From contig WGLR01000003.1 in NCBI GenBank assembly GCA_016125475.1, positions 133,945 to 197,944 of the forward strand: 64,000 nucleotides of DNA. Direction: 5' to 3'. Shown piece by piece: positions 1 through 64,000 of the stretch; the stretch's first letter is position 1, and each line of letters starts with the position of its first letter. The translations under genes were made by a program, and so were the position numbers. The DNA comes from Betaproteobacteria bacterium (lineage in GTDB: Bacteria; Pseudomonadota; Gammaproteobacteria; Burkholderiales; Ga0077523). Under the pieces are notes generated by a model. It saw only the letters and a program-made list of their open reading frames with translations. It had not been told where the DNA came from and ran no database searches.

Positions 1-1
1 C

Positions 2-568
2 GGTTCGGCGTCCGCGCGGCAGGACGGCGGCGGGGATGCGATGACCCACGCGACGCGGCGTCGCACCCGGGCGTGGCTGGCGGCCGTCCTTCCGGCGGCA
101 TGGCACCGTCACGTCGGTCCGGTCGCCGTGGTCGCACTGGCGGCCGGCCTTGCCCTCCTGTCGCTGGTGTCGAGGCACGTTTCGGAGCCGGCCGGGGAGG
201 GCACGATTCCGTCCCTTGCCGAACAGGTGTCGGACCCCGCGCGCGAGGCTCGCCCGGCCTCGTTGCCGGCCAGGGCTTCCCTCGCACGTCAGGATCCCGT
301 CATCGCCGGAAGCTACCGGCAGCGAGCGTCCAGGGAACGTCCGTCCCGACCGTACCTGCGAACACCGTCCCCGGCAGACCCGGCTGCGTCGTCCCGGCTG
401 GCGCCGGGATCCGCGCTCGCGCGGATCCGACGGCTCTGGTTCTCGGGTGCTCCCGACCAGGCGCGACGCGAACTCGACCGGTTCCGCTGCGCCCACCCTT
501 CGTACGTCATTCCAGCGGAATACCCGGTCCCCGCGACGGATTCCGTCCGCTGCGATCGCCTTCGTTAA
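2..568 (+). CDS. Anti-sigma-factor-like membrane protein, 5' end outside window
   Basis: The reading frame is already open at base 2, before the first ATG at 41, so the gene probably begins outside the window. One hydrophobic segment follows a basic stretch (about residues 26-45 counted from the ATG at 41). A proline/arginine-rich linker follows, then a C-terminal segment with the pattern IRRLWFSGAPDQARREL and FRCAHPSYVIP. That tail resembles the ending of small proteins often encoded after ECF sigma factors in betaproteobacteria ('RIRALRxxGRxxEAxxxLxxFRxxYPxYxLP'). The role as anti-sigma factor is inferred from this resemblance only. An alternative is that translation starts at 41, overlapping an upstream stop. 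Confidence 0.45.
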   Translation, partial: GSASARQDGGGDAMTHATRRRTRAWLAAVLPAAWHRHVGPVAVVALAAGLALLSLVSRHVSEPAGEGTIPSLAEQVSDPAREARPASLPARASLARQDPVIAGSYRQRASRERPSRPYLRTPSPADPAASSRLAPGSALARIRRLWFSGAPDQARRELDRFRCAHPSYVIPAEYPVPATDSVRCDRLR

Positions 569-674
569 AGATCACGACGACTCGGACCGTTAACCCTTCC
601 GCAACCGGAGCGTTCTGGCTTCGGACTTCTCGAGTAGCGCGTGGACGACGTCCGGCGCGCGCGGACGGTTATCG

Positions 675-2669
675 ATGGAAAAGAGTACTTTCGACGAACT
701 GAGGACCACCGGAAAACTGCCTTCTCCTTCCGGAGTGGCCCTGAGGATCATGGAGCTGAGTCGCCAGGACGACGTGGGACTCGACGAGATCGCCCGTGTC
801 GTCCAGGCCGACCCTGCTCTGTCGGGACGACTCATCAAGTTCGCGAATTCCGCGCTGTCGGGGCCGCGTCGCCCGATCGCGGCCGTACAGGATGCGATTC
901 GCCTGCTGGGCCTGAAGACGGTGCGGCAACTGGCGCTCGGCTTCTCGATCATGGGGCAGCACCGCGCCGGTGCGTGCAATGCCTTCGATTACGGGGCGTT
1001 CTGGTCGGGTTCGCTCGCGGCCGCGATCGCCTCGAAGACCCTGTGCCTGCGTACGAGGTCGGCACCGCCCGATGAAGCGTTCACGTGCGGCCTGCTGCAG
1101 AACATCGGAGCGCTCGCCCTCGCCACCCTCTACCCGGACGGCTACGGCGCGATCATTCTGGACCGTCCCGAGGACGGCCGCTCGCTCCGACAGCGGGAAC
1201 GCGAGCATCTACACACCGACCACCTCGAGCTCACGGTGGCACTCCTCGAGGAGTGGATGCTGCCGCGCGTGTTCGTGAATGCCGTGGCGTGCCACGAGGA
1301 CCCGGACGATGGCGAGTATCCGGAAGGCTCCCGTCAGGCGACCCTGTGTCACCTTCTCCATCTGGCCCGCAACATCGGTCTGTACTGCGGCGCGGACGAC
1401 CCGGCACGCCGGGACATGCTCCCCGACCTGATCTTCCACGGTGCCCGGATCGGACTCGATTCCGAAGCCCTCGCCCTGCTCATCGATCAGGTCGTGGCCG
1501 AATGGCGGGAGTGGGGAACCATTCTCGAAGTGCGTACGACGGACATTCCGGCGTTCAACAATCTCTTGCAGGCATCGAAGGATGCCGTGCACGCGCTGCC
1601 CGTTCCGGGGAACACGCTGCCGCAGGACGGCGGTGTGCAGTCAGCGCAGGTGATACCGCTCAACTCGCGAGCCGAGGACGCGATGCGCATTCTCGTGGTC
1701 GACGACGACCGGACGATCCTGGCGCTCGTTTCTCGCGTGCTGAGTGACCAGGGCCATCAGGTGTCGACGGCGAACAACGGGCACGAGGCGCTCCGCGTCG
1801 CGATGCGTGAACAGCCGCAGATGATCGTTTGTGACTGGATCATGCCGGAGATGGACGGTCTCGGATTCTGCCGGGCACTGCGGGAAACCGAGGAGGGACG
1901 GCAGATGTATTTCCTGCTGCTCACGGCCCGCGAGGACGAGGACAACCTGGTCGAGGCGTTCGAGGCAGGCGTCGACGATTTCGTGACCAAGCCGGTGTCG
2001 CCGCGCGTGCTGCTCGCGCGTTTGCGGGCCGGACAGCGGGTGGTCAGGCTGCAGCAGGAATCGATGCGGGATGCCCAGAGCCTGCGCCGGTTCGCGACGG
2101 AACTCGCCGTCGCCAATCGGCGCCTGCGTCAGGCTGCCCTCACCGATCCGCTGACCGGGCTGCCCAACCGGCGCTACGCGATGGAGCGGCTCGAGCAGGA
2201 ATGGGCGGCGTCCAGGCGCAGCCAGAGAACCTTCACGCTCATGATGGTCGACATCGATCGGTTCAAGGCGGTCAACGACGCGCACGGTCACGAAGTCGGG
2301 GACCAGGTGCTGAGACAGATCGCACTCGCGCTGCGCAAGGCCGCGCGGTCCGAGGACGTGATCTGTCGTCTCGGTGGCGAGGAGTTTCTCGTGATTTCGC
2401 CGGACACGCCGCTGACGCCCGCACTGCGACTCGCCGACCGGCTACGCCAGGCAGTCTGCGGCTCGCCGATGACCATGGGTACGCTGCGCTTTCCGCTGTC
2501 GGTATCCATCGGCGTCGCGGAGCGGGGGCCCGGCATGACGAAGTACGACGAACTTCTGAAGGCGGCGGACGAGGTGCTCTACCACGCGAAGCGTCTCGGC
2601 GGAAATCGTGTCCAGGCCTCGGGGCTCGGGGCGACCCAGACGACGCCCAACGGAACGAATCAGTCCTGA
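675..2669 (+). CDS. HDOD - receiver - GGDEF response regulator, probable diguanylate cyclase
   Basis: A 664-residue cytoplasmic signalling protein. An N-terminal HDOD domain (about residues 12-210) is followed by a linker. A receiver domain starts near residue 338 with an acidic triad at 343-345 and the probable phosphoacceptor Asp387 in CDWIMPEMDG. A short coiled segment joins it to a C-terminal GGDEF domain (about 495-650) with an intact GGEEF signature at 567-571, so it should be able to make c-di-GMP. The DPLTGLPNRR motif marks the start of the cyclase. Phosphorylation by an unseen histidine kinase probably controls it. It is the first of three HDOD proteins in this window. No membrane segment or signal peptide is visible. 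Confidence 0.93.
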   Translation: MEKSTFDELRTTGKLPSPSGVALRIMELSRQDDVGLDEIARVVQADPALSGRLIKFANSALSGPRRPIAAVQDAIRLLGLKTVRQLALGFSIMGQHRAGACNAFDYGAFWSGSLAAAIASKTLCLRTRSAPPDEAFTCGLLQNIGALALATLYPDGYGAIILDRPEDGRSLRQREREHLHTDHLELTVALLEEWMLPRVFVNAVACHEDPDDGEYPEGSRQATLCHLLHLARNIGLYCGADDPARRDMLPDLIFHGARIGLDSEALALLIDQVVAEWREWGTILEVRTTDIPAFNNLLQASKDAVHALPVPGNTLPQDGGVQSAQVIPLNSRAEDAMRILVVDDDRTILALVSRVLSDQGHQVSTANNGHEALRVAMREQPQMIVCDWIMPEMDGLGFCRALRETEEGRQMYFLLLTAREDEDNLVEAFEAGVDDFVTKPVSPRVLLARLRAGQRVVRLQQESMRDAQSLRRFATELAVANRRLRQAALTDPLTGLPNRRYAMERLEQEWAASRRSQRTFTLMMVDIDRFKAVNDAHGHEVGDQVLRQIALALRKAARSEDVICRLGGEEFLVISPDTPLTPALRLADRLRQAVCGSPMTMGTLRFPLSVSIGVAERGPGMTKYDELLKAADEVLYHAKRLGGNRVQASGLGATQTTPNGTNQS

Positions 2670-2689
2670 CCCGACCGTCGGACCGACGA

Positions 2690-2724
2690 AAAAAAGCCCT
2701 CGCAGAAGTTCTGCGAGGGCTTTT
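2690..2724. terminator. Bidirectional intrinsic terminator
   Basis: A perfect 12-bp inverted repeat (2696-2707 with 2709-2720; in practice a 10-bp stem with a 5-nt loop) is preceded by a run of A and followed by TTTT. It sits between the convergent HDOD-receiver-GGDEF gene and the phasin gene and can serve both strands. Confidence 0.9.
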
Positions 2725-2749
2725 GACTTTCGACCGGAACGTGACCGGT

Positions 2750-3274
2750 TCAGGCGGCCTTGCGCTTGCCGGACGTCGAGGTGGCGGTCGCGGCGGAGAC
2801 GCTCTTGCCGACTTCGCGAAGCGAGCTGACCGTGGCTTCGTAGGCCTGGTTGGCGCCCGTCATCGCGGACTTGAACGCGGACACGAAAACCTCGGATCCC
2901 GGAGGCGCGGACTTCATGAGTCCGTCCATCGTCACGACCATCTGCTTGTTGAATTCCGTGACCTGAGTTTCGACCAGCGACGCCAGTTCCGCCTGGGTGC
3001 TCGCGAGCTGCTCGTAGACTTCGCGAACGTAAGCCTGGCCCTTCTCGAATTCGGGCTTCATCGCCTTGGAGGCGAACGTACGCAGCTCCGAGGGATCCTT
3101 CACGTTGGCGAGGGCCTGTACCGTGCTGGTGAGCTCGTCGAACGTCGCACGAGCCGTCTTGGTGTTGAGTTCGAACAGACGCGCGGCCGTGTCGGATGCA
3201 ATGGTGGCGGCACGAATGGCCGTCTCGACCTGAGCCTTGGCGGGCGCGACGAAATCCTGGGTATTGAGGGACAT
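2750..3274 (-). CDS. phaP: Phasin (PHA granule-associated protein)
   Basis: A 174-residue phasin_2 family protein that coats polyhydroxyalkanoate granules. It begins MSLNTQDFVAPAKAQVE, is almost entirely amphipathic helix rich in Ala, Val, Glu and Lys, and ends in a basic, Ala/Thr/Lys-rich tail. Phasins of betaproteobacteria have the same length and N-terminus. The start at 3274 is supported by an AGGAG about 8 nt upstream; a longer open frame reaching 3382 would run through the promoter and is rejected. The gene stands alone behind a strong promoter flanked by two palindromic sites. Its presence implies PHA synthesis genes elsewhere. Confidence 0.93.
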   Translation of the reverse strand: MSLNTQDFVAPAKAQVETAIRAATIASDTAARLFELNTKTARATFDELTSTVQALANVKDPSELRTFASKAMKPEFEKGQAYVREVYEQLASTQAELASLVETQVTEFNKQMVVTMDGLMKSAPPGSEVFVSAFKSAMTGANQAYEATVSSLREVGKSVSAATATSTSGKRKAA

Positions 3275-3337
3275 GGCAGTTGCTCCTGTCAGATGTTGGG
3301 GAATGTTCCCGGTGCAACTGAGCCGAGCGACATTGGC

Positions 3338-3355
3338 TTTGCTGCATTGCACAAA
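3338..3355. promoter_or_regulatory. Candidate PhaR-type operator at the phasin start point
   Basis: TTTGCTGCATTGCACAAA is an imperfect palindrome lying immediately downstream of the phasin -10 box. A bound protein there would block initiation. The 10-bp core TGCATTGCAC recurs downstream of the -10 box of the DUF481 gene (34822-34831). PhaR repression of phasin genes near +1 is established in PHA producers. Assignment of this site to PhaR is inference. Confidence 0.55.
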
Positions 3356-3359
3356 GACC

Positions 3360-3387
3360 AGTATAGGGTCCGAAAACGACAAGTCAA
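3360..3387 (-). promoter_or_regulatory. Sigma-70-type promoter of the phasin gene
   Basis: On the minus strand, TTGACT (3387-3382) and TATACT (3365-3360) are separated by 16 nt. Both hexamers are close to consensus, and the expected start point falls near 3353, about 80 nt upstream of the phasin ATG. Confidence 0.75.
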
Positions 3388-3403
3388 GAGGGCTGGTGAA
3401 TTA

Positions 3404-3423
3404 TTTTGTGCATCGCAACAAAA
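3404..3423. promoter_or_regulatory. Second candidate operator upstream of the phasin -35 box
   Basis: An imperfect palindrome with TTTTGT and ACAAAA arms around GCATCGCA, centred about 30 nt upstream of the -35 hexamer. It shares the TTGTGC/GCA pattern with the site at 3338-3355. The two sites flank the promoter, which would suit repression by a dimer or tetramer. Confidence 0.45.
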
Positions 3424-3495
3424 ATGCAGGCGGCATCACGGTCGCAAGGGGGTGCTGCAGGCGGGGACAGGTACGCGCGAGCGGCCATGTAAGCG

Positions 3496-4161
3496 TCAGG
3501 GTTTTTTCCGGGCGAGGGTGAGGCCGTCCCCGATCGGCACGAGTGCAATCTCGACGCGCGGGTCGGCGCGCACGTGCCGGTTGAACGCACGGATGGCGAC
3601 CGTCTCCGGATCGGCGGCACTCGCGTCCGCCGGCCGGCCGTTCCAGAGCGTGTTGTCGATGGCAATGAGTCCGCCCGGTCGAACCAGCTGAAGGCACCGC
3701 TCGTAGTAGTCCAGGTAGCCGCCCTTGTCGGCGTCGATGAAGGCGAAATCGTACGTCGCTGCCTGGTTCGCCTGCAGGAGTTCGTCGAGCGTCCGGGCGG
3801 CAGGGGCTATCCGCAGGAATATCTTCGGCGCAACGCCGGCGTCACGCCAGTGGCGGGAGGCGATCGACGTCCACTCCTCGCTGACGTCGCACGCCGTGAC
3901 CACCCCGTCCTCCGGGATCGCCATCGCGATGCAGAGCGTTGAGTATCCCGTGAAGGTCCCGATCTCCAGGCACTGCCGTGCCCCGGTCAGGCGAAGCAGG
4001 AGTCTCAGGAACTGGCCCTGTTCCGGAGAGATCTGCATCCCGTGTTCGGGAAGTCGGGCCGTCTCTTCACGCAGCCGGATCTGGTGCTCCGTTTCCGCGA
4101 CCGAGTTGTCTAGGAGGTAGCGATGAACTTCGTCGCTCAGGCCGATCGTTCTGCTGGACAT
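3496..4161 (-). CDS. SAM-dependent O-methyltransferase (caffeoyl-CoA OMT-like)
   Basis: A 221-residue class I methyltransferase of the O-methyltransferase family 3 type. The SAM-binding motif I is EIGTFTGYST near residue 67, and the metal-binding FIDADKGGY motif lies near residue 140. Family members methylate catechol-like hydroxyls using a divalent cation. The physiological substrate cannot be read from sequence. It is transcribed away from the gluQ operon with about 20 nt between the two genes, so it could be the last gene of that operon. It is complete and has no signal peptide. Confidence 0.9.
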   Translation of the reverse strand: MSSRTIGLSDEVHRYLLDNSVAETEHQIRLREETARLPEHGMQISPEQGQFLRLLLRLTGARQCLEIGTFTGYSTLCIAMAIPEDGVVTACDVSEEWTSIASRHWRDAGVAPKIFLRIAPAARTLDELLQANQAATYDFAFIDADKGGYLDYYERCLQLVRPGGLIAIDNTLWNGRPADASAADPETVAIRAFNRHVRADPRVEIALVPIGDGLTLARKKP

Positions 4162-4182
4162 GATGGTCTCCGGGGCGCAGGT

Positions 4183-5124
4183 CTAACGAGTGCCGTCCGG
4201 ACAACGGCCACCCGCGATCTCGGGCGTCTTCTGCCTCACGTGCGGGAGCAGTGCGCGGGACCAGTTCTCCCGGGTCCAGCGCCAGACGTCCCCGGGCGCA
4301 TGGTCGCTCAGTTCCCGGGGAACGGGTTGCCCGAGGAAACTCAGCGCCCGGACGAGGACACGCGACGCACTGCACGGGTCGACCGCCCCTGCACGAGACT
4401 GTTTCGATAGCTTCTCGCCCAGTTCGTTCACGGCCACCGGCAGGTGGAGGTATTCGGGGTCGGGAAGGTTCAGGAGGTGCGCCAGGAAGATCTGGCGCGG
4501 CGTGGATGCGAGAAGGTCTGCCCCGCGCACCACGTGCGTGAATCCGGCCGCGGCGTCGTCGACCACGCACGCGAGGTGATAGCTGAAGACGCCGTCCGCG
4601 CGACGCAGCACGAAGTCTCCCACGGTCGAGGCCAGATTCTGCGAGAAGTCGCCCTGCAGCCGGTCGCACACGGTCACGGTGCCGTCGGGCACCTCGATCC
4701 GGCACGCGCGCGGGCGCTCGGGATGCGAGACGCCGGTCCGGCATGTGCCGGGATAGCGCGGACCTTCGGGACCCGCCAGGCCTGCGGCGGCGATCTCGGC
4801 ACGACTGCAGGTGCAGGGATAGGTGTGTGCGTGGCGCCGGAGCGAGGCGAGCGCGTCCTCGTAGGCTTCCCGGCGGCGGCTCTGGTGGACGACCGGGCCC
4901 GTCCATTCGAAACCGAACGCTTCGAGGCAGGTCAGAATGGACTCGGTCGCGCCGGTCGCGACACGAGGCGGGTCGAGGTCGTCGATTCGCAGATGCCACT
5001 CGCCGCCCTGCGCGAGTGCGTCCGCGTAGCTGCCGGCGGCGGCCACGATGGAGCCGAAATGCAGCGGCCCCGACGGCGTCGGTGCGAATCGTCCCCGGTA
5101 CCCGGTCACTGGCGCTCCCGGCAT
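4183..5124 (-). CDS. gluQ: Glutamyl-Q tRNA(Asp) synthetase
   Basis: A 313-residue GluRS paralogue lacking the anticodon-binding domain. It attaches glutamate to the queuosine base of tRNA(Asp). The N-terminus YRGRFAPTPSGPLHFGS contains the HIGH-type signature. Zinc ligands are visible as CTCSR and a later YPGTC, and the KMSKS counterpart is KLSKQ near residue 250. Lengths of 290-310 are usual. The start at 5124 gives the standard family N-terminus; the open frame upstream to 5532 belongs to overlapping genes. It lies 8 nt after the DUF2069 gene in the same operon. Confidence 0.93.
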   Translation of the reverse strand: MPGAPVTGYRGRFAPTPSGPLHFGSIVAAAGSYADALAQGGEWHLRIDDLDPPRVATGATESILTCLEAFGFEWTGPVVHQSRRREAYEDALASLRRHAHTYPCTCSRAEIAAAGLAGPEGPRYPGTCRTGVSHPERPRACRIEVPDGTVTVCDRLQGDFSQNLASTVGDFVLRRADGVFSYHLACVVDDAAAGFTHVVRGADLLASTPRQIFLAHLLNLPDPEYLHLPVAVNELGEKLSKQSRAGAVDPCSASRVLVRALSFLGQPVPRELSDHAPGDVWRWTRENWSRALLPHVRQKTPEIAGGRCPDGTR

Positions 5125-5132
5125 GCGGACCG

Positions 5133-5473
5133 TCAGGCGGCCGCCCGCAGCCGCAACCGTACGTACGCGAGACAGCTCCCGAACAGCACCACCGACAGGA
5201 CGATCTCGGTCACGGCGAGTGCTCGGGACAGCCCCGCGTCCGACCAGGCTCGCACCACGCCCTCGGTGAAGTAGGCGAGGGACAGCATGCTCGTCCACCG
5301 AAACGTGTAGAGGCGTTCGCGCAGCACCCCGAAGACCGGTACCAGCAACGGCAACGTCTTGAGCATGAGCCAGCTGCCGCCGGGTCTCAGCGGTGCCAGG
5401 ACGGTCTCCCAGGCAAGGCACAACAGGATCAGGAGCAGCAGGCTGGAACCCGCTCCGAGGTAGGCCGCTCTCA

Positions 5474-5477
<4 letters not shown>
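5133..5477 (-). CDS. DUF2069 integral membrane protein
   Basis: A 114-residue protein with about four hydrophobic membrane segments and short loops, matching the DUF2069 family, which is commonly found next to wrbA in beta- and gammaproteobacteria. The function is unknown. Its ATG overlaps the stop of the hugZ-like gene (ATGA at 5474-5477), which indicates translational coupling. Confidence 0.85.
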
Positions 5478-6849
<1,372 letters not shown>

Positions 6850-6958
6850 CTATTATAGGAGCGCGGCCGGGACATGACCTGCGTCGGGCACGCATGCGTC
6901 GGCTCTCCCGGACGGGAAGGATGACCGGGACGACGTGCAACGCCGAGAGGGGCAGGAG

Positions 6959-8197
6959 ATGACGAGGTTCGCCGAACTGAAGCGTGTGCTTCGCTTCATC
7001 GCCATTCGTTACCGCGAAGACAATCTGTCGCAAGTGGCCGGCAGCCTCACGTTCAGTACCCTGTTCGCTCTCGTGCCTCTGGTCACGATCGTCCTCACCG
7101 TCTTCTCCGTGCTGCCCGCGTCCACGAAGCTCGCGCAGACCCTGAAGACCTTCATCGTCTCCAACTTCGTGCCGAGCGCCGCGTCGAAGCTCATCACGTT
7201 CTACACCCAGCAGTTTGCCGAGAAGGCGTCCGATCTCACGGCGATCGGGATCGCGATGCTCGCCGTCACGTCGATCATGATGATCATGACGATCGACCGG
7301 GCCTTCAACCGCATCTGGCGCGTGCAGCGCCCGCGGCCGCTCGTGCGACGCGTGCTCGTGTACTGGGCGGCGCTCACGATCGGCCCGCTGCTGATCGGCA
7401 CGAGCGTCTACATCACGTACTGGTTCGTGACCGCGTCGTTCGGCCTGATCCGGGCCGGAGGTATCGGTTCGACACTCCTCAAGGCGGTTCCGTTCGTGCT
7501 GACGGTCCTCGCGCTCGCCTTCCTCTACCGGACCGTGCCGAGCCGTCGCGTCGTCATCCGCGACGCCGTCACGGGGGCGGTCGTCGCGGGCGTCGCATTC
7601 GAGGCCATGAAATGGGGTTTCGCGTATTTCCTGCGTCACGTGGCCGACTACAGGCTGATCTATGGCGCGTTTGCAGGGTTTCCCGTCTTCCTGCTCTGGC
7701 TGTATGTTTCCTGGCTCATCGTGCTGACCGGGGCCGTGATCGCCGCGTCCCTGCCGCAGGTACGCACGGGGGCATGGGCGAGATACCGCGTCCCGGGCAG
7801 TCGCTACGTGGAGGCGCTTGCCATGCTGCGGCGTCTGCGCGTCGCGCAGCTGTCGGGCGGTGCGGTCCGCATCGATGCGCTCGCGCGCGCCGCACGGCTG
7901 ACGTGGGAGGATGCCGAGAACATCCTCGACGTCATGGCCGATCAGGGCTGGGTGGCGCATGCCGAGCACAATCACTGGCTGCTCGCCCGCGACGCCACGC
8001 GGCTGCGACTTGCCGAGGTCTTCGATGTCTTCGTGTTCCGTACCGAAGTGCTCGAGCGCGAGGTCGCCAGGCTCGGACTGGCCGATGCGCCCTGGGGCGC
8101 GAGCGCGGCCGTCGCCGACGAACTTTCCCTCGACGACTGGTGTGCACGAACGCAGACGGGGGACTGTACCTCGGAACCTGCCGAGTCCGAAGCGTGA
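6959..8197 (+). CDS. YihY/BrkB family inner-membrane protein
   Basis: A 412-residue protein. The N-terminal two thirds carry about six membrane segments, with the family motifs LAGSLTFSTLFALVPL-like near residue 25 and RLIYGAFAGFPVFLLWLY near 235. The C-terminal 130 residues form a soluble winged-helix-like tail. Family members were once annotated as RNase BN, which is considered wrong; the function is unresolved. The ATG at 6959 follows an AGGGG ribosome binding site. A GTG at 6935 is in frame and would add 8 residues. It is divergent from wrbA, a common arrangement in betaproteobacteria. Confidence 0.88.
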   Translation: MTRFAELKRVLRFIAIRYREDNLSQVAGSLTFSTLFALVPLVTIVLTVFSVLPASTKLAQTLKTFIVSNFVPSAASKLITFYTQQFAEKASDLTAIGIAMLAVTSIMMIMTIDRAFNRIWRVQRPRPLVRRVLVYWAALTIGPLLIGTSVYITYWFVTASFGLIRAGGIGSTLLKAVPFVLTVLALAFLYRTVPSRRVVIRDAVTGAVVAGVAFEAMKWGFAYFLRHVADYRLIYGAFAGFPVFLLWLYVSWLIVLTGAVIAASLPQVRTGAWARYRVPGSRYVEALAMLRRLRVAQLSGGAVRIDALARAARLTWEDAENILDVMADQGWVAHAEHNHWLLARDATRLRLAEVFDVFVFRTEVLEREVARLGLADAPWGASAAVADELSLDDWCARTQTGDCTSEPAESEA

Positions 8198-8235
8198 CGC
8201 GCGAAGCGGGCAGGAGGCCTCGCCCCCCCGCTGTA

Positions 8236-8958
8236 TCAGTTCGGCGAGCCCATGAACTGCATGGGCCCTTCGCGGCGATCGGAGTGCCGGGGGGCGGCAC
8301 GTTCTCGCGCCCCGACACGCTCCTCCCGGGCGGTGGGGGAAGACGGCCTGAGAGACCAGTAGGTCGTCCAGGTGCGGATCACCTTCTGCGCGTAGCCGTT
8401 TCCCTTGCCCAGGCTGCCGTTGTAGCGTGCGAGCGCGCGGGACAGGTTGCCCTTCTCGATGTCGAGATAGTGACGCAGGATCGTGCACCCGTAGCGGAGG
8501 CTCGTGCGCAGGTGGAAGAGGTTCTGCCCCGGGGTGCCGATGAGATCCACCCAGAAAGGCATGACCTGCATGAATCCGCGCGCACCGGCTCTCGAGATCG
8601 CGTATTTGCGGAAATTGCTTTCGACCTGGATCACGCCGAGCACGAGCTGGGGATCGAGACCGGCGCGCTTGGCTTCGTAGTGTGTCGCGAGCAGGAACTC
8701 GCGGCGGGCATCCTCGTCGGGCATCCGGGACGCGAGTCGCGGCGACATGGCGCGAAGCCAGGACTCGGCGTCGGCATCGCTCCGGAACGACGACAGCGTG
8801 GGTTCCGCGTCGGACACGCTCTGCTGCATGCGCGCGTGCACGGCGTCCGACAGCACCTCGTACTGCTGGGCGCCCGCCCACGCGCTTCCGCTCGCGATCG
8901 CGACCAGCACGGCCGCGAGCAGCCGCCACCACCTCAGGGCAGGCGCTGCCTTATCCAC
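8236..8958 (-). CDS. Lytic transglycosylase, SLT domain
   Basis: A 240-residue exported protein that should cleave peptidoglycan between MurNAc and GlcNAc. The probable GTG start at 8958 overlaps the 3' end of proS by about 25 nt and yields a good signal peptide ([16 protein letters not shown]). The SLT domain holds the catalytic Glu in GVIQVESNF, followed by GFMQVMPFW and RYNGSLG. A short arginine-rich tail ends the protein. An ATG at 9009 would extend deeper into proS and put 17 very basic residues before the signal peptide, so it is less likely. The pairing with proS is common in betaproteobacteria. Confidence 0.85.
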
Positions 8959-10646
8959 GATACGACGTCCGCGACCGCGACGGCGTGCGTCCCGTCCTCG
9001 CCGCGGCACTGATACTCGACCTGACCATTCCGGAGCCCCCGATCGCCGACCGTCAGACGGTGCGGAATCCCCGTGAGTTCCATGTCGGCGAACATCACGC
9101 CCGGCCGCTCGTCACGGTCGTCCAGCAGCACCTCGATGCCGAGCGCCTCGAGTTCGTCGTGCAGCCGACCGGCGACTTCCCTGACGGCGTCGCTCTTGCC
9201 ATGGCCGATCGCCACGATCGCGACGTGAAAGGGAGCCATGGCCGCCGGGAAGATGATTCCGCGGTCGTCGTGATTCTGCTCGATCGCGGCGGCCACGATG
9301 CGCGACACGCCGATGCCGTAGCAGCCCATCTCCATCGGCCGCGACTGCCCCGACTCGTCGAGGAACGCGCAGTTCATGGCCGACGAGTACTTCGTGCGCA
9401 GCTGGAAGATGTGCCCGACCTCGATGCCGCGGCAGAGCGACAGCACGCCCTTTCCGTCCGGGCTCGGATCCCCCTCGACGACGTTGCGAACGTCGAACAC
9501 GTGGGCGGGAGCCGGCAGGTCCCGGCCGAAGTTGACCCCGGTGAGGTGGTATCCGGCCCTGTTCGCGCCACACACGAAGTCGCACATGGCGGTCACCGCA
9601 CGATCCGCCACGATCCGCACCGTGTCCGGGAGGCCCACCGGGCCGAGATATCCCGCACGCGAGCCCGTGTGACGCTCGATCTCCTCCTCGGTGGCGAAGC
9701 GGAACCCTTCCAGGCCCGGCAGCTTCCCGAGCTTCACTTCGTTCAGCTGGTGATCGCCGCGCAACAGCACGACGGTCAGCGTGTCGTCGCTGACCACGGC
9801 GATGGCCTTGAGGATGCGTGCGGCCGGGAGAGCCAGGAATGCCCCGACCTCCTCGATCGTCTTGCGCCCCGGAGTCTCGACCTCACGCATCGTCTCCGTC
9901 GCGGCAGGCCGTTCACCGGCGGTGGGGCCCACGGCTTCCGCGAGTTCGATGTTCGCCGCGTAGTCGGAGTCCGGACAGAACGCGATCGCGTCCTCCCCCG
10001 AGTCGGCGAGCACGTGGAACTCGTGCGAGCCCGTCCCGCCGATGGCGCCGGTGTCCGCCGAGACGGCCCGGAACTGCAGGCCCAGACGCGTGAACACGCG
10101 CGAGTACGCGTCGTACATGTTCCGGTATTCCCGCTCCAGGTCCGCGAAATCGACGTGGAACGAGTAGGCGTCCTTCATCACGAACTCCCGCGCGCGCATC
10201 ACGCCGAAGCGCGGGCGGATCTCGTCGCGGAACTTCGTCTGGATCTGGTAGAAGTTCACGGGAAGCTGGCGGTAGCTCCTGATTTCCCGCCGTGCGATGT
10301 CCGTGATGACCTCCTCGTGGGTCGGACCGAAACAGAAGTCGCGTTCGTGCCGGTCCCTGATCTTCAGCATCTGGGGGCCGAACACGGCCCATCGCCCGGT
10401 CTCCTGCCAGAGTTCCGCCGGCTGGACAGCCGGCATGAAGAGTTCGACCGCGCCTGCGCGGTTCATTTCCTCGCGCACGATGCGCTCGACCTTGCGCAGC
10501 ACGCGCAGGCCGAGCGGCATCCACGTGTACAGGCCGCTGCCGAGCTTGCGGATGAGGCCTGCGCGCAACATGAGACGGTGGCTGACGAGCTCCGCCTCGG
10601 CGGGAGCCTCTTTCAGGGTGGACAGGAAGAACTGGGAAACTCGCAT
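8934..10646 (-). CDS. proS: Prolyl-tRNA synthetase
   Basis: A 570-residue bacterial-type class II synthetase charging tRNA(Pro). It begins [20 protein letters not shown], the usual start. Motif 2 lies around [17 protein letters not shown]. The inserted YbaK-like editing domain that hydrolyses Ala-tRNA(Pro) covers about residues 235-390. Motif 3 is [11 protein letters not shown], and a C-terminal HGTP anticodon domain follows. The length matches the family. It is divergent from the spermidine-synthase-like gene and rppH. Confidence 0.97.
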
Positions 10647-10699
10647 CGGGCCATCATCCCCGGAAAAGGCGCCATTTTAACGGGCATAATCGCGCGGCC

Positions 10700-11488
10700 A
10701 TGAGCTTCATGAACAGATTGCGGTCGCGAAAGGGGAGGGGAGACGACTCCGGCGTCCAGGTCAGCGAGGAAAAAGGGATCCGGTCGCTCTACCTCGGAAG
10801 CGACACTGTCCAGAGTTCGATGCGCCTCAGCGACCCGGTCGAGCTCGTGCTGTCCTACACGCGCGCGATGATGGGGTTCCTGCTGTTTCACGAGAATCCC
10901 CGGCATTTCCTCATGATCGGCCTCGGCGGCGGATCGCTCGCGAAGTTCGCGTATCACACCTTCCCGAGGGCTCACGTCACCGTCGTCGAGAAAAGCGAGC
11001 GCGTGATCGCCGCGGCGCGCAACTTCTTCTTCGTGCCCGCCGACGACGAGCGCTTCGTGATCCTCCCGGGAGACGGTGCCGATCACGTCCGCAGACGTTC
11101 GGCGTGCTGCGACGTGCTGATGGTGGACGGCTACGATTCGCAGGCCCAGGTCGAGTCGCTCGCCACCGAGGACTTCTACGCCCAGTGCCACGATGCGCTG
11201 CAGGCCGACGGCGTGCTGGTCGTGAACCTCTGGAGCACCGACCGGCGGTTCGACATGTTCCTGCAGCGTATCGAACGCGTGTTCGAGGGGCGCGTCCTCT
11301 GCCTGCCGGCCGAGCGCAAGGGCAACGTGGCCGTGTTCGCGATGCGCGGCCGGATCCAGCCGACGCGATGGGATCAGCTGCGCGAACGCGCGCGCGTGCT
11401 GCAGGCGTCCACCGGTCTGGAGTTCCCGGAGTTCGTGTCGCGACTAGCCGACCTCAACCCGCACGGCGAACACCGGCTGCTCGTCTAG
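10700..11488 (+). CDS. Spermidine-synthase-like class I methyltransferase-fold protein
   Basis: A 262-residue protein of the polyamine aminopropyltransferase-like family. The nucleotide-binding glycine loop is MIGLGGGSLAKF near residue 75, with VTVVEKSERVI after it. The decarboxylated-SAM/putrescine signature of true SpeE is not clearly present, so the substrate is uncertain. Many proteobacteria carry such 'spermidine synthase-like' proteins without aminopropyltransferase activity. A CATAAT element at 10685-10690 lies only 10 nt before the ATG, so the message may have almost no leader. It sits between proS and rppH. Confidence 0.75.
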   Translation: MSFMNRLRSRKGRGDDSGVQVSEEKGIRSLYLGSDTVQSSMRLSDPVELVLSYTRAMMGFLLFHENPRHFLMIGLGGGSLAKFAYHTFPRAHVTVVEKSERVIAAARNFFFVPADDERFVILPGDGADHVRRRSACCDVLMVDGYDSQAQVESLATEDFYAQCHDALQADGVLVVNLWSTDRRFDMFLQRIERVFEGRVLCLPAERKGNVAVFAMRGRIQPTRWDQLRERARVLQASTGLEFPEFVSRLADLNPHGEHRLLV

Positions 11489-11613
11489 GAACGACGCGCG
11501 CGGGGCAGCCGGGCTGCCGCGGCGCAGCATGCCAGGACGATTCCTACGTCGCGTGATTTGTGAAAGAATTCGGGCGATTATGAGTGGTAGCCGAAGAACT
11601 AGACGCTTCTTAT

Positions 11614-12144
11614 ATGATCGATCGCGACGGGTACCGGCCCAACGTCGGCATCGTTCTGGTAAACGCCAGGAACCAGGTCTTCTGGGCGAAGCGCGTCAGG
11701 GAGCATGCCTGGCAGTTTCCCCAGGGCGGCATCAAGGCCGGAGAGTCCCCCGAACAGGCGATGTACCGCGAGCTGCACGAGGAAGTGGGGCTGAATCCTC
11801 CACACGTGCAGATCCTCGGCCGCACGCGTGACTGGTTGCGCTACGACGTGCCCAAGACGTGGGTGCGCCGCGAGACGCGCATCCACTATCGCGGCCAGAA
11901 GCAGATATGGTTCCTCCTGCGCATGCTCGCGCGCGACTGCGAGGTCTGTCTCCGGCGCTCCGAGAAGCCCGAATTCGACGCCTGGCGATGGCAGGCCTAC
12001 TGGGTGCCGCTCGACTCGGTGATCGACTTCAAGCGCGACGTCTACCAGCGTGCGCTCTCGGAACTGGCTCGCTTCATCTCCCTCACGCCCGACGCGTCGT
12101 GGCTGTCGGGCGTGTCGAACGATTCGGTCGGCGCCACGCACTGA
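11614..12144 (+). CDS. rppH: RNA pyrophosphohydrolase
   Basis: A 176-residue Nudix hydrolase that removes pyrophosphate from the 5' end of mRNA and so triggers decay. The start [13 protein letters not shown] is the standard RppH N-terminus. An in-frame upstream start at 11584 would add ten residues with no support. The Nudix box fits GX5EX7REUXEEXGU exactly, from Gly38 to Leu60 with E53, E56 and E57 as metal ligands. WQFPQGG precedes it. It is the downstream neighbour of the proS region, as usual in this group. Confidence 0.95.
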
Positions 12145-12207
12145 GCAGCGACCACGCGGTCCGGCCGGGACGGGTACGGGTTCTCGGTGCCCCGGCTTCC
12201 CCCGCGG

Positions 12208-12636
12208 TCAGCCCGGTTCGAGAGCACGCAGGTCGACCGTGAGTTTCCCGCCGTCCTCCACGAGCACGAGGAAGAGCACGCCCCGCGTCCGGAAATCCCC
12301 GGCGACGTCGCCGAGCAGTTCCATCAGCGTTCGAACGGTATCCGGCTCGCGGTGCGCGAGGACATCGATGCCGGACAGATCGAGGACCACGCCGCCCGGC
12401 CCGGGGTGTGTCTCGAGCAGGCATTCCTCCAGCGCATCCCAGTTTTCGCCGAACCACTCCGGAAACGCGAACACGCGGGCGAAGGTTCGCATCAGTTCCT
12501 GCCGGGTCGGGGTGTCCTGCATCCGTATCCGTACGTGACGCGGCGCGGGCGACACGGCCTGCAGGACGGCCGCGGCGTCGCCGTGGAAGCGATAGACGCC
12601 ATTGGCACGTTTCGAGACCGCTTCGGTCAGTTTCAT
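12208..12636 (-). CDS. Barstar-family ribonuclease inhibitor
   Basis: A 142-residue protein whose centre carries the barstar signature: FAFPEWFGENWDALEECL, followed by acidic residues and a VLDLSG strand. The family binds the active site of barnase-type RNases. The ATG at 12636 lies 2 nt after the stop of the RNase gene, so the pair is co-translated. The partner is a barnase-type enzyme, which makes an immunity role likely. It has no signal peptide, consistent with a cytoplasmic inhibitor. Confidence 0.88.
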   Translation of the reverse strand: MKLTEAVSKRANGVYRFHGDAAAVLQAVSPAPRHVRIRMQDTPTRQELMRTFARVFAFPEWFGENWDALEECLLETHPGPGGVVLDLSGIDVLAHREPDTVRTLMELLGDVAGDFRTRGVLFLVLVEDGGKLTVDLRALEPG

Positions 12637-12638
12637 CG

Positions 12639-13016
12639 TCACTCCCGGATCCGGTAGAAGTGCCTGTAGTGGTCGGGAGTCCAGTAGTACTCGCCCGGCC
12701 TGCCTGCCACGATCCTGCGTGGTCCCCGGTCCCGCCGGCCCGGTGTGCGGACCGTGTACTCGTGATAGTAGCCGCGAGGCTGCTTCGGCAGCAGGCGTTC
12801 GCGATTCGAGAAGACGATTCCGTCGCGACTGTACGGAAACGGGCCGCCAGCGCGGACGAGCGCGAGCGTGTCGCGCGCTTCCCGCGGCAGTGCCGTCGCC
12901 GCGATGGCCGGAAGTTCCGGGAGGGGTTGTTCGCGCGCGGGCGAGAGTACCCAGATCGCCGCGAGCAGCAGGCACAGCGCCGCGACCGTGGCGGAAACGC
13001 GGCGACGGGATGGCAT
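12639..13016 (-). CDS. Barnase-type (N1/T1) secreted or membrane-anchored ribonuclease
   Basis: A 125-residue protein. A hydrophobic segment at residues 8-25 is a signal peptide or anchor. The C-terminal half is a microbial ribonuclease domain containing YYHEYTVRTPGRRDRGPRRI, in which the Glu of HEYTV is the expected general base and the following Arg residues bind phosphate. It ends EYYWTPDHYRHFYRI, which supplies the catalytic His. It cleaves single-stranded RNA, probably with guanine preference. It is followed directly by its barstar-type inhibitor and preceded by a quinone oxidoreductase gene 7 nt away. Confidence 0.88.
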   Translation of the reverse strand: MPSRRRVSATVAALCLLLAAIWVLSPAREQPLPELPAIAATALPREARDTLALVRAGGPFPYSRDGIVFSNRERLLPKQPRGYYHEYTVRTPGRRDRGPRRIVAGRPGEYYWTPDHYRHFYRIRE

Positions 13017-13023
13017 GGTCTGC

Positions 13024-14025
13024 TCAGCCGATCTCGAGCACGATCTTCCCGATGTGAGTGCTCGACTCCATCAGGCGGTGCGCGTCGCCGGCCGCGTCGA
13101 GTCCGAAAGTCGCGTTGATCACGGGCCGGATCGTACCGGCCTCGATGAGCGGCCAGACCTTCTCCCGCAGGGCGCGTGCGACCTCGGTCTTGTAGGCGAC
13201 GCTGCGCGGTCGCAGGGTCGAGCCCGTCACGGTGAGGCGTCGGTACAGGATGTCGCCCATGTCCAGCGTCGTCTTCGTTCCGCCTAGGAATGCGATCAGC
13301 GACAGGCGACCATCCGTGGCGAGGCACTTGATCTCGCGCGGGACATAGTCGCCACCCACCATGTCGAGGATGACGTCGACGCCCTTGCCGTCCGTGAGTT
13401 CCTTGACGACGGCCACGAAGTCCTCGGTTCGATAGTTGATGCCGCGTTCCGCGCCGAGTCGCTCGCAGGCGCGACACTTCTCGTCGCTGCCGGCCGTCGC
13501 GAAGACGCGGTGCCCGAAGGCGCGTGCCATCTGGATCGCCGTCACGCCGATGCCACTGGTGCCCCCCTGCACGAGCAGGGTCTCGTCCCCAGCCAGGCGA
13601 CCGCGATCGAAGACGTTGATCCACACGGTGAAGAACGTCTCGGGGAGCGAAGCCGCCTCCGTCATGGACAGGCCCGACGGGACCGGAAGACACTGACCGG
13701 CCGGTGTGAGGCAGTACTGCGCGTACCCGCCACCCGGCGTGAGGGCGCACACGGCGTCGCCGACGCGCCACGCCGACACACCCGCTCCGACCGCCGCGAT
13801 CGTGCCGGCCACCTCCAGTCCGGGCAGGTCCGACACGCCGGGCGGCAGCGGATAGCGCCCCTGGCGTTGCAGGACGTCCGGTCGATTCACGCCGGCCGCG
13901 GCGACGCGGATGAGCACCTCGCCATCGCGGGGGAGCGGCACCGGGCGCACGACCGGGCGCAGCACTTCCGGACCGCCTGGCTCGGCGATCTCGATGGCGT
14001 TCATCGTTTCGGGCAGGGCGGACAT
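13024..14025 (-). CDS. Zinc-independent NAD(P)H:quinone oxidoreductase (PIG3/QorB-like)
   Basis: A 333-residue medium-chain dehydrogenase/reductase of the quinone oxidoreductase branch. The N-terminal GroES-like domain contains AAAGVNRPDVLQRQGRYP. The Rossmann domain holds VQGGTSGIGVTAIQMARAFG around residue 145. No structural-zinc Cys cluster is visible, as expected for this branch. The start at 14025 has AGGAG about 8 nt upstream. The enzyme probably reduces quinones or enals with NADPH. It is the first gene of the run that continues with the RNase and barstar genes. Confidence 0.9.
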   Translation of the reverse strand: MSALPETMNAIEIAEPGGPEVLRPVVRPVPLPRDGEVLIRVAAAGVNRPDVLQRQGRYPLPPGVSDLPGLEVAGTIAAVGAGVSAWRVGDAVCALTPGGGYAQYCLTPAGQCLPVPSGLSMTEAASLPETFFTVWINVFDRGRLAGDETLLVQGGTSGIGVTAIQMARAFGHRVFATAGSDEKCRACERLGAERGINYRTEDFVAVVKELTDGKGVDVILDMVGGDYVPREIKCLATDGRLSLIAFLGGTKTTLDMGDILYRRLTVTGSTLRPRSVAYKTEVARALREKVWPLIEAGTIRPVINATFGLDAAGDAHRLMESSTHIGKIVLEIG

Positions 14026-14172
14026 GGTCGGGCTCCTCGTGCAAAGACCCCGATTGTATCGGGATGGTTCGTGCACGAGCCGTCGGCGCCCGGGACCGAT
14101 GGGCGGCGCGACGTTCGCCGAAGGCCGGACCGGATCACGTGAAGTGAACGCCGCTCCTGGCCGGGCGTCGCT

Positions 14173-14373
14173 TCAGCGCCGGCCGGACCCCGAGTGCCAG
14201 AGGACGCCCGCGACGATTCCCGCGAGCAGCCCGACCGCGGCGATCATCGGTGGCCAGGGCCCGGTCGGAAACACTTGGAGAACGGCCGTTGCGACGACGA
14301 GCGCCGCGAGCACGCAGAGGTGCAATCGCCACCAGTCGAGGACTTCGGCGATCGCTGTCGCGAATCGCCTCAC
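14173..14373 (-). CDS. Small two-helix membrane protein downstream of exbD
   Basis: A 66-residue frame with a GTG start and two hydrophobic segments separated by TGPWPPM. It lies 28 nt after the exbD stop on the same strand. No family is recognised. The membrane-like composition and tight placement are the only support, and the ribosome binding site is weak. Confidence 0.4.
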   Translation of the reverse strand: MRRFATAIAEVLDWWRLHLCVLAALVVATAVLQVFPTGPWPPMIAAVGLLAGIVAGVLWHSGSGRR

Positions 14374-14401
14374 CCGAAACGTCGGCGGGGCTGCGGTGTG
14401 A

Positions 14402-14818
14402 TCACTGCATCGTCGGATCGAGCGGAAACCCGACCTTCTGGATGCCGCCGTGCTGCACGGCGGCCATGACCTGTGCGACCTTCTCGTAGGCGACGGTGCG
14501 TGCGCCGCGGATGTGGACCTCCGGCTGGGGCTGACGGTGTGCCGCTTCGTCGATCCGCGCCTGCAGCTCGGGCATCGTCACCTCCTCGGTGTTCCAGTAG
14601 ATCTTCGCGTCCGCATCCACCGAGATGTTGATGTTGTCGGGCTTGATCTCGTCGGGCTGGTTGCGTGCATGCGGGAGGTCGATCTTGACCGCGTGATTCA
14701 TCACCGGGATCGTGATCATGAAGATGATCAGCAGCACGAGCATCACGTCGACGAGCGGCGTGGTGTTGATCTCGGGGTTGAAGTCGTCTTCCGAGTCGCT
14801 CAGTGAACCCATTGCCAT
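14402..14818 (-). CDS. exbD: Biopolymer transport protein ExbD
   Basis: A 138-residue inner-membrane protein with one N-terminal membrane helix and a periplasmic domain. It works with ExbB to power TonB from the proton gradient. The signature INTTPLVDVMLVLLIIFMIT includes the essential membrane Asp (VDV). The ATG at 14818 has GAGGGA 7 nt upstream. The open frame continuing to 15259 is exbB antisense and is rejected. It is the third gene after tonB and exbB. Confidence 0.95.
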   Translation of the reverse strand: MAMGSLSDSEDDFNPEINTTPLVDVMLVLLIIFMITIPVMNHAVKIDLPHARNQPDEIKPDNINISVDADAKIYWNTEEVTMPELQARIDEAAHRQPQPEVHIRGARTVAYEKVAQVMAAVQHGGIQKVGFPLDPTMQ

Positions 14819-14829
14819 GGCGAGTTCCC

Positions 14830-15576
14830 TCAGGCCTTCGCGCCGGTCACGGCCGTCAGGCGGGAATCCCGGTTCGCGGGCACGCCGGCCGGGGCCGCTC
14901 CGTCGCCCACGCGCGTTCCGGTCAGGTAGAACGCGTGAAGGTCGTAACCGAAGCGGTTGAGTTTGGCGACGAGAGACTTGTTGCCGCGCACGAGCGCGTT
15001 GTAGCCGAGCGCCGCCGGGATCGCAACGGCGAGGCCGAGCGCGGTCATGATGAGCGCCTCGCCGACCGGTCCGGCCACCTTGTCGAGAGAAGCCTGACCG
15101 GCCAGCCCGATCGCCACGAGCGCGTGATAGATGCCCCAGACCGTCCCGAAGAGGCCGATGAACGGGGCCGTCGACGACACCGACGCGAGCACCGACAGCC
15201 CGGACTGGAGCTTCGCGCCCGCGTCGTCGATCGCCGCGCGCAGCCCGCTCGCGAGCCATTCGCTTCGGCCGATGCTGCCACCGAGGGTGCCTTCGTGATG
15301 CCGGTGGTGCTGCGTCGCATCCAGTCCGGCCTGCGCAACGGCGGCGAAGGGATTCTCGGCGGGGTCACCGAGGCCTTCCATGGCCTCGGGAAGCGATCGG
15401 GCGTGCCAGAAGGCCTCGCGCACGCCCCGCGCCGCGTTCTGCAGCCGCGCGAGGGTCCAGGTCTTCATCACGATGACGTACCAGGACATGGCCGACATGA
15501 CGACGAGCAGCATCGCGACACCCTTCTGTACGGCGTCGGCGTTGGCCCAGAGATGATTCAGTCCGAATTGCCCCAC
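14830..15576 (-). CDS. exbB: MotA/TolQ/ExbB proton channel protein ExbB
   Basis: A 248-residue protein with three membrane segments (around residues 20-38, 135-155 and 180-200). The conserved stretch STAPFIGLFGTVWGIYHAL marks the second, and GLAVAIPAALGYN the third. It forms the proton channel energising TonB. Its start lies 12 nt after the tonB stop, and exbD follows 11 nt after its own stop. The neighbouring tonB, rather than tolA/tolB, makes ExbB the better name than TolQ. Confidence 0.94.
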   Translation of the reverse strand: MGQFGLNHLWANADAVQKGVAMLLVVMSAMSWYVIVMKTWTLARLQNAARGVREAFWHARSLPEAMEGLGDPAENPFAAVAQAGLDATQHHRHHEGTLGGSIGRSEWLASGLRAAIDDAGAKLQSGLSVLASVSSTAPFIGLFGTVWGIYHALVAIGLAGQASLDKVAGPVGEALIMTALGLAVAIPAALGYNALVRGNKSLVAKLNRFGYDLHAFYLTGTRVGDGAAPAGVPANRDSRLTAVTGAKA

Positions 15577-15588
15577 GGTCGACTCTCC

Positions 15589-16287
15589 TCACGAATTCAG
15601 TTTGAATGAGAACGGAACGAGCACCCATACGGGCACGGCGTGGCCATTCTCGATGTACGGCCTGAACACCGCCTTCTCCGCGGCGTCCTTGGCAGCATTG
15701 TCCAGTCGCGGATGTCCGCTCGACTTCTGCACGAGCACCTTCTGCACCGTGCCGTCCTCCGCCACGAGCAGGCGCAGCACGAGATCGCCGGTCTCCCGCA
15801 TGCGCAGCGAGATGCGAGGGTAGGTCGTCTCGGGCGGTCGCACGTACTCGATGCCCGCATCGCCGATCGAACGGATCTTCGGCTCCGCCGGTTGCGGCGG
15901 CGCAGGCGGCGCCTTGACCACGGGCGCGGGCTTCGGAGGCGGCGGCGCGACGACCACCGGGGCCGGCTCCGGCTCGGGCAGTGGTGGTTCCGGCGGCGTC
16001 GGCGGCAACGTGATCGCCTTCGGCGGCGGGGGTGTCTCCACGGGCTTCACCGTCTCGCGCGGAGGCGGGGGAGGGGGAGGTGGCGCGACGACCTTCTTCG
16101 GCGGGGGAGGTGGCGGAGGCGGCTCCGGCTTCACCTCGGGAGGGGGCGGCGGAATCAGCCGCGCCACGAGTTCCTCCTGCACGAACCGGGACGCATCGCG
16201 CATCAGTCCCGCCTGCAGGGCGTAGAAGAAGCCGACGTGCAGCAACACGATTAAGGCGACGACCATGCCCTGACGCATACTGGGCAT
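15589..16287 (-). CDS. tonB: Energy transducer TonB
   Basis: A 232-residue protein with an N-terminal membrane anchor (VVALIVLLHVGFFYAL). A long periplasmic rod of Pro repeats with Lys, Glu and Val covers about residues 40-135. The C-terminal TonB domain contains YPRISLRMRETGDLVLRLLV-like strands and SSGHPRLDNAA. It transmits energy from ExbBD to outer-membrane receptors for siderophores, haem or cobalamin. The ATG at 16287 has GGGAG 7 nt upstream. A Fur-box-like site lies about 125 nt upstream, so iron repression is expected. Confidence 0.94.
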   Translation of the reverse strand: MPSMRQGMVVALIVLLHVGFFYALQAGLMRDASRFVQEELVARLIPPPPPEVKPEPPPPPPPPKKVVAPPPPPPPPRETVKPVETPPPPKAITLPPTPPEPPLPEPEPAPVVVAPPPPKPAPVVKAPPAPPQPAEPKIRSIGDAGIEYVRPPETTYPRISLRMRETGDLVLRLLVAEDGTVQKVLVQKSSGHPRLDNAAKDAAEKAVFRPYIENGHAVPVWVLVPFSFKLNS

Positions 16288-16411
16288 CAATGACTCCCGG
16301 CGAACGAGCGACTCACTTCGATCCGCGGGGCTGCTCCACGGGTGCGACCGCCCGCCTCGTCCGACCACCGCTCAAAGCCAACGAACTCTAGCGAAAGGCG
16401 TTTTTCGACGC

Positions 16412-16428
16412 AAAGCATTCTCATTACC
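16412..16428 (-). promoter_or_regulatory. Fur-box-like site upstream of tonB-exbB-exbD
   Basis: Read on the tonB strand the site is GGTAATGAGAATGCTTT. Aligned to the 19-bp Fur consensus GATAATGATAATCATTATC it matches at about 13 positions, including the AATGA.AAT half. Its place upstream of a TonB system fits iron regulation. Binding is inferred. Confidence 0.5.
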
Positions 16429-16439
16429 AAGGTGGGATT

Positions 16440-16454
16440 CGGGAATTATTCCCG
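16440..16454. repeat. Perfect 15-bp inverted repeat upstream of tonB
   Basis: CGGGAATTATTCCCG has 6-bp arms around TTA, 12 nt from the Fur-like site and between tonB and the thioesterase gene. It could be an operator or a small hairpin. There is no other evidence. Confidence 0.3.
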
Positions 16455-16509
16455 GGTTCCCCTACGCCGATCAGGAAGTCGGGGCTCCGCCGTGCAGCGC
16501 GTACCCGGA

Positions 16510-16956
16510 TCAGCCGGCGCCGGACGGGAGGATCCGCGCGAGGGCGTCGTGCAGGCGGGGCGGAAGCGGCACGGGCCTGCGGGACTCCCGGTCGACGTAC
16601 ACGTGCACGAAATGTCCGCGTGCGGCCGTCTCGGGCGAATCGCCGCGGAACAGGCCGATCTCGTAGCGGACGCTGCTCGTTCCGAGACGGGCGACGACGA
16701 GCCCCGCGTGCACCGTGTCGGGAAAACTGATGGGACTGAAGTAGCTGCACTGCGTTTCCACGACGAGCCCCACGACCGTGCTCGTCTCGATGTCCAGGGC
16801 TCCCTGCTCGATCAGGTACTGGTTCACGACCGTGTCGAAGAACGAGTAGTACACGACGTTGTTCACGTGGCCGTAGACGTCGTTGTCCATCCAGCGGGTC
16901 GGGATGACCTGGAAGTGACGGTACGCAGCTCGCGGAAGCGGTGACGGTTTGCTCAT
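16510..16956 (-). CDS. Acyl-CoA thioesterase, 4HBT hotdog family
   Basis: A 148-residue hotdog-fold protein with the 4-hydroxybenzoyl-CoA thioesterase signature RWMDNDVYGHVNNVVYYSFF near residue 21, which includes the active-site Asp. It hydrolyses acyl-CoA thioesters. The exact chain length is not evident. The N-terminus is complete (MSKPSPLPRAAYRHF). It lies at the far side of the tonB upstream region on the same strand, separated by over 200 nt, so it is probably its own transcription unit. Confidence 0.88.
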   Translation of the reverse strand: MSKPSPLPRAAYRHFQVIPTRWMDNDVYGHVNNVVYYSFFDTVVNQYLIEQGALDIETSTVVGLVVETQCSYFSPISFPDTVHAGLVVARLGTSSVRYEIGLFRGDSPETAARGHFVHVYVDRESRRPVPLPPRLHDALARILPSGAG

Positions 16957-17048
16957 GGGGGCGCCGGGGTGCAGTGCACGGAGGCCCGGAACTTACACCA
17001 AGTTCCCCGCTTCGCGCAGCAGCGGACGTCGCCGCGGCCCGTGATCGC

Positions 17049-17951
17049 TCAGCGGCCGGCGCCGGTGGTCGGTCGGGCGACGGACTGCCGGATCAGCTGC
17101 CAGTTCACCGCGAACATGCCGGCCATCACCACCACGCTCATTCCCGCGAGCGTTCCGGCGCTGGGGAAGTCCCCGAACGCGAGCCACGCGAGCAGCGTGG
17201 ACCAGACGAGCTGCACGTAGACGAACGGCGCGAGAGCCATGGGGGACGCGTGCTCGACGGCGCGGATCAGCAGGTAGTGTCCGAGCCCGCCGAACAGACC
17301 GATCAGGGGCATGAACACCCACTGCATGCCGGACGGCGTCTGCCAGGTGAAGGGCAGCAGCAGCGTCGTCGCCACGGCCCCGACCAGTGCCGAGAAGAAC
17401 AGCGTCGTGACCGGGTTCTCCCGTCCGGCCACGTGGCGCGTCGCGATCTGGTAGAAGCTGAAGAAGACGGCGCTCGTCAGCGGAAACACGACTTTCGGGC
17501 TGAACACCCCGCCCCCGGGGCGAATGATGATCAGCACGCCGACGAATCCGAGCATCACCGCGAACCACTGTCGCGGTGCCACGCGCTCGCGCAGCAGCGG
17601 ACCGGAGAAGGCCGTCACGAGCACGGGGCCGACGAACGTTATCGCCGCGGCTTCGGCGAGAGGCAGGAACTCGAGCGACAGATAGAAGAACGCGGTCGAG
17701 CCCACGAGCAGCAGGCCGCGCAGGATCTGCAGCCGCGGATGACGCGTCCGCGCGAGACCGAGCCCCATCCGCGGGCCGAAGATCACGATCATCAGCGCGA
17801 ACTGCAGGAAATACCGGGCCCAGATCAGCGGTCCGATCGGGTAGCTCTTCAGCATGTGCTTCGCCACCGTGTCCATCGACGAGAACATGAACACCGCGGA
17901 GACGATGAGCGCGACCCCCCTCAGGGGATGGCGCGCGGAGGGCGGGAGCAT
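17049..17951 (-). CDS. EamA/DMT-superfamily transporter
   Basis: A 300-residue inner-membrane protein with about ten hydrophobic helices arranged as two EamA repeats. Each repeat has the typical ends: SSMDTVAKHML at the start, and GPVLVTAFSGPLLRERVAP and YVQLVWSTLLAWLAFGDFP at the repeat ends. These carriers export or import metabolites. The ATG at 17951 shares a base with the stop of the upstream enolase-like gene, so the two are co-translated. That coupling suggests the cargo is related to the enolase paralogue's substrate or product. Confidence 0.88.
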   Translation of the reverse strand: MLPPSARHPLRGVALIVSAVFMFSSMDTVAKHMLKSYPIGPLIWARYFLQFALMIVIFGPRMGLGLARTRHPRLQILRGLLLVGSTAFFYLSLEFLPLAEAAAITFVGPVLVTAFSGPLLRERVAPRQWFAVMLGFVGVLIIIRPGGGVFSPKVVFPLTSAVFFSFYQIATRHVAGRENPVTTLFFSALVGAVATTLLLPFTWQTPSGMQWVFMPLIGLFGGLGHYLLIRAVEHASPMALAPFVYVQLVWSTLLAWLAFGDFPSAGTLAGMSVVVMAGMFAVNWQLIRQSVARPTTGAGR

Positions 17952-19252
17952 CAGGGCAGGGGCTTGCCGGCGTCGGGGGGGAGCACGTCGCGGCCCGCGA
18001 AGACCGCCTGGGATCCCAGCGCTTCCTCGAGGCGCAGACATTCGTTCCACTTGGCCATGCGTTCGGAGCGCGAGAACGAGCCCACCTTCAGCTGGCCCGC
18101 ATTCCAGCCGGTCGCGAGGTGTGCGATCGTGACGTCCTCCGTTTCGCCGGAGCGCGCCGACACGATCGTGCCGAAATCCGCGGCCATGCCGGCTTCGAAG
18201 GCGGCGTAGGTCTCGGTGACCGTGCCGGCCTGGTTGGGCTTGATGAGTACCGCGTTGCAGGAACGCGTCGCGGCGGCGGCCCGGACCCTGTCGGCGTTCG
18301 TGACGAGAAAGTCGTCCCCGATCACCTGGATGCGATGGCCCGCCGCGGCCGTGAACGCGCGCATGCCTTCCGGATCGTCCTCGGCGAGCGGGTCCTCGAC
18401 GGAAGCGATGGGGTAGCGCTGACACCATCCGAGCAGCATCTCGACCATGCCGTCGCGGTCCAGTTCGCGACCCTCGAGGCCCAGTCTGTACAGACCGTCA
18501 CGCCCGAACTCCGAGGCGGCGACGTCGAGCGAGATCGCGACGTCGTCGCCGGGCGTGAAGCCGGCCCGCTCGATGCTGCGCACGAGCATGCCCAGGGCCT
18601 CCTCGTTCGAATCGAACGCCGGCCAGTAGCCGCCTTCGTCCGCGACGCCCTGGAGCCTGTCCTCCGCCTTCATGAGTTCCCCGGCCGCCCGGTAGACCTC
18701 TGCCGTCATCTCGAGCGCCTGCGCGAAGTTTGCGGCACCGAGCGGCATCACCATGAAGTCCTGGATGTCCACCCGACGCCCCGCGTGCGCGCCGCCCCCG
18801 AAGATCTGGATCTCCGGCAGGGGGAGGCGGACGGGTCGCCCGCGTGCCACGTAGGTGCAGAGGGAGTCGTGTCCTGCCTGCGCGGCCGCGTGCAGCACCG
18901 CCATCGAGACCGCGATCATCGCGTTGCCGCCGAGCCGCGACTTGTTCGGCGTGCCGTCGAGCGCGATCAGGGCGGCGTCGATGGCTCGCTGATCGGTCGC
19001 GTCCATGCCGACGAGGCGCGTCGCGATCTCGCCGTTCACGTGTCCCACCGCCTTGCGGACGTCCAGTCCTCCCAGGGCTGGCCCGCCGTCGCGCAGGTCA
19101 ATGGCCTCGTGCGTGCCCCGGGAGGCGCCCGCCGGCGCGATCGCGCGGCCGGTCGCGCCGCCTTGCAGACGGACGTCGACCTCGACGGTCGGTCGTCCGC
19201 GCGAATCCCAGACCCGTCGGGCCACGATGTGCGTGATGCTTGTTCTGCTCAT
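17951..19252 (-). CDS. Divergent enolase paralogue (active-site His replaced)
   Basis: A 433-residue member of the enolase family, full length. Conserved against E. coli enolase are the GAS loop, the second-shell His of GGGAHAG, the acid Glu in ADEGGYWP, the metal ligands in SLDVAASEF, SVEDPL and IGDDF, the base Lys in LIKPNQAGT and the Lys in QLKVG. Two positions differ: the His of SHRSGETED is Ala (SARSGETED), and the Glu of VDIQEF is Asp. True glycolytic enolases keep both. The gene groups with a small-molecule kinase and a DMT transporter, not with pyrG/kdsA. It may act on a different phosphorylated or hydroxy-acid substrate. It is often auto-annotated simply as enolase. Confidence 0.8.
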   Translation of the reverse strand: MSRTSITHIVARRVWDSRGRPTVEVDVRLQGGATGRAIAPAGASRGTHEAIDLRDGGPALGGLDVRKAVGHVNGEIATRLVGMDATDQRAIDAALIALDGTPNKSRLGGNAMIAVSMAVLHAAAQAGHDSLCTYVARGRPVRLPLPEIQIFGGGAHAGRRVDIQDFMVMPLGAANFAQALEMTAEVYRAAGELMKAEDRLQGVADEGGYWPAFDSNEEALGMLVRSIERAGFTPGDDVAISLDVAASEFGRDGLYRLGLEGRELDRDGMVEMLLGWCQRYPIASVEDPLAEDDPEGMRAFTAAAGHRIQVIGDDFLVTNADRVRAAAATRSCNAVLIKPNQAGTVTETYAAFEAGMAADFGTIVSARSGETEDVTIAHLATGWNAGQLKVGSFSRSERMAKWNECLRLEEALGSQAVFAGRDVLPPDAGKPLP

Positions 19253-19316
19253 GTCGGGTGTATCGTCAGTCGGAGTGAGTGTGATGATGAACCGAGCGCG
19301 GGACGCGGCCCCGGTG

Positions 19317-20336
19317 TCACGGACGCTTGCCGTGGGTCCCGATCTCGGCGCGCCAAGTCTCGCTTACGTGCGAAAGCCGCGCAACGGGATGGCCGAGCAG
19401 CTGACGCGCGACACGGCGAATCCTGTCCCTGTCGCGGTCGTCGGTGATGTACTCGACCGGAGACTTACCGTCCACGCGGGCGAGGAAGAGCGCCGGCAGC
19501 AGGCGTGCGACGCGCGCTTCCATTTCTTCGCGCGGCTCCCACGTCACGCGTCCCAGGTACGTGCCGTGCAGCGCGGCGAAGCAGTCGAGGTACCGAGGCC
19601 ACCACTGGGGTCGCCAGAGGCATTTCAGCAGGAGATGGTTGAGGCAGAACGCGAGGTCGAATGCCGGGTCGCCGAACCAGGCGCACTCCGCGTCGAGGAA
19701 GACCGGACCGGCAGGCCCCACGAGAATGTTCTTCGGACTCACGTCGCCGTGCACGAGTGCGCGCTTTGTCGTGAGCGTCACGTCGATCAGGGCGTCGAAG
19801 GTCGCGGCGAGGTCCGGATGCGCGCGGGCGGTCGCCGAGAGATAGGGCTCGAGGCGGATCGGGACGAAGATGTGATCCGTGGCGAATCGCGACGGAATGG
19901 ACGGGTCCCGCGCCGTCGCGCCGTGGATGTGCGCGAGCCGGCGGCCCACCTCGCGTGCGACACCGGGATCGATCACGCCGTCGCGAAGCTGCGCCTTCCA
20001 GACGGGATGGTCGTCCGGGTCGAGAAAGGCCATTGCGAACAGTCCCTCGGCAGGCGCGTCGCCGAGCACGTGGGGCACGGCGTCCGGCTCGATCGTCGCG
20101 ACCACGCGCATCCATTCCACTTCCCAGCGGTTGCGTTCGACGGGAGCCTGCCAGTCCGCGGCGACCTTGAGCTTCGGCAGCGCGCGTTTCACGCAGGCCG
20201 TTCCGCGCGGCCACGTTGCCTTGAAGATGTCGGAGGAGACGCCGCCCGCGAGCGGTTCGAGCGTGAGGGGATCGCCGGGTCCGACGAGCCCCATGCGCTC
20301 GAGCGCGGGTCGAAATGACGATGTCTGATCCTGCAC
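19317..20336 (-). CDS. APH-family small-molecule phosphotransferase
   Basis: A 339-residue aminoglycoside/choline-kinase-like protein. The catalytic loop is LVHGDVSPKNILV, and the metal-binding segment is FLDAECAWFGDPAFDLAF. An N-terminal nucleotide lobe contains AGGVSSDIF and VKRALPKL. It probably phosphorylates a small hydroxyl compound. It precedes the enolase paralogue by 64 nt on the same strand. The start is uncertain: GTG at 20336 is used here, and TTG at 20342 would add two residues. No clear ribosome binding site is seen. It is divergent from glpK. Confidence 0.82.
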   Translation of the reverse strand: MQDQTSSFRPALERMGLVGPGDPLTLEPLAGGVSSDIFKATWPRGTACVKRALPKLKVAADWQAPVERNRWEVEWMRVVATIEPDAVPHVLGDAPAEGLFAMAFLDPDDHPVWKAQLRDGVIDPGVAREVGRRLAHIHGATARDPSIPSRFATDHIFVPIRLEPYLSATARAHPDLAATFDALIDVTLTTKRALVHGDVSPKNILVGPAGPVFLDAECAWFGDPAFDLAFCLNHLLLKCLWRPQWWPRYLDCFAALHGTYLGRVTWEPREEMEARVARLLPALFLARVDGKSPVEYITDDRDRDRIRRVARQLLGHPVARLSHVSETWRAEIGTHGKRP

Positions 20337-20412
20337 GGCCAATGCGGAATAGAATGACGGCTCGCCCGGTCTCGCGGCAGCCCGGATTTTCGAGCATCAC
20401 TTTAGCATACCG

Positions 20413-21894
20413 ATGTCACAGGCCATTCTTGCACTCGACCAGGGGACGACGAGTTCCCGCGCGGTCGTGTTCGACGCGGCAGGCACCGTGCTCGGCCTCG
20501 CGCAGCGCGAACTGCCGCAGATCTATCCGCGGCCCGGATGGGTCGAGCAGGACCCGGAGACGATCTGGGCCACCCAGGTGTCGACGGCACGCGAGGCACT
20601 CTCGGCTGCCGGCCTGAGCGCGCGTGACGTCGTGGCGCTCGGCATCACCAACCAGCGCGAGACCACCGTCGTCTGGGACCGTGAGACCGGTCATCCGGTC
20701 CACAATGCGATCGTGTGGCAGGACCGCCGCACGAGCGATTTCTGTGCGCGAGCCCGGCGCGAGGGGCTCGAACCCCTGTTCCGGGGGCGCACAGGTCTCA
20801 TCCTGGATCCGTACTTCTCGGGAACCAAGATCCGCTGGCTGCTCGACAACGTCGACGGCGCGCGTGCCCGTGCGGAGCGGGGCGAACTGCTCTTCGGGAC
20901 CGTCGATTCCTGGCTGATCTGGAAACTCACGGGCGGGCGCCTGCACGTGACCGACGCCTCGAATGCGTCGCGCACGCTCTGCTACAACGTCCACGCGCGT
21001 GGATGGGACGAGAAGCTCCTCGGCATCCTGCGGGTGCCTGCGAGCATGCTGCCCGTGATCGTGCCCTCGGCGGGAGTGGTGGCCGAAACCGATCCCGCGC
21101 TGTTCGGGGCATCCGTTCCGATCGCGGGCATCGCCGGCGACCAGCAGGCTGCGCTCTTCGGTCAGCGCTGCACGGTGCCCGGTCGTGTCAAGAACACCTA
21201 CGGGACGGGGTGCTTCATGCTGATGCACACCGGGGAACGCGTCCCGCAGTCGGAGCACCAGCTCCTCTCCACCGTGGCCTGGACGCGGGACGCGCGCACG
21301 GAGTACGCCCTGGAGGGCAGCGTGTTCGTGGCGGGCGCTGCGATCCAGTGGCTGCGTGACGGCCTCGGAATCATCGGCAGCGCGCCGGAAGTCGAGGCGC
21401 TCGCGGGTTCCGTGCCGGATACGGCAGGGGTGATGTTCGTGCCCGCCTTCACCGGGCTCGGTGCCCCGCACTGGGATCCTCTCGCGCGCGGCACCATCAC
21501 GGGCATCACGCGCGGCACGACGCGCGCACACATCGCGCGCGCCGCGCTGGAGTCGATCGCCTACCAGACTGCGGACATCCTGGAGTGCATGCAGGCCGAC
21601 ACCGCGATCCCGCTCGCGGATCTGCGCGTGGACGGTGGCGCGACGCGCAACGACCTCCTGATGCAGTTCCAGGCCGATGTGCTCGGCGTGCCCGTGCTGC
21701 GTGCCGCGAACGCCGAGTCGACCGCCTTCGGTGCGGCCCTGCTCGCGGGCCGCGCGGTCGGTTTCTGGGCGGACGACGGGGCGCTGGACGGGCTCTGGCG
21801 CGTCGAACGCCAGTTCGACCCGGGCCGCTCTGCGGACGCGATGACCGAGGCACGCGCGCAGTGGCGGCGTGCCGTCGAGCGCGCGCGGGGCTGA
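20413..21894 (+). CDS. glpK: Glycerol kinase
   Basis: A 493-residue FGGY kinase converting glycerol to glycerol-3-phosphate with ATP. The N-terminal phosphate loop is [19 protein letters not shown] hallmarks include [40 protein letters not shown] and [16 protein letters not shown]. The length matches the family. No glpF or glpD adjoins it. Whether it is linked to the divergent phosphotransferase gene is unknown. It has no strong ribosome binding site before the ATG. Confidence 0.96.
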
Positions 21895-22077
21895 ATCGCG
21901 GGCCACGGCACCGGAACTCCCTGTCGGGCTTCGTGTCCCTGCGAGGGGCGTGTGCCAGCCGCCTGGAGCGTGGGGGCAAGGGCAGCCGTGCCGCCCGGCT
22001 TGCGTTCGATCAAGTCCCGCGATGGTCCGCGGGTGTCTACTGATCAGTCACTGTCAGGACTTCGCGAGGAGGATTCC

Positions 22078-22347
22078 ATGCTCACGATCGAGGACTGCAT
22101 CGGACTCTCGGAACTCACCGAAGAGGAGGTCCAGGCGATTGCGGAACACGAACATCTTCCCCAGATCGTCGCGGCCGAACTCGGCAGCTATCTCGTCCGT
22201 ACACCCGAAGGAGAACTGCGCATCAGCGCGATGATCCGGGACGACATCGATCACGCGACGAGCGTGGGGGACTTCCAGCACGCGGCGCTGCTGAAGCTGT
22301 GCCTCCGCCACTTCGTCGAGCACCATCCCTGCGCCGACCGGAGCTGA
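22078..22347 (+). CDS. Conserved small acidic protein of unknown function
   Basis: An 89-residue protein starting MLTIEDCIGLSELTEEEVQAI behind a strong AGGAGG site. It is acidic and predicted helical, with the motif EHEHLPQIVAAELGSYL and a His-rich C-terminus (LRHFVEHHPCADRS). I have a faint recollection of similar short proteins in proteobacteria, but no function. It has no signal peptide or membrane segment. An open frame reaching further upstream is not supported. Confidence 0.75.
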   Translation: MLTIEDCIGLSELTEEEVQAIAEHEHLPQIVAAELGSYLVRTPEGELRISAMIRDDIDHATSVGDFQHAALLKLCLRHFVEHHPCADRS

Positions 22348-22373
22348 ACCTGCCCGCGACCACGCGGTTCGGC

Positions 22374-22835
22374 TCACTTGCAGTTTCCCTCGCACCGGAT
22401 CAGGCGTTCCGCGCACGTGACCTGATCGAAGACCGACACCATGTGCTCGTCGGTATCCACACCGACATGCTCGATCAGCGCGTTGTTGCACTGGCGTCGG
22501 CGGGTCACCCAGTGAACGGGTGCGAGCCATTTCACCTCCGTGCAGCCGTGGATGCCCTGTCCGAACCGGATGCCGACCTCGTAGGTCGCACAGAGCAGGC
22601 CGCGGTGCTGCACCCAGACCTGCACGCCGAGTTCGCCGAGGTCGGCGAGCCAGGCCTTGCCGGCGCTGCGGCCGAAGTCGAAATCCTTCCTGTCGGGCGC
22701 GTGACCCTTCTCGAGCGAGATCGACGCGACGGCCGGCGCCATCTTCTGTCCGAACCTGGGGTCGATGTCGTCCTGCGCGCGCGCCGAAACGGTCAGGGCG
22801 GCGAGCAGGCACAACCCCGCTGCACGAAGCTTCAT
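22374..22835 (-). CDS. Exported cysteine-rich hypothetical protein
   Basis: A 153-residue protein with a clear signal peptide (MKLRAAGLCLLAALTVSARA, cut before QDD) and a strong GGAGGA site upstream of 22835. The mature part has six cysteines (in LLCATYEV, IHGCTEV, RRQCNNA, VTCAERL and RCEGNC), suggesting up to three disulfides in the periplasm. No family is recognised. It converges on the 89-residue gene. Confidence 0.75.
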   Translation of the reverse strand: MKLRAAGLCLLAALTVSARAQDDIDPRFGQKMAPAVASISLEKGHAPDRKDFDFGRSAGKAWLADLGELGVQVWVQHRGLLCATYEVGIRFGQGIHGCTEVKWLAPVHWVTRRRQCNNALIEHVGVDTDEHMVSVFDQVTCAERLIRCEGNCK

Positions 22836-22999
22836 GATCGATTCCTCCGGGACCCAGGACCGAATGCTAGTCCGGCCCGACACGAGGCGCCATTGATCCT
22901 TCTCAATGCCGGTGGGTCCTCGCCCGTGAATTCCGGCCGCGGCCTGTCGCCGGAAGGGGGGCGCGTGTAAAGTCCCGTCCTCGAACGACGGAGGCACCG

Positions 23000-24202
23000 A
23001 TGGCACGGATCCACGATCTCGACGCGCTCGGCGCGTTCACCCGTCACACGCACGCGGAAGTGGCGGGAAGCGACGCGGGGCCGCTCGCGGGACTGCGCTT
23101 CGCGGCCAAGGACATCTACGACGTCGCCGGACACGTCACGGGGTTCGGCAGTCCTGACTGGCTGGCGACGCACGCACCGGCCGCCCGAACGGCAACGGCG
23201 GTCAGGCGTCTGCTCGATGCAGGCGCCGACCTCGTGGGACGCACCCACACCGACGAGATGGCGTGGAGCATCCTCGGGGAGAACGCGCACTACGGGACAC
23301 CCACGAATCCCAACGCCCCCGGACGTGTACCCGGCGGCTCGTCGAGCGGTTCGGCCGCGGCGGTGGCCGGCGGCCTCGTCGACTTCGCACTGGGGTCGGA
23401 CACCGGAGGCTCCGTACGCTTCCCGGCCAGCGTCTGCGGCATCTTCGGCATGCGTCCGACGCACGGCCGGATCCCGGCCGACGGAGTCCTGCCGCTCGCG
23501 CCCTCGTTCGATACGGTCGGCTGGTTCGCGCGCGACGGCTCGCTGCTCGATCGCGTCGGGCGGGTACTCCTCGGGGACGACGGCAGGGCGCCCGCGCACG
23601 GTCCGCTGCTCGTGGCCGACGATGCTCTTGCCTGGGCCGGCGAGGAAGTCGCGCAAGCTCTCGCGCCCGCGATCGCCAGCGTCGGACGCCTGTTCCCGAC
23701 GGTCACGCACGTGCGTATCGGGCACGACGATTTCGCCCGGTGGGCCGAAGCGTTCCGGGATCTCCAGGCCGCGGAGGCCTGGGAAGCCCACGGTCGATGG
23801 GTCAGCGCGAATCGCCCGGCATTCGGGCCCGGCGTGAAGGAACGGTTCGAATATGCGAGTCGCGTCGAGCCGGCCGCCGTCGAGTCGGCGCGAGCGTTCC
23901 GGGCCGATCTCCGTGCGCGCGCTGCCTCGCTGCTTGCGAACGACGCGGTGGTGGTGATGCCTTCCGCGCCGGGTATCGCGCCGCTGCGGGGGCAGCCGCT
24001 CGATGCCATGAATGCGTTCCGGGCGAAGTGCATGGGGCTCCTGAGTTTCGCGGGCCACGCGGGGCTTCCCCAGATCAGTCTGCCGCTCGCCCGTATCGAT
24101 GGCTGTCCACTCGGGCTTTCCATCGTCGCTGCACCCGGTAACGACCTGCTGTTGCTCGATGTCGCACGCCGTCTCGATGATCGGGGCGAGAAGGCCGACT
24201 GA
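23000..24202 (+). CDS. Amidase-signature-family hydrolase
   Basis: A 400-residue amidase-signature enzyme. The Ser-cisSer-Lys triad is visible: Lys37 in AAKDIYDV, the Ser-rich loop GGSSSGS at 112-118, and the nucleophile Ser138 in SDTGGSVRFPAS. The family hydrolyses amides. Length and N-terminus resemble stand-alone amidases (AMI1-like) rather than GatA, since gatB and gatC are absent and the protein is short. The substrate is unknown. The YkgJ-family gene follows 12 nt later and is probably co-transcribed. Confidence 0.9.
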   Translation: MARIHDLDALGAFTRHTHAEVAGSDAGPLAGLRFAAKDIYDVAGHVTGFGSPDWLATHAPAARTATAVRRLLDAGADLVGRTHTDEMAWSILGENAHYGTPTNPNAPGRVPGGSSSGSAAAVAGGLVDFALGSDTGGSVRFPASVCGIFGMRPTHGRIPADGVLPLAPSFDTVGWFARDGSLLDRVGRVLLGDDGRAPAHGPLLVADDALAWAGEEVAQALAPAIASVGRLFPTVTHVRIGHDDFARWAEAFRDLQAAEAWEAHGRWVSANRPAFGPGVKERFEYASRVEPAAVESARAFRADLRARAASLLANDAVVVMPSAPGIAPLRGQPLDAMNAFRAKCMGLLSFAGHAGLPQISLPLARIDGCPLGLSIVAAPGNDLLLLDVARRLDDRGEKAD

Positions 24203-24214
24203 CGGGGTTGCACG

Positions 24215-24499
24215 ATGGAGTGTCGTCCGGGATGCGGAGCGTGCTGCATCGAGCCGTCGATATCGTCGGCCATTCCGGGCATGCCTGACGGAAAGCCCGC
24301 CGGCACGCGATGTGCCCAGCTCGCGCCGGATCTGCGCTGCGCGATATTCGGTCGCGACGAGCGTCCGTCGTGCTGCGCCGGCCTGCAGCCCTCGCCGGAG
24401 ATGTGCGGGGAGAGTCGGGCGCACGCCCTTGCCTGGCTCGCACGGCTCGAACGTGCCACGCGCCCGAGAAAGTTCCCGCCTGACGAACCGGAGTCCTGA
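24215..24499 (+). CDS. YkgJ-family cysteine-cluster protein
   Basis: A 94-residue protein with the N-terminal cluster CRPGCGACC and further Cys in RCAQLAP, LRCAIF, SCCAGL and MCGE, matching the CxxCxxCC zinc/iron-cluster family (UPF0153). Function is unknown; a metal site is likely. It lies directly after the amidase gene. Confidence 0.88.
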
Positions 24500-24605
24500 C
24501 GGTAGGCTGGCGCCACCGTGGCGCGTGTCGGGATTTCTGCCATGCGCGCCGTCCGCTCACCCTGTCGATGCGTTCGTTTCAATGTTCGTGGGGTCTCGCG
24601 CATTC

Positions 24606-24621
24606 TGGCGCGTGGCTTGCA
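24606..24621 (+). promoter_or_regulatory. Sigma-54-type promoter of the large PEP-CTERM gene
   Basis: TGGCGCG-N4-TTGCA matches the -24/-12 consensus TGGCACG-N4-TTGCA at all fixed positions but one, with exact spacing. Transcription would start near 24633, 22 nt before the ATG. Sigma-54 control of PEP-CTERM genes with the PrsK/PrsR system is established knowledge. rpoN and prsR are not in this window. Confidence 0.7.
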
Positions 24622-24654
24622 ACGTCCGCGCGGACCGTGTGACCGAGACCCGAC

Positions 24655-26886
24655 ATGTCCAGCAACGAAACCGTCGCCCGCGCGCGTGTGCTCGCGGGAA
24701 GGACTGCCCTGTGCGTGCTGCCGCTCGCGGCAGCCGCTCCCGCCGCCGATGCCGCGACGCTGCTGCACGACTATTCCCTGGCCGGGGAGTACTCCGGATC
24801 CGGATGGTTCATGACCGGGCTGGACGAGAGCGCCGCGGACGCCGCGCCGCAGGGAAACGGACTGAAGCTGACCGGGAACGAGACGGTCGACGACGGTCTG
24901 TTCTGGCGCTGGGACAACTTCCTTCAGGCGACGGTGCGTCGCTACGACGTCTCCGGAATCGCCTTCGCGTGGGGTGGTGCGATCGACGGCGTGCTGAATC
25001 CCGGCGACATCATCGATTCGTCGTTCGACTTCGTGGTCGACTTCACCCATACGCTGCCGGCGTTTCCCGCGTACGACTACACGTACCTGTCCTGGGAGCT
25101 CAGGATCGGTCTGCGCTCCTCGGGGTACACGCCGGGTGAATATCAGTCGCTGCCTGGCGGCGATGCCCTCGACTACGTGTCCGCGTACGGTTCCGCCGAT
25201 GCCGCAGGCAACTATCGCTTCCAGAACACCATGCAGTTCGAAGTCGGTGACTGGGCCGCACCGCAGGCGACGGACTGGTTCGCGACGCTGACCTTCGACT
25301 GGGCCGACGCCCTGGCCCGCCAGGGTTACGAGGACACGCAAGGTGCGCACAACGGCGACACGCTGAGCGTCACCGTGCCGGACCGGTCGATCGACGTCGC
25401 GATCGTGCCGACGTCGAACACGCAGCCCGGCCAGACCCTCACGAATTCAGGGGGCCTCACGGTGGCGTCGTCCTCGACCGTGTACACGCAGGGCACCCTC
25501 GAGAACACAGGGACCGGAGAGGTCGTCAACGAAGGCTCCGTCGTGGTTACCGAGACGGGCCTCCTCGCCAACGCGGGCACGATCCGGAACCGGGTCTCCG
25601 GCTGGTTCGGTGTCGCCGGCACGCTCGACAATGGCGAGCGGGGTGTCGTGGAGAACGCGGGCGCCCTCGAGGTCATGGCGGGTGGCGCGGTCCTGAATTC
25701 GGGGGCACTGGAAACCCTCGGCGGAGCCTCGTTCGACAACGCCGGCACGGTCGGGAACGGGGTGAGCGGCCTTTTCGGTCTCGCTGGAAGCATGCAGACG
25801 TCGGTCGGGGGGACGGTGGAAAACGCGGGCAACCTCGCGGTGCGATTCAACGGACTGTTCGGCAGTGCCGGGACCGTCGAGAACGCATCCGGCGGCGTGA
25901 TCGACAACGATGGCGAGATCCGCAACGAACTGCGTGGTCTGTTCGGCAACGCCGGCACGATCGAGAACCGCGCGGGTGCGCTGTTCGAGAACAGCGGCAC
26001 GCTCGAGAACCGTGTCGGCGGGCTCTTCGGCAATGCCGGTTCGCTCGTGAACGAATCCGAAGGCACGATCGCGAACTCTGGCACGCTGAACAACCTGTTC
26101 GGCGCATCCGTGAACAATCGCGGGACGTTCGTGAACTCGAGCGCTCACACGGTGAACAACGACGGCGAGTTCCGCGTGGAGGGTTACCTCGAGAACACGG
26201 CCACGGGCGTGTTCCACAACGACGGAACGCTCGAGATAACCGGCACGGGCGAGTTCGACAGCGATGGGCTGGTCACGAACGCCGGCGAGATCTCGAATGC
26301 CGGCGTCGTCTATGTGTCCGAAACGGGCGAGATATCGGGGCCCGGATCCTTCCTGCAGACGGACGGCTTCACCCAGATCGACGGCATCCTCGCGGCCGGC
26401 GAAGTCCGTGTCGACGGCGGCGAGTTCGGGGGCTGGGGGAGCGTGGCGAGTACGACGCCGCTCGCCATCGCGGACGGTGCCACGCTGCTGCCGGGTGGCG
26501 ACCACGAAGTCGGGACGCTCACGATCGACGGAAGCCTCGTGCTGTCGCCCGCGAGTACCGTCGTGTTCGACCTGTTCGGCACGGAGCCCGGTGTCGGTCA
26601 CGACGTGCTGTCGGTGCTCGGAAGCGCGCGGTTGGCCGGCGACCTCGTGCTCACGTTCGGATTCTCGCCGGTCCCGGGGAGCATGATCACCGTCCTGGAC
26701 GCGAGTCTGGGCGTGACCGGCAACTTCTCCCACGTGTACGCGGATGGTCGCGACGTCGTTCCCGTCTATGGGACGAACAGCGTGTCTCTCCGGTTCGCCG
26801 CCCCGGTACCGGAGCCCTCGACGTACGGACTCTTCCTGGCCGGGCTTGGCCTCGCGGGTACCGTGCGACTGCGTCGCCGGACCTGA
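24655..26886 (+). CDS. Large PEP-CTERM protein with Asn/Gly beta-solenoid repeats
   Basis: A 743-residue exported protein. It has a signal peptide (to about residue 36, ending PAADAA). A unique N-terminal region follows (about 37-245), rich in aromatic residues. About 20 short repeats then run from roughly 265 to 560, with cores such as LENTGTGEVVNEG, LFGNAGTIENRAGA and NSGTLNNLFG, typical of parallel beta-helices. A conserved autotransporter-like strand region follows, and the C-terminal PEP-CTERM signal is VPEPSTYGLFLAGLGLAG plus RLRRR. Exosortase should remove that tail and release or anchor the protein at the surface with exopolysaccharide. A sigma-54-type promoter precedes it. Confidence 0.88.
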   Translation: MSSNETVARARVLAGRTALCVLPLAAAAPAADAATLLHDYSLAGEYSGSGWFMTGLDESAADAAPQGNGLKLTGNETVDDGLFWRWDNFLQATVRRYDVSGIAFAWGGAIDGVLNPGDIIDSSFDFVVDFTHTLPAFPAYDYTYLSWELRIGLRSSGYTPGEYQSLPGGDALDYVSAYGSADAAGNYRFQNTMQFEVGDWAAPQATDWFATLTFDWADALARQGYEDTQGAHNGDTLSVTVPDRSIDVAIVPTSNTQPGQTLTNSGGLTVASSSTVYTQGTLENTGTGEVVNEGSVVVTETGLLANAGTIRNRVSGWFGVAGTLDNGERGVVENAGALEVMAGGAVLNSGALETLGGASFDNAGTVGNGVSGLFGLAGSMQTSVGGTVENAGNLAVRFNGLFGSAGTVENASGGVIDNDGEIRNELRGLFGNAGTIENRAGALFENSGTLENRVGGLFGNAGSLVNESEGTIANSGTLNNLFGASVNNRGTFVNSSAHTVNNDGEFRVEGYLENTATGVFHNDGTLEITGTGEFDSDGLVTNAGEISNAGVVYVSETGEISGPGSFLQTDGFTQIDGILAAGEVRVDGGEFGGWGSVASTTPLAIADGATLLPGGDHEVGTLTIDGSLVLSPASTVVFDLFGTEPGVGHDVLSVLGSARLAGDLVLTFGFSPVPGSMITVLDASLGVTGNFSHVYADGRDVVPVYGTNSVSLRFAAPVPEPSTYGLFLAGLGLAGTVRLRRRT

Positions 26887-26903
26887 TCGGGAAAGGCAGC
26901 CGG

Positions 26904-28103
26904 ATGGCGTGGCGCAGGCTGCTCCTGCTGCTCGGGCAGTTTCCGTTCGACCCGACGAGTGGCGCCGCGCAGTCGATGCGGCAGACCGCCGAACTCCTCG
27001 CCGCGAGGGGCTGGGCCGTGCGGTGTCTCGCGACGGACGCGTGCGAGGGCAGCGTGACCGGCGACACGCTCTCGATGCTCGCGGGTGCGGGGCATTCCCC
27101 CACGATCGCGGACGGAACGGTACTGCCCGATGCGCGTTCCATGCTGCTGGAGTCGGGTGGAGTCGCGCACGAACTGGTGCGTGTCCTCGAGGCGCGGAAG
27201 CGCCACTGGCCGCAGGATGTCGGTGCCGAGTACGACGCGCGCTTCGAACGGCTCGTGCGCGCGTTCCGACCGCACGTCGTGCTCACGTTCGGCGACGATC
27301 CCGGGGACGTGTTGCGTCGCGAACTGGCCCGTGCGGCCGGCGCGCGCGTGGTGTTCGCGCTCCACAATCTCGCCTATCTGCCGCGGCGGCCGGCGGCCTG
27401 CGACGCCTATCTCGCTCCGAGTGCGTTTCTCGCCCGCCGGTATGCCGAGCAATGGCGCATCGACATCGCCACGCTGCCGACGGTCGTCATGACCGATCGC
27501 GTCGTCGCGACGACACGGGATCCGGCGTTCGTCACGGTGGTGAATCCGGAGCCTGCCAAGGGACTCTGGCTCGTCGCACGCATCGCCGAGCGGCTCGGCG
27601 TCGAGAGGCCCGACATTCCCGTGCTGGTCGTGGAAGGGCGCGCGTCGGCCGGCACGCTGATCGCGGCGGGCCGGGCCGGTGGCGTCGCACTGGATTCGTT
27701 CGAGAACCTCATGATGGCGCGTGCGACGCCGGATGTCTCGCAGGTCTGGTGCGGCACGCGTGTCGTGCTCGTGCCGTCGGTCGTCGAGGAAGCGGCCGGG
27801 CGTGTGGCAATCGAGGCGATGCTGAACGGTGCCGTACCGATCGCATCGGATCGCGGAGCCCTGCCCGAGACCCTGGATCGCGCCGGACGCGTCGTTCCGT
27901 TGCCAGGCGACTACACGCTCGCCACGCACGGGCCGATCGACCCGGCGGTCGCGGAGCCCTGGGTGCGGGCAATAGTCGAACTCATGGACGACGAGCAGCG
28001 ATTCGAGCAGGCGAGCAGGCTCGCGCGCGAGACGGCCGCTCGCCACCTGCCCGAGCGGGTCGGTGACGCCTACGAGTCGTGGTTCGACTCGCTGGCAACG
28101 TGA
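26904..28103 (+). CDS. Glycosyltransferase group 1-like protein
   Basis: A 399-residue protein with a GT-B layout. The N-terminal domain begins GQFPFDPTSGAAQSMRQTAEL, as in GT4-type enzymes. The C-terminal domain has the VPSVVEEAAGRVAIEAMLNG motif, resembling the EX7E donor-phosphate site, then GAVPIASDRGALPETL. Donor and acceptor are unknown. It starts 17 nt after the PEP-CTERM gene, so the two may be co-transcribed. It could act in exopolysaccharide or protein glycosylation linked to that surface protein. Overall divergence from named families keeps this general. Confidence 0.78.
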   Translation: MAWRRLLLLLGQFPFDPTSGAAQSMRQTAELLAARGWAVRCLATDACEGSVTGDTLSMLAGAGHSPTIADGTVLPDARSMLLESGGVAHELVRVLEARKRHWPQDVGAEYDARFERLVRAFRPHVVLTFGDDPGDVLRRELARAAGARVVFALHNLAYLPRRPAACDAYLAPSAFLARRYAEQWRIDIATLPTVVMTDRVVATTRDPAFVTVVNPEPAKGLWLVARIAERLGVERPDIPVLVVEGRASAGTLIAAGRAGGVALDSFENLMMARATPDVSQVWCGTRVVLVPSVVEEAAGRVAIEAMLNGAVPIASDRGALPETLDRAGRVVPLPGDYTLATHGPIDPAVAEPWVRAIVELMDDEQRFEQASRLARETAARHLPERVGDAYESWFDSLAT

Positions 28104-28131
28104 CATCCGCGGTGGCGAGTGTCACGTTGCC
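28094..28131. terminator. Perfect 12-bp hairpin spanning the glycosyltransferase stop codon
   Basis: GGCAACGTGACA (28094-28105) pairs exactly with TGTCACGTTGCC (28120-28131) across a 14-nt loop. The stop codon lies inside the left arm. There is no U run, so it may be a terminator of a U-less type, an mRNA-stabilising hairpin or a protein-binding palindrome between two convergent genes. Confidence 0.5.
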
Positions 28132-28211
28132 GTAATCGGTGCAGTGGCGCCCGATGCGGGGCGGACGGACCCGCGCTGGCGAGCCGTGCCGACGACCGGG
28201 CGACGGTGACG

Positions 28212-28943
28212 TCAGACGATCGCGTCCGACTGGATTCGCTGCACGCCCTTCGCCGTCATTTCCTTCCAGGCTTCGGCGAGCCCCGTGCCGCCGAGATTGA
28301 TGCCGCGACAGGCATCCTCGATCACGTAGGACTCGAACCCGGCCGCACGCGCGTCCATCGCGCTCCAGGCGACGCAGAAGTCCGTCGCGAGCCCCGCGAA
28401 GAAGCAGCGACGCATGCCGCGCTCCCGGAGGTAACCGGTGAGGCCGGTCGGCGTCTTCTTGTCGGCTTCCAGGAAGGCGGAGTAGCTGTCGACGTTGGGG
28501 TGATAGCCCTTGCGGATGATGAGCGTCGCCTTCGGAATGTCGAGCCCCGGCGCGAACTTCGCACCTTCCGTTCCCTGTACGCAGTGGTCCGGCCAGAGCA
28601 CCTGCGTGCCGTAGGAGAGGTGGATGGTTTCGAACGGTTTCTTTCCCGGATGCTGCGAGGCAAAGGACACGTGGTCCGGCGTGTGCCAGTCCTGCGTCAG
28701 CACGACGTTCGCGAATCTGGTCGCGATCCGGTTGATGAGCGGCACGATCTCGTCGCCGTGCTCGACCGCCAGAGAGCCTCCGGGGATGAAGCATCGCTGG
28801 ACGTCCACGACGATCAGCACGTCGTGCTCGTTCGGGACGATCCTGCCGCCGGCAATGGCCTGGCCGACCCAGCCGAGACTGCCGGCAGCGGCCGCCGAGC
28901 CTGCAGTGAGCTTCAGAAAACGCCTGCGATCGAAACCTGCCAT
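28212..28943 (-). CDS. Tat-exported nicotinamidase/isochorismatase-fold hydrolase
   Basis: A 243-residue protein. A twin-arginine signal (DRRRFLKLTAGSAAAAGSLG) predicts export of the folded enzyme. The hydrolase domain has the PncA triad: Asp in VVDVQRCF, Lys in IIRKGYHPNVDSYSAF and Cys in GLATDFCV. Metal ligands are visible in QDWHTPDHVSF. The PncA-typical VLWPDHCVQGTEGA loop supports nicotinamide as substrate. The ATG at 28943 has AGGAGG upstream. Most PncA enzymes are cytoplasmic, so the Tat signal is unusual. Confidence 0.85.
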   Translation of the reverse strand: MAGFDRRRFLKLTAGSAAAAGSLGWVGQAIAGGRIVPNEHDVLIVVDVQRCFIPGGSLAVEHGDEIVPLINRIATRFANVVLTQDWHTPDHVSFASQHPGKKPFETIHLSYGTQVLWPDHCVQGTEGAKFAPGLDIPKATLIIRKGYHPNVDSYSAFLEADKKTPTGLTGYLRERGMRRCFFAGLATDFCVAWSAMDARAAGFESYVIEDACRGINLGGTGLAEAWKEMTAKGVQRIQSDAIV

Positions 28944-29133
28944 CTGATTCCTCCTGGAACGCGAATGCTGGATCCCGCGCGGTCGGTTCCCTGCCCGCGC
29001 GAGCCGGTCATTGTCGGACTTCCCATGGCGCACCGCAACACGACAGTCGCATGTGCCCGGAGTTCAGTCCGATGGCCGCGGTCCGCGGTGACGGGTGCGC
29101 CGTCGTGAAGCCCAAGGGCGGGCGTCGCGCGCC

Positions 29134-29625
29134 TCACGGAGCGCCGGCGCGTGCCGCGAACGCGCCGGTCGCGTCCACGAATGGCAGCGCACGGACACGC
29201 CGGAACGCGACGTACAGGTGATCGATCACGCACGCGCGCTCCGAGCCGTCGGTCTCGTAGGGGCGGTTCAGGGTGACCGAAAACAGGCCATCGGGGCGGT
29301 GAGGATTGCCGCAGTCCCCGTCGACGAGGAACCACGCGCTGTAGTTCGGGCGGCCTCCCTGGCAGGGCACCGGCTCGGCCTCGAAGCTCACGCGTCCGAC
29401 CGCCGCGAGGTCCAGGTGGCAGTGATGCCCTTCGAACGCGCCGATCTGCCACGACCGGAAGCCGTCGTCCTCGCGCAGCGTCACGAGGCCCCGCAGGAGT
29501 TCGGTCTTCATCTCGACGATCGCGCCACGGCGAAAGACGACGAGCGACGCGTCCGGAACCTCGAGCAGTTCGCGCAGGACCTCCGCGACGGCGTGGGCGT
29601 GTGCGCCCGCGGCGTCAGCGGTCAC
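29134..29625 (-). CDS. Unknown protein, second of a related overlapping pair
   Basis: A 163-residue protein starting at a GTG (29625) that overlaps the stop of the preceding gene as GTGA, so it is translationally coupled. It contains QIGAFEGHHCHLDLAAVGRV and GGRPNYSAWFLVDGD, then FSVTLNRPYETDG. These align by eye with HHLHLDLARLARAV, GFRPSFEVRLCSD and IALAMRQPYDGG in the partner gene, so the two are distant paralogues. The strand pattern faintly recalls HutX/ChuX haem-carrier proteins, but that is speculation. No signal peptide is seen. Confidence 0.65.
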   Translation of the reverse strand: MTADAAGAHAHAVAEVLRELLEVPDASLVVFRRGAIVEMKTELLRGLVTLREDDGFRSWQIGAFEGHHCHLDLAAVGRVSFEAEPVPCQGGRPNYSAWFLVDGDCGNPHRPDGLFSVTLNRPYETDGSERACVIDHLYVAFRRVRALPFVDATGAFAARAGAP

Positions 29626-30236
29626 GACGCGGTGTCCCGAAGTGCTTCGAGGGCGCTCGAAAGGCTCGCGGCGTCCGTGACGCGTGCGGAGATGCCGAAC
29701 TCGTCTTCGATGCATGCGCCGATCTCCATCCAGTCCCCGATGCGCCGCGCGGACAGCTTTTCCGGAACCGGGCCGTCGACGACCCGGATCCCCACGACTC
29801 CGGGGTGCCTGCGGTGGTGTCGGGACAGCCGCCGCAGATAGCGGCGAACCGGGACCGGCGAGAGGCGTCCGCCGTCGTACGGCTGGCGCATGGCGAGGGC
29901 GATGCCGTAGTCCCTGTCCACGCCGTTCGGGTCGCTGCACAGGCGCACCTCGAACGACGGACGGAATCCGTAGCACACGCTCGGCGAGATGACATAGACC
30001 GCCCGGGCGAGGCGGGCGAGGTCGAGGTGCAGGTGATGCGGTTGATCGTGCAGGTGGAGATCGCGAAGCCCTGCGAATGCACCCGTGTACCTGGGCGCGC
30101 TCAGGCTCGCCCTGCCTGCCGGAACGAGTTCCATGATGCTGCCGTTGCCCCACTGGCCGCAGATGATCGTGATGTCGGGGTCCGCGAGCCAGTCCCTGAG
30201 GATGGCGTCGACCTGATCGGTGGGTGCGTGGGACAT
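29622..30236 (-). CDS. Unknown protein, first of a related overlapping pair
   Basis: A 204-residue protein beginning MSHAPTDQVDAILRDWLADP. The central His motif DQPHHLHLDLARLARAVYVI and the arginine-rich segment YLRRLSRHHRRHPGVVGIR stand out. The C-terminal third may be a small alpha/beta unit. It is related to the following gene by shared motif order. No named family is recognised. The start at 30236 has a GGAG nearby. It is divergent from btaA across a 363-nt region. Confidence 0.65.
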   Translation of the reverse strand: MSHAPTDQVDAILRDWLADPDITIICGQWGNGSIMELVPAGRASLSAPRYTGAFAGLRDLHLHDQPHHLHLDLARLARAVYVISPSVCYGFRPSFEVRLCSDPNGVDRDYGIALAMRQPYDGGRLSPVPVRRYLRRLSRHHRRHPGVVGIRVVDGPVPEKLSARRIGDWMEIGACIEDEFGISARVTDAASLSSALEALRDTAS

Positions 30237-30599
30237 GGTGGCCGCTCCGGATGCACGGGATGCACGGTCCGACCCGTGCCCGTCGGTCGGACGCCTTGCC
30301 CCGTGGTCGCGAGATATCCTGGCTCGAGCATCGTTCTCGACCACGCCTTCCCGCACGGGCGTGCAGTGGCGTCGTGTGGTGTCGTCCGCTCTCACAGTGA
30401 CGGCCTCGCCCGGGACTTGCACCCGGTTCCCTCGACGAACGGGCCCGCTCGCATTGTGCCCCACGCGTCGGGTCGCCGAAACCCCGGTTCGGGCGGCCGG
30501 AAGTGCGGCGGATTCGCGTGGGGTCGCGCTGTCTTCGAGTCGCAACCTGGCAGTCACGATCCGGTCACGGTCCTGTCGTAACGTCCGGTCCCGACGACG
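30237..30599. other. Divergent intergenic region between the unknown pair and btaA
   Basis: 363 nt with no convincing reading frame. The only structured element seen is a set of 11-bp direct repeats close to btaA (30551-30583). Confidence 0.6.
30551..30583 (+). promoter_or_regulatory. Three 11-bp direct repeats resembling a Pho box
   Basis: CAGTCACGATC, CGGTCACGGTC and CTGTCGTAACG follow each other without gaps. Each matches CTGTCAT at five or six of seven positions at the 11-bp period that PhoB uses. btaA-type genes are phosphate-regulated in some bacteria. The repeats end 17 nt before the btaA ATG, which is close for a standard PhoB promoter and lowers confidence. Confidence 0.35.
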
Positions 30600-31838
30600 A
30601 TGTCGAAGGAAGACCGGGGGCAACGATTGCAGCGTGACGATTTCACGATTCTCGACAGGATCGACCAGAAGGTCTTCGACGCGATCTACTCGAGATCGCT
30701 TGTCTACAACACCTGTTGGGAGGATCCCGCCGTCGACCGGCGTGCACTTGGTATCACCCCGGAAGACCGGATGCTCGTGATCACGAGCGCAGGCTGCAAC
30801 GCGCTCGATTACCTGCTGAGCGGCCCCAGACGGGTGTATGCGGTCGATGCCAACCCGAGGCAGTCGGCGCTGCTCGAACTCAAGGTCGCGGGAATCAGGC
30901 GTCTTGCGTTCGCGGACTTCTTTCACGTCTTCGGATACGGCCGGCACCCGCAGTTCCGGGCGCTCTATCACGATGCGCTTCGCGCCGAACTGTCGAATTT
31001 CGCGCGGCACTACTGGGATGCCAGGCTGCACTGGTTCACGCACCCTGAACGGGAGGGAAGTTTCTACTTCCACGGGCTGTCGGGCGTCGTCGCGCGCGCG
31101 TTCCGGCTGCTGCTCCGCTTGAGGCCGGCGCTCGCCGATGCCGTTGACGCGATGCTGGATGCACGTTCGCTCGACGAGCAGCGCGACATCTACGAATGCC
31201 GGGTACGTCCCCGGCTCTGGCAGGGGCCCATGAGGTGGATCCTGTCGCGACAGATCACGATGTCGATGCTGGGTGTCCCCCACCCGCAGCGGCGGGAGGT
31301 GGAGAGCCAGCACACGGACGGCGTGGCGGGCTACATCCGCAGTTCGATCGACTACGTGCTGCGCACCTTCCCGATCCGCGAGAACTACTTCTGGTTCGTC
31401 TATCTTCGGGGGCACTACACGCCCGAGACATGCCCGAGGTACCTGCAGCGCGACCATTTCGAGCGACTGAAGGCAGGCCTGGTGGACCGTCTCACGCTGC
31501 GCACGGCCACCGTCACGGACTTCCTTCAGCACTCCTCGGAGTCCATATCCAAGTTCGTCCTGCTCGACCACATGGACTGGATGGCGTGCTACCACCCGGC
31601 CGCGCTCGCGCAGGAATGGCGCTGCATCTTCGACCGGGCGGCGAGCGGCGCGCGTGCAATTTTCCGCAGTGCGCACGCGAGCCCGCGCTATCTCGCCGAG
31701 GTGCCGATCACCTACGGGCTCTCGACGCGGCCGCTCAGCGACTGGCTGCGGTTCCAGCCCGGTCTCGCGGCGGAACTCAGCCGCGACGACAGGGTGCACA
31801 CGTACTGCGGCTTTCACGTGGCGGACGTGCCGACGTGA
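30600..31838 (+). CDS. btaA: BtaA: SAM:diacylglycerol 3-amino-3-carboxypropyltransferase
   Basis: A 412-residue DUF3419-family protein. It transfers the aminocarboxypropyl group of SAM to diacylglycerol, the first step in making the phosphorus-free betaine lipid DGTS. Family motifs are SLVYNTCWEDPAVDRRAL near residue 34, LVITSAGCNALDYLL near 59, and VYAVDANPRQSALLELK near 80. FVLLDHMDWM lies near residue 320. The length matches the family. It is followed 13 nt later by the N-methyltransferase gene, completing the pathway. No signal peptide; probably membrane-associated. Confidence 0.92.
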   Translation: MSKEDRGQRLQRDDFTILDRIDQKVFDAIYSRSLVYNTCWEDPAVDRRALGITPEDRMLVITSAGCNALDYLLSGPRRVYAVDANPRQSALLELKVAGIRRLAFADFFHVFGYGRHPQFRALYHDALRAELSNFARHYWDARLHWFTHPEREGSFYFHGLSGVVARAFRLLLRLRPALADAVDAMLDARSLDEQRDIYECRVRPRLWQGPMRWILSRQITMSMLGVPHPQRREVESQHTDGVAGYIRSSIDYVLRTFPIRENYFWFVYLRGHYTPETCPRYLQRDHFERLKAGLVDRLTLRTATVTDFLQHSSESISKFVLLDHMDWMACYHPAALAQEWRCIFDRAASGARAIFRSAHASPRYLAEVPITYGLSTRPLSDWLRFQPGLAAELSRDDRVHTYCGFHVADVPT

Positions 31839-31851
31839 CGGATAGGACTCG

Positions 31852-32577
31852 ATGAGCACGTTCCTCGCCCAGCCGCGCGTGCTCTGGAGTCTCGTTCGCG
31901 GCGTGTCCAGGCACGGGTCGCTCGCGCAACGGCTCAACCGGTTCTACGGGCCGCAGGCCGAGCAGTACGACGAAACGCGCCTGCGGCTGCTGCACGGACG
32001 GCGGCTCATCGGCGAACTCGTCGACCTGCGTCGGGGAGACGTGGTCGTCGAACTCGGCGCAGGTACGGGGGCGACGCTGGACATCCTGGGTGCCCAGGCC
32101 TCGCGGTGCCGCGAAATCCTCCTGGTCGACATCTGTGAACCCTTGCTCGCGGTGGCGAGGCGTCGAGCGCGCGAGCACGGGAACGTCCGGGTGGTCGAAG
32201 CGGATGCGACCACGTTCGATCCCGGTCTCGAGGTCGACGTCGTCGTCATGTCGTACACGCTCACGATGATTCCCGACTGGTTCCTGGCCATCGACAACGC
32301 CGCCCGCATGCTGCGTCCGGGCGGGCAGGTGGTAGTGACGGACTTCCACGTGTCGCGTGCGGAGCCGATGTGCGGGCTCCGACGTCAGGGGTTCCTCGCA
32401 CGTCATTTCTGGCCGATGTGGTTCGGGCACGACGGCGTGCGCCCGAATCCCGATCATCTGCCGTATCTGATGGCACGGTTCGACACGACCGTGCTCATGG
32501 ACCGTGCCGGAGGCGTGCCTGGTCTGCCGTGGGTCCGGGTGCCGTACTACGTCTACATGGGGCGCAAGCGCGGCTGA
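31852..32577 (+). CDS. btaB: BtaB-like N-methyltransferase of betaine lipid synthesis
   Basis: A 241-residue class I SAM methyltransferase. Motif I is VVVELGAGTGATLD near residue 63, followed by the acidic motif ILLVDICEPLL and a VEADATTF segment. The C-terminal part has YVYMGRKR. BtaB methylates the amino group of diacylglyceryl-homoserine three times to give DGTS. The assignment rests mainly on its position directly after btaA, since small methyltransferases look alike. Confidence 0.85.
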   Translation: MSTFLAQPRVLWSLVRGVSRHGSLAQRLNRFYGPQAEQYDETRLRLLHGRRLIGELVDLRRGDVVVELGAGTGATLDILGAQASRCREILLVDICEPLLAVARRRAREHGNVRVVEADATTFDPGLEVDVVVMSYTLTMIPDWFLAIDNAARMLRPGGQVVVTDFHVSRAEPMCGLRRQGFLARHFWPMWFGHDGVRPNPDHLPYLMARFDTTVLMDRAGGVPGLPWVRVPYYVYMGRKRG

Positions 32578-32605
32578 CCGTTGCGATGCCCTGGATGCCC
32601 GCCGG

Positions 32606-33265
32606 TCACGGCGGGTGTCGTTCGCGCCCGGACGCCACGAGGAGCGCCCGGCAGCACGCATAGAGCACGACCGCGTTGAGGCTGTGCCAGACGAAGTGCG
32701 TCCCGTACGGAAACGCGGCGCAGACCGCCAGGTCGATCGTGCGGAAGAAGATGGCCGCGAGGAACAGCACCAGGGCCGACGCAAACCATCCCGTACCCGG
32801 CCGGTGCTTCAGAAACGTCCAGGCCGTCACGCCTCCCAGCCCGAGCAGTGCCGGAAGGTAGAGCACCGACCCGTTCCAGAGGTCGTGCGGCACTGCGCGA
32901 TCCAGTACGGCCGACATCACGATGAAGAGCACGACACCGATCGAGGCGCCGGCGTTGCCGAGGCCTGCCACGCGCACGAGGTAGCGCTGGAAGAACAGGT
33001 AAATGAAGAGCGCGATGAAGAGCTTGTCGAGGATGCTCGTCGGCCGGGTGGCCGCCATGTGAAAGACGAGGCTGCCGATACCGACCAGGCCGACGAGGGT
33101 GACGAGTATCCAGTCGTCACGGGCCGAGTCGGTCGATCGCAGCAGCCGTCGCGCGAGCAGGGCCGCCGCCACGAGGAAGAACAGGTTCGTGAGCGCGTTC
33201 AGCGGCTCGCCGAGGAGGCCGGGCGCCGTGCGTTCGCAGTAGAGATCGATGTAGTTCGGGGGCAT
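32606..33265 (-). CDS. Ceramidase-like membrane hydrolase (CREST family)
   Basis: A 219-residue protein with about seven membrane helices. The start MPPNYIDLYCERTAPGLLGEP matches bacterial members of the alkaline ceramidase family. Conserved polar residues that would bind zinc are present: the S and H of GSLVFHMAA, the Asp of SILDKLF, and the HxxxH of THFVWHSLNAV. It should hydrolyse an amide-linked lipid. It converges on btaB with 28 nt between, so it may belong to the same lipid-remodelling theme but is a separate transcript. The lipid substrate is unknown. Confidence 0.85.
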   Translation of the reverse strand: MPPNYIDLYCERTAPGLLGEPLNALTNLFFLVAAALLARRLLRSTDSARDDWILVTLVGLVGIGSLVFHMAATRPTSILDKLFIALFIYLFFQRYLVRVAGLGNAGASIGVVLFIVMSAVLDRAVPHDLWNGSVLYLPALLGLGGVTAWTFLKHRPGTGWFASALVLFLAAIFFRTIDLAVCAAFPYGTHFVWHSLNAVVLYACCRALLVASGRERHPP

Positions 33266-33359
33266 CGCGTGGGCAGGCCGGAAGTCGTGGTATCTGGCGG
33301 GGCCGGTTCTACGATGCACGGGGGTGCGCGAACTTCGCGAGACGGGAGCCGGCCAGTCC

Positions 33360-33376
33360 TGCGCGATTATCGCGCA
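33360..33376. repeat. Perfect 17-bp palindrome
   Basis: TGCGCGAT and ATCGCGCA flank a single T. It lies in the gene-free region about 95 nt upstream of the ceramidase-like start codon and 285 nt upstream of the sigma-54-type promoter. It looks like a dimeric regulator site. Confidence 0.4.
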
Positions 33377-33645
33377 TGGCGCGAACCTGCCCGTCTGCCC
33401 GGGCCGGAGTGTCGACATTTCTGTCACTGATGCGTGCCGGCGGGACGCCGGGTGACGAGATCCGGTTGCTCCGTGTCCGTGCGGGCGCGGCTCCCGCGGA
33501 CGTGCAATGTCGGGGCACCGTCGCCACGCAGTACGTTTTCGCAAATATTTCAGGCAGGAAGCCGCGTTCGCGACCTGTCGCCCACCGCGCCGGCAGGGAG
33601 AGGGTCGCGGGACGCAGCACGGACGCATGCCGGATGCCGGGTTCG

Positions 33646-33661
33646 TGGACCGATTTTTGCA
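33646..33661 (+). promoter_or_regulatory. Sigma-54-type promoter of the second PEP-CTERM gene
   Basis: TGGACCG-N4-TTGCA matches TGGCACG-N4-TTGCA at ten of twelve fixed positions, with the invariant GG and GC and exact spacing. The start point would be near 33673, about 219 nt before the PEP-CTERM ATG. The other PEP-CTERM gene in the window has a similar element. Confidence 0.55.
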
Positions 33662-33891
33662 TCGCGGCGGCGAGAGACTGCTGACCCGACCGGGCGCCAC
33701 GAGAGGCCGTGCCGTTTCCGACGACCCTCGCGGCAGCTTCGTGCGGCCGATCGTCCTCGATCCGGGGCGCGCGCACGAGAGAGCCACGCAGAGGATAGGA
33801 TCCCGCGTCGGCGCAGGAAGGTCCGGGCCGAAACAGGAAGAGGCGACGACAAGACGCGCCACCCCGAGAACCACATTCTGGAGACCTGATC

Positions 33892-34497
33892 ATGCGAACA
33901 ACATCCGTCGCCCTGCTGCTGATGCTGTCGATGTGGGGGGCGTCCCTCACGAGCGCGATCGCGGCGCCCGCACTGGCGCTTCAGGCCAGGAGCCCGTCCG
34001 TGGCCGTCGGCGACACGATTCTGGTCGACGTGAATCTGAGCGGGGATCCGGCGGGACTCAACTACTTTCATGTGACCGTCGGCTTTGACGGCGCCGTCGT
34101 GTCCTGGACGTCGACGCTCTATCCGTCGGAACTGTCCGGCTGGAGCACTCTGGACGAAACCGTTGCCGGATCGACGTACGGCGTCACGCGCTACACGCTG
34201 ACTCCGGGGGGGCTGGCCGGCACGTTGCCCGGCGGGACCTTGATGACGCTTTCCTTCGCCGCGAACGCCGTCGGGACGGCCAGTTTCGCACTCGATCCCG
34301 GGATCCCGCTCGCCCCGGGCAACACGCTCGCGTTCAGTCCGAACGTCTCGAGCACGATCGTTCCGGACATCGCGGACGGCCAGGCGAGCGTGCGCGTCGT
34401 GGCCTCGAATCGGGTTCCGGAACCGGGCGCGATCGGTCTGGTCGGCGTGGCCTTCCTCCTCATGACGGTCTTCGGGCGCGGCAGTCGCCGAGCCTGA
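33892..34497 (+). CDS. Cohesin-like PEP-CTERM exported protein
   Basis: A 201-residue protein with a signal peptide (to about residue 25, SAIAAPA). A cohesin-type beta-sandwich follows, with the opening pattern VAVGDTILVDVNLSGDPAGLNYFHVTVGF split across residues 36-65, and TLMTLSFAANAVGTASF near 120. The C-terminal sorting signal is VPEPGAIGLVGVAFLLMTVFG followed by RGSRR. Cohesin-like modules bind proteins or carbohydrate. Exosortase should process the tail. It stands alone behind a long leader. Confidence 0.88.
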   Translation: MRTTSVALLLMLSMWGASLTSAIAAPALALQARSPSVAVGDTILVDVNLSGDPAGLNYFHVTVGFDGAVVSWTSTLYPSELSGWSTLDETVAGSTYGVTRYTLTPGGLAGTLPGGTLMTLSFAANAVGTASFALDPGIPLAPGNTLAFSPNVSSTIVPDIADGQASVRVVASNRVPEPGAIGLVGVAFLLMTVFGRGSRRA

Positions 34498-34858
34498 CTC
34501 CGGGAACCCTCGGACATCCGTCCGTCCCGCCGGCGGTCCGCCGGTCCGGGCGCCACGCTTCGTCACGCATCGGTCGGACACCGGGGTTGCCCGGCACGAT
34601 CCGTATCGTCCGGCGGCACGCGTTGCCCCTGTTCGACCCGCTGCCGGCATGCGTGCCGCGACCACACGACGATGCATTCGTCGAAGCGCCTCCGTGACAT
34701 CCTGGCTGTCCCGGGCCCGGGACGCGTGTCTCGGGTTGCCGGCGCTCGTTCACACGTGCCCCGAGGCGGGGAGCCACGCGGGTTTCGAGGTTGCATCGGG
34801 TTTCCTATAATCGGGGCACATTGCATTGCACCAAACACATAGAGGAAGACTTATACCG
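34498..34858. other. Intergenic region between the PEP-CTERM and DUF481 genes
   Basis: 361 nt with no convincing gene. The distal end contains a good -10 element and the TGCATTGCAC word described separately; nothing else is recognised. Confidence 0.6.
34783..34831 (+). promoter_or_regulatory. Promoter and operator-like site of the DUF481 gene
   Basis: A perfect TATAAT (34806-34811) is preceded at 17 nt by a weak -35 (TTTCGA, 34783-34788). TGCATTGCAC (34822-34831), the same 10-bp word found just after the phasin -10 box, overlaps the expected start point. A shared repressor with the phasin gene is inferred. Confidence 0.5.
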
Positions 34859-35641
34859 ATGCAGATACTCACGCGTTCCGTTCTCGTTTCGATCCTTCTC
34901 GCATGGGGTACCCTGGCGCACGCACAGCTCTCGCCGAAGCCTGACGGTCAGTGGCGTGCGCTCTTCGGACTTGCCTTCACTTCGGTTTCGGGCAACTCCG
35001 AGAACAGTTCACTGGGTCTCAACGCAGATGCCGTCCGTCAGACCGACGCCGACAAGCTCACGCTGTACGGCCAGTACCTCCGGGCCCAGGCAAAGGTTGG
35101 CGGCACCACGTCCAAGACGTCGGATCTGCTGCGGCTCGGCGGCAAGTACGACTGGGACGTGACCGAGCGAGTCTACGCGTACGGGACGGGCGGCTTCGAG
35201 CGGGACAAGATCGCGAGGATCGATTCGCGCTGGCTCGTGGGCGGTGGCGCGGGCTACAAGCTGATCGAGGCGCCGGACACGACTTTCGACGTCTTCGGCG
35301 GTCTCAACGTCCGGACCGACCGCTACAGCGATCCCGGCGTGATCATCGACAACGAGCTGAGGCGCACGTACACGACGCTCGAGATGCAGCTCGGCGAGGA
35401 CTCGACGCACAAGATCAGCGACAGCACGAGTTTCCGGCAACGCTTCGTGCTCTATCCGAACCTCGACAACTTCGGGGAGTACCGAGCGGTGTTCGACGCC
35501 GGGCTCGTCGTCAGCATGACGGACCGGTTCAAGCTCACGATGAGCGTCGTGGACCGCTACGACAGTCTCGCGACGGACCCGATCAAGAAGAACGACCTGA
35601 TCGTGTTCGCGGGCGTTTCGTACCAGTACGGCCCGAAGTGA
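34859..35641 (+). CDS. DUF481 exported outer-membrane-type protein
   Basis: A 260-residue protein with a signal peptide (LVSILLAWGTLAHA, cut before QLSP) and a DUF481 (YdiY/salt-induced outer membrane protein) beta-barrel-like domain. Alternating strands such as LTLYGQYLRAQAKVG, RVYAYGTGGFERDKI and TTLEMQLGEDSTH, and an aromatic C-terminus (GVSYQYGPK), suit an outer-membrane barrel. The function is not known. The ATG at 34859 has AGAGGAAG upstream. Its promoter carries the word shared with the phasin operator. Confidence 0.85.
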   Translation: MQILTRSVLVSILLAWGTLAHAQLSPKPDGQWRALFGLAFTSVSGNSENSSLGLNADAVRQTDADKLTLYGQYLRAQAKVGGTTSKTSDLLRLGGKYDWDVTERVYAYGTGGFERDKIARIDSRWLVGGGAGYKLIEAPDTTFDVFGGLNVRTDRYSDPGVIIDNELRRTYTTLEMQLGEDSTHKISDSTSFRQRFVLYPNLDNFGEYRAVFDAGLVVSMTDRFKLTMSVVDRYDSLATDPIKKNDLIVFAGVSYQYGPK

Positions 35642-35660
35642 CGGCAGGAGGCGCCCCGCC

Positions 35661-36185
35661 TCACGTGTCGAGCGTCATCATCAGCGCGATGTTGCCCCGC
35701 GCGTACGCGTCGCTCGTGAGCGGCACTTCGGAGAAGCCTTCCGAGCGATAGAGCCGTACTGCCGGGCCCAGCACGGTATTGGAGATTATTTCGAGGCGCC
35801 GTGCGCCGAGCGTGCGGGCGTGTTCGATCACCGCCCGGAGCAACCGTCGACCGATTCCGAAGCCCTGAAGGCCTTCCCGGACCGCCATCTTCGAGATTTC
35901 GTAGACTCCGTCGCCGTGATGGAGGAGGCCGCAGACACCGATCACGCTGCCTTGCGACTCGGCGATCCAGATCGCACCCCCGGGTGACAGGAAGTGCTCC
36001 TCCGGGTGGTCGAGATGCCGCAGATCCAGGGGTTCCACGCGGAAATAGCGTTCGATCCAGGCGAGATTGAGCGCGCGGAATGCCGAAGCGTCGTCACGTC
36101 GGAAAGGGCGGATCACCAGCTGGCCGGCGTCGGCGTGTCGGGCGAACGGGGCTGGCATCTCGCCATCGGTCGGGCGGCTGGACAT
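35661..36185 (-). CDS. GNAT-family N-acetyltransferase
   Basis: A 174-residue protein with the GNAT acetyl-CoA loop [12 protein letters not shown] near residue 109 and the typical strand EISKMAV before it. [17 protein letters not shown] near residue 142 is motif B. It acetylates an unknown amine or amino acid. It converges on the DUF481 gene with 19 nt between the stops and is divergent from glyA. Confidence 0.88.
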
Positions 36186-36296
36186 CTGCAGGTGGGCGGG
36201 TGAGGCGCCGGCGGCGCGGCGATGCCGGTGATCTTAGGGCAACCCTTCGCGCATTGCACGGCGCGCCATGCGCCGGCGCGTGCGGCACGATTCGTC

Positions 36297-36322
36297 CCTG
36301 CGGGCACTGCTTCGCCCGCAGG
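36297..36322. other. GC-rich hairpin in the glyA upstream region
   Basis: CCTGCGGGC and GCCCGCAGG form a perfect 9-bp stem with an 8-nt loop, 76 nt before the glyA start. It is not followed by a U run. It could be a leader hairpin or part of a regulatory RNA. No known riboswitch consensus was recognised. Confidence 0.35.
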
Positions 36323-36397
36323 ACCGTTCCTCCGTGCCGGCCCGTGGGGCCGGGAGGGAGGTGTTACCATTCCTCGCTTATCCAGATCTTCGACACC

Positions 36398-37699
36398 ATG
36401 TTCAGCAGCCAAGACACCATTGCCCAATTCGATCCCGAACTTGCCGGGGCCATCGGTGCGGAACGCACCCGTCAGGAGGATCACATCGAGCTGATCGCTT
36501 CCGAGAACTATGCGAGCCCTCGCGTTCTGGAAGCCCAGGGTTCCGTGCTGACCAACAAGTACGCCGAGGGCTATCCCGGCAAGCGCTACTACGGCGGATG
36601 CGAGCACGTGGACGTCGCGGAGCAGCTCGCGATCGACCGCTGCAAACAGCTCTTCGGGGCCGAGTACGCGAACGTGCAGCCCCATTCGGGTTCGCAGGCC
36701 AATCAGGCGGTATACAGCGCGATCCTCAAGCCCGGGGACACGATGCTCGGGATGTCGCTGGCCCACGGCGGTCACCTCACGCACGGCTCGCCGGTCAACA
36801 TCTCCGGCAAGCTGTACCACGCGGTCGCGTACGGCCTGACCGCCGACGAGGAAATCGACTACGACGCGGTGGAGCAGCTCGCGCGGGAGAACCGTCCCAA
36901 GGTGATCGTTGCAGGTGCCTCCGCCTACGCACTGCGCATGGATTTCAAGCGCTTCCGCAGTATCGCCGACGCCGTGGGTGCCTATCTCATGGTCGACATG
37001 GCGCACTACGCGGGTCTCGTCGCGGCGGGCCTGTATCCCAGTCCCGTCGGCATCGCCGATTTCGTCACGAGCACGACGCACAAGACGCTGCGCGGTCCCC
37101 GCGGCGGAATCATCCTTGCCCGGTCCGAGCACGAGAAGCTGCTCAATTCGGCGATCTTCCCCGGAATCCAGGGCGGACCGCTGATGCACGTGATCGCCGC
37201 GAAGGCCGTCGCGTTCAGGGAAGCGATGACACCCGAGTTCCGCCGGTATCAGAATCAGGTCATCGACAACGCGCGGGTGCTCGCGAAGGTCCTCGCGGGG
37301 CGCGGGCTTCGCATCGTCTCCGGCCGCACGGAGAGCCACATGTTCCTCGTGGACCTGCGTGCGAAACGCATAACGGGCAAGGATGCCGAGGCGGCACTCG
37401 GCAGGGCGCACATCACCGTGAACAAGAATGCCATTCCGAACGACCCGGAGAAGCCGTTCGTGACGAGCGGCATCCGCATCGGCTCTCCGGCGATGACCAC
37501 CCGCGGATTCACCGAACTCGAGTCCGAGCGTCTGGGCAACCTGATCGCGGACGTGCTCGAGGCGCCCGATGACGGTGCCACGATCGGTCGCGTGGTGGAG
37601 GAGGTCAAGGCGATGTGCGCGCGATTCCCGGTCTACGGACCCGCGACGGGCGGCTCCGGGCGGGACACGGGCGCGCAGGCAGCGACTGCCGCGGCATAG
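36398..37699 (+). CDS. glyA: Serine hydroxymethyltransferase
   Basis: A 433-residue PLP enzyme interconverting serine and glycine with tetrahydrofolate. Signature segments are [13 protein letters not shown] near residue 29, [15 protein letters not shown] near 94, and the PLP-lysine segment [17 protein letters not shown] with Lys near residue 229. The C-terminus has an extra Ala/Gly-rich tail of about 15 residues beyond the usual end. The ATG at 36398 gives the standard start; a longer open frame from 36080 overlaps the GNAT gene and is rejected. nrdR follows 198 nt downstream. Confidence 0.97.
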
Positions 37700-37897
37700 C
37701 GACCTCCCGGGGCACCGGATGATCCCGTCAGTGCGGTCGGAACGGCATCCGCGGCGGCGCGAGGCTGCTGCGGAAGCCCGGGTCGTCAGGGCGTTTCACT
37801 GCGGCTGCCGAGGCCGTGCCGTGGTTCGCCGGGCAGGGGTGGGCGGCCTTGCCCCAGCATGTTCCGGAACGTCGACCGGGCGCGGGGGAGGCAGGGC

Positions 37898-38380
37898 ATG
37901 AAGTGTCCCTTCTGCGGGCATCCGGACACACAGGTGGTCGACTCGCGCGTGAGCGAGGATGGCGACAGTGTCCGGCGTCGCCGCCGGTGCCTGTCCTGCG
38001 AGAAGCGGTTCACCACGTTCGAGACCGTCGAATTGCGGATGCCCCGGATCGTCAAGACGAGCGGCAGCCGGGCAGAATTCGACGAGGCAAAGCTGCGCAC
38101 GAGCTTCACGCGTGCCCTGCACAAGCGCCCGGTTCCCACGGAGCAGGTCGATGCGGCCATCGAGCGGATCGGCCAGCGACTGCTGGCACTCGGCGAGCGA
38201 GAGGTGCCCTCGCGCACGATCGGACAGATGGTCATGAAGGAGCTCTACAAGCTCGACAAGGTCGCCTACATCCGCTTCGCGTCCGTCTACCGGAGCTTCA
38301 AGGACGTGGACGATTTCCGGGACGCGATCGCCGAGGTCGACAAGCCCGCACCGAAGCGCAGACGCGCACCCGTACGCTGA
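37898..38380 (+). CDS. nrdR: Transcriptional repressor NrdR
   Basis: A 160-residue regulator of ribonucleotide reductase genes. It has an N-terminal zinc ribbon ([18 protein letters not shown], with later CLSCEKRF) and an ATP-cone domain from about residue 49 ([19 protein letters not shown]). It binds NrdR boxes when loaded with dATP/ATP. The start at 37898 gives the universal MKCPFCG N-terminus. It precedes ribD, the conserved glyA-nrdR-ribD order. Confidence 0.97.
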
Positions 38381-38382
38381 TC

Positions 38383-39474
38383 TTGTATTCCATCGACGAC
38401 CATCGACACATGGCGCGGGCGCTGCGGCTTGCCGCCCGAGGGCTGAACACGACGACACCGAACCCGCGCGTCGGATGCGTGATCGCGCGCGATTCGGCCG
38501 TGCTCGGGGAAGGATGGCACGAGCGCGCCGGCGGGCCACACGCGGAAGTGGTGGCCATGCGTTCGGCGGGCGCTCACGCAAGGGGGGCGACCGCTTACGT
38601 GACGCTGGAGCCCTGCAGCCATCATGGCAGGACGCCTCCCTGTGCGGACGCACTGATTGCCGCTGGCCTGGGGCGCGTCGTGATCGCGATGGAGGATCCC
38701 AACCCTCTCGTCTGCGGTCAGGGGGTCCGGGCGTTGCGGCAAGCCGGCATCACGACGCAGGTGGGGCTGATGGCCGTCGAGGCCGTGGAGCTGAATGTCG
38801 GTTTCGTCTCGCGCATGACCCGTGGCCGCCCGTGGGTGCGCGTGAAGATCGCGTCGTCGCTCGACGGCAAGACGGCATTGCCGAACGGGGCGAGTCAGTG
38901 GATCACGGGGCCGGCCGCACGACGCGACGGGCACAGATGGCGGGCGCGATCGTGCGCGGTAATGACAGGCATCGGCACGCTGCAGGACGACGATCCGCGG
39001 CTGACCGTCCGGGACGTCGCGAGCGAACGGCAGCCCGCCCGGATCGTGGTCGACAGTCGTCTGCGCATCGATCGCGGCGCGCGCGTGCTGGACGGGGGGC
39101 GCGTGATCGTCGCGACCGCCACGCACCTGCCCGACAAGCAGGACCTGCTCGCCGCGCGTGGTGCGGAAGTCTGGTGCCTGCCGGGGGACGACGGCAGGGT
39201 GGATCTCGCGCGACTCATGGAGAAGCTGGGTGAGAACGGGTTCAACGAAATTCTCGTCGAGGCGGGCATCAACCTTCACTCCGCGCTCGTCGCGGCCGGA
39301 ATGGTCGATGAGCTCGTCATCTACATGGCGCCGCGTCTCCTCGGCGACGCGGGCCGTGGCATGATTCGTCTGCCCCGGGGCGACGAAGTCGCGGACATGC
39401 CGGGCCTCGTGATCCGGGATGCGAGGCGATTCGGCCAGGACTGGCGCTTCGTCGCTCGCTGGGCTGACGATTAG
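38383..39474 (+). CDS. ribD: Bifunctional riboflavin deaminase/reductase RibD
   Basis: A 363-residue enzyme for two steps of riboflavin synthesis. The N-terminal deaminase domain has the zinc site GGPHAEV and LEPCSHHGRTPPC. The C-terminal reductase domain starts around residue 145 (VRVKIASSLDGKTALPNG) and includes NEILVEAGINLHSAL. The family N-terminus (MYSIDDHRHMARAL) is reached only with a TTG start at 38383, 2 nt after the nrdR stop; the first ATG at 38410 would remove nine conserved residues. Confidence 0.95.
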   Translation: MYSIDDHRHMARALRLAARGLNTTTPNPRVGCVIARDSAVLGEGWHERAGGPHAEVVAMRSAGAHARGATAYVTLEPCSHHGRTPPCADALIAAGLGRVVIAMEDPNPLVCGQGVRALRQAGITTQVGLMAVEAVELNVGFVSRMTRGRPWVRVKIASSLDGKTALPNGASQWITGPAARRDGHRWRARSCAVMTGIGTLQDDDPRLTVRDVASERQPARIVVDSRLRIDRGARVLDGGRVIVATATHLPDKQDLLAARGAEVWCLPGDDGRVDLARLMEKLGENGFNEILVEAGINLHSALVAAGMVDELVIYMAPRLLGDAGRGMIRLPRGDEVADMPGLVIRDARRFGQDWRFVARWADD

Positions 39475-39560
39475 CGTCACGCGCGCTCCGGCAACCACCC
39501 TGCCCGCGCGGGGGGTCACCACCGGTTTCCAACATTTCACTCACTGACTGTCAACGAAGC

Positions 39561-40166
39561 ATGTTCACCGGAATCATCCAGGCTGTCGGGACCATCGCGC
39601 ACTTCGAAGCGAACGGAGAAGGGGCACGCCTGCACGTGCGGACGCCCGGGTGGGATCTCGCGGACGTGGCGCTCGGGGACAGCATCGCCGTCAACGGCTG
39701 CTGTCTCACGGTGGTGTCGAAGGACGCCGATGCGTTCGCGGCCGATCTCTCGCGGGAGACGCTCGATTGCACGGCGGGATTCCTGCCCGGCGCGCGGCTG
39801 AATCTCGAGAAGGCACTTCGTGCATCGGACCGGCTCGGGGGACATCTCGTCACGGGGCACGTGGACGGCGTTGGGGAGGTGACGGAAGTCGAGGCCATCG
39901 GAGACAACCGCAGATACGCGTTCCGCCTGCCGGATGCGCTCGGGCGCTACGTCGCACGCAAGGGATCGGTCACCGTCAACGGCGTGAGCCTCACCGTGAA
40001 CACGGTGGATGGCGATCTCTTCTCCGTCAATCTGATTCCGCACACACTCGCGGAGACCAACCTCGGGCAGCTGAAGGTCGGTGACCGCGTGAATCTCGAG
40101 GTCGATCTGATCGCGCGCTACGTGGAGCGGATGCTCGTGGGTGTGCACGGGGCGGAGCAGCCATGA
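39561..40166 (+). CDS. ribE: Riboflavin synthase alpha subunit
   Basis: A 201-residue enzyme forming riboflavin from two lumazine molecules. It begins MFTGIIQAVGTI, the universal start, and contains the duplicated lumazine-binding domains (VNGCCLTVV in the first, VNGVSLTVNTVDG in the second). No FMN riboswitch was found in the 86 nt before it. Its stop overlaps the start of ribBX (ATGA). Confidence 0.97.
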   Translation: MFTGIIQAVGTIAHFEANGEGARLHVRTPGWDLADVALGDSIAVNGCCLTVVSKDADAFAADLSRETLDCTAGFLPGARLNLEKALRASDRLGGHLVTGHVDGVGEVTEVEAIGDNRRYAFRLPDALGRYVARKGSVTVNGVSLTVNTVDGDLFSVNLIPHTLAETNLGQLKVGDRVNLEVDLIARYVERMLVGVHGAEQP

Positions 40167-41266
40167 CGATCAGCACCGTTCCGGAGATCATCGCCGAGAT
40201 CGCGGCGGGACGCATGGTCATCCTCGTGGACGAGGAGGACCGCGAGAACGAGGGAGATCTCGTGATGGCGGCGCAGTTCGTGACCGCGGACGCGATCAAC
40301 TTCATGGCCCGCTTCGGACGCGGCCTGATCTGTCTCACGCTGACCGAGGCGAGGTGCCGGCAGCTCAGCCTCGGCCTCATGGTGACCGCGAACGCCTCGC
40401 GCATGGGTACCAATTTCACGACTTCCATAGAAGCGGCCGAAGGCGTGACCACGGGCATCTCGGCCGCCGATCGGGCGCACACCGTTCTCACGGCGGTGCG
40501 ACGAGACGCGCAGCCTTCGGACCTCGTCCAGCCGGGCCACATCTTTCCTCTCATGGCCCAGAACGGCGGTGTCCTCGTGCGGGCGGGACACACGGAAGCC
40601 GGTTGCGATCTCGCCCACCTCGCCGGGGTCGAGCCGGCGGCGGTGATCTGCGAGATCCTGAAGGACGATGGCTCCATGGCGCGGCTGCCGGACCTGATGG
40701 CTTTCGCGCGCGAGCACGGACTCAAGATCGGCACGATCGCCGATCTCATCCACTACCGCAGCCGGACCGAATCGCTCGTGCGCCGGGCGCACGAGCGCAT
40801 GGTGCAGACCGTGCACGGCCCCTTCCGGCTGGTTGCGTATCTCGACGAAACCACACGCGAGACCCACCTCGCGCTGGTCCGAGGGGATCTCGCCGGAGAG
40901 GAGCCCGTGCTCGTTCGCGTGCATGAACCCTTCTCCGTGCTCGACGCGCTGGATCTGTCGGACACGGTGCATTCGTGGAACCTGTTCGAGGCGATGCGGG
41001 CCATCGCCGAGGCCGAACGGGGTGTGATCGTGCTGCTGCACAGGACCGAGACGGGCCAGGAGCTTCTCTCGCGCCTGGTCGCGAGTGGCGAGGCACCCGA
41101 ACCCCGCAAGCGGGATCTGCGCACGTACGGTATCGGCGCCCAGATCCTGCGCGACCTCGGGGTGCTTCGCATGCGTCTCCTGGCGCAACCCAGGCGGATG
41201 CCCAGCATGACGGGATTCGATCTGGAAGTGACGGGCTACATGGAACCGCGCGCGCCGTCCGCGTGA
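40163..41266 (+). CDS. ribBA: RibBX: DHBP synthase with degenerate GTP cyclohydrolase II domain
   Basis: A 367-residue fusion. The N-terminal half is 3,4-dihydroxy-2-butanone-4-phosphate synthase, with VDEEDRENEGDLVMAAQF, RMGTNFTTSIEA and HTEAGCDLA, all intact. The C-terminal half has the RibA fold outline (LRTYGIGAQILRDLGV) but lacks the Cys cluster that binds zinc and the GTP-binding motif. It therefore cannot be a working GTP cyclohydrolase II. This is the RibBX form described in proteobacteria, so a separate ribA is expected elsewhere. It lies between ribE and ribH in a coupled operon. Confidence 0.92.
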   Translation: MTISTVPEIIAEIAAGRMVILVDEEDRENEGDLVMAAQFVTADAINFMARFGRGLICLTLTEARCRQLSLGLMVTANASRMGTNFTTSIEAAEGVTTGISAADRAHTVLTAVRRDAQPSDLVQPGHIFPLMAQNGGVLVRAGHTEAGCDLAHLAGVEPAAVICEILKDDGSMARLPDLMAFAREHGLKIGTIADLIHYRSRTESLVRRAHERMVQTVHGPFRLVAYLDETTRETHLALVRGDLAGEEPVLVRVHEPFSVLDALDLSDTVHSWNLFEAMRAIAEAERGVIVLLHRTETGQELLSRLVASGEAPEPRKRDLRTYGIGAQILRDLGVLRMRLLAQPRRMPSMTGFDLEVTGYMEPRAPSA

Positions 41267-41286
41267 CGCGCTCAGGGAGAACACGA

Positions 41287-41769
41287 ATGGCAATCGACGA
41301 CGACATCGACCGGATCGACATCGATCCCTCCGGCGAAGGACTCACGGTCGGGGTGGTCTGCAGCCGCTTCAACGCCCCTGTCTGCGACGCGCTGCTGGAA
41401 GCCTGCGTCGGGGAACTGCTGCGACTGGGCGTGCGTCGCGACGACATCACCGTCGTGCGCGTGCCGGGTGCGCTCGAGATTCCCATGGCGCTGTCGGGTC
41501 TCGCGCGCACGGAACAGTTCCACGCGCTGGTCGCACTCGGTGCGGTGATCCGCGGCGAGACCTACCATTTCGAAGTCGTTTCGGATCAGTCGGCATCCGG
41601 GATCATGCGCGTCCAGCTCGACACGGGCATACCCGTGGCGAACGGCGTGCTCACCACCAATACGGACGAACAGGCCGAAGCTCGCATGCACGTGAAGGGC
41701 GCCGAAGCCGGCCGTGCCGCGATCGAGATGGCCAACCTGCTACAGGCGATAGAAGATGAGCGCGACTGA
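41287..41769 (+). CDS. ribH: 6,7-dimethyl-8-ribityllumazine synthase
   Basis: A 160-residue enzyme that joins DHBP and aminouracil to make lumazine. Conserved segments are VVCSRFNAPVCDALL, RVPGALEIPMAL, GAVIRGETYHFEVV with the catalytic His, and NGVLTTNTDEQAE. An AGGGAG site lies before the ATG. nusB begins 14 nt before its stop, so translation is coupled. Confidence 0.97.
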   Translation: MAIDDDIDRIDIDPSGEGLTVGVVCSRFNAPVCDALLEACVGELLRLGVRRDDITVVRVPGALEIPMALSGLARTEQFHALVALGAVIRGETYHFEVVSDQSASGIMRVQLDTGIPVANGVLTTNTDEQAEARMHVKGAEAGRAAIEMANLLQAIEDERD

Positions 41770-42220
41770 ATCCACGCACACGAAACCCCGGCCCGTGAGT
41801 CCGCGACGCGGGGCACGGCGGCTCGCCGTCCAGATGCTCTACGGCTGGCTGCTCAATCCCCGGGAACTCGCGGACGTGAAGGCGGACGCGCGTCACGACG
41901 AATCGTTCGACAAGGTGGACCAGGCGCTGTTCGATCGCCTCGTCGGAGGCGTCCTGTCGGCGCACGAAGAGCTCCGGGCCCTTATTGCCCCGCTGCTCGA
42001 CCGCCGGATCGAATCGCTCTCGCCGGTGGAGCACGCGATTCTCCTGCTCGCGGCGGAAGAGCTCGCACACCATCCCGAAACGCCCTACCGTGTCGTGATC
42101 AGCGAAGCCATCGAGCTCGCGAAGACCTTCGGTGGCACCGACGGTCACAAGTACGTGAACGGCGTCCTGGATCGCCTCGCGTCGCAACTGCGCCCGAACG
42201 ATCCCCGGCCTACGCGCTGA
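41756..42220 (+). CDS. nusB: Transcription antitermination factor NusB
   Basis: A 154-residue RNA-binding protein needed for rRNA antitermination with NusE. The all-helical fold starts RRGARRLAVQMLYGW, and LSPVEHAILLLAAEEL and PYRVVISEAIELAKTFGG are signature segments. It overlaps ribH by 14 nt. Its stop lies 11 nt inside the convergent GGDEF-EAL gene, so the two 3' ends overlap. Confidence 0.96.
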   Translation: MSATESTHTKPRPVSPRRGARRLAVQMLYGWLLNPRELADVKADARHDESFDKVDQALFDRLVGGVLSAHEELRALIAPLLDRRIESLSPVEHAILLLAAEELAHHPETPYRVVISEAIELAKTFGGTDGHKYVNGVLDRLASQLRPNDPRPTR

Positions 42221-44606
42221 CGCGTGACGCGTGGCCTTCGGCCGGCCGCGGCCGGGCCCGTCGCTCCCGGAGCCACGCCACGAACGCGGGCGCGGGCAGC
42301 GGCCGCGAGATGACGTAGCCCTGTGCCTCGTCGCAACCGAGTGAACGCAGCAGATCGAGGCCGGCTTCGGTCTCGACCCCCTCGGCAACGACTTCCAGTC
42401 CCATGTTGTGTCCCAGTTCGATCGTCGAACGGACGATCGTCGCGTCGTCTTCGTCGTCGGCCATGTGCCTCACGAACGAGCCGTCGATCTTGAGTTCCTG
42501 GACGGGCAGCTTCTTGAGGTACGACAGCGAGGAGTAGCCCGTGCCGAAGTCGTCGATGGACAGTCGCAGTCCGAGCGCGTGCAGTCTCCGCAGCGTCTCC
42601 AGTGCGCGCTGAGGGTCCTCCATCACGCCGCTCTCGGTGATCTCGAGACAGAGCTTCCCCGGTGGCGTCGCGTGTGTCTCGAGCAGCGAAGCGATCAGGT
42701 CCGGCAGCTCGGCGTCGAGCAGATCCCGCGTCGATACGTTGGCGGAGACCGTGACGTCGAGCCCGTCCGCGTGCCACGCGCCGATCGTGCGAACTACCGT
42801 CCGGAGGACCCAGCGAGTCACGTGGCGCACGTAGCCCGTCTGCTCGGCGAAAGGGATGAATTCCGACGGTGGCACGAAGCCGCGCACGGGATGCATCCAG
42901 CGCACGAGGGCCTCGGCGCGCACGATGCGCCCCGTGCGGAGTTCGAGCTTGGGCTGGAAGTGCAGATCGAGCTCGTCGTCCTGGATGGCCCGCCGCAGTT
43001 CGGTCAGCAGCGAGAGATGCGAGCGTCGTCCGTCCTCGCCGGAGGGGTCGTAGAGCGCGATCTCGCCGCCCGAGCGCTTGGCGAGATGCATCGCGACATC
43101 CGCGTTCCGAAGCAGCATGTCCGGGTCGGCGTCGTGTTCGGGGTAGCACGACACGCCGAGGCTCGCGCTGACATCCACGGGCTGGCCCTCCAGGACGATC
43201 GGCGGTTCCAGCGCGGCCACGATCCGCCGGCCTGCCCGGTGCACGCGCTCAGGGTCACTTTCGGGCAGCAGGATCGCGAACTCGTCGCCGCCCAGCCGGG
43301 CCACCGTGTCCGACTCCCGCAGCGTGCCCTTCAGGCGTTTCGCGACTTCCTTCAGGATCTCGTCGCCCGCCGGGTGGCCGAGACTGTCGTTGACGTACTG
43401 GAATCGGTCCAGGTCGAGCACCATGACCGCGAAGGGGGTGCGCGCTCTCGCTGCCGTGCGCAGGGTCTGCCGCAGCCGGTCACGGAACATCGCCCGGTTC
43501 GGAAGACCCGTCAGCGTGTCCTCGTAGGCCAGGCGGAGGATCTTCGATTCGCGTTCGGCGATCCCGCCCAGCATGTGATTGAAGCTCGCGGCGAGTTCAC
43601 CCAGTTCGTCGCGCTGATCGACAATCACGGGCCGGTCGTAGTCGCCGTCGCGTATCCGCCGTGCGGCCGCGGCGAGCAGCCGGACCGGGCGCGTGATGCT
43701 GCGGGCGATGAGAACGCTCCCGGCGATCGAGAAGAGGACGCTCACGAGCGCCACGCCGCCGAGGATGGCGCTCAGACGGTCGAACGGAGCCGTGGCCTCG
43801 CGCCGGGAACGCTGGAGCAACGCGGACACCCTGCCTTCGGGACTGTCGCCCAGCACGGCCATCAGGGAAAGATAGGGTTCGCCGTCGAGCTTCAGCGTGG
43901 CGCTTCGTCCGATGTCTTCCAGCCGCGGTTCGTTCGCGGTCAGGCTGCGGACCATGGACGACGGCAGCGTGGAGGCGAGGACGGACCAGTGCCCGTCGCC
44001 TGCTCTGGACACCAGCGACACCTGCAGCCCCGAGACGGCCTGGAGGTCGGCCGCCGTGCCATGGTCCATGAGGAAGCCCATGGCCACCCAGGCGATGGGC
44101 AGGGGCGCCCGGACCGGAACCATGACCATCTGGTAGGGGCGGCCGTCGAGCAGAACGATCGCGGCGGCGCGACCGTTCGCGGCTGCCGTGTCGATCAGCG
44201 TCGGGAGCGGGAACCGGTCGTCTCCGGTGCGTTCGGGGTGACGGGAATCGGCCACGAGCCGGCGATCGAGGGACGCCAGCATCACCACGCTCGCGTCGAT
44301 TCGCGCGCCGTGATTGCGCAACGCGGACGCAATCGTCGGGATGTCGTGCGTGGCGACTGCCGCCCGGAAGCCGAAATCCGCGGCGAGCACCTGCGTGGCG
44401 TCCGTGAGCCGACGGGCATTCTGGTCGACGAGGCGACGCACCACCCGCTCCCCGACGAGCAGCTCTTCCGCCATGTTCTGTTCCGCGATGCGTTCCCCGC
44501 CCGCGCTGACCAGGGCGTACACGATGCCCTCGACGACGACGAGGAGCAGGATGAAGAAGACGGCGATCCGGGCCCTGAGGCTCCGGAGTGGCAGGCGCGG
44601 ACTCAC
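42210..44606 (-). CDS. Membrane GGDEF-EAL c-di-GMP enzyme with periplasmic sensor domain
   Basis: A 798-residue protein. A membrane helix at about 14-34 is followed by a periplasmic domain of roughly 230 residues (Cache-like), a second helix near 272-295, and HAMP. The GGDEF domain carries GGDEF at about 437-442. The EAL domain starts near residue 563 with EALVRWMHP and has SANVST, LEITESG, DDFGTGYSS, ELKIDGSFV and AEGVET all intact. Both making and breaking c-di-GMP are possible. The GTG start at 44606 overlaps the stop of the cupredoxin gene (GTGA), so it is translated together with two exported metal/haem proteins that could meet its periplasmic domain. Confidence 0.93.
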   Translation of the reverse strand: MSPRLPLRSLRARIAVFFILLLVVVEGIVYALVSAGGERIAEQNMAEELLVGERVVRRLVDQNARRLTDATQVLAADFGFRAAVATHDIPTIASALRNHGARIDASVVMLASLDRRLVADSRHPERTGDDRFPLPTLIDTAAANGRAAAIVLLDGRPYQMVMVPVRAPLPIAWVAMGFLMDHGTAADLQAVSGLQVSLVSRAGDGHWSVLASTLPSSMVRSLTANEPRLEDIGRSATLKLDGEPYLSLMAVLGDSPEGRVSALLQRSRREATAPFDRLSAILGGVALVSVLFSIAGSVLIARSITRPVRLLAAAARRIRDGDYDRPVIVDQRDELGELAASFNHMLGGIAERESKILRLAYEDTLTGLPNRAMFRDRLRQTLRTAARARTPFAVMVLDLDRFQYVNDSLGHPAGDEILKEVAKRLKGTLRESDTVARLGGDEFAILLPESDPERVHRAGRRIVAALEPPIVLEGQPVDVSASLGVSCYPEHDADPDMLLRNADVAMHLAKRSGGEIALYDPSGEDGRRSHLSLLTELRRAIQDDELDLHFQPKLELRTGRIVRAEALVRWMHPVRGFVPPSEFIPFAEQTGYVRHVTRWVLRTVVRTIGAWHADGLDVTVSANVSTRDLLDAELPDLIASLLETHATPPGKLCLEITESGVMEDPQRALETLRRLHALGLRLSIDDFGTGYSSLSYLKKLPVQELKIDGSFVRHMADDEDDATIVRSTIELGHNMGLEVVAEGVETEAGLDLLRSLGCDEAQGYVISRPLPAPAFVAWLRERRARPRPAEGHASRVSA

Positions 44607-45271
44607 TCGTCCTTCGACATGGAAGGCGGCTGGACCACGTCCAGGCCGAACTGGACGGGCACGGCCTGCGCCCCGGTCACGCTCGCATGCTGCGCGGCGG
44701 GTTCGGCCTTCATCCACGGGTGCCAGACCTTCACGACGTAGTCGCCGGCGGGCAGTTCGAAGGATGCGACGCCGTCCGCCGACGTCTTGCCGAACCATGG
44801 CGTGTCGACCACGTAGATGTACCCGACCATCCAGTCGTGGATGTTGCACCCGAGCGTGACCGGCCCGGGTCTGTCGAAGACCACGGGCTTCGCCGGAACC
44901 CCGGAATAGAGCTTGAGCTCGAAGCGCTTCGCGGGGGAGAACGAGTACACGTGATGACGGATGTTGTCCTTGTTCGGGAACGACACGGCCGCGCCGACCT
45001 GGACGGGTACGACGAGCGGCACGAATTCCTTGTCGATCTGGTCCATTCGGGCGGGCCTTCGCGGGCCCGCGGGTGCCTTGTGCCCGACCGGCCGGGCGTA
45101 GACCACGGCCTGGGCGACCGGCTGTCCGTCGGCGTCGTGTACCGTCGCCGAAAGGGTGCCGGCGCTCGCGACACGTACTGCAGCCATCGCCAGCGCAACC
45201 GCGCAGAACAGTCCCGGTATCCCCGCACGGGAACGGGGTGTTCGAAGGCCGGTAGGCGATGTCCCGCTCAT
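44603..45271 (-). CDS. Exported cupredoxin-like protein (methylamine-utilisation-type)
   Basis: A 222-residue protein with a signal peptide (LFCAVALAMAAVRVASA). The beta-sandwich includes VSFPNKDNIRHHVYSFSPAKRF and LGCNIHDWMVGYIYVVDTP. These hold His, Cys, His and Met in the order of a type 1 copper site. Such proteins are annotated 'methylamine utilisation protein', but no methylamine genes are present. Its ATG overlaps the haemoglobin stop (ATGA) and its stop overlaps the GGDEF-EAL start, forming a coupled three-gene operon. Copper binding is inferred from the ligands. Confidence 0.85.
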   Translation of the reverse strand: MSGTSPTGLRTPRSRAGIPGLFCAVALAMAAVRVASAGTLSATVHDADGQPVAQAVVYARPVGHKAPAGPRRPARMDQIDKEFVPLVVPVQVGAAVSFPNKDNIRHHVYSFSPAKRFELKLYSGVPAKPVVFDRPGPVTLGCNIHDWMVGYIYVVDTPWFGKTSADGVASFELPAGDYVVKVWHPWMKAEPAAQHASVTGAQAVPVQFGLDVVQPPSMSKDE

Positions 45272-45714
45272 CGCGTCACCACGTCCCGCTTGAATGGTGC
45301 GAGGACTGCCAGGAGTTCGTTCTTCTCGCGCGTGCCGATGCCGTGCTCGTCGAGGATGACGACGAGCCGCTCCACGAGTCGGTAGAAGTCGGCTTCCGTG
45401 ATGCCGAGCCCGGCGTGTGTCGTCTTCATGTCGTCGCCGTCGAAGTGACACGGACCGTTGGTGAGCGTGCAGAGCTGTTCGGCCAGCTTGGCCCTGAAGC
45501 GCTTCCGGTTGATCTTGCGAAAGAGGTGGCCCGATACGGGGTCCGCGCGCGAGCTCTCGATGAGCTCGTCCGCAATGGCCTGGATCGAGGCGGCGCCCCC
45601 GAGACGCTCGTAGAGCGTGGCGTCGGCGGATGCGGATCCCGCGCAGGACAGCCACAGGAATGCCGTGGCGAGGCCGCCGACGAGCGCCGGAAGGACTGAG
45701 CTTCGATGTTGCAT
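45268..45714 (-). CDS. Exported group 1 truncated haemoglobin
   Basis: A 148-residue protein. Residues 1-32 form a signal peptide (FLWLSCAGSASADA). The globin part begins TLYERLGGAASIQAIADELI, as in GlbN-type 2-on-2 globins. The proximal His lies in MKTTHAGLGITEADFYRL. Most truncated haemoglobins are cytoplasmic, so the export signal is notable. It is the first gene of the haemoglobin-cupredoxin-GGDEF/EAL operon. Likely ligands are O2 or NO. The start at 45714 gives the signal peptide; longer frames upstream are not supported. Confidence 0.88.
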   Translation of the reverse strand: MQHRSSVLPALVGGLATAFLWLSCAGSASADATLYERLGGAASIQAIADELIESSRADPVSGHLFRKINRKRFRAKLAEQLCTLTNGPCHFDGDDMKTTHAGLGITEADFYRLVERLVVILDEHGIGTREKNELLAVLAPFKRDVVTR

Positions 45715-45849
45715 GCCTGAACCCGATGTGTAGCGAAGCGACCGACTGCATAACGGCCGTGAGCGCCCCGACTTGACCCGTGCGCCGACCGTCGTCACGG
45801 CCTGCCCGCGTACTAAAGGTGCGTGTGCACCGAACCGATAGGTAACGGC

Positions 45850-46710
45850 ATGCGCGTCTTCGCTTCCCTGTTTCTGCTTCTGCTGTGCACACCCGTCCGG
45901 GCCTGGGATATTCCGGAACCGGGATCCCGTCTCGCCGCGACGGGGGGCGTGTCGCAGCTGGAGGGCAGTGGTGGCGGAGGCCTCACCCCCTGGGCGCTGA
46001 TCACCGGCTACGGAGACCGCGACGAGATCGGCGTGACTGCCTTCTACACCCGTACGGATCCCTCGGACTTCACGCTGCGGGCAGCCGGTGTGGCGCTCGG
46101 GATCCACGATCGGCTGGAACTGTCGTTCGCGCGCCAGCGGCTCGGGCTCGGCACGACGGTCCCCGGGCAGACCATCTCCCAGGACATCGTGGGCCTCAAG
46201 GTCCGCGTGACCGGTGACGCCGTCTTCGATCAGGATCGCTGGTGGCCGCAGATCGCGATCGGCGCGCAGTTCAAGCACAACGGCGACATGAACGTGCCCC
46301 GTGCGCTCGGTGCGAAGCACGCGAGCGGCACCGACGTGTACGTCGCGGCGACGAAGGTCTGGCTGGGTGCCTGCTTCGGCCGCAATCTGCTCGCGAACCT
46401 GACGTTTCGTGCCACGAAGGCCAATCAGCTCGGGCTGCTCGGGTTCGGCGGAGATCGCCGGGACAGCTACCGCGTCGTCCCGGAAGCGTCGATCGGCGTG
46501 TTTCTGACGGAGCACGTGGTCGTCGGTGCCGAGTACCGGCGCAAGCCGGACAACCTCGGCGCATTTCCCGAGGATTCGTATGCCGACGCATTCGTCGCGT
46601 GGTTCATCGGCAAGCGGTTGTCCGTCACCGTCGCCTGGGCCGCGCTCGGGCAGATCGCGGACAAGCCCGACCAGCAGGCGCTCTATCTTTCGGGCCAGCT
46701 CGCGTTCTGA
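45850..46710 (+). CDS. DUF3034 exported protein
   Basis: A 286-residue protein with a signal peptide (VFASLFLLLLCTPVRA, cut before WDIP). The body is predicted beta-rich, with repeated glycine and aromatic strands (RLAATGGVSQLEGSGGGG, GAEYRRKPDNL) and a C-terminal QLAF, consistent with an outer-membrane barrel. DUF3034 proteins are of unknown function. It is divergent from the truncated-haemoglobin operon, with 135 nt between, so the two may share control. The ATG at 45850 is preferred over one at 45823 because it yields a clean signal peptide. Confidence 0.85.
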   Translation: MRVFASLFLLLLCTPVRAWDIPEPGSRLAATGGVSQLEGSGGGGLTPWALITGYGDRDEIGVTAFYTRTDPSDFTLRAAGVALGIHDRLELSFARQRLGLGTTVPGQTISQDIVGLKVRVTGDAVFDQDRWWPQIAIGAQFKHNGDMNVPRALGAKHASGTDVYVAATKVWLGACFGRNLLANLTFRATKANQLGLLGFGGDRRDSYRVVPEASIGVFLTEHVVVGAEYRRKPDNLGAFPEDSYADAFVAWFIGKRLSVTVAWAALGQIADKPDQQALYLSGQLAF

Positions 46711-46806
46711 GCTTCGTCCGCGAGCGTCCGGTCGTCGCGCAGGCGCGGCTGGCAGCCCGGACATTTTCTAGTACCCTATCGCGACGCCAGCGGACGCGAG
46801 AGGGAC

Positions 46807-47847
46807 ATGAAGACTCGACAGCTACCCGGAACCAATCTCACGGTGTCGCAGGTGTGCCTCGGCACGATGACGTGGGGCGAGCAGAACACGGAGGCCGAGG
46901 CGCACGAGCAGCTCGACTACGCGATCGGGCAGGGCATCAACTTCATCGACACCGCCGAGATGTATCCGGTCCCGCCGAACGCCCGGACCCAGGGAAGGAC
47001 CGAAAGCTATCTCGGCACGTGGCTCGTGCGACAGGAGCGGGAGAAGCTCGTGATCGCGACGAAGGTCGCGGGGCCCGGCAGAAGGGACTGGATCCGGAAC
47101 GGGCGCACGGACCTCACGCGTGACGTGATCGCCGAGGCTGCCCAGACCAGTCTCGAAAGGCTCCGGACCGACTACATCGACATCTTCCAGATCCACTGGC
47201 CGCAGCGCAACGTGCCGATGTTCGGCGCGACGGAATTCGATCCGTCGCGCGAGAAGAGCGGCGGGCCGTCGATCCGCGAGCAGGTGGAAGCCATGGCCGC
47301 GCTCATCGATGCGGGCAAGATCAGGCACTACGGCCTGTCGAACGAGACGACCTGGGGGGTCTGCGAGTTCCATCGCGTGGCGCGGGAACTGCGCGTTCCG
47401 GGGCCGGTCACGCTGCAGAACAGCTACAGTCTCCTGTCGCGCAACGTGGACAACGACCTCGCGGAGGCGCTCCACCGCGAGGAGATGTCCCTGCTCGCCT
47501 ACAGTCCCCTCGCGGCCGGTCTGCTTTCCGGCAAGTACGTCGGGGGTACCCGTCCGCCCGGTGCGCGTTTCACGCTCTTCGACTCGCTCGGTGCGCGGTT
47601 CCGGCGCCCCATCGTCGACGAGGCCGTGGAAGCCTATGCGGCGCTCGCGCGGAAGCATGGCATCACGCTGGTCCAGCTCGCGCTCGGTTATGTCGCGAGC
47701 CGCTGGCATCTCGGCGCCTCGATCATCGGCGCGACATCGATGACGCAGCTCGAGGAGGACATCGCGGCGGCCCAGTTCGAACTCGACGAGCAGACTCTCG
47801 AGGACATCCGCGCGCTGCAGGCGCGGTTCCCGAATCCGGCGCCCTGA
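46807..47847 (+). CDS. tas: Aldo/keto reductase, Tas-like
   Basis: A 346-residue (beta/alpha)8 NADPH-dependent oxidoreductase resembling E. coli Tas. It begins MKTRQLPGTNLTVSQVCLG and contains the catalytic Asp-Tyr-Lys-His set: NFIDTAEMYP, VIATKVAGPG and IDIFQIHWPQRNV. Physiological substrate is unknown. It ends 3 nt before the cytochrome b561-type gene, so the two are probably co-transcribed. Confidence 0.9.
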   Translation: MKTRQLPGTNLTVSQVCLGTMTWGEQNTEAEAHEQLDYAIGQGINFIDTAEMYPVPPNARTQGRTESYLGTWLVRQEREKLVIATKVAGPGRRDWIRNGRTDLTRDVIAEAAQTSLERLRTDYIDIFQIHWPQRNVPMFGATEFDPSREKSGGPSIREQVEAMAALIDAGKIRHYGLSNETTWGVCEFHRVARELRVPGPVTLQNSYSLLSRNVDNDLAEALHREEMSLLAYSPLAAGLLSGKYVGGTRPPGARFTLFDSLGARFRRPIVDEAVEAYAALARKHGITLVQLALGYVASRWHLGASIIGATSMTQLEEDIAAAQFELDEQTLEDIRALQARFPNPAP

Positions 47848-47850
47848 GGC

Positions 47851-48549
47851 ATGTCACCGGAGACTCGAACGGCAGGGCTCCACGCGGATGCCGGGCGGCT
47901 GCGGGTCTGGGACGTGCCCGTGCGCGTGTTCCACTGGCTGCTGCTCCTGCTCGTCGCGACCTCGGTCACGACCGCGCAGATCGGCGGCAACGCGATGGAA
48001 TATCACGAGTGGTCCGGGTACGCGATTCTCGCGCTCGTGCTGTTCCGGCTGCTCTGGGGGGTGGTCGGAAGCACGTACGCGCGGTTCGCGAGCTTCGTTC
48101 GTGGTCCGGCGATCGTGCTCGACTACGCGCGGGCTCTGTGGCGTGGCGGGTCACCGTTCGTGGCCGGACACAATCCGCTCGGGGGCTGGATGGTCCTGGC
48201 GCTGCTGGCATCGCTGCTCCTGCAGGCGTGCACGGGATTGTTCGCGAACGACGACATCATGGTCGAGGGGCCCCTCGCGAGCCTGGTGTCGAAGGACACG
48301 AGCGACCTGCTGACAGAAGTGCACGAGATCAACGCCAGCATTCTTCTCACGCTGATCGCGATCCATGTGCTCGCCGTGCTGTTCCATCTGTACTTCAAGC
48401 GCGAGAACCTCGTGCGCCCGATGTTCTCGGGCGAGAAGGTCCTGCCCGCAGGGGAAGATCGGTCCGACCGCACGGGCGGTCCCCTATGGCTCGCGATCGC
48501 ACTGGTCGCAGGATGCGGGCTGGCTGTCTGGTTCGTGGTCACCCGATGA
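47851..48549 (+). CDS. Cytochrome b561-family membrane protein
   Basis: A 232-residue protein with four or five membrane helices and histidines suited to bind two haems (VRVFHWLLLL, MEYHEWSGYAIL, VHEINASILL, IHVLAVLFHLYF). It belongs to the b561/hydrogenase-type cytochrome b family that shuttles electrons between membrane and periplasm. It converges on the cytochrome c' gene, a pair seen together elsewhere as electron-transfer partners, so c' may be its periplasmic partner. Confidence 0.9.
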   Translation: MSPETRTAGLHADAGRLRVWDVPVRVFHWLLLLLVATSVTTAQIGGNAMEYHEWSGYAILALVLFRLLWGVVGSTYARFASFVRGPAIVLDYARALWRGGSPFVAGHNPLGGWMVLALLASLLLQACTGLFANDDIMVEGPLASLVSKDTSDLLTEVHEINASILLTLIAIHVLAVLFHLYFKRENLVRPMFSGEKVLPAGEDRSDRTGGPLWLAIALVAGCGLAVWFVVTR

Positions 48550-48609
48550 CACCGTGCCGATGACCCGAGAGATGCGGACGACGGCATTCGAGGTCGCCCG
48601 CCGGCATCC

Positions 48610-48627
48610 CGGGGCGTCACCGCCCCG
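48610..48627. terminator. Hairpin between convergent cytochrome genes
   Basis: CGGGGCG and CGCCCCG form a perfect 7-bp stem with a TCAC loop in the 92-nt gap between the b561 and c' stops. The tail on the plus strand is ATTTC. It is a possible weak bidirectional terminator. Confidence 0.4.
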
Positions 48628-48641
48628 ATTTCACCAGAGTG

Positions 48642-49091
48642 TCACTTGTTGCGATACTTGTCGTGACAGGCCTTGCAGGCCTTGCCCGTGGCACCGACCT
48701 GTGTCCGCAGGGTCGACAGGTCGCCGGCGGCCTCGGGAAGCTTGGCGGCTTCGGCCATCATGTCCTGTGCCTTGGACTTGAAGTCGTCGAGGTTTTCCCA
48801 GATTTCCGGCTTGGCCTTCGTGTTGCCGCCGTGCTCCGTCCCGGGGCCGAAGCTGTTCCACGGCAGACGCGCCACGAACGCAACGATCCCGGCTCGCCGG
48901 ACGGCGTCTTCACGGTCGTAGGGAATCTTTCCCTGGACCATCGCGGCCAGCGGTCCGAAGTTCTGGCCGACGATGAAGAGCGCAGACTGACGGTAGTGAA
49001 TGGCATCTTCCGGCTTCTGCTGCGCGGACGTCCCGACACTGACCCCGAGCAACAACGCTCCCACTGCACCTGCCACGGCAATCCTGTACAT
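48642..49091 (-). CDS. Cytochrome c'
   Basis: A 149-residue periplasmic haem protein. The signal peptide is IAVAGAVGALLLGVSVGTSA, cut before QQKP. It forms a four-helix bundle, and the haem site CKACH lies only five residues from the C-terminus, as in cytochromes c'. An AAGGAGGTG site precedes 49091. These proteins bind NO and protect against it. It converges on the b561 gene. Confidence 0.93.
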   Translation of the reverse strand: MYRIAVAGAVGALLLGVSVGTSAQQKPEDAIHYRQSALFIVGQNFGPLAAMVQGKIPYDREDAVRRAGIVAFVARLPWNSFGPGTEHGGNTKAKPEIWENLDDFKSKAQDMMAEAAKLPEAAGDLSTLRTQVGATGKACKACHDKYRNK

Positions 49092-49382
49092 GGATCCACC
49101 TCCTTTTCGACTGGGCCCTCCGGCGGGCGGGTTGCACACACTGCAGGCGGACGCTATCACAGCCGGGCAGGCGGTCGCCACCGGGTGTCGGGGTGCACGC
49201 GTCCGGAAGGGGAGGCCTGCCGTCGGAGTCCCGCCAGGTCACGGCGTGGCCCCGTCGGCGTGTCCGTCCGGTCACGGCTCGTTGCGCACCCCCCGACGCG
49301 GAGCCCGAGGTCCCGGACGGGATCGGTACGGGCGCGGAAGCGATCTTTCGGGCGGCGAGGCAATGCGGGATAGAATCGATCG

Positions 49383-50336
49383 ATGACATCGGAGTTCGAA
49401 ATCATCCGCCGGTACCTGTTGCCTGCCACGCGGCACACGGTCCTCGCGGGCGGGGACGACGCGGCGCTGCTGCGGCCGTCGCAGGGCCAGGAACTGGCGG
49501 TTTCCACCGACATGCTGGTGGAGGGTGTGCATTTCCTCCCGGACACCGATCCGGTCAGGCTCGGGCACAAGTCGCTCGCCGTGAACCTCTCCGATCTCGC
49601 GGCGATGGGTGCGATGCCACGCTGGGCCTTTCTCGCACTGTCGATTCCGGCCGGTGACGACGCCTGGGTGGAGGCATTCGCCCGCGGATTCCTTCGCCTC
49701 GCGGGTGACTTCGACGTCGATCTGGCCGGAGGCGACACCACACGTGGCCCCAGGAACATCTGCGTCACGGTCGTGGGCGAAGTGCCTGCCGGCACCGCCC
49801 TGCGCCGGTCCGGCGCGCGCGTCGGTGACGACGTGTGGCTGTCCGGTGCGACGGGCGAGGCCGCCTTCGGCCTGCTCGTGTCACGCGGAGATCGCGCCGC
49901 CACGGCGGGTGATGCCCATCGTGGGCGTGACCGACTCGAATGCCCGGCGCCGCGCGTGCACCTCGGTCTCGCGCTGCGTGGTCTGGCGACGGCTGCCATC
50001 GACGTCTCGGACGGACTCCTCGCGGACCTCGGGCACGTCTGTGCGGCTTCGGGTGTCGCGGCACGGCTGCAGTGGTGTCGCCTCCCGCATTCTTCCGCAC
50101 TCGACGGCCTGTCCTCGGACGACAGGCGTCGCCTGGTGCTTGCGGGCGGCGACGATTACGAACTCGTTTTCACGGCTGCGGCCGCCAGTCGGCACGACGT
50201 GCCGGCGGCCGCGCGACAGGCCGGGACACGGGTCGCCCGGATCGGAACGATCCTGCCGGGATCCGGCGTCACGGTGGCCGACGGCACCGGCAGGCCGATT
50301 TCGCTCGGGGGGGCAGGCTTTGACCATTTCGGCTGA
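49383..50336 (+). CDS. thiL: Thiamine-monophosphate kinase
   Basis: A 317-residue enzyme making thiamine diphosphate from thiamine monophosphate with ATP. Motifs are SEFEIIRRYL at the start, GDDAALLRPS near residue 22, VSTDMLVEGVHFLPD, SDLAAMGAMPRWAFL, and GGDTTRGP for the metal/phosphate loop. It overlaps the TTG start of pgpA by 17 nt and leads the conserved thiL-pgpA-pncC run. Confidence 0.95.
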   Translation: MTSEFEIIRRYLLPATRHTVLAGGDDAALLRPSQGQELAVSTDMLVEGVHFLPDTDPVRLGHKSLAVNLSDLAAMGAMPRWAFLALSIPAGDDAWVEAFARGFLRLAGDFDVDLAGGDTTRGPRNICVTVVGEVPAGTALRRSGARVGDDVWLSGATGEAAFGLLVSRGDRAATAGDAHRGRDRLECPAPRVHLGLALRGLATAAIDVSDGLLADLGHVCAASGVAARLQWCRLPHSSALDGLSSDDRRRLVLAGGDDYELVFTAAAASRHDVPAAARQAGTRVARIGTILPGSGVTVADGTGRPISLGGAGFDHFG

Positions 50337-50832
50337 GCGGACGCCGGTGATCCCGTCGCTGCGATTCGTGCTCGCCCATCCGGCCCACGTGATCGCATTC
50401 GGATTCGGCTCGGGCCTGATCCGGCCGGCGCCCGGCACTGCCGGGACGCTCGTCGCTTTCCCGATCTTCTGGGCGCTCTCGCCGAGAATGTCGGACGGCG
50501 CATTCGCGCTGTTGCTGCTCGTCTCCTTCTGGGTCGGTGTCTGGGCATGCGGGCGGACCGGGCGCGCGCTCGGTGTCCACGACCACGGGGGGATCGTGGT
50601 CGACGAGATCGTGGCGTTCCTGGCCGTGCTGTTCATGATCCCGCACACGCTCGTCTGGCAGGCCGGCGGGTTCCTGCTGTTCAGGTTCTTCGACATCCTC
50701 AAGCCCGTGCCGATCCGCTACTATGACCGCACTCTGAAAGGAGGTCTGGGGGTGATGTTCGACGATCTTCTCGCCGCGCTGTACGCTTTGCTGGTGCTGG
50801 CGGTCTTCAGGATGGTGGTTCACGGATCATGA
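50320..50832 (+). CDS. pgpA: Phosphatidylglycerophosphatase A
   Basis: A 170-residue inner-membrane phosphatase forming phosphatidylglycerol from its phosphate. It contains LAHPAHVIAFGFGSGLIRPAPG and the motif GIVVDEIVAFL with FFDILKPVPIRYYD. The TTG start at 50320 is chosen because it gives the family N-terminus MTISAERTPVIPSLRF behind a G-rich site; GTG at 50347 is the alternative. pncC begins at 50829, overlapping its stop. Confidence 0.92.
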   Translation: MTISAERTPVIPSLRFVLAHPAHVIAFGFGSGLIRPAPGTAGTLVAFPIFWALSPRMSDGAFALLLLVSFWVGVWACGRTGRALGVHDHGGIVVDEIVAFLAVLFMIPHTLVWQAGGFLLFRFFDILKPVPIRYYDRTLKGGLGVMFDDLLAALYALLVLAVFRMVVHGS

Positions 50833-51332
50833 TCGACCAGGAACTCTTCGAACTCGCGGCGGCGGTGGGGCGGGTGCTCGGACAGCGCGGCGACACGCTC
50901 GCGTCGGCGGAATCCTGCACCGGCGGCTGGATTGGGCAGGTCGTCACCATGATTCCGGGCAGTTCCTCCTGGTACGACCGGGGGTTCATCACCTACAGCA
51001 ATGCATCGAAGCGCGCGGTGCTCGACGTGCGCGACGAGACGCTCGAGCGTCATGGCGCCGTGTCGGAACCTACCGTGCTCGAGATGGTGGAGGGCGCGTT
51101 GCGGCACAGCGACGCAGGCATGGCCGTGGCGGTGAGCGGTGTCGCGGGACCCGGCGGAGGCTCGGCCGAGAAGCCCGTCGGGACGGTGTGCCTGGCGTGG
51201 GGGCTTCGGGACGGGACGCGTGCCGTCCTCACGTGCCGCTTCGCCGGGGATCGGGATGCCGTGCGCAGGCAGACCGTGATTCGCGCACTGGAAGGCGTGA
51301 CGGACCTTGCCGGCAGGCCGGCGGTCGCCTGA
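50829..51332 (+). CDS. pncC: Nicotinamide-nucleotide amidase PncC (CinA C-terminal type)
   Basis: A 167-residue stand-alone CinA C-terminal domain that deamidates NMN. The signature ASAESCTGGWIGQVVTMIPGSS lies across residues 23-44, followed by VSGVAGPGGGSAEKPVGTV. It overlaps pgpA by ATGA. In most relatives recA follows directly; here two signalling genes on the opposite strand intervene. Confidence 0.94.
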   Translation: MIDQELFELAAAVGRVLGQRGDTLASAESCTGGWIGQVVTMIPGSSSWYDRGFITYSNASKRAVLDVRDETLERHGAVSEPTVLEMVEGALRHSDAGMAVAVSGVAGPGGGSAEKPVGTVCLAWGLRDGTRAVLTCRFAGDRDAVRRQTVIRALEGVTDLAGRPAVA

Positions 51333-51359
51333 GCGAGCCGCGTTCCCGCGCGGCCGGTG

Positions 51360-52274
51360 TCACTCGATGAAGTAGCGAAGCTCCTCGGCGCCTTCGGACG
51401 AGGGGGGGTCGCCGAAGAAGATGCTGCCCTTGCCCTGGAGGACGGTTTCCTCCCGGTTCAGACGGACTTCCTCCCCGTCGTCGGGGCGCACGAACGTGCC
51501 GTTCGTGCTCGAGTCCTTCACGAAGAACTTGCCCTTGCGTGCTTCGATCCGGGCGTGATTGCGCGAAGCCCGGCGCGTCGAGAGGACGATCTGGTTCGTC
51601 GCGTCGCGTCCGATCGTGATGGTCCCGGACTCCACGCGCCAGCGATACGTTCCGAAGGTCAGTTCGAGCGCGGCCGTCGGGGCATTACCGCGCTGGGACA
51701 GCGTGCTGCCCACGAGTGTCAGGTCCGCTCCGAGATCCCATACCACCTCGTGGAGGCGGATCTCGGCGTTGCGCCCGCGCAGCGACGCGTGTCCGAGGGC
51801 GCGCACTCCGTACTTGAGATAGGCCGGCAGCGACCCGCACGCGGCGTCCCCCACGAGAATCTGGCCCGCGCTCGCGAGTGCGACGATCCTCGCAGCGACG
51901 TTCACGGTGTCGCCGAAGGCGTCGCCGTCACGGCGGATGACGGGCCCGGCGTGAAATCCGATCCGCAACGCCATGGGCATGTCGTTGACGGGCGGCAGGG
52001 CCCTCACGGCCGATTGCATCGCGCACGCCGCCAGCAGGGCCGCCCCGCTGTCCGGAAACACGCACATGATCTCGTCGCCGATCGTCTTGACGACCTCACC
52101 CTGGTAGGTCTCGGCCGCCTCGCGTGCCGCGGTCAGGCAGTTTCCGACCCGGCGGAGCGCCTCGGTGTCCCCGAACTGTTCGTACAGGCGAGTGCTGCCG
52201 GCAACGTCGGCGAACAGCACCGTGCTTTCCTCTGCGGTGGCGGCCACTTCTACGGTTTCAGCGGACTTAGACAT
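51360..52274 (-). CDS. Class III adenylate cyclase with C-terminal FHA domain
   Basis: A 304-residue protein. The cyclase domain (about residues 15-195) has the two metal Asp residues in LFADVAGST and TIGDEIMCVF, Lys before that second motif, and FGDTVNVAARI with the transition-state Asn and Arg, so it should be active, probably on ATP. The FHA domain (about 220-290) contains TIGRDATNQIVLST, SRNHARIE and DSSTNGTFV, typical of phosphothreonine binding. The ATG overlaps the kinase stop by 8 nt. The FHA probably docks to its co-translated kinase. Cytoplasmic; no membrane segment. Confidence 0.92.
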   Translation of the reverse strand: MSKSAETVEVAATAEESTVLFADVAGSTRLYEQFGDTEALRRVGNCLTAAREAAETYQGEVVKTIGDEIMCVFPDSGAALLAACAMQSAVRALPPVNDMPMALRIGFHAGPVIRRDGDAFGDTVNVAARIVALASAGQILVGDAACGSLPAYLKYGVRALGHASLRGRNAEIRLHEVVWDLGADLTLVGSTLSQRGNAPTAALELTFGTYRWRVESGTITIGRDATNQIVLSTRRASRNHARIEARKGKFFVKDSSTNGTFVRPDDGEEVRLNREETVLQGKGSIFFGDPPSSEGAEELRYFIE

Positions 52275-54669
52275 TCTGTGCGCGAATCGCCAGGACGGCC
52301 TGGTTCCGGAGCGTCTTAAGCAAGGACAGTTCCTCCGGGCCGAACGCGAGCTTCCCGGGTTCGTCATTATCTCCATAGAGCAGTGCGACGGGCTTTTTGT
52401 TCAACAGAATCGGAAACAGCGCGAGCGACCGCCCGGATACGGCGGTTCGATACCAGTTGGGTATGTGCGCGCGGATCTTCGGATTGTCGACGTCCTCGAT
52501 GTAGATGTCGGCACCCTGCGCGAGCGCCGCGTGAAAGATGTCCTTCGCGGGAGCGAGCGGTACCGAGAATCCGCGACGCACGAGTTCGTCCGACCCCTGT
52601 CCGAGGCCCAGCCGGCTCTTCAGGGAATTCGAGGCGGGGTCCCTGATCAGGAGCAGGACGCGCGTGAAACCCGCCCCGCGGTACATGGTCTCGACCACGA
52701 TGCGGAACAGGTCGTTCAGCTGGAACTTGCCCACGAGGGCGTTCGTGATGTCCTGAATGCCGGCGGTCAGCACCGCCTTTCGTTTGGTGACTTCGACGCC
52801 CACGGGCCGGTTGGCCTCTTCTTCCGTCGGCTCGCGGTCGTTGAGGGCGGTCTCGGCGAGCGTCGCCGCGATCTCGTCGATCTCCTGCGTCTCGGTGAAC
52901 TGACGCGACCAGGACACCGCGCGCTCGAAGAACGGGCTCGCGGTGGTCTTCAGGTCGAGCGCTGCCGCGTCCCGCGAGATGGCCGCGATCGTCTTGCCCA
53001 CGGCCGCGATGATGCTGCCCTGCTTGATGCCGAGCACCGGCCGGAACCGCTCCTCGACGGCCAGGAGTTCCCCCGCGCGCGCACTCTCCGGCGCGAAGCG
53101 GATCGCGTCCGTGATGCCTGCCGACAGGCCTGCCACGAGGCGCAGCCGTTCCCCGTCGCTGGCGGGCATGTGCAGTTCGTCCTCGGTCACGGCCCTGATG
53201 CTCTGGAGCACGGCGTCGGGAAAGTGCCAGGACCTCGCGACCCCCATGCCCAGGTCATCCAGGGGAGTCCCCAGAATCTGCATGGCGGCAGCGGCCTCGT
53301 CCATGCCCGAGTGCCGGAGCTTCTGGATCTCGACGAACTCCTCGTGGAAGTAGAAGGCCGTGAGCAGACGGCCCAGCTTGTGGAACATGGCGCAGATGAA
53401 TGCTTCCTCGCCGTCCCGCAGACCGACCGTTCCCGCGAGCGACCGTCCCATCACCGCCGTGAAATACGCAGCCAGGATCTCGTCCCGGAGGTCGGCGGCC
53501 TGCGACTTGTTCTGAAGATGGTCGAACAGCATGAGGCTGATCGCGATGGACCGGACCTGGTCGAACCCCATGACCATGATCGCGCGGGAGACGGTCGAGA
53601 TGCCGCGCCCGAACTGGCCGTAGTGCGCGGTGTTCACGAGCTTGAGCAGCTTGTTCGTCATCGCGAAGTCCTTGAGGATCGTGCCGGACAGTGCGGCGAC
53701 GCCCTCCTTGTCGGACCTCACGGCCTTGCTCACGGTCGAGATCGTGCCGGACAGTGCCGGAAAGTCGCTCTTCACGCGCATGCGCCGGAGCAGGAATTCG
53801 AGCGTGCCCGACGTCGCCTCGGACTTGTCGATCGGCGCCGGAGCGGGCTTCAGGTAGACCTCGAGCGCTTCGGCCATGGCCTGCGCGGACTCGTAACGGT
53901 CGTCGGGGTTCTTCGCGAGCGCGCGCATCACGATCGCATTCAGGCGCTCGTCGACGCTGTCGGTCCGGGTCGACGGCGCACGGAACTTCCCTGTCGACAC
54001 CTTGTGCAGGAGTTCCCAGACCGTCCGCCCCGTGACTGCCGGTTCGCCCACCAGCATCTCGTAGAGCATCATGCCCACGGAGAAGACGTCGGACCTGGGC
54101 GAGAACGACCGGTTCGCGATGTATTCGGGGGCGGTATAGGCGGGGGTGCCATGGAAGCCTTCGTCGCTGGCATCCTTGGTGGAGATCAGCGCGGCGATCC
54201 CGAAATCCATGATCCTCGCGACGCCTTCCTCCGTCAGCATCACGTTGCCGGGCTTCAGGTCGCGGTGGACGACGCCCTTCTGGTGCGCGAACTCGACGCC
54301 CTTGAGAACCTGAATCGCGATCTCGCACGCGCGAATCGGGGCGATGGCCGTTTCCTCGCGCAGCACCGCGGCGAGCGTGTGCCCCGGCACGAACTCGAAG
54401 ACGAGGTACGGCTGACTGCCATCTTGGCCCGCATCGAACAGCGTGACGATGTTCGGGTGGACGAGCCGGCTCATCATGACGGCTTCGTCGAGGAGCGTCT
54501 GCATCCCGTCCCGTGCGTCGGCACCGGCAACCTCGATCGTCTTGATGGCCACATCGCGCCGGAGCTGCGGGTCGTGCGCGAGCCAGACGGAGCCCTGTGT
54601 GCCGCGCCCGAGCGGGCGCAGCACCTCGAATCGGCCGATACGTTGCGCGGTCTGGGGTAGTGAAGCCAT
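52267..54669 (-). CDS. Ser/Thr protein kinase - HDOD - GAF signalling protein
   Basis: An 800-residue multidomain protein. The N-terminal Hanks-type kinase (about 13-270) has LGRGTQGSVWLA, Lys43, HRDLKPGN with Asp137, DFG at 155-157, and PEYI in the activation region, so it looks active. A HDOD domain covers about 300-500 (LKLVNTAHYGQFG and AMFHKLGRLLTAF). A linker follows, then a GAF-like domain about 640-795. There is no membrane segment, so it is soluble. It sits upstream of and overlaps the adenylate cyclase-FHA gene on the same strand. No phosphatase gene is adjacent. Confidence 0.93.
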   Translation of the reverse strand: MASLPQTAQRIGRFEVLRPLGRGTQGSVWLAHDPQLRRDVAIKTIEVAGADARDGMQTLLDEAVMMSRLVHPNIVTLFDAGQDGSQPYLVFEFVPGHTLAAVLREETAIAPIRACEIAIQVLKGVEFAHQKGVVHRDLKPGNVMLTEEGVARIMDFGIAALISTKDASDEGFHGTPAYTAPEYIANRSFSPRSDVFSVGMMLYEMLVGEPAVTGRTVWELLHKVSTGKFRAPSTRTDSVDERLNAIVMRALAKNPDDRYESAQAMAEALEVYLKPAPAPIDKSEATSGTLEFLLRRMRVKSDFPALSGTISTVSKAVRSDKEGVAALSGTILKDFAMTNKLLKLVNTAHYGQFGRGISTVSRAIMVMGFDQVRSIAISLMLFDHLQNKSQAADLRDEILAAYFTAVMGRSLAGTVGLRDGEEAFICAMFHKLGRLLTAFYFHEEFVEIQKLRHSGMDEAAAAMQILGTPLDDLGMGVARSWHFPDAVLQSIRAVTEDELHMPASDGERLRLVAGLSAGITDAIRFAPESARAGELLAVEERFRPVLGIKQGSIIAAVGKTIAAISRDAAALDLKTTASPFFERAVSWSRQFTETQEIDEIAATLAETALNDREPTEEEANRPVGVEVTKRKAVLTAGIQDITNALVGKFQLNDLFRIVVETMYRGAGFTRVLLLIRDPASNSLKSRLGLGQGSDELVRRGFSVPLAPAKDIFHAALAQGADIYIEDVDNPKIRAHIPNWYRTAVSGRSLALFPILLNKKPVALLYGDNDEPGKLAFGPEELSLLKTLRNQAVLAIRAQNV

Positions 54670-54839
54670 GTGCGCTACATCGGCGCAGGGTTGTTGTTCT
54701 TTATGGTGACGGTGTGATGCCGCCGCAACCGACTTTTCGGGAAATCACTGAAAAATCAGCATAAAGGAGCCGGGCATCGGCGAGATCGTTGTGCCATAAT
54801 CCGCTTTCTTCCAGATTATTCCGTCGAAAGCGCATGCCC

Positions 54840-55859
54840 ATGGACGACAACAAAGCGAAGGCACTTGCCGCCGCCCTTTCCCAAATCGAGAAGCAGTTCG
54901 GCAAAGGGTCGATCATGCGTCTCGGCGAGAACGACGTTTCCTCCGACATCCAGGTCGTGTCGACGGGCTCCCTCGGTCTGGACCTCGCGCTCGGGATCGG
55001 CGGCCTCCCGCGCGGCCGCGTCGTCGAGATCTACGGTCCCGAGTCGTCGGGCAAGACCACCCTCACGCTGCAGGTGATCGCCGAGGCCCAGAAGGTCGGC
55101 GGCACGGCGGCATTCATCGACGCCGAACACGCACTCGACCCCCAGTACGCGAGGAAGCTCGGCGTCCAGGTGGAAGACCTCCTGATTTCGCAGCCGGACA
55201 ATGGCGAGCAGGCGCTCGAGATCGCGGACATGCTCGTCCGGTCCGGTTCCGTCGACGTCGTGGTCGTCGACTCGGTGGCGGCCCTCACGCCGAAGGCCGA
55301 GATCGAGGGCGAGATGGGCGACCAGTTGCCGGGCCTGCAGGCCCGGCTCATGAGTCAGGCGCTTCGCAAGCTGACGGCGAACATCAAGCGGTCGAACACT
55401 CTCGTCATCTTCATCAACCAGATCCGGATGAAGATCGGCGTCATGTTCGGCAATCCGGAGACCACGACGGGCGGCAATGCCCTCAAGTTCTACTCGTCGG
55501 TCCGGATCGACATCCGGCGGACGGGCGCCATCAAGAAGGGCGAGGAAGTGATCGGCAGCGAAACCCGCTGCAAGGTCGTGAAGAACAAGGTGGCTCCCCC
55601 GTTCCGGCAGGCCGAGTTCGACATCCTCTACGGCGAGGGCATCTCGCGCGAAGGCGAGATCCTGGAACTCGGCGTGGCGAACCGGATCGTGGACAAGTCC
55701 GGTGCGTGGTACGCATACAAGGGCGAAAAGATCGGACAGGGGAAGGACAATGCCCGCGAATTTCTCAGGGAACACGGCGACATCGCTCGCGAGATCGAGA
55801 ATCAGATCCGTCAGGCGTCGGGCGTGATGGCGCCGGAGGCGGTCGCGGAGGAAGACTGA
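54840..55859 (+). CDS. recA: Recombinase RecA
   Basis: A 339-residue DNA recombinase and LexA coprotease. The Walker A loop is GPESSGKTT near residue 65, followed by [13 protein letters not shown] and [13 protein letters not shown]. The C-terminal tail is slightly acidic. The ATG at 54840 (MDDNKAKAL) is the usual start, but an ATG two codons earlier at 54834 is equally possible. No clear LexA box was found upstream. recX and alaS follow. Confidence 0.97.
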
Positions 55860-55914
55860 CCCGGCCGCAACGTGTCGTGTCGGACGACACGCGGGTACCA
55901 CGGGCGCGACGTCG

Positions 55915-56364
55915 ATGACCATGAGCACCCGGGCACGGGCCCTCGCGATGCTTGCGCGACGCGAGCACTCTCGCGCCGAACTCCTGCAGAAGCTTGCGGC
56001 AACGGCCGCGCCCGAGGAAGATCTCGACGCACTGCTCGATTCCCTGGAGGCCGCCGGATATCTTTCCGACGCGCGTCTCGCCGAACAGCTCGTGCGCAGG
56101 GCGCGCGGACGGCACGGACCTCTCAAGGTGGAGCAGGGGTTGCGGGCGCGGGGCGTCACCGAACCGCAGGTCACGCGCGCGCTGCAGGCAGCCCGGGAAG
56201 CCGAGCTCGAGGATGCACTGGTCGTTCTGCGGCGACGGTTTCCGGACGTGCCCGGATCCGCGAGCGAATGGGCGAGGCGGGCGCGGTACCTGCAGAACCG
56301 TGGTTTCAGAGGCGAGACGATCCGGCAGGCGTTGCGCGTGAGCGAGGAGGTCGGCCGCGAATGA
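55915..56364 (+). CDS. recX: Regulatory protein RecX
   Basis: A 149-residue RecA modulator, built of three-helix repeats rich in Arg, Ala and Leu. Motifs [20 protein letters not shown] and [16 protein letters not shown] match the family. It lies 55 nt after recA in the standard order. Confidence 0.93.
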
Positions 56365-56503
56365 CCGCGCGTCTGCCGTCGGTGGTACTCGGTGTCCTCG
56401 GCCCCGGATGGTCCGGACCCCGGAGCAGCGGAATCGGGATGTTCGATGCCGGGCGCGCGGGCCGGGTCGTCAAGAATTCACGTTTCAGGTCACTCACACT
56501 TTC

Positions 56504-59098
56504 ATGAAAAGCAGCGAAATCCGTCATCGATTCCTCGAGTATTTCCGTCACCACGGTCATGCCGTCCTGCCCTCGTCACCGCTCGTGCCTGGGAACGATC
56601 CCACGCTGCTGTTCACGAATGCCGGCATGGTCCAGTTCAAGGACGTGTTCCTCGGGCAGGACAAGCGTCCGTACAAGCGCGCGACCACGTCGCAGCGGTG
56701 CGTGCGCGCGGGAGGCAAACACAACGACCTCGAGAACGTGGGCTATACGGCGCGCCACCACACCTTCTTCGAGATGCTCGGCAATTTCAGCTTCGGCGAC
56801 TACTTCAAGCGCGAGGCCATCGAGTTCGCGTGGGGCTTCCTCACGAAGGAACTGCTGATCCCGGCCAGTCGCCTCTGGGTGACCGTCCACGCGAACGACG
56901 AGGAAGCGGAAAGGATCTGGCTCGACGAGATCGGGGTGCCTGCCGACCGCCTGAGCCGGATTCCGACCAACGACAACTTCTGGCAGATGGGCGAGACCGG
57001 CCCCTGCGGGTACTGCACGGAAATATTCTTCGACCATGGTCCGGGCGTCGAAGGCGGGCCGCCGGGGTCGCCCGACGCCGATGGAGACCGCTACATCGAG
57101 ATCTGGAATCTCGTATTCATGGAGTTCAACCGCGACGAGAAGGGGGTGCTGCATCCTCTGCCGAAGCCCTCCGTCGACACCGGAATGGGGCTGGAGCGCA
57201 TCAGCGCAGTCATGCAGGGCGTGCACTCGAACTACGACATCGACCTCTTCCAGGACCTCATCGGCGCGGCGGCGCGGGCCACTCACCAGCGCGATCTCGA
57301 CAGCAATTCGCTCAAGGTGATCGCGGATCACATCCGCGCGTGCAGCTTCCTGATCACGGACGGCGTGATCCCCGCGAACGAGGGCAGGGGCTATGTGCTG
57401 AGGCGGATCATTCGTCGCGCGATTCGACACGGCTACAAGCTCGGACAGAAGCAGCCGTTCTTCCACACGCTCGTCACGGATCTCGTGCGGGTCATGGGAG
57501 CCGCCTATCCGGAACTGGCCGCGGCACAGGGAAAGGTGGAGCAGGTGCTCAGGCAGGAAGAGGAGCGTTTCGCCGAAACGCTCGAGCACGGCATGGCCGT
57601 CCTCGAGGCGGCAATGCAGAAGGAAGACCGCATGCTCGACGGGTCGACCGTCTTCAAGCTCTACGACACCTTCGGTTTTCCGCTCGATCTCACCGCCGAC
57701 GTAGCACGGGAGCGTGGCTTCACCGTGGACTTTGCCGGTTTCGAGGCGGAGATGGAGCAGCAGCGCAGCCGCGCGCGTGCCGCGTCGCGCTTCCAGATGC
57801 ACGCCGGTGTCGAGTACGACGGACGCGCGACGGAGTTCCTCGGTTACGACACGCTGAAGCTCGACGCGAAGATTCTCGCGATGTACCGGGAGGGCACTCC
57901 GGTGGAAGTGGTCGAGTCCGGCGACGAGGCCGTGATCGTGCTCGACCGCACCCCGTTCTACGCCGAGTCGGGCGGTCAGGTCGGTGACAGCGGCGTGCTG
58001 TCCTGCGGGACCGGAACCTTCGACGTGCGGGACACCCAGAAGATCCAGGCGACCGTCTTCGGCCACCACGGCCGTGTCGAGACCGGGCGTCTCGAGGTCG
58101 GCGACCGCGTGAGCGCCCAGGTGGACGGCGCCCTGCGGCAGCGCGCCGCTTACAACCATTCGGCCACCCACCTGCTCCACGCCGCGCTGCGCCAGGTGCT
58201 CGGAGCGCACGTCACGCAGAAGGGGTCCCTGGTGAACGCGCAGCGCACGCGTTTCGACTTCAGCCACAACCAGCCCCTGACGGCGGCGGAGATCACACGC
58301 ATCGAAGACATCGTCAATCGCGAGATCCGTCACAACGTTCCCGTCGAGGCCAGGCTCATGAAGTACGACGAGGCCATCAAGGCCGGAGCGATGGCGCTCT
58401 TCGGCGAGAAGTACGGTGACGAGGTGCGCGTGATCGGCATGGGCGAGTTCTCGACCGAACTCTGCGGCGGCACGCACGTGGCCCGCAGCGGGGACATCGG
58501 CTTCTTCAAGATCGTGTCGGAGTCCGGTGTCGCGGCCGGCATCAGGCGTGTCGAGGCGGTCACGGCCGACGCGGCCGTGGCCATGACACAGGCTCACGAG
58601 CGGCAGCTGCAGGAAGTCGCCGCCACGCTGAAGTCCCCGGTACCGGAGATCGGTACCAAACTCGGTCAGATCGTCGAGAACGTCAGGGGACTCGAGAAGG
58701 AGCTCGCGCGGCTCAAGGCGAAGCTCGCCGCCGCCCAGGGAGACGATCTCGGCAGCAGTGCCGTGGACGTCAAGGGGATCAAGCTCGTCGCGTCGCGGCT
58801 CGAGGCCGCCGACGCGAAGGCTCTGCGCGAGACCGTCGACAAGCTCAAGGACAAGCTCGGCACCGCAGTCGTCGTGCTGGCGGCGGCCGAGGGTGCGGAC
58901 AGGGTCTCGATCGTTGCCGGCGTCACGGCCGATCTGACGGGCAGGGTGAAGGCGGGGGATCTGGTCGCGCACGTCGCCGCCCAGGTGGGTGGCAAGGGGG
59001 GCGGCCGTCCGGACATGGCGCAGGGCGGGGGAACCCGGCCCGAGCAGATCGGACCCGCGCTCGATTCGGTGGCGGTCTGGGTCTCGGAAAGACTCTGA
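56504..59098 (+). CDS. alaS: Alanyl-tRNA synthetase
   Basis: An 864-residue class II synthetase charging tRNA(Ala). It starts [19 protein letters not shown]. The catalytic core includes [37 protein letters not shown] and [10 protein letters not shown]. The editing domain has the zinc motif [14 protein letters not shown] and [13 protein letters not shown]. The C-terminal DHHA1 domain contains [15 protein letters not shown]. The length is normal. It completes recA-recX-alaS. Confidence 0.98.
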
Positions 59099-59121
59099 AA
59101 CGCAAAGGGGAGGAAATGGAC

Positions 59122-59655
59122 ATGAAGGGCATGGCAGCAGCGTGCATGCTGGTGGCGCTCGCGGCTCCGGGGCTGGCAGCCGCGGATGCGAACGAGCTCT
59201 CGACATCGCAGAGCATTCGCATCGACGCTCCGCCAGCGGACGTCTGGCAATACGTCGGCGATTTTGCGGGGCTGTCCAGGTGGCTGCCTCCGATCGTCGA
59301 GAGCCACCTGGTGCTGCGCGATCGCAACGAGGCAGGTGCGATCCGCGCGCTGACGCGCAGCAACGGCACGCACGTGACGGAAAAGCTCCTGGAGTACGAC
59401 CCGTACAACATGCGGCTGTCGTACACGTACGTCGACGGGCAGGTCGCGGCGAGCGACTATTTCTCGACGATGACCGTGAGCGACGCCGGGGATGGCCGGA
59501 GTCTCGTGACGTGGAGCGCTCACTTCAAGCGGCTCAATTACTGGCAGGACCCGCCGCCTCCGGGCCAGGACGACGCCACACTGACGGCCACCTACACGAG
59601 AATCTACAAGGGTGGACTCGAAGCGCTCAAGAAAGCGGTGGAAGCACACCGCTGA
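59122..59655 (+). CDS. Exported SRPBCC-fold protein
   Basis: A 177-residue START/Bet v1-like protein with a signal peptide (MAAACMLVALAAPGLAAADA). The SRPBCC domain begins STSQSIRIDAPPADVWQYVGDFAGL and ends in a C-terminal helix. These domains bind hydrophobic ligands. The ligand is unknown. The ATG at 59122 has GGGGAGG 8 nt upstream and is preferred to 59116. It follows alaS by 23 nt and may be co-transcribed with it. Confidence 0.82.
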   Translation: MKGMAAACMLVALAAPGLAAADANELSTSQSIRIDAPPADVWQYVGDFAGLSRWLPPIVESHLVLRDRNEAGAIRALTRSNGTHVTEKLLEYDPYNMRLSYTYVDGQVAASDYFSTMTVSDAGDGRSLVTWSAHFKRLNYWQDPPPPGQDDATLTATYTRIYKGGLEALKKAVEAHR

Positions 59656-59714
59656 TCGGCAACGCGCGGTGCCGGTGGGAGGAGACCGGCCCGCGCGTCG
59701 CCTCGATGCGGGCC

Positions 59715-60008
59715 TCAGGTTCCCACGCACTCCGCGATGTAGGACTTCCGCTCTTCCCCCTTCAGGGATTTATCGCGCGCCTCCGCGGCGCAGCTCTTCG
59801 CCTTCTGCCTCCGCGCGAGTCTCGCTTCCTTCTCCTCGGGGCTGACCGCGAGGCAGCGACTCATGAAGTCACGGCGCTCCTGGCCTTTCAGGGCCTGGGT
59901 CTTGGCCTCGGCGTTGCAGGTGCGCATCTTTTCCTGCTGGGTGGCGCCGAATGCCGGGACCGTGGCGAGGCACGCGACGGTCATTGCTGCGATGACGATG
60001 GTCTTCAT
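59715..60008 (-). CDS. PsiF-family exported protein
   Basis: A 97-residue periplasmic protein with a signal peptide (IVIAAMTVACLATVPAFG) and two PsiF repeats, each with a pair of Cys: MRTCNAEAKTQALKGQERRD and KSCAAEARDKSLKGEERKSY. The family is phosphate-starvation-linked in E. coli, but its role is unknown. The start at 60008 has AGGAGAG upstream. Confidence 0.85.
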   Translation of the reverse strand: MKTIVIAAMTVACLATVPAFGATQQEKMRTCNAEAKTQALKGQERRDFMSRCLAVSPEEKEARLARRQKAKSCAAEARDKSLKGEERKSYIAECVGT

Positions 60009-60177
60009 GTTGCGTCTCTCCTGTGAAGTTCGATCGGGTGCTCGTTCATGCACGCTCGAGCGGCTGAACTTGGGAGAGATGCTATCGATCGCGCCCTGTG
60101 GGAGGGCATTGGCGAACCGCTGATCGCGGGACGAGCCCGCGCGTGGTGTGCCGTGCTACCGGAGCACCCGGAGAAGG

Positions 60178-61431
60178 TCAGGACGACGCTTCGCCGATTC
60201 CGTTCGCCCACTCCATGGCACCGACGTAGGCTTCGTTGATCTTCGAGGGCTCCAGGCCCGGCAGGTGCTGGAGATGCGCCTCGATCGCAGGTATGTCGGT
60301 CTGCTCCAGGAGTTCGGTGAGGCGCAGCAGTGACCCGAGGCGTCCCGTCCGGCTGACCAGTGCCTGTCCGACATCATCGGGAATCGGAAGGCTTCTCACG
60401 ATTTCCGTCATCGGGATGCCGAGCAGCGCGCTCATGAGGGACATGATCCCCGTGAGGAATGCGTTGTCGCCCGCCTCGCTCCCGCGATGGTCGCTCACCG
60501 CCTCCGACAGGAGTTCCATGAGCTTGCCCCGCGTGGCTGCGAGCACGAGGAGCGGGCTCGGAAACTTTGCGTCGGGATTGCTCGCGACGGCGAACATGAG
60601 CAACTGCAGCCATCGCTGCAGCTGACTGCGGCCGAGCAGGGTGATGGCCTCCCGGAGGGAAGTGATGCGGCGGCCCGTCCCCGTCGTGACGGAGTTCACG
60701 AGGCGAAGGAGGTTGATCGAGAGGTCGGGGTTGTACTTGAGGGCCTGCTCGATCTCCTGGGTGTCCGCGTCGGAGAGAACCAGTCCCATGAGCCGCATGA
60801 TCGACGACTCCGCGTGCGACAGACGCCGGCCGGTGAGCACGGACGGGCGCGCGAAGTAGTACCCCTGGAACAGCTCGTAGCCCAGCTGGATGCAGCGCTC
60901 CACCTGTTCCTTCGTGTCGACCTTCTCCGCGAGCAGGCGAACGGGCCAGCGACGCAGCCGCTCCGTCACCTGCGGAAGCTGCTCGGCGGAGAGTTCCCGG
61001 ACGTCCACCTTCACGACGTCCACGTACTCCAGCACTCGTGCGTATTTGGCCTCGTCGCCCGTGTAATCGTCGAGAGCGAGCCGGAATCCGAGCGCGCGGA
61101 GTTCACGCAGCCTCGTGATCAGTGTCTCGTTGATCTCGACGGTTTCCAGGAGTTCGAGCACCACCCTGTCCCGGGGAAGCAGTTCGATGACATCGCTCAG
61201 CAGCAGTCCGGCGGACAGATTGATGAAACCGGTGTAATGCCCGAGGACGGCCTCCACGCCCAGTTCGCTGAACGCGTGATTGATCACCGTCGCCGTGGCG
61301 AGCAGGTCATCGTGAATCTGGGCGTCGTCCGACTGGTTGGACCGGAAGAGCAGCTCGAAGGCGACGAGGTTCTCCCGTTTGTCCAGGATCGGCTGGCGTC
61401 CGAGAAACAGCTCCGTGGAAGATTCGGCCAC
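60178..61431 (-). CDS. EAL-HDOD regulatory protein (degenerate EAL)
   Basis: A 417-residue cytoplasmic protein of the YuxH/CdgJ type. The N-terminal EAL-like domain (about 8-205) has ELLFR in place of EAL and DDYTGDE in place of DDFGTG. Catalytic metal residues are therefore missing, and it is probably a binding domain only. A HDOD domain (about 210-400) follows with LLRLVNSVTTGTG and AITLLGRSQLQRWL. The family commonly controls motility or virulence gene expression. It lies downstream of the phosphomannomutase gene, 16 nt away, and may be co-transcribed. Confidence 0.9.
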   Translation of the reverse strand: MAESSTELFLGRQPILDKRENLVAFELLFRSNQSDDAQIHDDLLATATVINHAFSELGVEAVLGHYTGFINLSAGLLLSDVIELLPRDRVVLELLETVEINETLITRLRELRALGFRLALDDYTGDEAKYARVLEYVDVVKVDVRELSAEQLPQVTERLRRWPVRLLAEKVDTKEQVERCIQLGYELFQGYYFARPSVLTGRRLSHAESSIMRLMGLVLSDADTQEIEQALKYNPDLSINLLRLVNSVTTGTGRRITSLREAITLLGRSQLQRWLQLLMFAVASNPDAKFPSPLLVLAATRGKLMELLSEAVSDHRGSEAGDNAFLTGIMSLMSALLGIPMTEIVRSLPIPDDVGQALVSRTGRLGSLLRLTELLEQTDIPAIEAHLQHLPGLEPSKINEAYVGAMEWANGIGEASS

Positions 61432-61447
61432 TGGCGGCGGGGCGGTG

Positions 61448-62821
61448 TCAGTAGGGAAGGACCGCCTCGGGCGCCACGGCCAGGATTTCGTGACGGAACG
61501 CTTCCTGGATGCGGCGCAGCGCGTCCTGCGTGTCCGCTTCGAATCGAAGCACGATCACCGGCGTCGTGTTGGACGAACGCGCGAGCCCAAATCCGTCCGC
61601 GTACTCGACGCGTACGCCGTCGATGGTGACGATGGATTCCGCACCCTCGAATCGGGCCTGCTTCTGCAGTCGGTCGATGACATCGTAGTTCTCGCCCTCG
61701 CGCAGCTTGATCTGGAGTTCCGGGGTGTTCACGGAATCCGGTAGCGACTCGAGCGGCTCGCACGCGTCGGCCTCCCGCGAAAGAATCTCGAGCAGCCGGG
61801 CGCCGGCGTAGAGGCCGTCGTCGAAGCCGTACCAGCGCTCCTTGAAGAAGACGTGGCCACTCATTTCGCCGGCGAGGGGGGCGCCCGTCTCTCGAAGCTT
61901 CGCCTTGATCAGCGAATGTCCCGTCTTCCACATCAGGGGGTTGCCACCCCGGCTGCGAATCCACGGGAAGAGCTGACGCGTGCACTTCACGTCGAAGATG
62001 ATGTCCGCACCCGGGTTCCGCGCGAGCACGTCGGCCGCGAACAGCATGAGCTGGCGATCGGGGTAGATGATCCGCCCCTTCTTCGTGACCACCCCGAGCC
62101 GGTCACCGTCCCCGTCGAAGGCGAAACCCAGTTCGCCCCCGTCACGCAGCGCGGCGACGAGGTCTTCCAGATTCTCGGGCTGCGAAGGATCGGGATGGTG
62201 GTTCGGAAAGGAACCGTCGACGTCGCAGAACAGCTCGCGAACATTGCAGCCCATGGCCCGGTACAGGGCCGGAGCGAATGCTCCCGCCACACCGTTCCCG
62301 CAGTCGACCACGAGGTCGATCGGACGGCTCAGTTTCACGTCTCCCACGACCCGGTCGAGATACGCCTGACCCACGTCTGCCGTGGAATAGGCCCCGCTGC
62401 CGGACTCGAATCTCCCGTCCTCGATGCGCCGCCGCAGATCCTGGATGGCGTCACCTGCTATGGCCTGGTCCGCCATGACCATCTTCAGACCGTTGTATTC
62501 GGGCGGATTGTGGCTGCCGGTCACCATGATGCCCGACCGGGTACCGAGGTGATGGGCGGCAAAGTACAGTATCGGCGTGGTCACGCGACCGACGTCGACG
62601 ACGTCGCAGCCGGCTGCGCGAAGTCCGGCGGCCAGCGCTTCCGCGAGCTTCGGGCCGGAGAGCCGCCCGTCGCGTCCGATGGCGACCCGCGGCGTCCCGC
62701 GCGCGAGCGCCTCTGATCCGAACGCCCTGCCGACGAGTTCCGCCGCCTCGGTCGTCAGCGTCCGGTCGACGATGCCGCGAATGTCGTAGGCCTTGAAGAT
62801 TTCGGGTGCGATGATGGTCAT
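61448..62821 (-). CDS. Phosphomannomutase/phosphoglucomutase (AlgC-like)
   Basis: A 457-residue alpha-D-phosphohexomutase making mannose-1-phosphate or glucose-1-phosphate for exopolysaccharide and LPS precursors. It starts APEIFKAYDIRGIVD. The catalytic phosphoserine is in MVTGSHNPPEYNG, the metal loop is FAFDGDGDRLGVV, and sugar-binding GEMSGHVFF follows. The length matches AlgC. It heads the transcript that includes the EAL-HDOD gene. Confidence 0.94.
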   Translation of the reverse strand: MTIIAPEIFKAYDIRGIVDRTLTTEAAELVGRAFGSEALARGTPRVAIGRDGRLSGPKLAEALAAGLRAAGCDVVDVGRVTTPILYFAAHHLGTRSGIMVTGSHNPPEYNGLKMVMADQAIAGDAIQDLRRRIEDGRFESGSGAYSTADVGQAYLDRVVGDVKLSRPIDLVVDCGNGVAGAFAPALYRAMGCNVRELFCDVDGSFPNHHPDPSQPENLEDLVAALRDGGELGFAFDGDGDRLGVVTKKGRIIYPDRQLMLFAADVLARNPGADIIFDVKCTRQLFPWIRSRGGNPLMWKTGHSLIKAKLRETGAPLAGEMSGHVFFKERWYGFDDGLYAGARLLEILSREADACEPLESLPDSVNTPELQIKLREGENYDVIDRLQKQARFEGAESIVTIDGVRVEYADGFGLARSSNTTPVIVLRFEADTQDALRRIQEAFRHEILAVAPEAVLPY

Positions 62822-62990
62822 GTGTCCTGCCTGTAGTCTCTCGGGAAGTTGTGCGTATTATCCCATTCGCCGCGTGACGGGTTCTACCGCGCGCACACCC
62901 GGTTTACGCTTCCTGCATGCTTTGACGGTTCGGTGTTCCGCGAACTGAAGGGTTCGCGGAAGGAAAGGAAGGCCCGACGGGCCGTGTGGG

Positions 62991-64000
62991 TCACCTCGCG
63001 CGCGACCAGCGTGTCGCCGTACCGCCCTCGCCAGGAGAACCGTCGTCGAAGAAGCCGAAGAGACGGTCCGTCAGCCAGTCGAGCGTTCCCGGGAACGTAC
63101 CCGACACGAAACCCACGTGTCCGCCGGTCGCGGGCTGTTCGAGCGTCACGTGCCGGGAGACCTCGGCCGGCACGGGCAGGCAGTCTGCCGGAACGAACGG
63201 ATCGTTGCGGGCGCTCAGGATGAGCGTGGGAACCTCGATCCGGGGCAGGTCTGGCTTGCTGCTCGCCCTGCGCCAGTAGTCGTGCACGTCGGCGAACCCG
63301 TGTGCCGGGGCGGTGTAGGCGTCATCGAACGTCTCGAAGTCCGATGCGCGGGCAACGCGCCTGGCGTCGAACATGCCGGGAAATGTCCGGAGCTTCGCAA
63401 GTGTCTTCGGCTTCAGCGTCCGCAGGAAATGGCGCGAGTAGATCCTGTTGAAGCCGGTGCCGAGGGCCGGGCCCGATCGCGAGAGGTCCAGGGGGGGGCA
63501 CACGGCCGCCACCGAGCGGACGACGTCCGCCGCACGCCCCGATTCGCGCCCGAGCCACTTGAGCAGGGCGTTTCCTCCGAGGGAGACCCCCACTGCACAG
63601 ACCGGACGACCGGCCAGAAACGCGATTCGTCGCAGGATCCAGTCGATCTCGTCGGCATCGCCGGAGTGGTAGGCCCGCGACAGTCGATTGGGTCTGCCGC
63701 CGCAACCGCGGAAGTGTGGCACGACCCCGCACCATCCCCTTGTCAAGGCGGCCCGCATGACGGCCGCCGCGTAAGGACTCCTCGAACTGCCTTCGAGGCC
63801 GTGGAAGAGCACGACGACGGGCCCCGGCCCCGGATCACCGGTCCAGTCCACTTCGATGAAGTCCCCGTCCGGCGTGGACCAGCTCTCCCGCCGGTACGGG
63901 GGCGGGCGCTCCGGGCGCGCGAGCGCGGCATAGATCGTCTGGAGATGGCCTCCCGGGAGCCACCACGGCGCGACGTAGGGGGCGGGAGCAGGTGGTCGCA
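62991..64000 (-). CDS. YheT-type alpha/beta hydrolase, 5' end outside window
   Basis: At least 336 residues of a YheT/EMB8-type hydrolase; the frame stays open to the window edge. The visible N-terminal part reads YVAPWWLPGGHLQTIYAAL, close to the usual start, so little is missing. Catalytic residues are the Ser of GVSLGGNALLKW, the Asp of ARNDPFVP and the His of ATGGHVGFV. Starting at the GTG at 63851 would lose conserved sequence. The substrate is probably an ester or lipid. Confidence 0.9.
   Translation of the reverse strand, partial: RPPAPAPYVAPWWLPGGHLQTIYAALARPERPPPYRRESWSTPDGDFIEVDWTGDPGPGPVVVLFHGLEGSSRSPYAAAVMRAALTRGWCGVVPHFRGCGGRPNRLSRAYHSGDADEIDWILRRIAFLAGRPVCAVGVSLGGNALLKWLGRESGRAADVVRSVAAVCPPLDLSRSGPALGTGFNRIYSRHFLRTLKPKTLAKLRTFPGMFDARRVARASDFETFDDAYTAPAHGFADVHDYWRRASSKPDLPRIEVPTLILSARNDPFVPADCLPVPAEVSRHVTLEQPATGGHVGFVSGTFPGTLDWLTDRLFGFFDDGSPGEGGTATRWSRAR

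Follow-up and report, generated by a model that had tools for sequence, protein, structure and literature searches.

A kinase-HDOD-GAF gene and an overlapping class III cyclase-FHA gene beside recA form a candidate flagellar-regulon phospho-switch

Between pncC and recA, two overlapping genes encode a Ser/Thr kinase fused to HDOD and GAF domains (hereafter KHG) and a class III cyclase fused to an FHA domain (hereafter cyclase-FHA), preceded by a sigma-28 (FliA)-type motif. We judge the chances evenly balanced that these genes form a flagellar-regulon (sigma-28/FliA) operon in which the KHG kinase and its partner cyclase act as a phospho-switch. The promoter motif and the distribution of the genes suggest, at the level of sequence, that the pair would be switched on with the flagellum and was not recently inserted. 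The motif, the association with FliA and a conserved threonine in the cyclase linker had all been missed in the preliminary description of this DNA.

Architecture and conservation of the two proteins

In the window, i.e., the whole stretch of 64,000 nucleotides analysed, KHG (800 aa) occupies positions 52267..54669 and cyclase-FHA (304 aa) positions 51360..52274, both on the minus strand, with the cyclase start ATG overlapping the KHG stop by 8 nt. Open reading frames and Pfam domains confirmed this architecture as initially described. KHG combines a kinase domain (Pkinase, residues 14-266, E=7e-55), a middle HDOD domain (residues 304-494, E=4e-34; PF08668 at 118.4 bits, against a gathering score of 22.9), and a C-terminal GAF_2 domain (residues 651-795, E=2.5e-7). 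Its structure, predicted together with seven relatives, reached a pLDDT of 74.5 and a pTM of 0.40, and was poor over residues 299-387. The KHG tree and residue counts cover the 39 KHGs with loci, rather than every KHG match. Across these 39 aligned sequences, Lys43, Glu62, His135, Asp137, Asn142, and Asp155 are invariant, and KHG thus carries the Lys, Glu, HRD Asp, Asn, and DFG Asp, along with the fold, of a Hanks-type Ser/Thr kinase. The activation-loop residue Thr175 is Thr in 37 KHGs and Ser in the remaining two, while Thr607, located in the HDOD-GAF linker, is found in 27 of the 39, including KHGs without a cyclase neighbour.

Cyclase-FHA consists of a class III cyclase domain (residues 13-170; Guanylate_cyc, E=7e-17, 62 bits against a cut-off of 21.9), a linker including Thr186, and an FHA domain (residues 219-280, E=1.5e-13). 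The family was found in 65 of the 300 genomes compared, and a scan of viral sequences yielded a single cyclase, without a detected FHA. Among 66 aligned cyclase-FHA sequences, the two metal-binding Asp, the Lys/Asp specificity pair, the Asn, and the Arg of class III cyclases are each retained in at least 62 (Asp23 in 66, Lys63 in 65, Asp67 in 62, Asp118 in 65, Asn125 in 66, and Arg129 in 64). The FHA residues Arg223, Ser237, His240, and Asn258 are each present in 66/66, as predicted for a phosphothreonine-binding FHA. For both proteins, the roles of these conserved columns are what we take to be common to the respective families. Judged from these alignments, the catalytic residues of both enzymes are intact, in agreement with the preliminary description, and so are the phosphothreonine-binding residues of the FHA. 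The structure predicted for cyclase-FHA alone (pLDDT 35) was unusable.

An old pair at the recA locus

The pair is flanked by thiL, pgpA, and pncC (50829..51332, plus strand) on one side, and by recA (54834..55859, plus strand), recX, and alaS on the other; all six neighbours are on the plus strand, so that the opposite orientation initially reported for the pair holds in the window coordinates. KHG is divergent from recA across a gap of ~160 nt, with the sigma-28-type motif at the KHG end. The preliminary description interpreted this layout as an insertion, proposed a comparison of pncC-recA neighbourhoods, and considered that finding the pair next to recA in most relatives would contradict it. 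Within the genus this is largely what we observed, since the pair occupies the pncC-recA site in 9 of the 12 congeners compared. In eight of the 12, both pncC and recA flank the pair, and in the ninth (G011) the pair follows pncC and the contig then ends. The idea of an insertion site retains some basis in two congeners, G004 and G010, in which the thiL-pgpA-pncC-recA-recX-alaS run is uninterrupted, with an empty site of ~200 bp.

Outside the genus, KHG occupies this site without a cyclase in G034, G161, G049, and G171, which belong to two other family groups, and together with cyclase-FHA beside recA in G093 and G156. The divergent arrangement of KHG and recA extends across four family groups, and the recA-linked KHGs form a single clade spanning these four groups (support 94/90) that also includes the KHG of G010, encoded elsewhere in that genome with a similar upstream motif (score 9). 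By coordinates, KHG is located at recA in 14 of 80 genomes and not in the other 66; this count took 80 of the 89 chosen genomes, leaving out G003, G011, G145, G148, G152, G182, G247, G270, and G290. A contig scan for relatives returned mostly generic kinase motifs; the 80 loci retained from it included at least seven KHGs (L147-L153), and recA did not appear in the flank available for any of them.

These distributions bear on two explanations centred on the locus itself. Recent horizontal acquisition of the two genes as a cassette at the pncC-recA site would account for the empty site in two congeners and for the 66 genomes without KHG at recA, but we rejected it given the single KHG clade across four family groups and the occupied site in relatives; the GC content of the pair (0.66-0.68) is also similar to that of the window (0.67), and we see next to no chance that this explanation is correct. 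A DNA-damage module, in which the divergent layout would co-regulate kinase, cyclase, and recA, is highly improbable as well: the divergence is kept in four family groups, but a separate motif lies at the KHG end of the gap, KHG is found at recA in only 14/80 genomes, and in G010 it is encoded elsewhere with a comparable motif. When the KHG-recA gap was viewed by eye in 14 loci, no obvious CTGT-N8-ACAG box was seen. Overall, the two-gene unit looks old, and its recA neighbourhood looks incidental and without functional meaning.

A sigma-28-type motif upstream of KHG

The FliA promoter consensus is TAAAG-N13-15-GCCGNTAA. On the minus strand, 7 nt before the KHG ATG, the window includes TAAAG-N14-GCCGATGT (54677..54703; G000:C26:188621-188647:-), which matches this consensus at 10 of 12 positions, and the genome encodes a FliA above the cut-off. 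A -10 box this close to the start codon (~7 nt) would give a leaderless mRNA, a point against FliA control. None of 2000 shuffles scored as well as the window motif at 5-9 nt before the ATG, and across 14 KHGs checked at this distance, 0 to 33 of 2000 shuffles did. An unrestricted scan of 200 nt placed the best sigma-28-type site 6-8 nt upstream of the start codon for 13 of 15 recA-clade KHGs, the two exceptions being near-copies (L010 and L011) with equal scores at other positions. Scores of at least 10/12 within 150 nt were obtained for 17/39 KHGs vs. 1.1% of shuffles, and for none of the 55 cyclase-FHA genes that are not part of a KHG operon.

A further point against FliA control is that the motif is not enriched genome-wide (72 sites vs. 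99 for a reversed-pattern control). For one-mismatch sites, the next ORF is associated with signalling or motility in 9 of 18 cases (a raw share), namely motA, a cheV-like gene, an MCP, a GGDEF, two HDOD, two Hpt, and a histidine kinase gene. For two-mismatch sites this was the case for 5 of 12, namely a flagellin, a second kinase-HDOD gene, a GGDEF-EAL, a histidine kinase, and a T2SSE ATPase gene. These figures cover 18/18 one-mismatch and 12/54 two-mismatch sites, with sites counted whether intergenic or not; ten downstream ORFs had been picked by length (nine one-mismatch, one two-mismatch) before the other 9 and 11 were added, and ORF starts were set mechanically.

FliA is encoded by 79 of 85 genomes with KHG vs. 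123 of 215 without (raw counts, ignoring kinship). Also counting against FliA control, G093 and G156 lack both FliA and FlhA, and yet the pair is preceded in them by strong motifs (scoring 11 and 12 out of 12); the G093 assembly is 97% complete, whereas that of G156 may have gaps, as it also lacks an RpoD-like match. In G161, FliA is present with no FlhA match.

A conserved linker threonine and adjacent kinases

The cyclase-FHA linker is variable around Thr186 (codon at 51717..51719, minus strand), yet this column is Thr or Ser in 64 of 66 sequences (60 Thr, 4 Ser), making it a putative phospho-switch site. An acidic residue (D/E) is found at position -2 in 49/66; a conserved Thr near an FHA with an acidic residue at this distance is characteristic of self-binding switches, and cyclase-FHA shares this feature. 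The self-peptides of GarA, OdhI, and DgcB all carry Glu two positions ahead of the Thr that is bound, along with a hydrophobic residue at -3, Ser at +1, and hydrophobic residues at +2/+3, according to the available part of the DgcB report (PMC6733907). In cyclase-FHA, position -3 is mostly D/E and +1 mostly Met or Thr, unlike this pattern, whereas +2 and +3 (mostly Val, Met, Ala, Ile, or Leu) largely match it. Six FHA-less cyclase domains at hand, all from other subfamilies, lack the Thr186 motif. Thr186 could have a structural role instead.

Cyclase-FHA genes are recurrently adjacent to kinases. Outside the KHG group, a Ser/Thr kinase was identified within 600 bp in 17 of 50 cyclase-FHA loci (genes or clusters, mainly higher-ranked matches, excluding KHG loci and the split gene L103), and kinase density is ~17-fold higher next to cyclase-FHA than farther out (0.28 vs. 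0.017 per kb). In other lineages, cyclase-FHA also adjoins kinases with architectures other than that of KHG. At L099, the kinase is upstream of cyclase-FHA on the same strand. Cyclase-FHA was detected in 33/85 genomes with KHG vs. 32/215 without, and in 10/39 KHG loci (~1.5 kb flank, some ended by the contig); we thus rejected KHG as a cyclase-specific partner. In a quick tree, the G156 cyclase falls outside the clade of KHG-partner cyclases, although a single clade is not rejected (p-AU 0.09), and cyclase-FHA may, on this phylogenetic basis, have joined KHG more than once.

Proposed mechanism and alternatives

In the scheme that we propose, KHG and cyclase-FHA would be expressed as one operon of the FliA regulon and constitute a soluble signalling module, within which the recA neighbourhood, although old, would have no function. 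KHG would be an active Hanks-type kinase with HDOD and GAF as likely sensors; the HDOD protein SadB has been reported to bind c-di-GMP. KHG or a related kinase would phosphorylate Thr186, the FHA would then bind pThr186, either within one polypeptide or across the cyclase dimer, and this binding would alter the output of a cyclic nucleotide, probably cAMP, in either direction. We advance only tentatively, as a minority chance, the full version of this scheme, in which the FHA reads the cyclase's own phosphorylated linker and a class III cyclase is under the direct control of a flagellum-regulated kinase, by way of a pathway used by many kinases of the order, with c-di-GMP or a different ligand sensed by HDOD/GAF so that flagellar assembly is connected with two second messengers.

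The preliminary description had the FHA joining kinase and cyclase by docking on the kinase. The kinases adjacent to 17/50 other loci agree with a kinase-cyclase connection, while Thr186 offers an alternative to docking. In the docking scenario, KHG would autophosphorylate at Thr175 or in the HDOD-GAF linker, and the cyclase FHA would dock on the phosphorylated KHG, recruiting or activating the cyclase. The invariant FHA binding residues, the gene overlap, the conservation of Thr175 and Thr607, the same cyclase family adjoining kinases of other architectures, and the only partial fit of the cyclase linker to known self-binding motifs are all consistent with this, but docking leaves the near-invariant Thr186 unexplained, and Thr607 also occurs where KHG has no cyclase neighbour, making this scenario possible but doubtful. 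We consider it rather unlikely that KHG and cyclase-FHA are merely co-located, sharing a regulon and promoter while each acts with other partners: most KHG loci lack cyclase-FHA, and 33/50 of the remaining cyclase-FHA loci are without a kinase in a 600-bp range, but the ~17-fold kinase adjacency and the possibly repeated association of cyclase-FHA with KHG (G156) both argue against it. If the linker-Thr/FHA switch is confirmed, it would connect protein phosphorylation with cyclic nucleotides in a simple manner. Based on the promoter motif, the place to look for it would be motile vs. sessile cells, not DNA damage, and since cyclase-FHA is common in the order, one biochemical result would inform many unstudied kinases.

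Relation to known systems

The open-licence literature searched yielded no description of a class III cyclase linked to an FHA and encoded in one operon with its kinase. Synechocystis Cya1 and related enzymes also join an FHA to a class III cyclase, with the FHA at the N-terminus; we know of no kinase operon for these, and distinguish them from cyclase-FHA by general description only. GarA and OdhI, which a profile search of the PDB matched to the FHA and which share the acidic residue at -2 of the bound Thr, are FHA proteins phosphorylated by Ser/Thr kinases; unlike cyclase-FHA, they lack a cyclase domain and regulate metabolic enzymes. The TOMM kinase/cyclase fusion family TIGR03903 similarly couples a Hanks kinase to a class III cyclase, but both proteins score well below its cut-off of 705.75 bits (KHG 158.5, cyclase 20.5). 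Myxococcus xanthus PKN2, as portrayed in the available excerpt, likewise links a kinase and a guanylate cyclase (PMC1262709); both TIGR03903 and PKN2 correspond to single fused chains, whereas KHG and cyclase-FHA are two proteins.

A close parallel is Bdellovibrio DgcB, an FHA-gated cyclase (FHA-GGDEF) apparently activated via its own Thr14 tail, according to the accessible portion of that report (PMC6733907). Both proteins have an FHA with intact binding residues beside a second-messenger cyclase, and a Thr with an acidic -2 residue ~17-18 residues from the first FHA strand, in the tail for DgcB and in the linker here. DgcB differs by its GGDEF (c-di-GMP) instead of class III domain, by its N-terminal tail and FHA where linker and FHA here follow the cyclase, and by motif positions -3 and +1; its kinase is unidentified in that portion of the paper (PMC6733907), whereas the operon described here includes one. 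Bacterial genomes are described, in the text at hand, as showing a close co-occurrence of FHA proteins with Ser/Thr kinases (PMC2176072). Finally, SadB and GsmR are HDOD proteins with effects on motility, in which HDOD is linked to the control of flagellar genes or motility; SadB has a YbaK-like domain and not a kinase, and the available text mentions neither kinase nor GAF for the two proteins, unlike KHG (PMC6543031).

A kinase-cyclase pair of known domains in a new combination

The window carries, on the reverse strand, a gene for an 800-aa protein with Pkinase, HDOD and GAF domains (KHG; 52267-54669), whose stop overlaps by 8 nt the ATG of a gene for a 304-aa protein combining a class III cyclase with an FHA domain (cyclase-FHA; 51360-52274). 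The pair is flanked by thiL, pgpA and pncC next to cyclase-FHA and by recA, recX and alaS next to KHG, all six being on the opposite strand. The preliminary description placed both ORFs at these positions, and its domain reasoning was sound. Its view that the catalytic residues are intact was borne out, as kinase residues were unchanged in all 39 KHGs and, among 66 cyclase-FHA proteins, 62 to 66 retained the cyclase and FHA residues. Every part belongs to a known family; what is new is the combination of a kinase, an FHA-linked class III cyclase, and a predicted flagellar-type promoter.

Of 300 genomes surveyed from the order, 65 carry cyclase-FHA (E <= 1e-25). Outside the KHG group, a Ser/Thr kinase was found within 600 bp of cyclase-FHA in 17 of 50 neighbourhoods, with a kinase density near cyclase-FHA of 0.28 per kb vs. 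0.017 per kb farther out. Kinase and cyclase-FHA genes were tail-to-tail in 14 of these 50 loci (L115, L116, L122-L125, L128, L136, L144 and others), and shared a direction in L093, L099, and the locus of the window genome's own paralogue (L107). The ten neighbour kinases scanned, out of 17, contained Pkinase and neither HDOD nor GAF, hence cyclase-FHA has teamed with kinases of more than one kind. Pfam domains of the seven scanned tail-to-tail kinases were of kinase type only.

The window genome's second cyclase-FHA (G000:C7:27564-28412; L107:13543-15994), 37% identical to the first, is directly preceded by another Ser/Thr kinase, and ~9 kb away lies L007, an open frame of 1370 aa whose cyclase domain is divergent. 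Tandem full-length KHG copies occur in family groups f15 and f25 (L026 from genome G025; G248; G285) and tandem cyclase-FHA genes in f6 (L064, L068, L132, L137). In the f6 tandems two residues are inserted into the linker of the upstream copy, and L132 has Glu in place of the second metal Asp.

History of the pncC-recA site

The pair had been read as an insertion between pncC and recA; it is instead an old member of this lineage, present at the site in nine of 12 congeners. The site could be read in 11 of these 12 genomes (all but G003). Eight carry pncC, cyclase-FHA, KHG, and recA on a single stretch, and a ninth, G011, runs through pncC, cyclase-FHA, and the end of KHG to a contig edge. In G004 and G010, pncC directly precedes recA (gap 194-210 nt), and G010 has KHG elsewhere in its genome, with cyclase-FHA absent nearby. 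Between pncC and cyclase-FHA, G007, G008, and G009 (L270, L271, L272) have ~2.9 kb; in G007 this interval contains a PAS-GAF-GGDEF-EAL gene (L270:2626-5250), so the site has acquired additional signalling genes.

Full-length KHG is carried by 85 of the 300 genomes surveyed (E <= 1e-130). Across the 80 genomes in which KHG and recA coordinates were compared (79 with KHG, 77 with a recA match), KHG was divergent to recA and within ~1 kb of it in 14, namely eight congeners, G034 and G161 (f24), G049, G093, and G171 (f39), and G156 (f19). Cyclase-FHA adjoins KHG in two of the six genomes outside the genus, G093 and G156, and in none of the other four; the contig end of G093 lacks pncC. In a tree of 42 KHGs, the recA-linked copies and the G010 copy form one clade (94/90, just below the starred level, with two changes of label). 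Most simply, KHG would have come to recA once, prior to the split of these families. The genus cyclases cluster with that of G093 and two f35 cyclases, and the G156 cyclase-FHA is placed elsewhere on a long branch, a single clade not being rejected. Cyclase-FHA either joined later or was lost repeatedly. The G093 recA (L108:3827-4819; 97% complete genome) contains one in-frame TGA, either a sequencing error or a broken gene.

A predicted flagellar-type promoter upstream of KHG

In the KHG-recA gap near KHG, boxes TAAAG and GCCG are conserved on the KHG strand, 14-15 nt apart, which is the geometry of sigma-28 (FliA) promoters. In 13 of the 15 recA-clade KHGs, including that of G010, the best site of an unrestricted 200-nt scan fell 6-8 nt ahead of the ATG; L010 and L011 had an equal score elsewhere in the 200 nt. 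With the site restricted to 5-9 nt, 0 to 33 of 2000 dinucleotide shuffles scored as well for 14 KHGs (13 of the recA clade and L022 of a sister group). Of the 39 KHGs, which are not mutually independent, 17 have at least 10 of 12 matches within 150 nt, vs. 1.1% of shuffles; none of 55 cyclase-FHA genes lying outside KHG operons does. The five f50 KHGs have the motif 31-91 nt upstream; before many others of the 39 scanned it is absent. In four family groups the -10-like box (window 54677-54684; KHG ATG at 54669) stops 6-8 nt short of the start, and a leaderless transcript is therefore predicted.

The motif occurs with one mismatch at 18 places in the window genome. The next ORF is of flagellar or signalling type at nine (motA, a cheV-like CheW-REC, an MCP, a GGDEF, two HDOD, two Hpt, and a histidine kinase) and unrelated or unmatched at the other nine. 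Two-mismatch sites, of which KHG's own is one, number 54, and the 12 examined include one before flagellin, one (G000:C1:183141-183167) 22 nt before the guessed start of a second kinase-HDOD gene (L253; C1:181295-183085; 1428-aa open frame; 32% identical to KHG), and others before GGDEF-EAL, histidine-kinase, and T2SSE genes, seven of the 12 preceding none of these. Because the genome-wide count does not exceed that of a reversed-pattern control (72 vs. 99) and there is no downstream-gene baseline, support for the promoter comes from position and downstream company, not from count.

The window genome encodes FliA (276 bits, cut-off 190), FlhA, and flagellin. FliA was present in 79 of 85 genomes with KHG vs. 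123 of 215 without (Fisher 2e-10, ignoring kinship among genomes), and cyclase-FHA had no such link (46/65 vs. 156/235 genomes). The main evidence against flagellar control is that G093 and G156 keep pair and motif although FliA and FlhA are missing; four further KHG genomes lack FliA, with FlhA in G276 and none in G203, G267, and G290. Judged from sequence, the unit is most likely a member of the flagellar regulon.

A TTGAA-like element, placed ~40 nt upstream of a -10 box of ATAAT type, recurs across the recA gaps of the genus (window about 54748-54800; matching gaps in L009-L015 and L088), and inspection by eye found no canonical LexA box in them; recA regulation in this genus may be unusual.

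A candidate phospho-switch and a possible input to KHG

The linker between the cyclase and FHA domains is variable across 66 proteins save around a [D/E]-x-T motif, with T at position 186 in 60 and S in four, and D/E at position 184 in 49. As we judge the alignment, Thr186 precedes the first conserved FHA position by 17 residues. PMC6733907 describes GarA, OdhI, and DgcB, whose FHA domains bind a Thr of their own tail with Glu at -2; Thr14 of DgcB lies ~18 residues before its FHA, and a DgcB tail disulfide-locked onto the FHA leads to much c-di-GMP being made. The cyclase-FHA linker resembles these systems in its conserved Thr near the FHA, its acidic residue at -2, and, for DgcB, its spacing, but departs from the self-binding motif listed there at -3 (hydrophobic) and +1 (Ser). 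We prefer, from these patterns, a phospho-switch inside cyclase-FHA itself, for which KHG would be the natural kinase. The FHA domain may also dock on phosphorylated KHG, as first proposed, and docking and self-switch may both operate. Six FHA-less cyclase domains, some cut by locus ends, lack [D/E]-x-T; as these belong to other subfamilies, Thr186 may have a structural role.

As to what HDOD and GAF may sense, PMC6543031 reports that the HDOD proteins SadB and GsmR influence motility or flagellar gene expression, and that SadB binds c-di-GMP. For KHG, an input from c-di-GMP is a reasonable guess. Two stand-alone HDOD genes, the second kinase-HDOD, and two GGDEF genes of the window genome lie behind sigma-28-type motifs. 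The two stand-alone HDOD genes and one of the GGDEF genes (L241, L248, and L243; G000 C20, C44, and C36) hint in this way that the flagellar regulon may have an HDOD/c-di-GMP branch.
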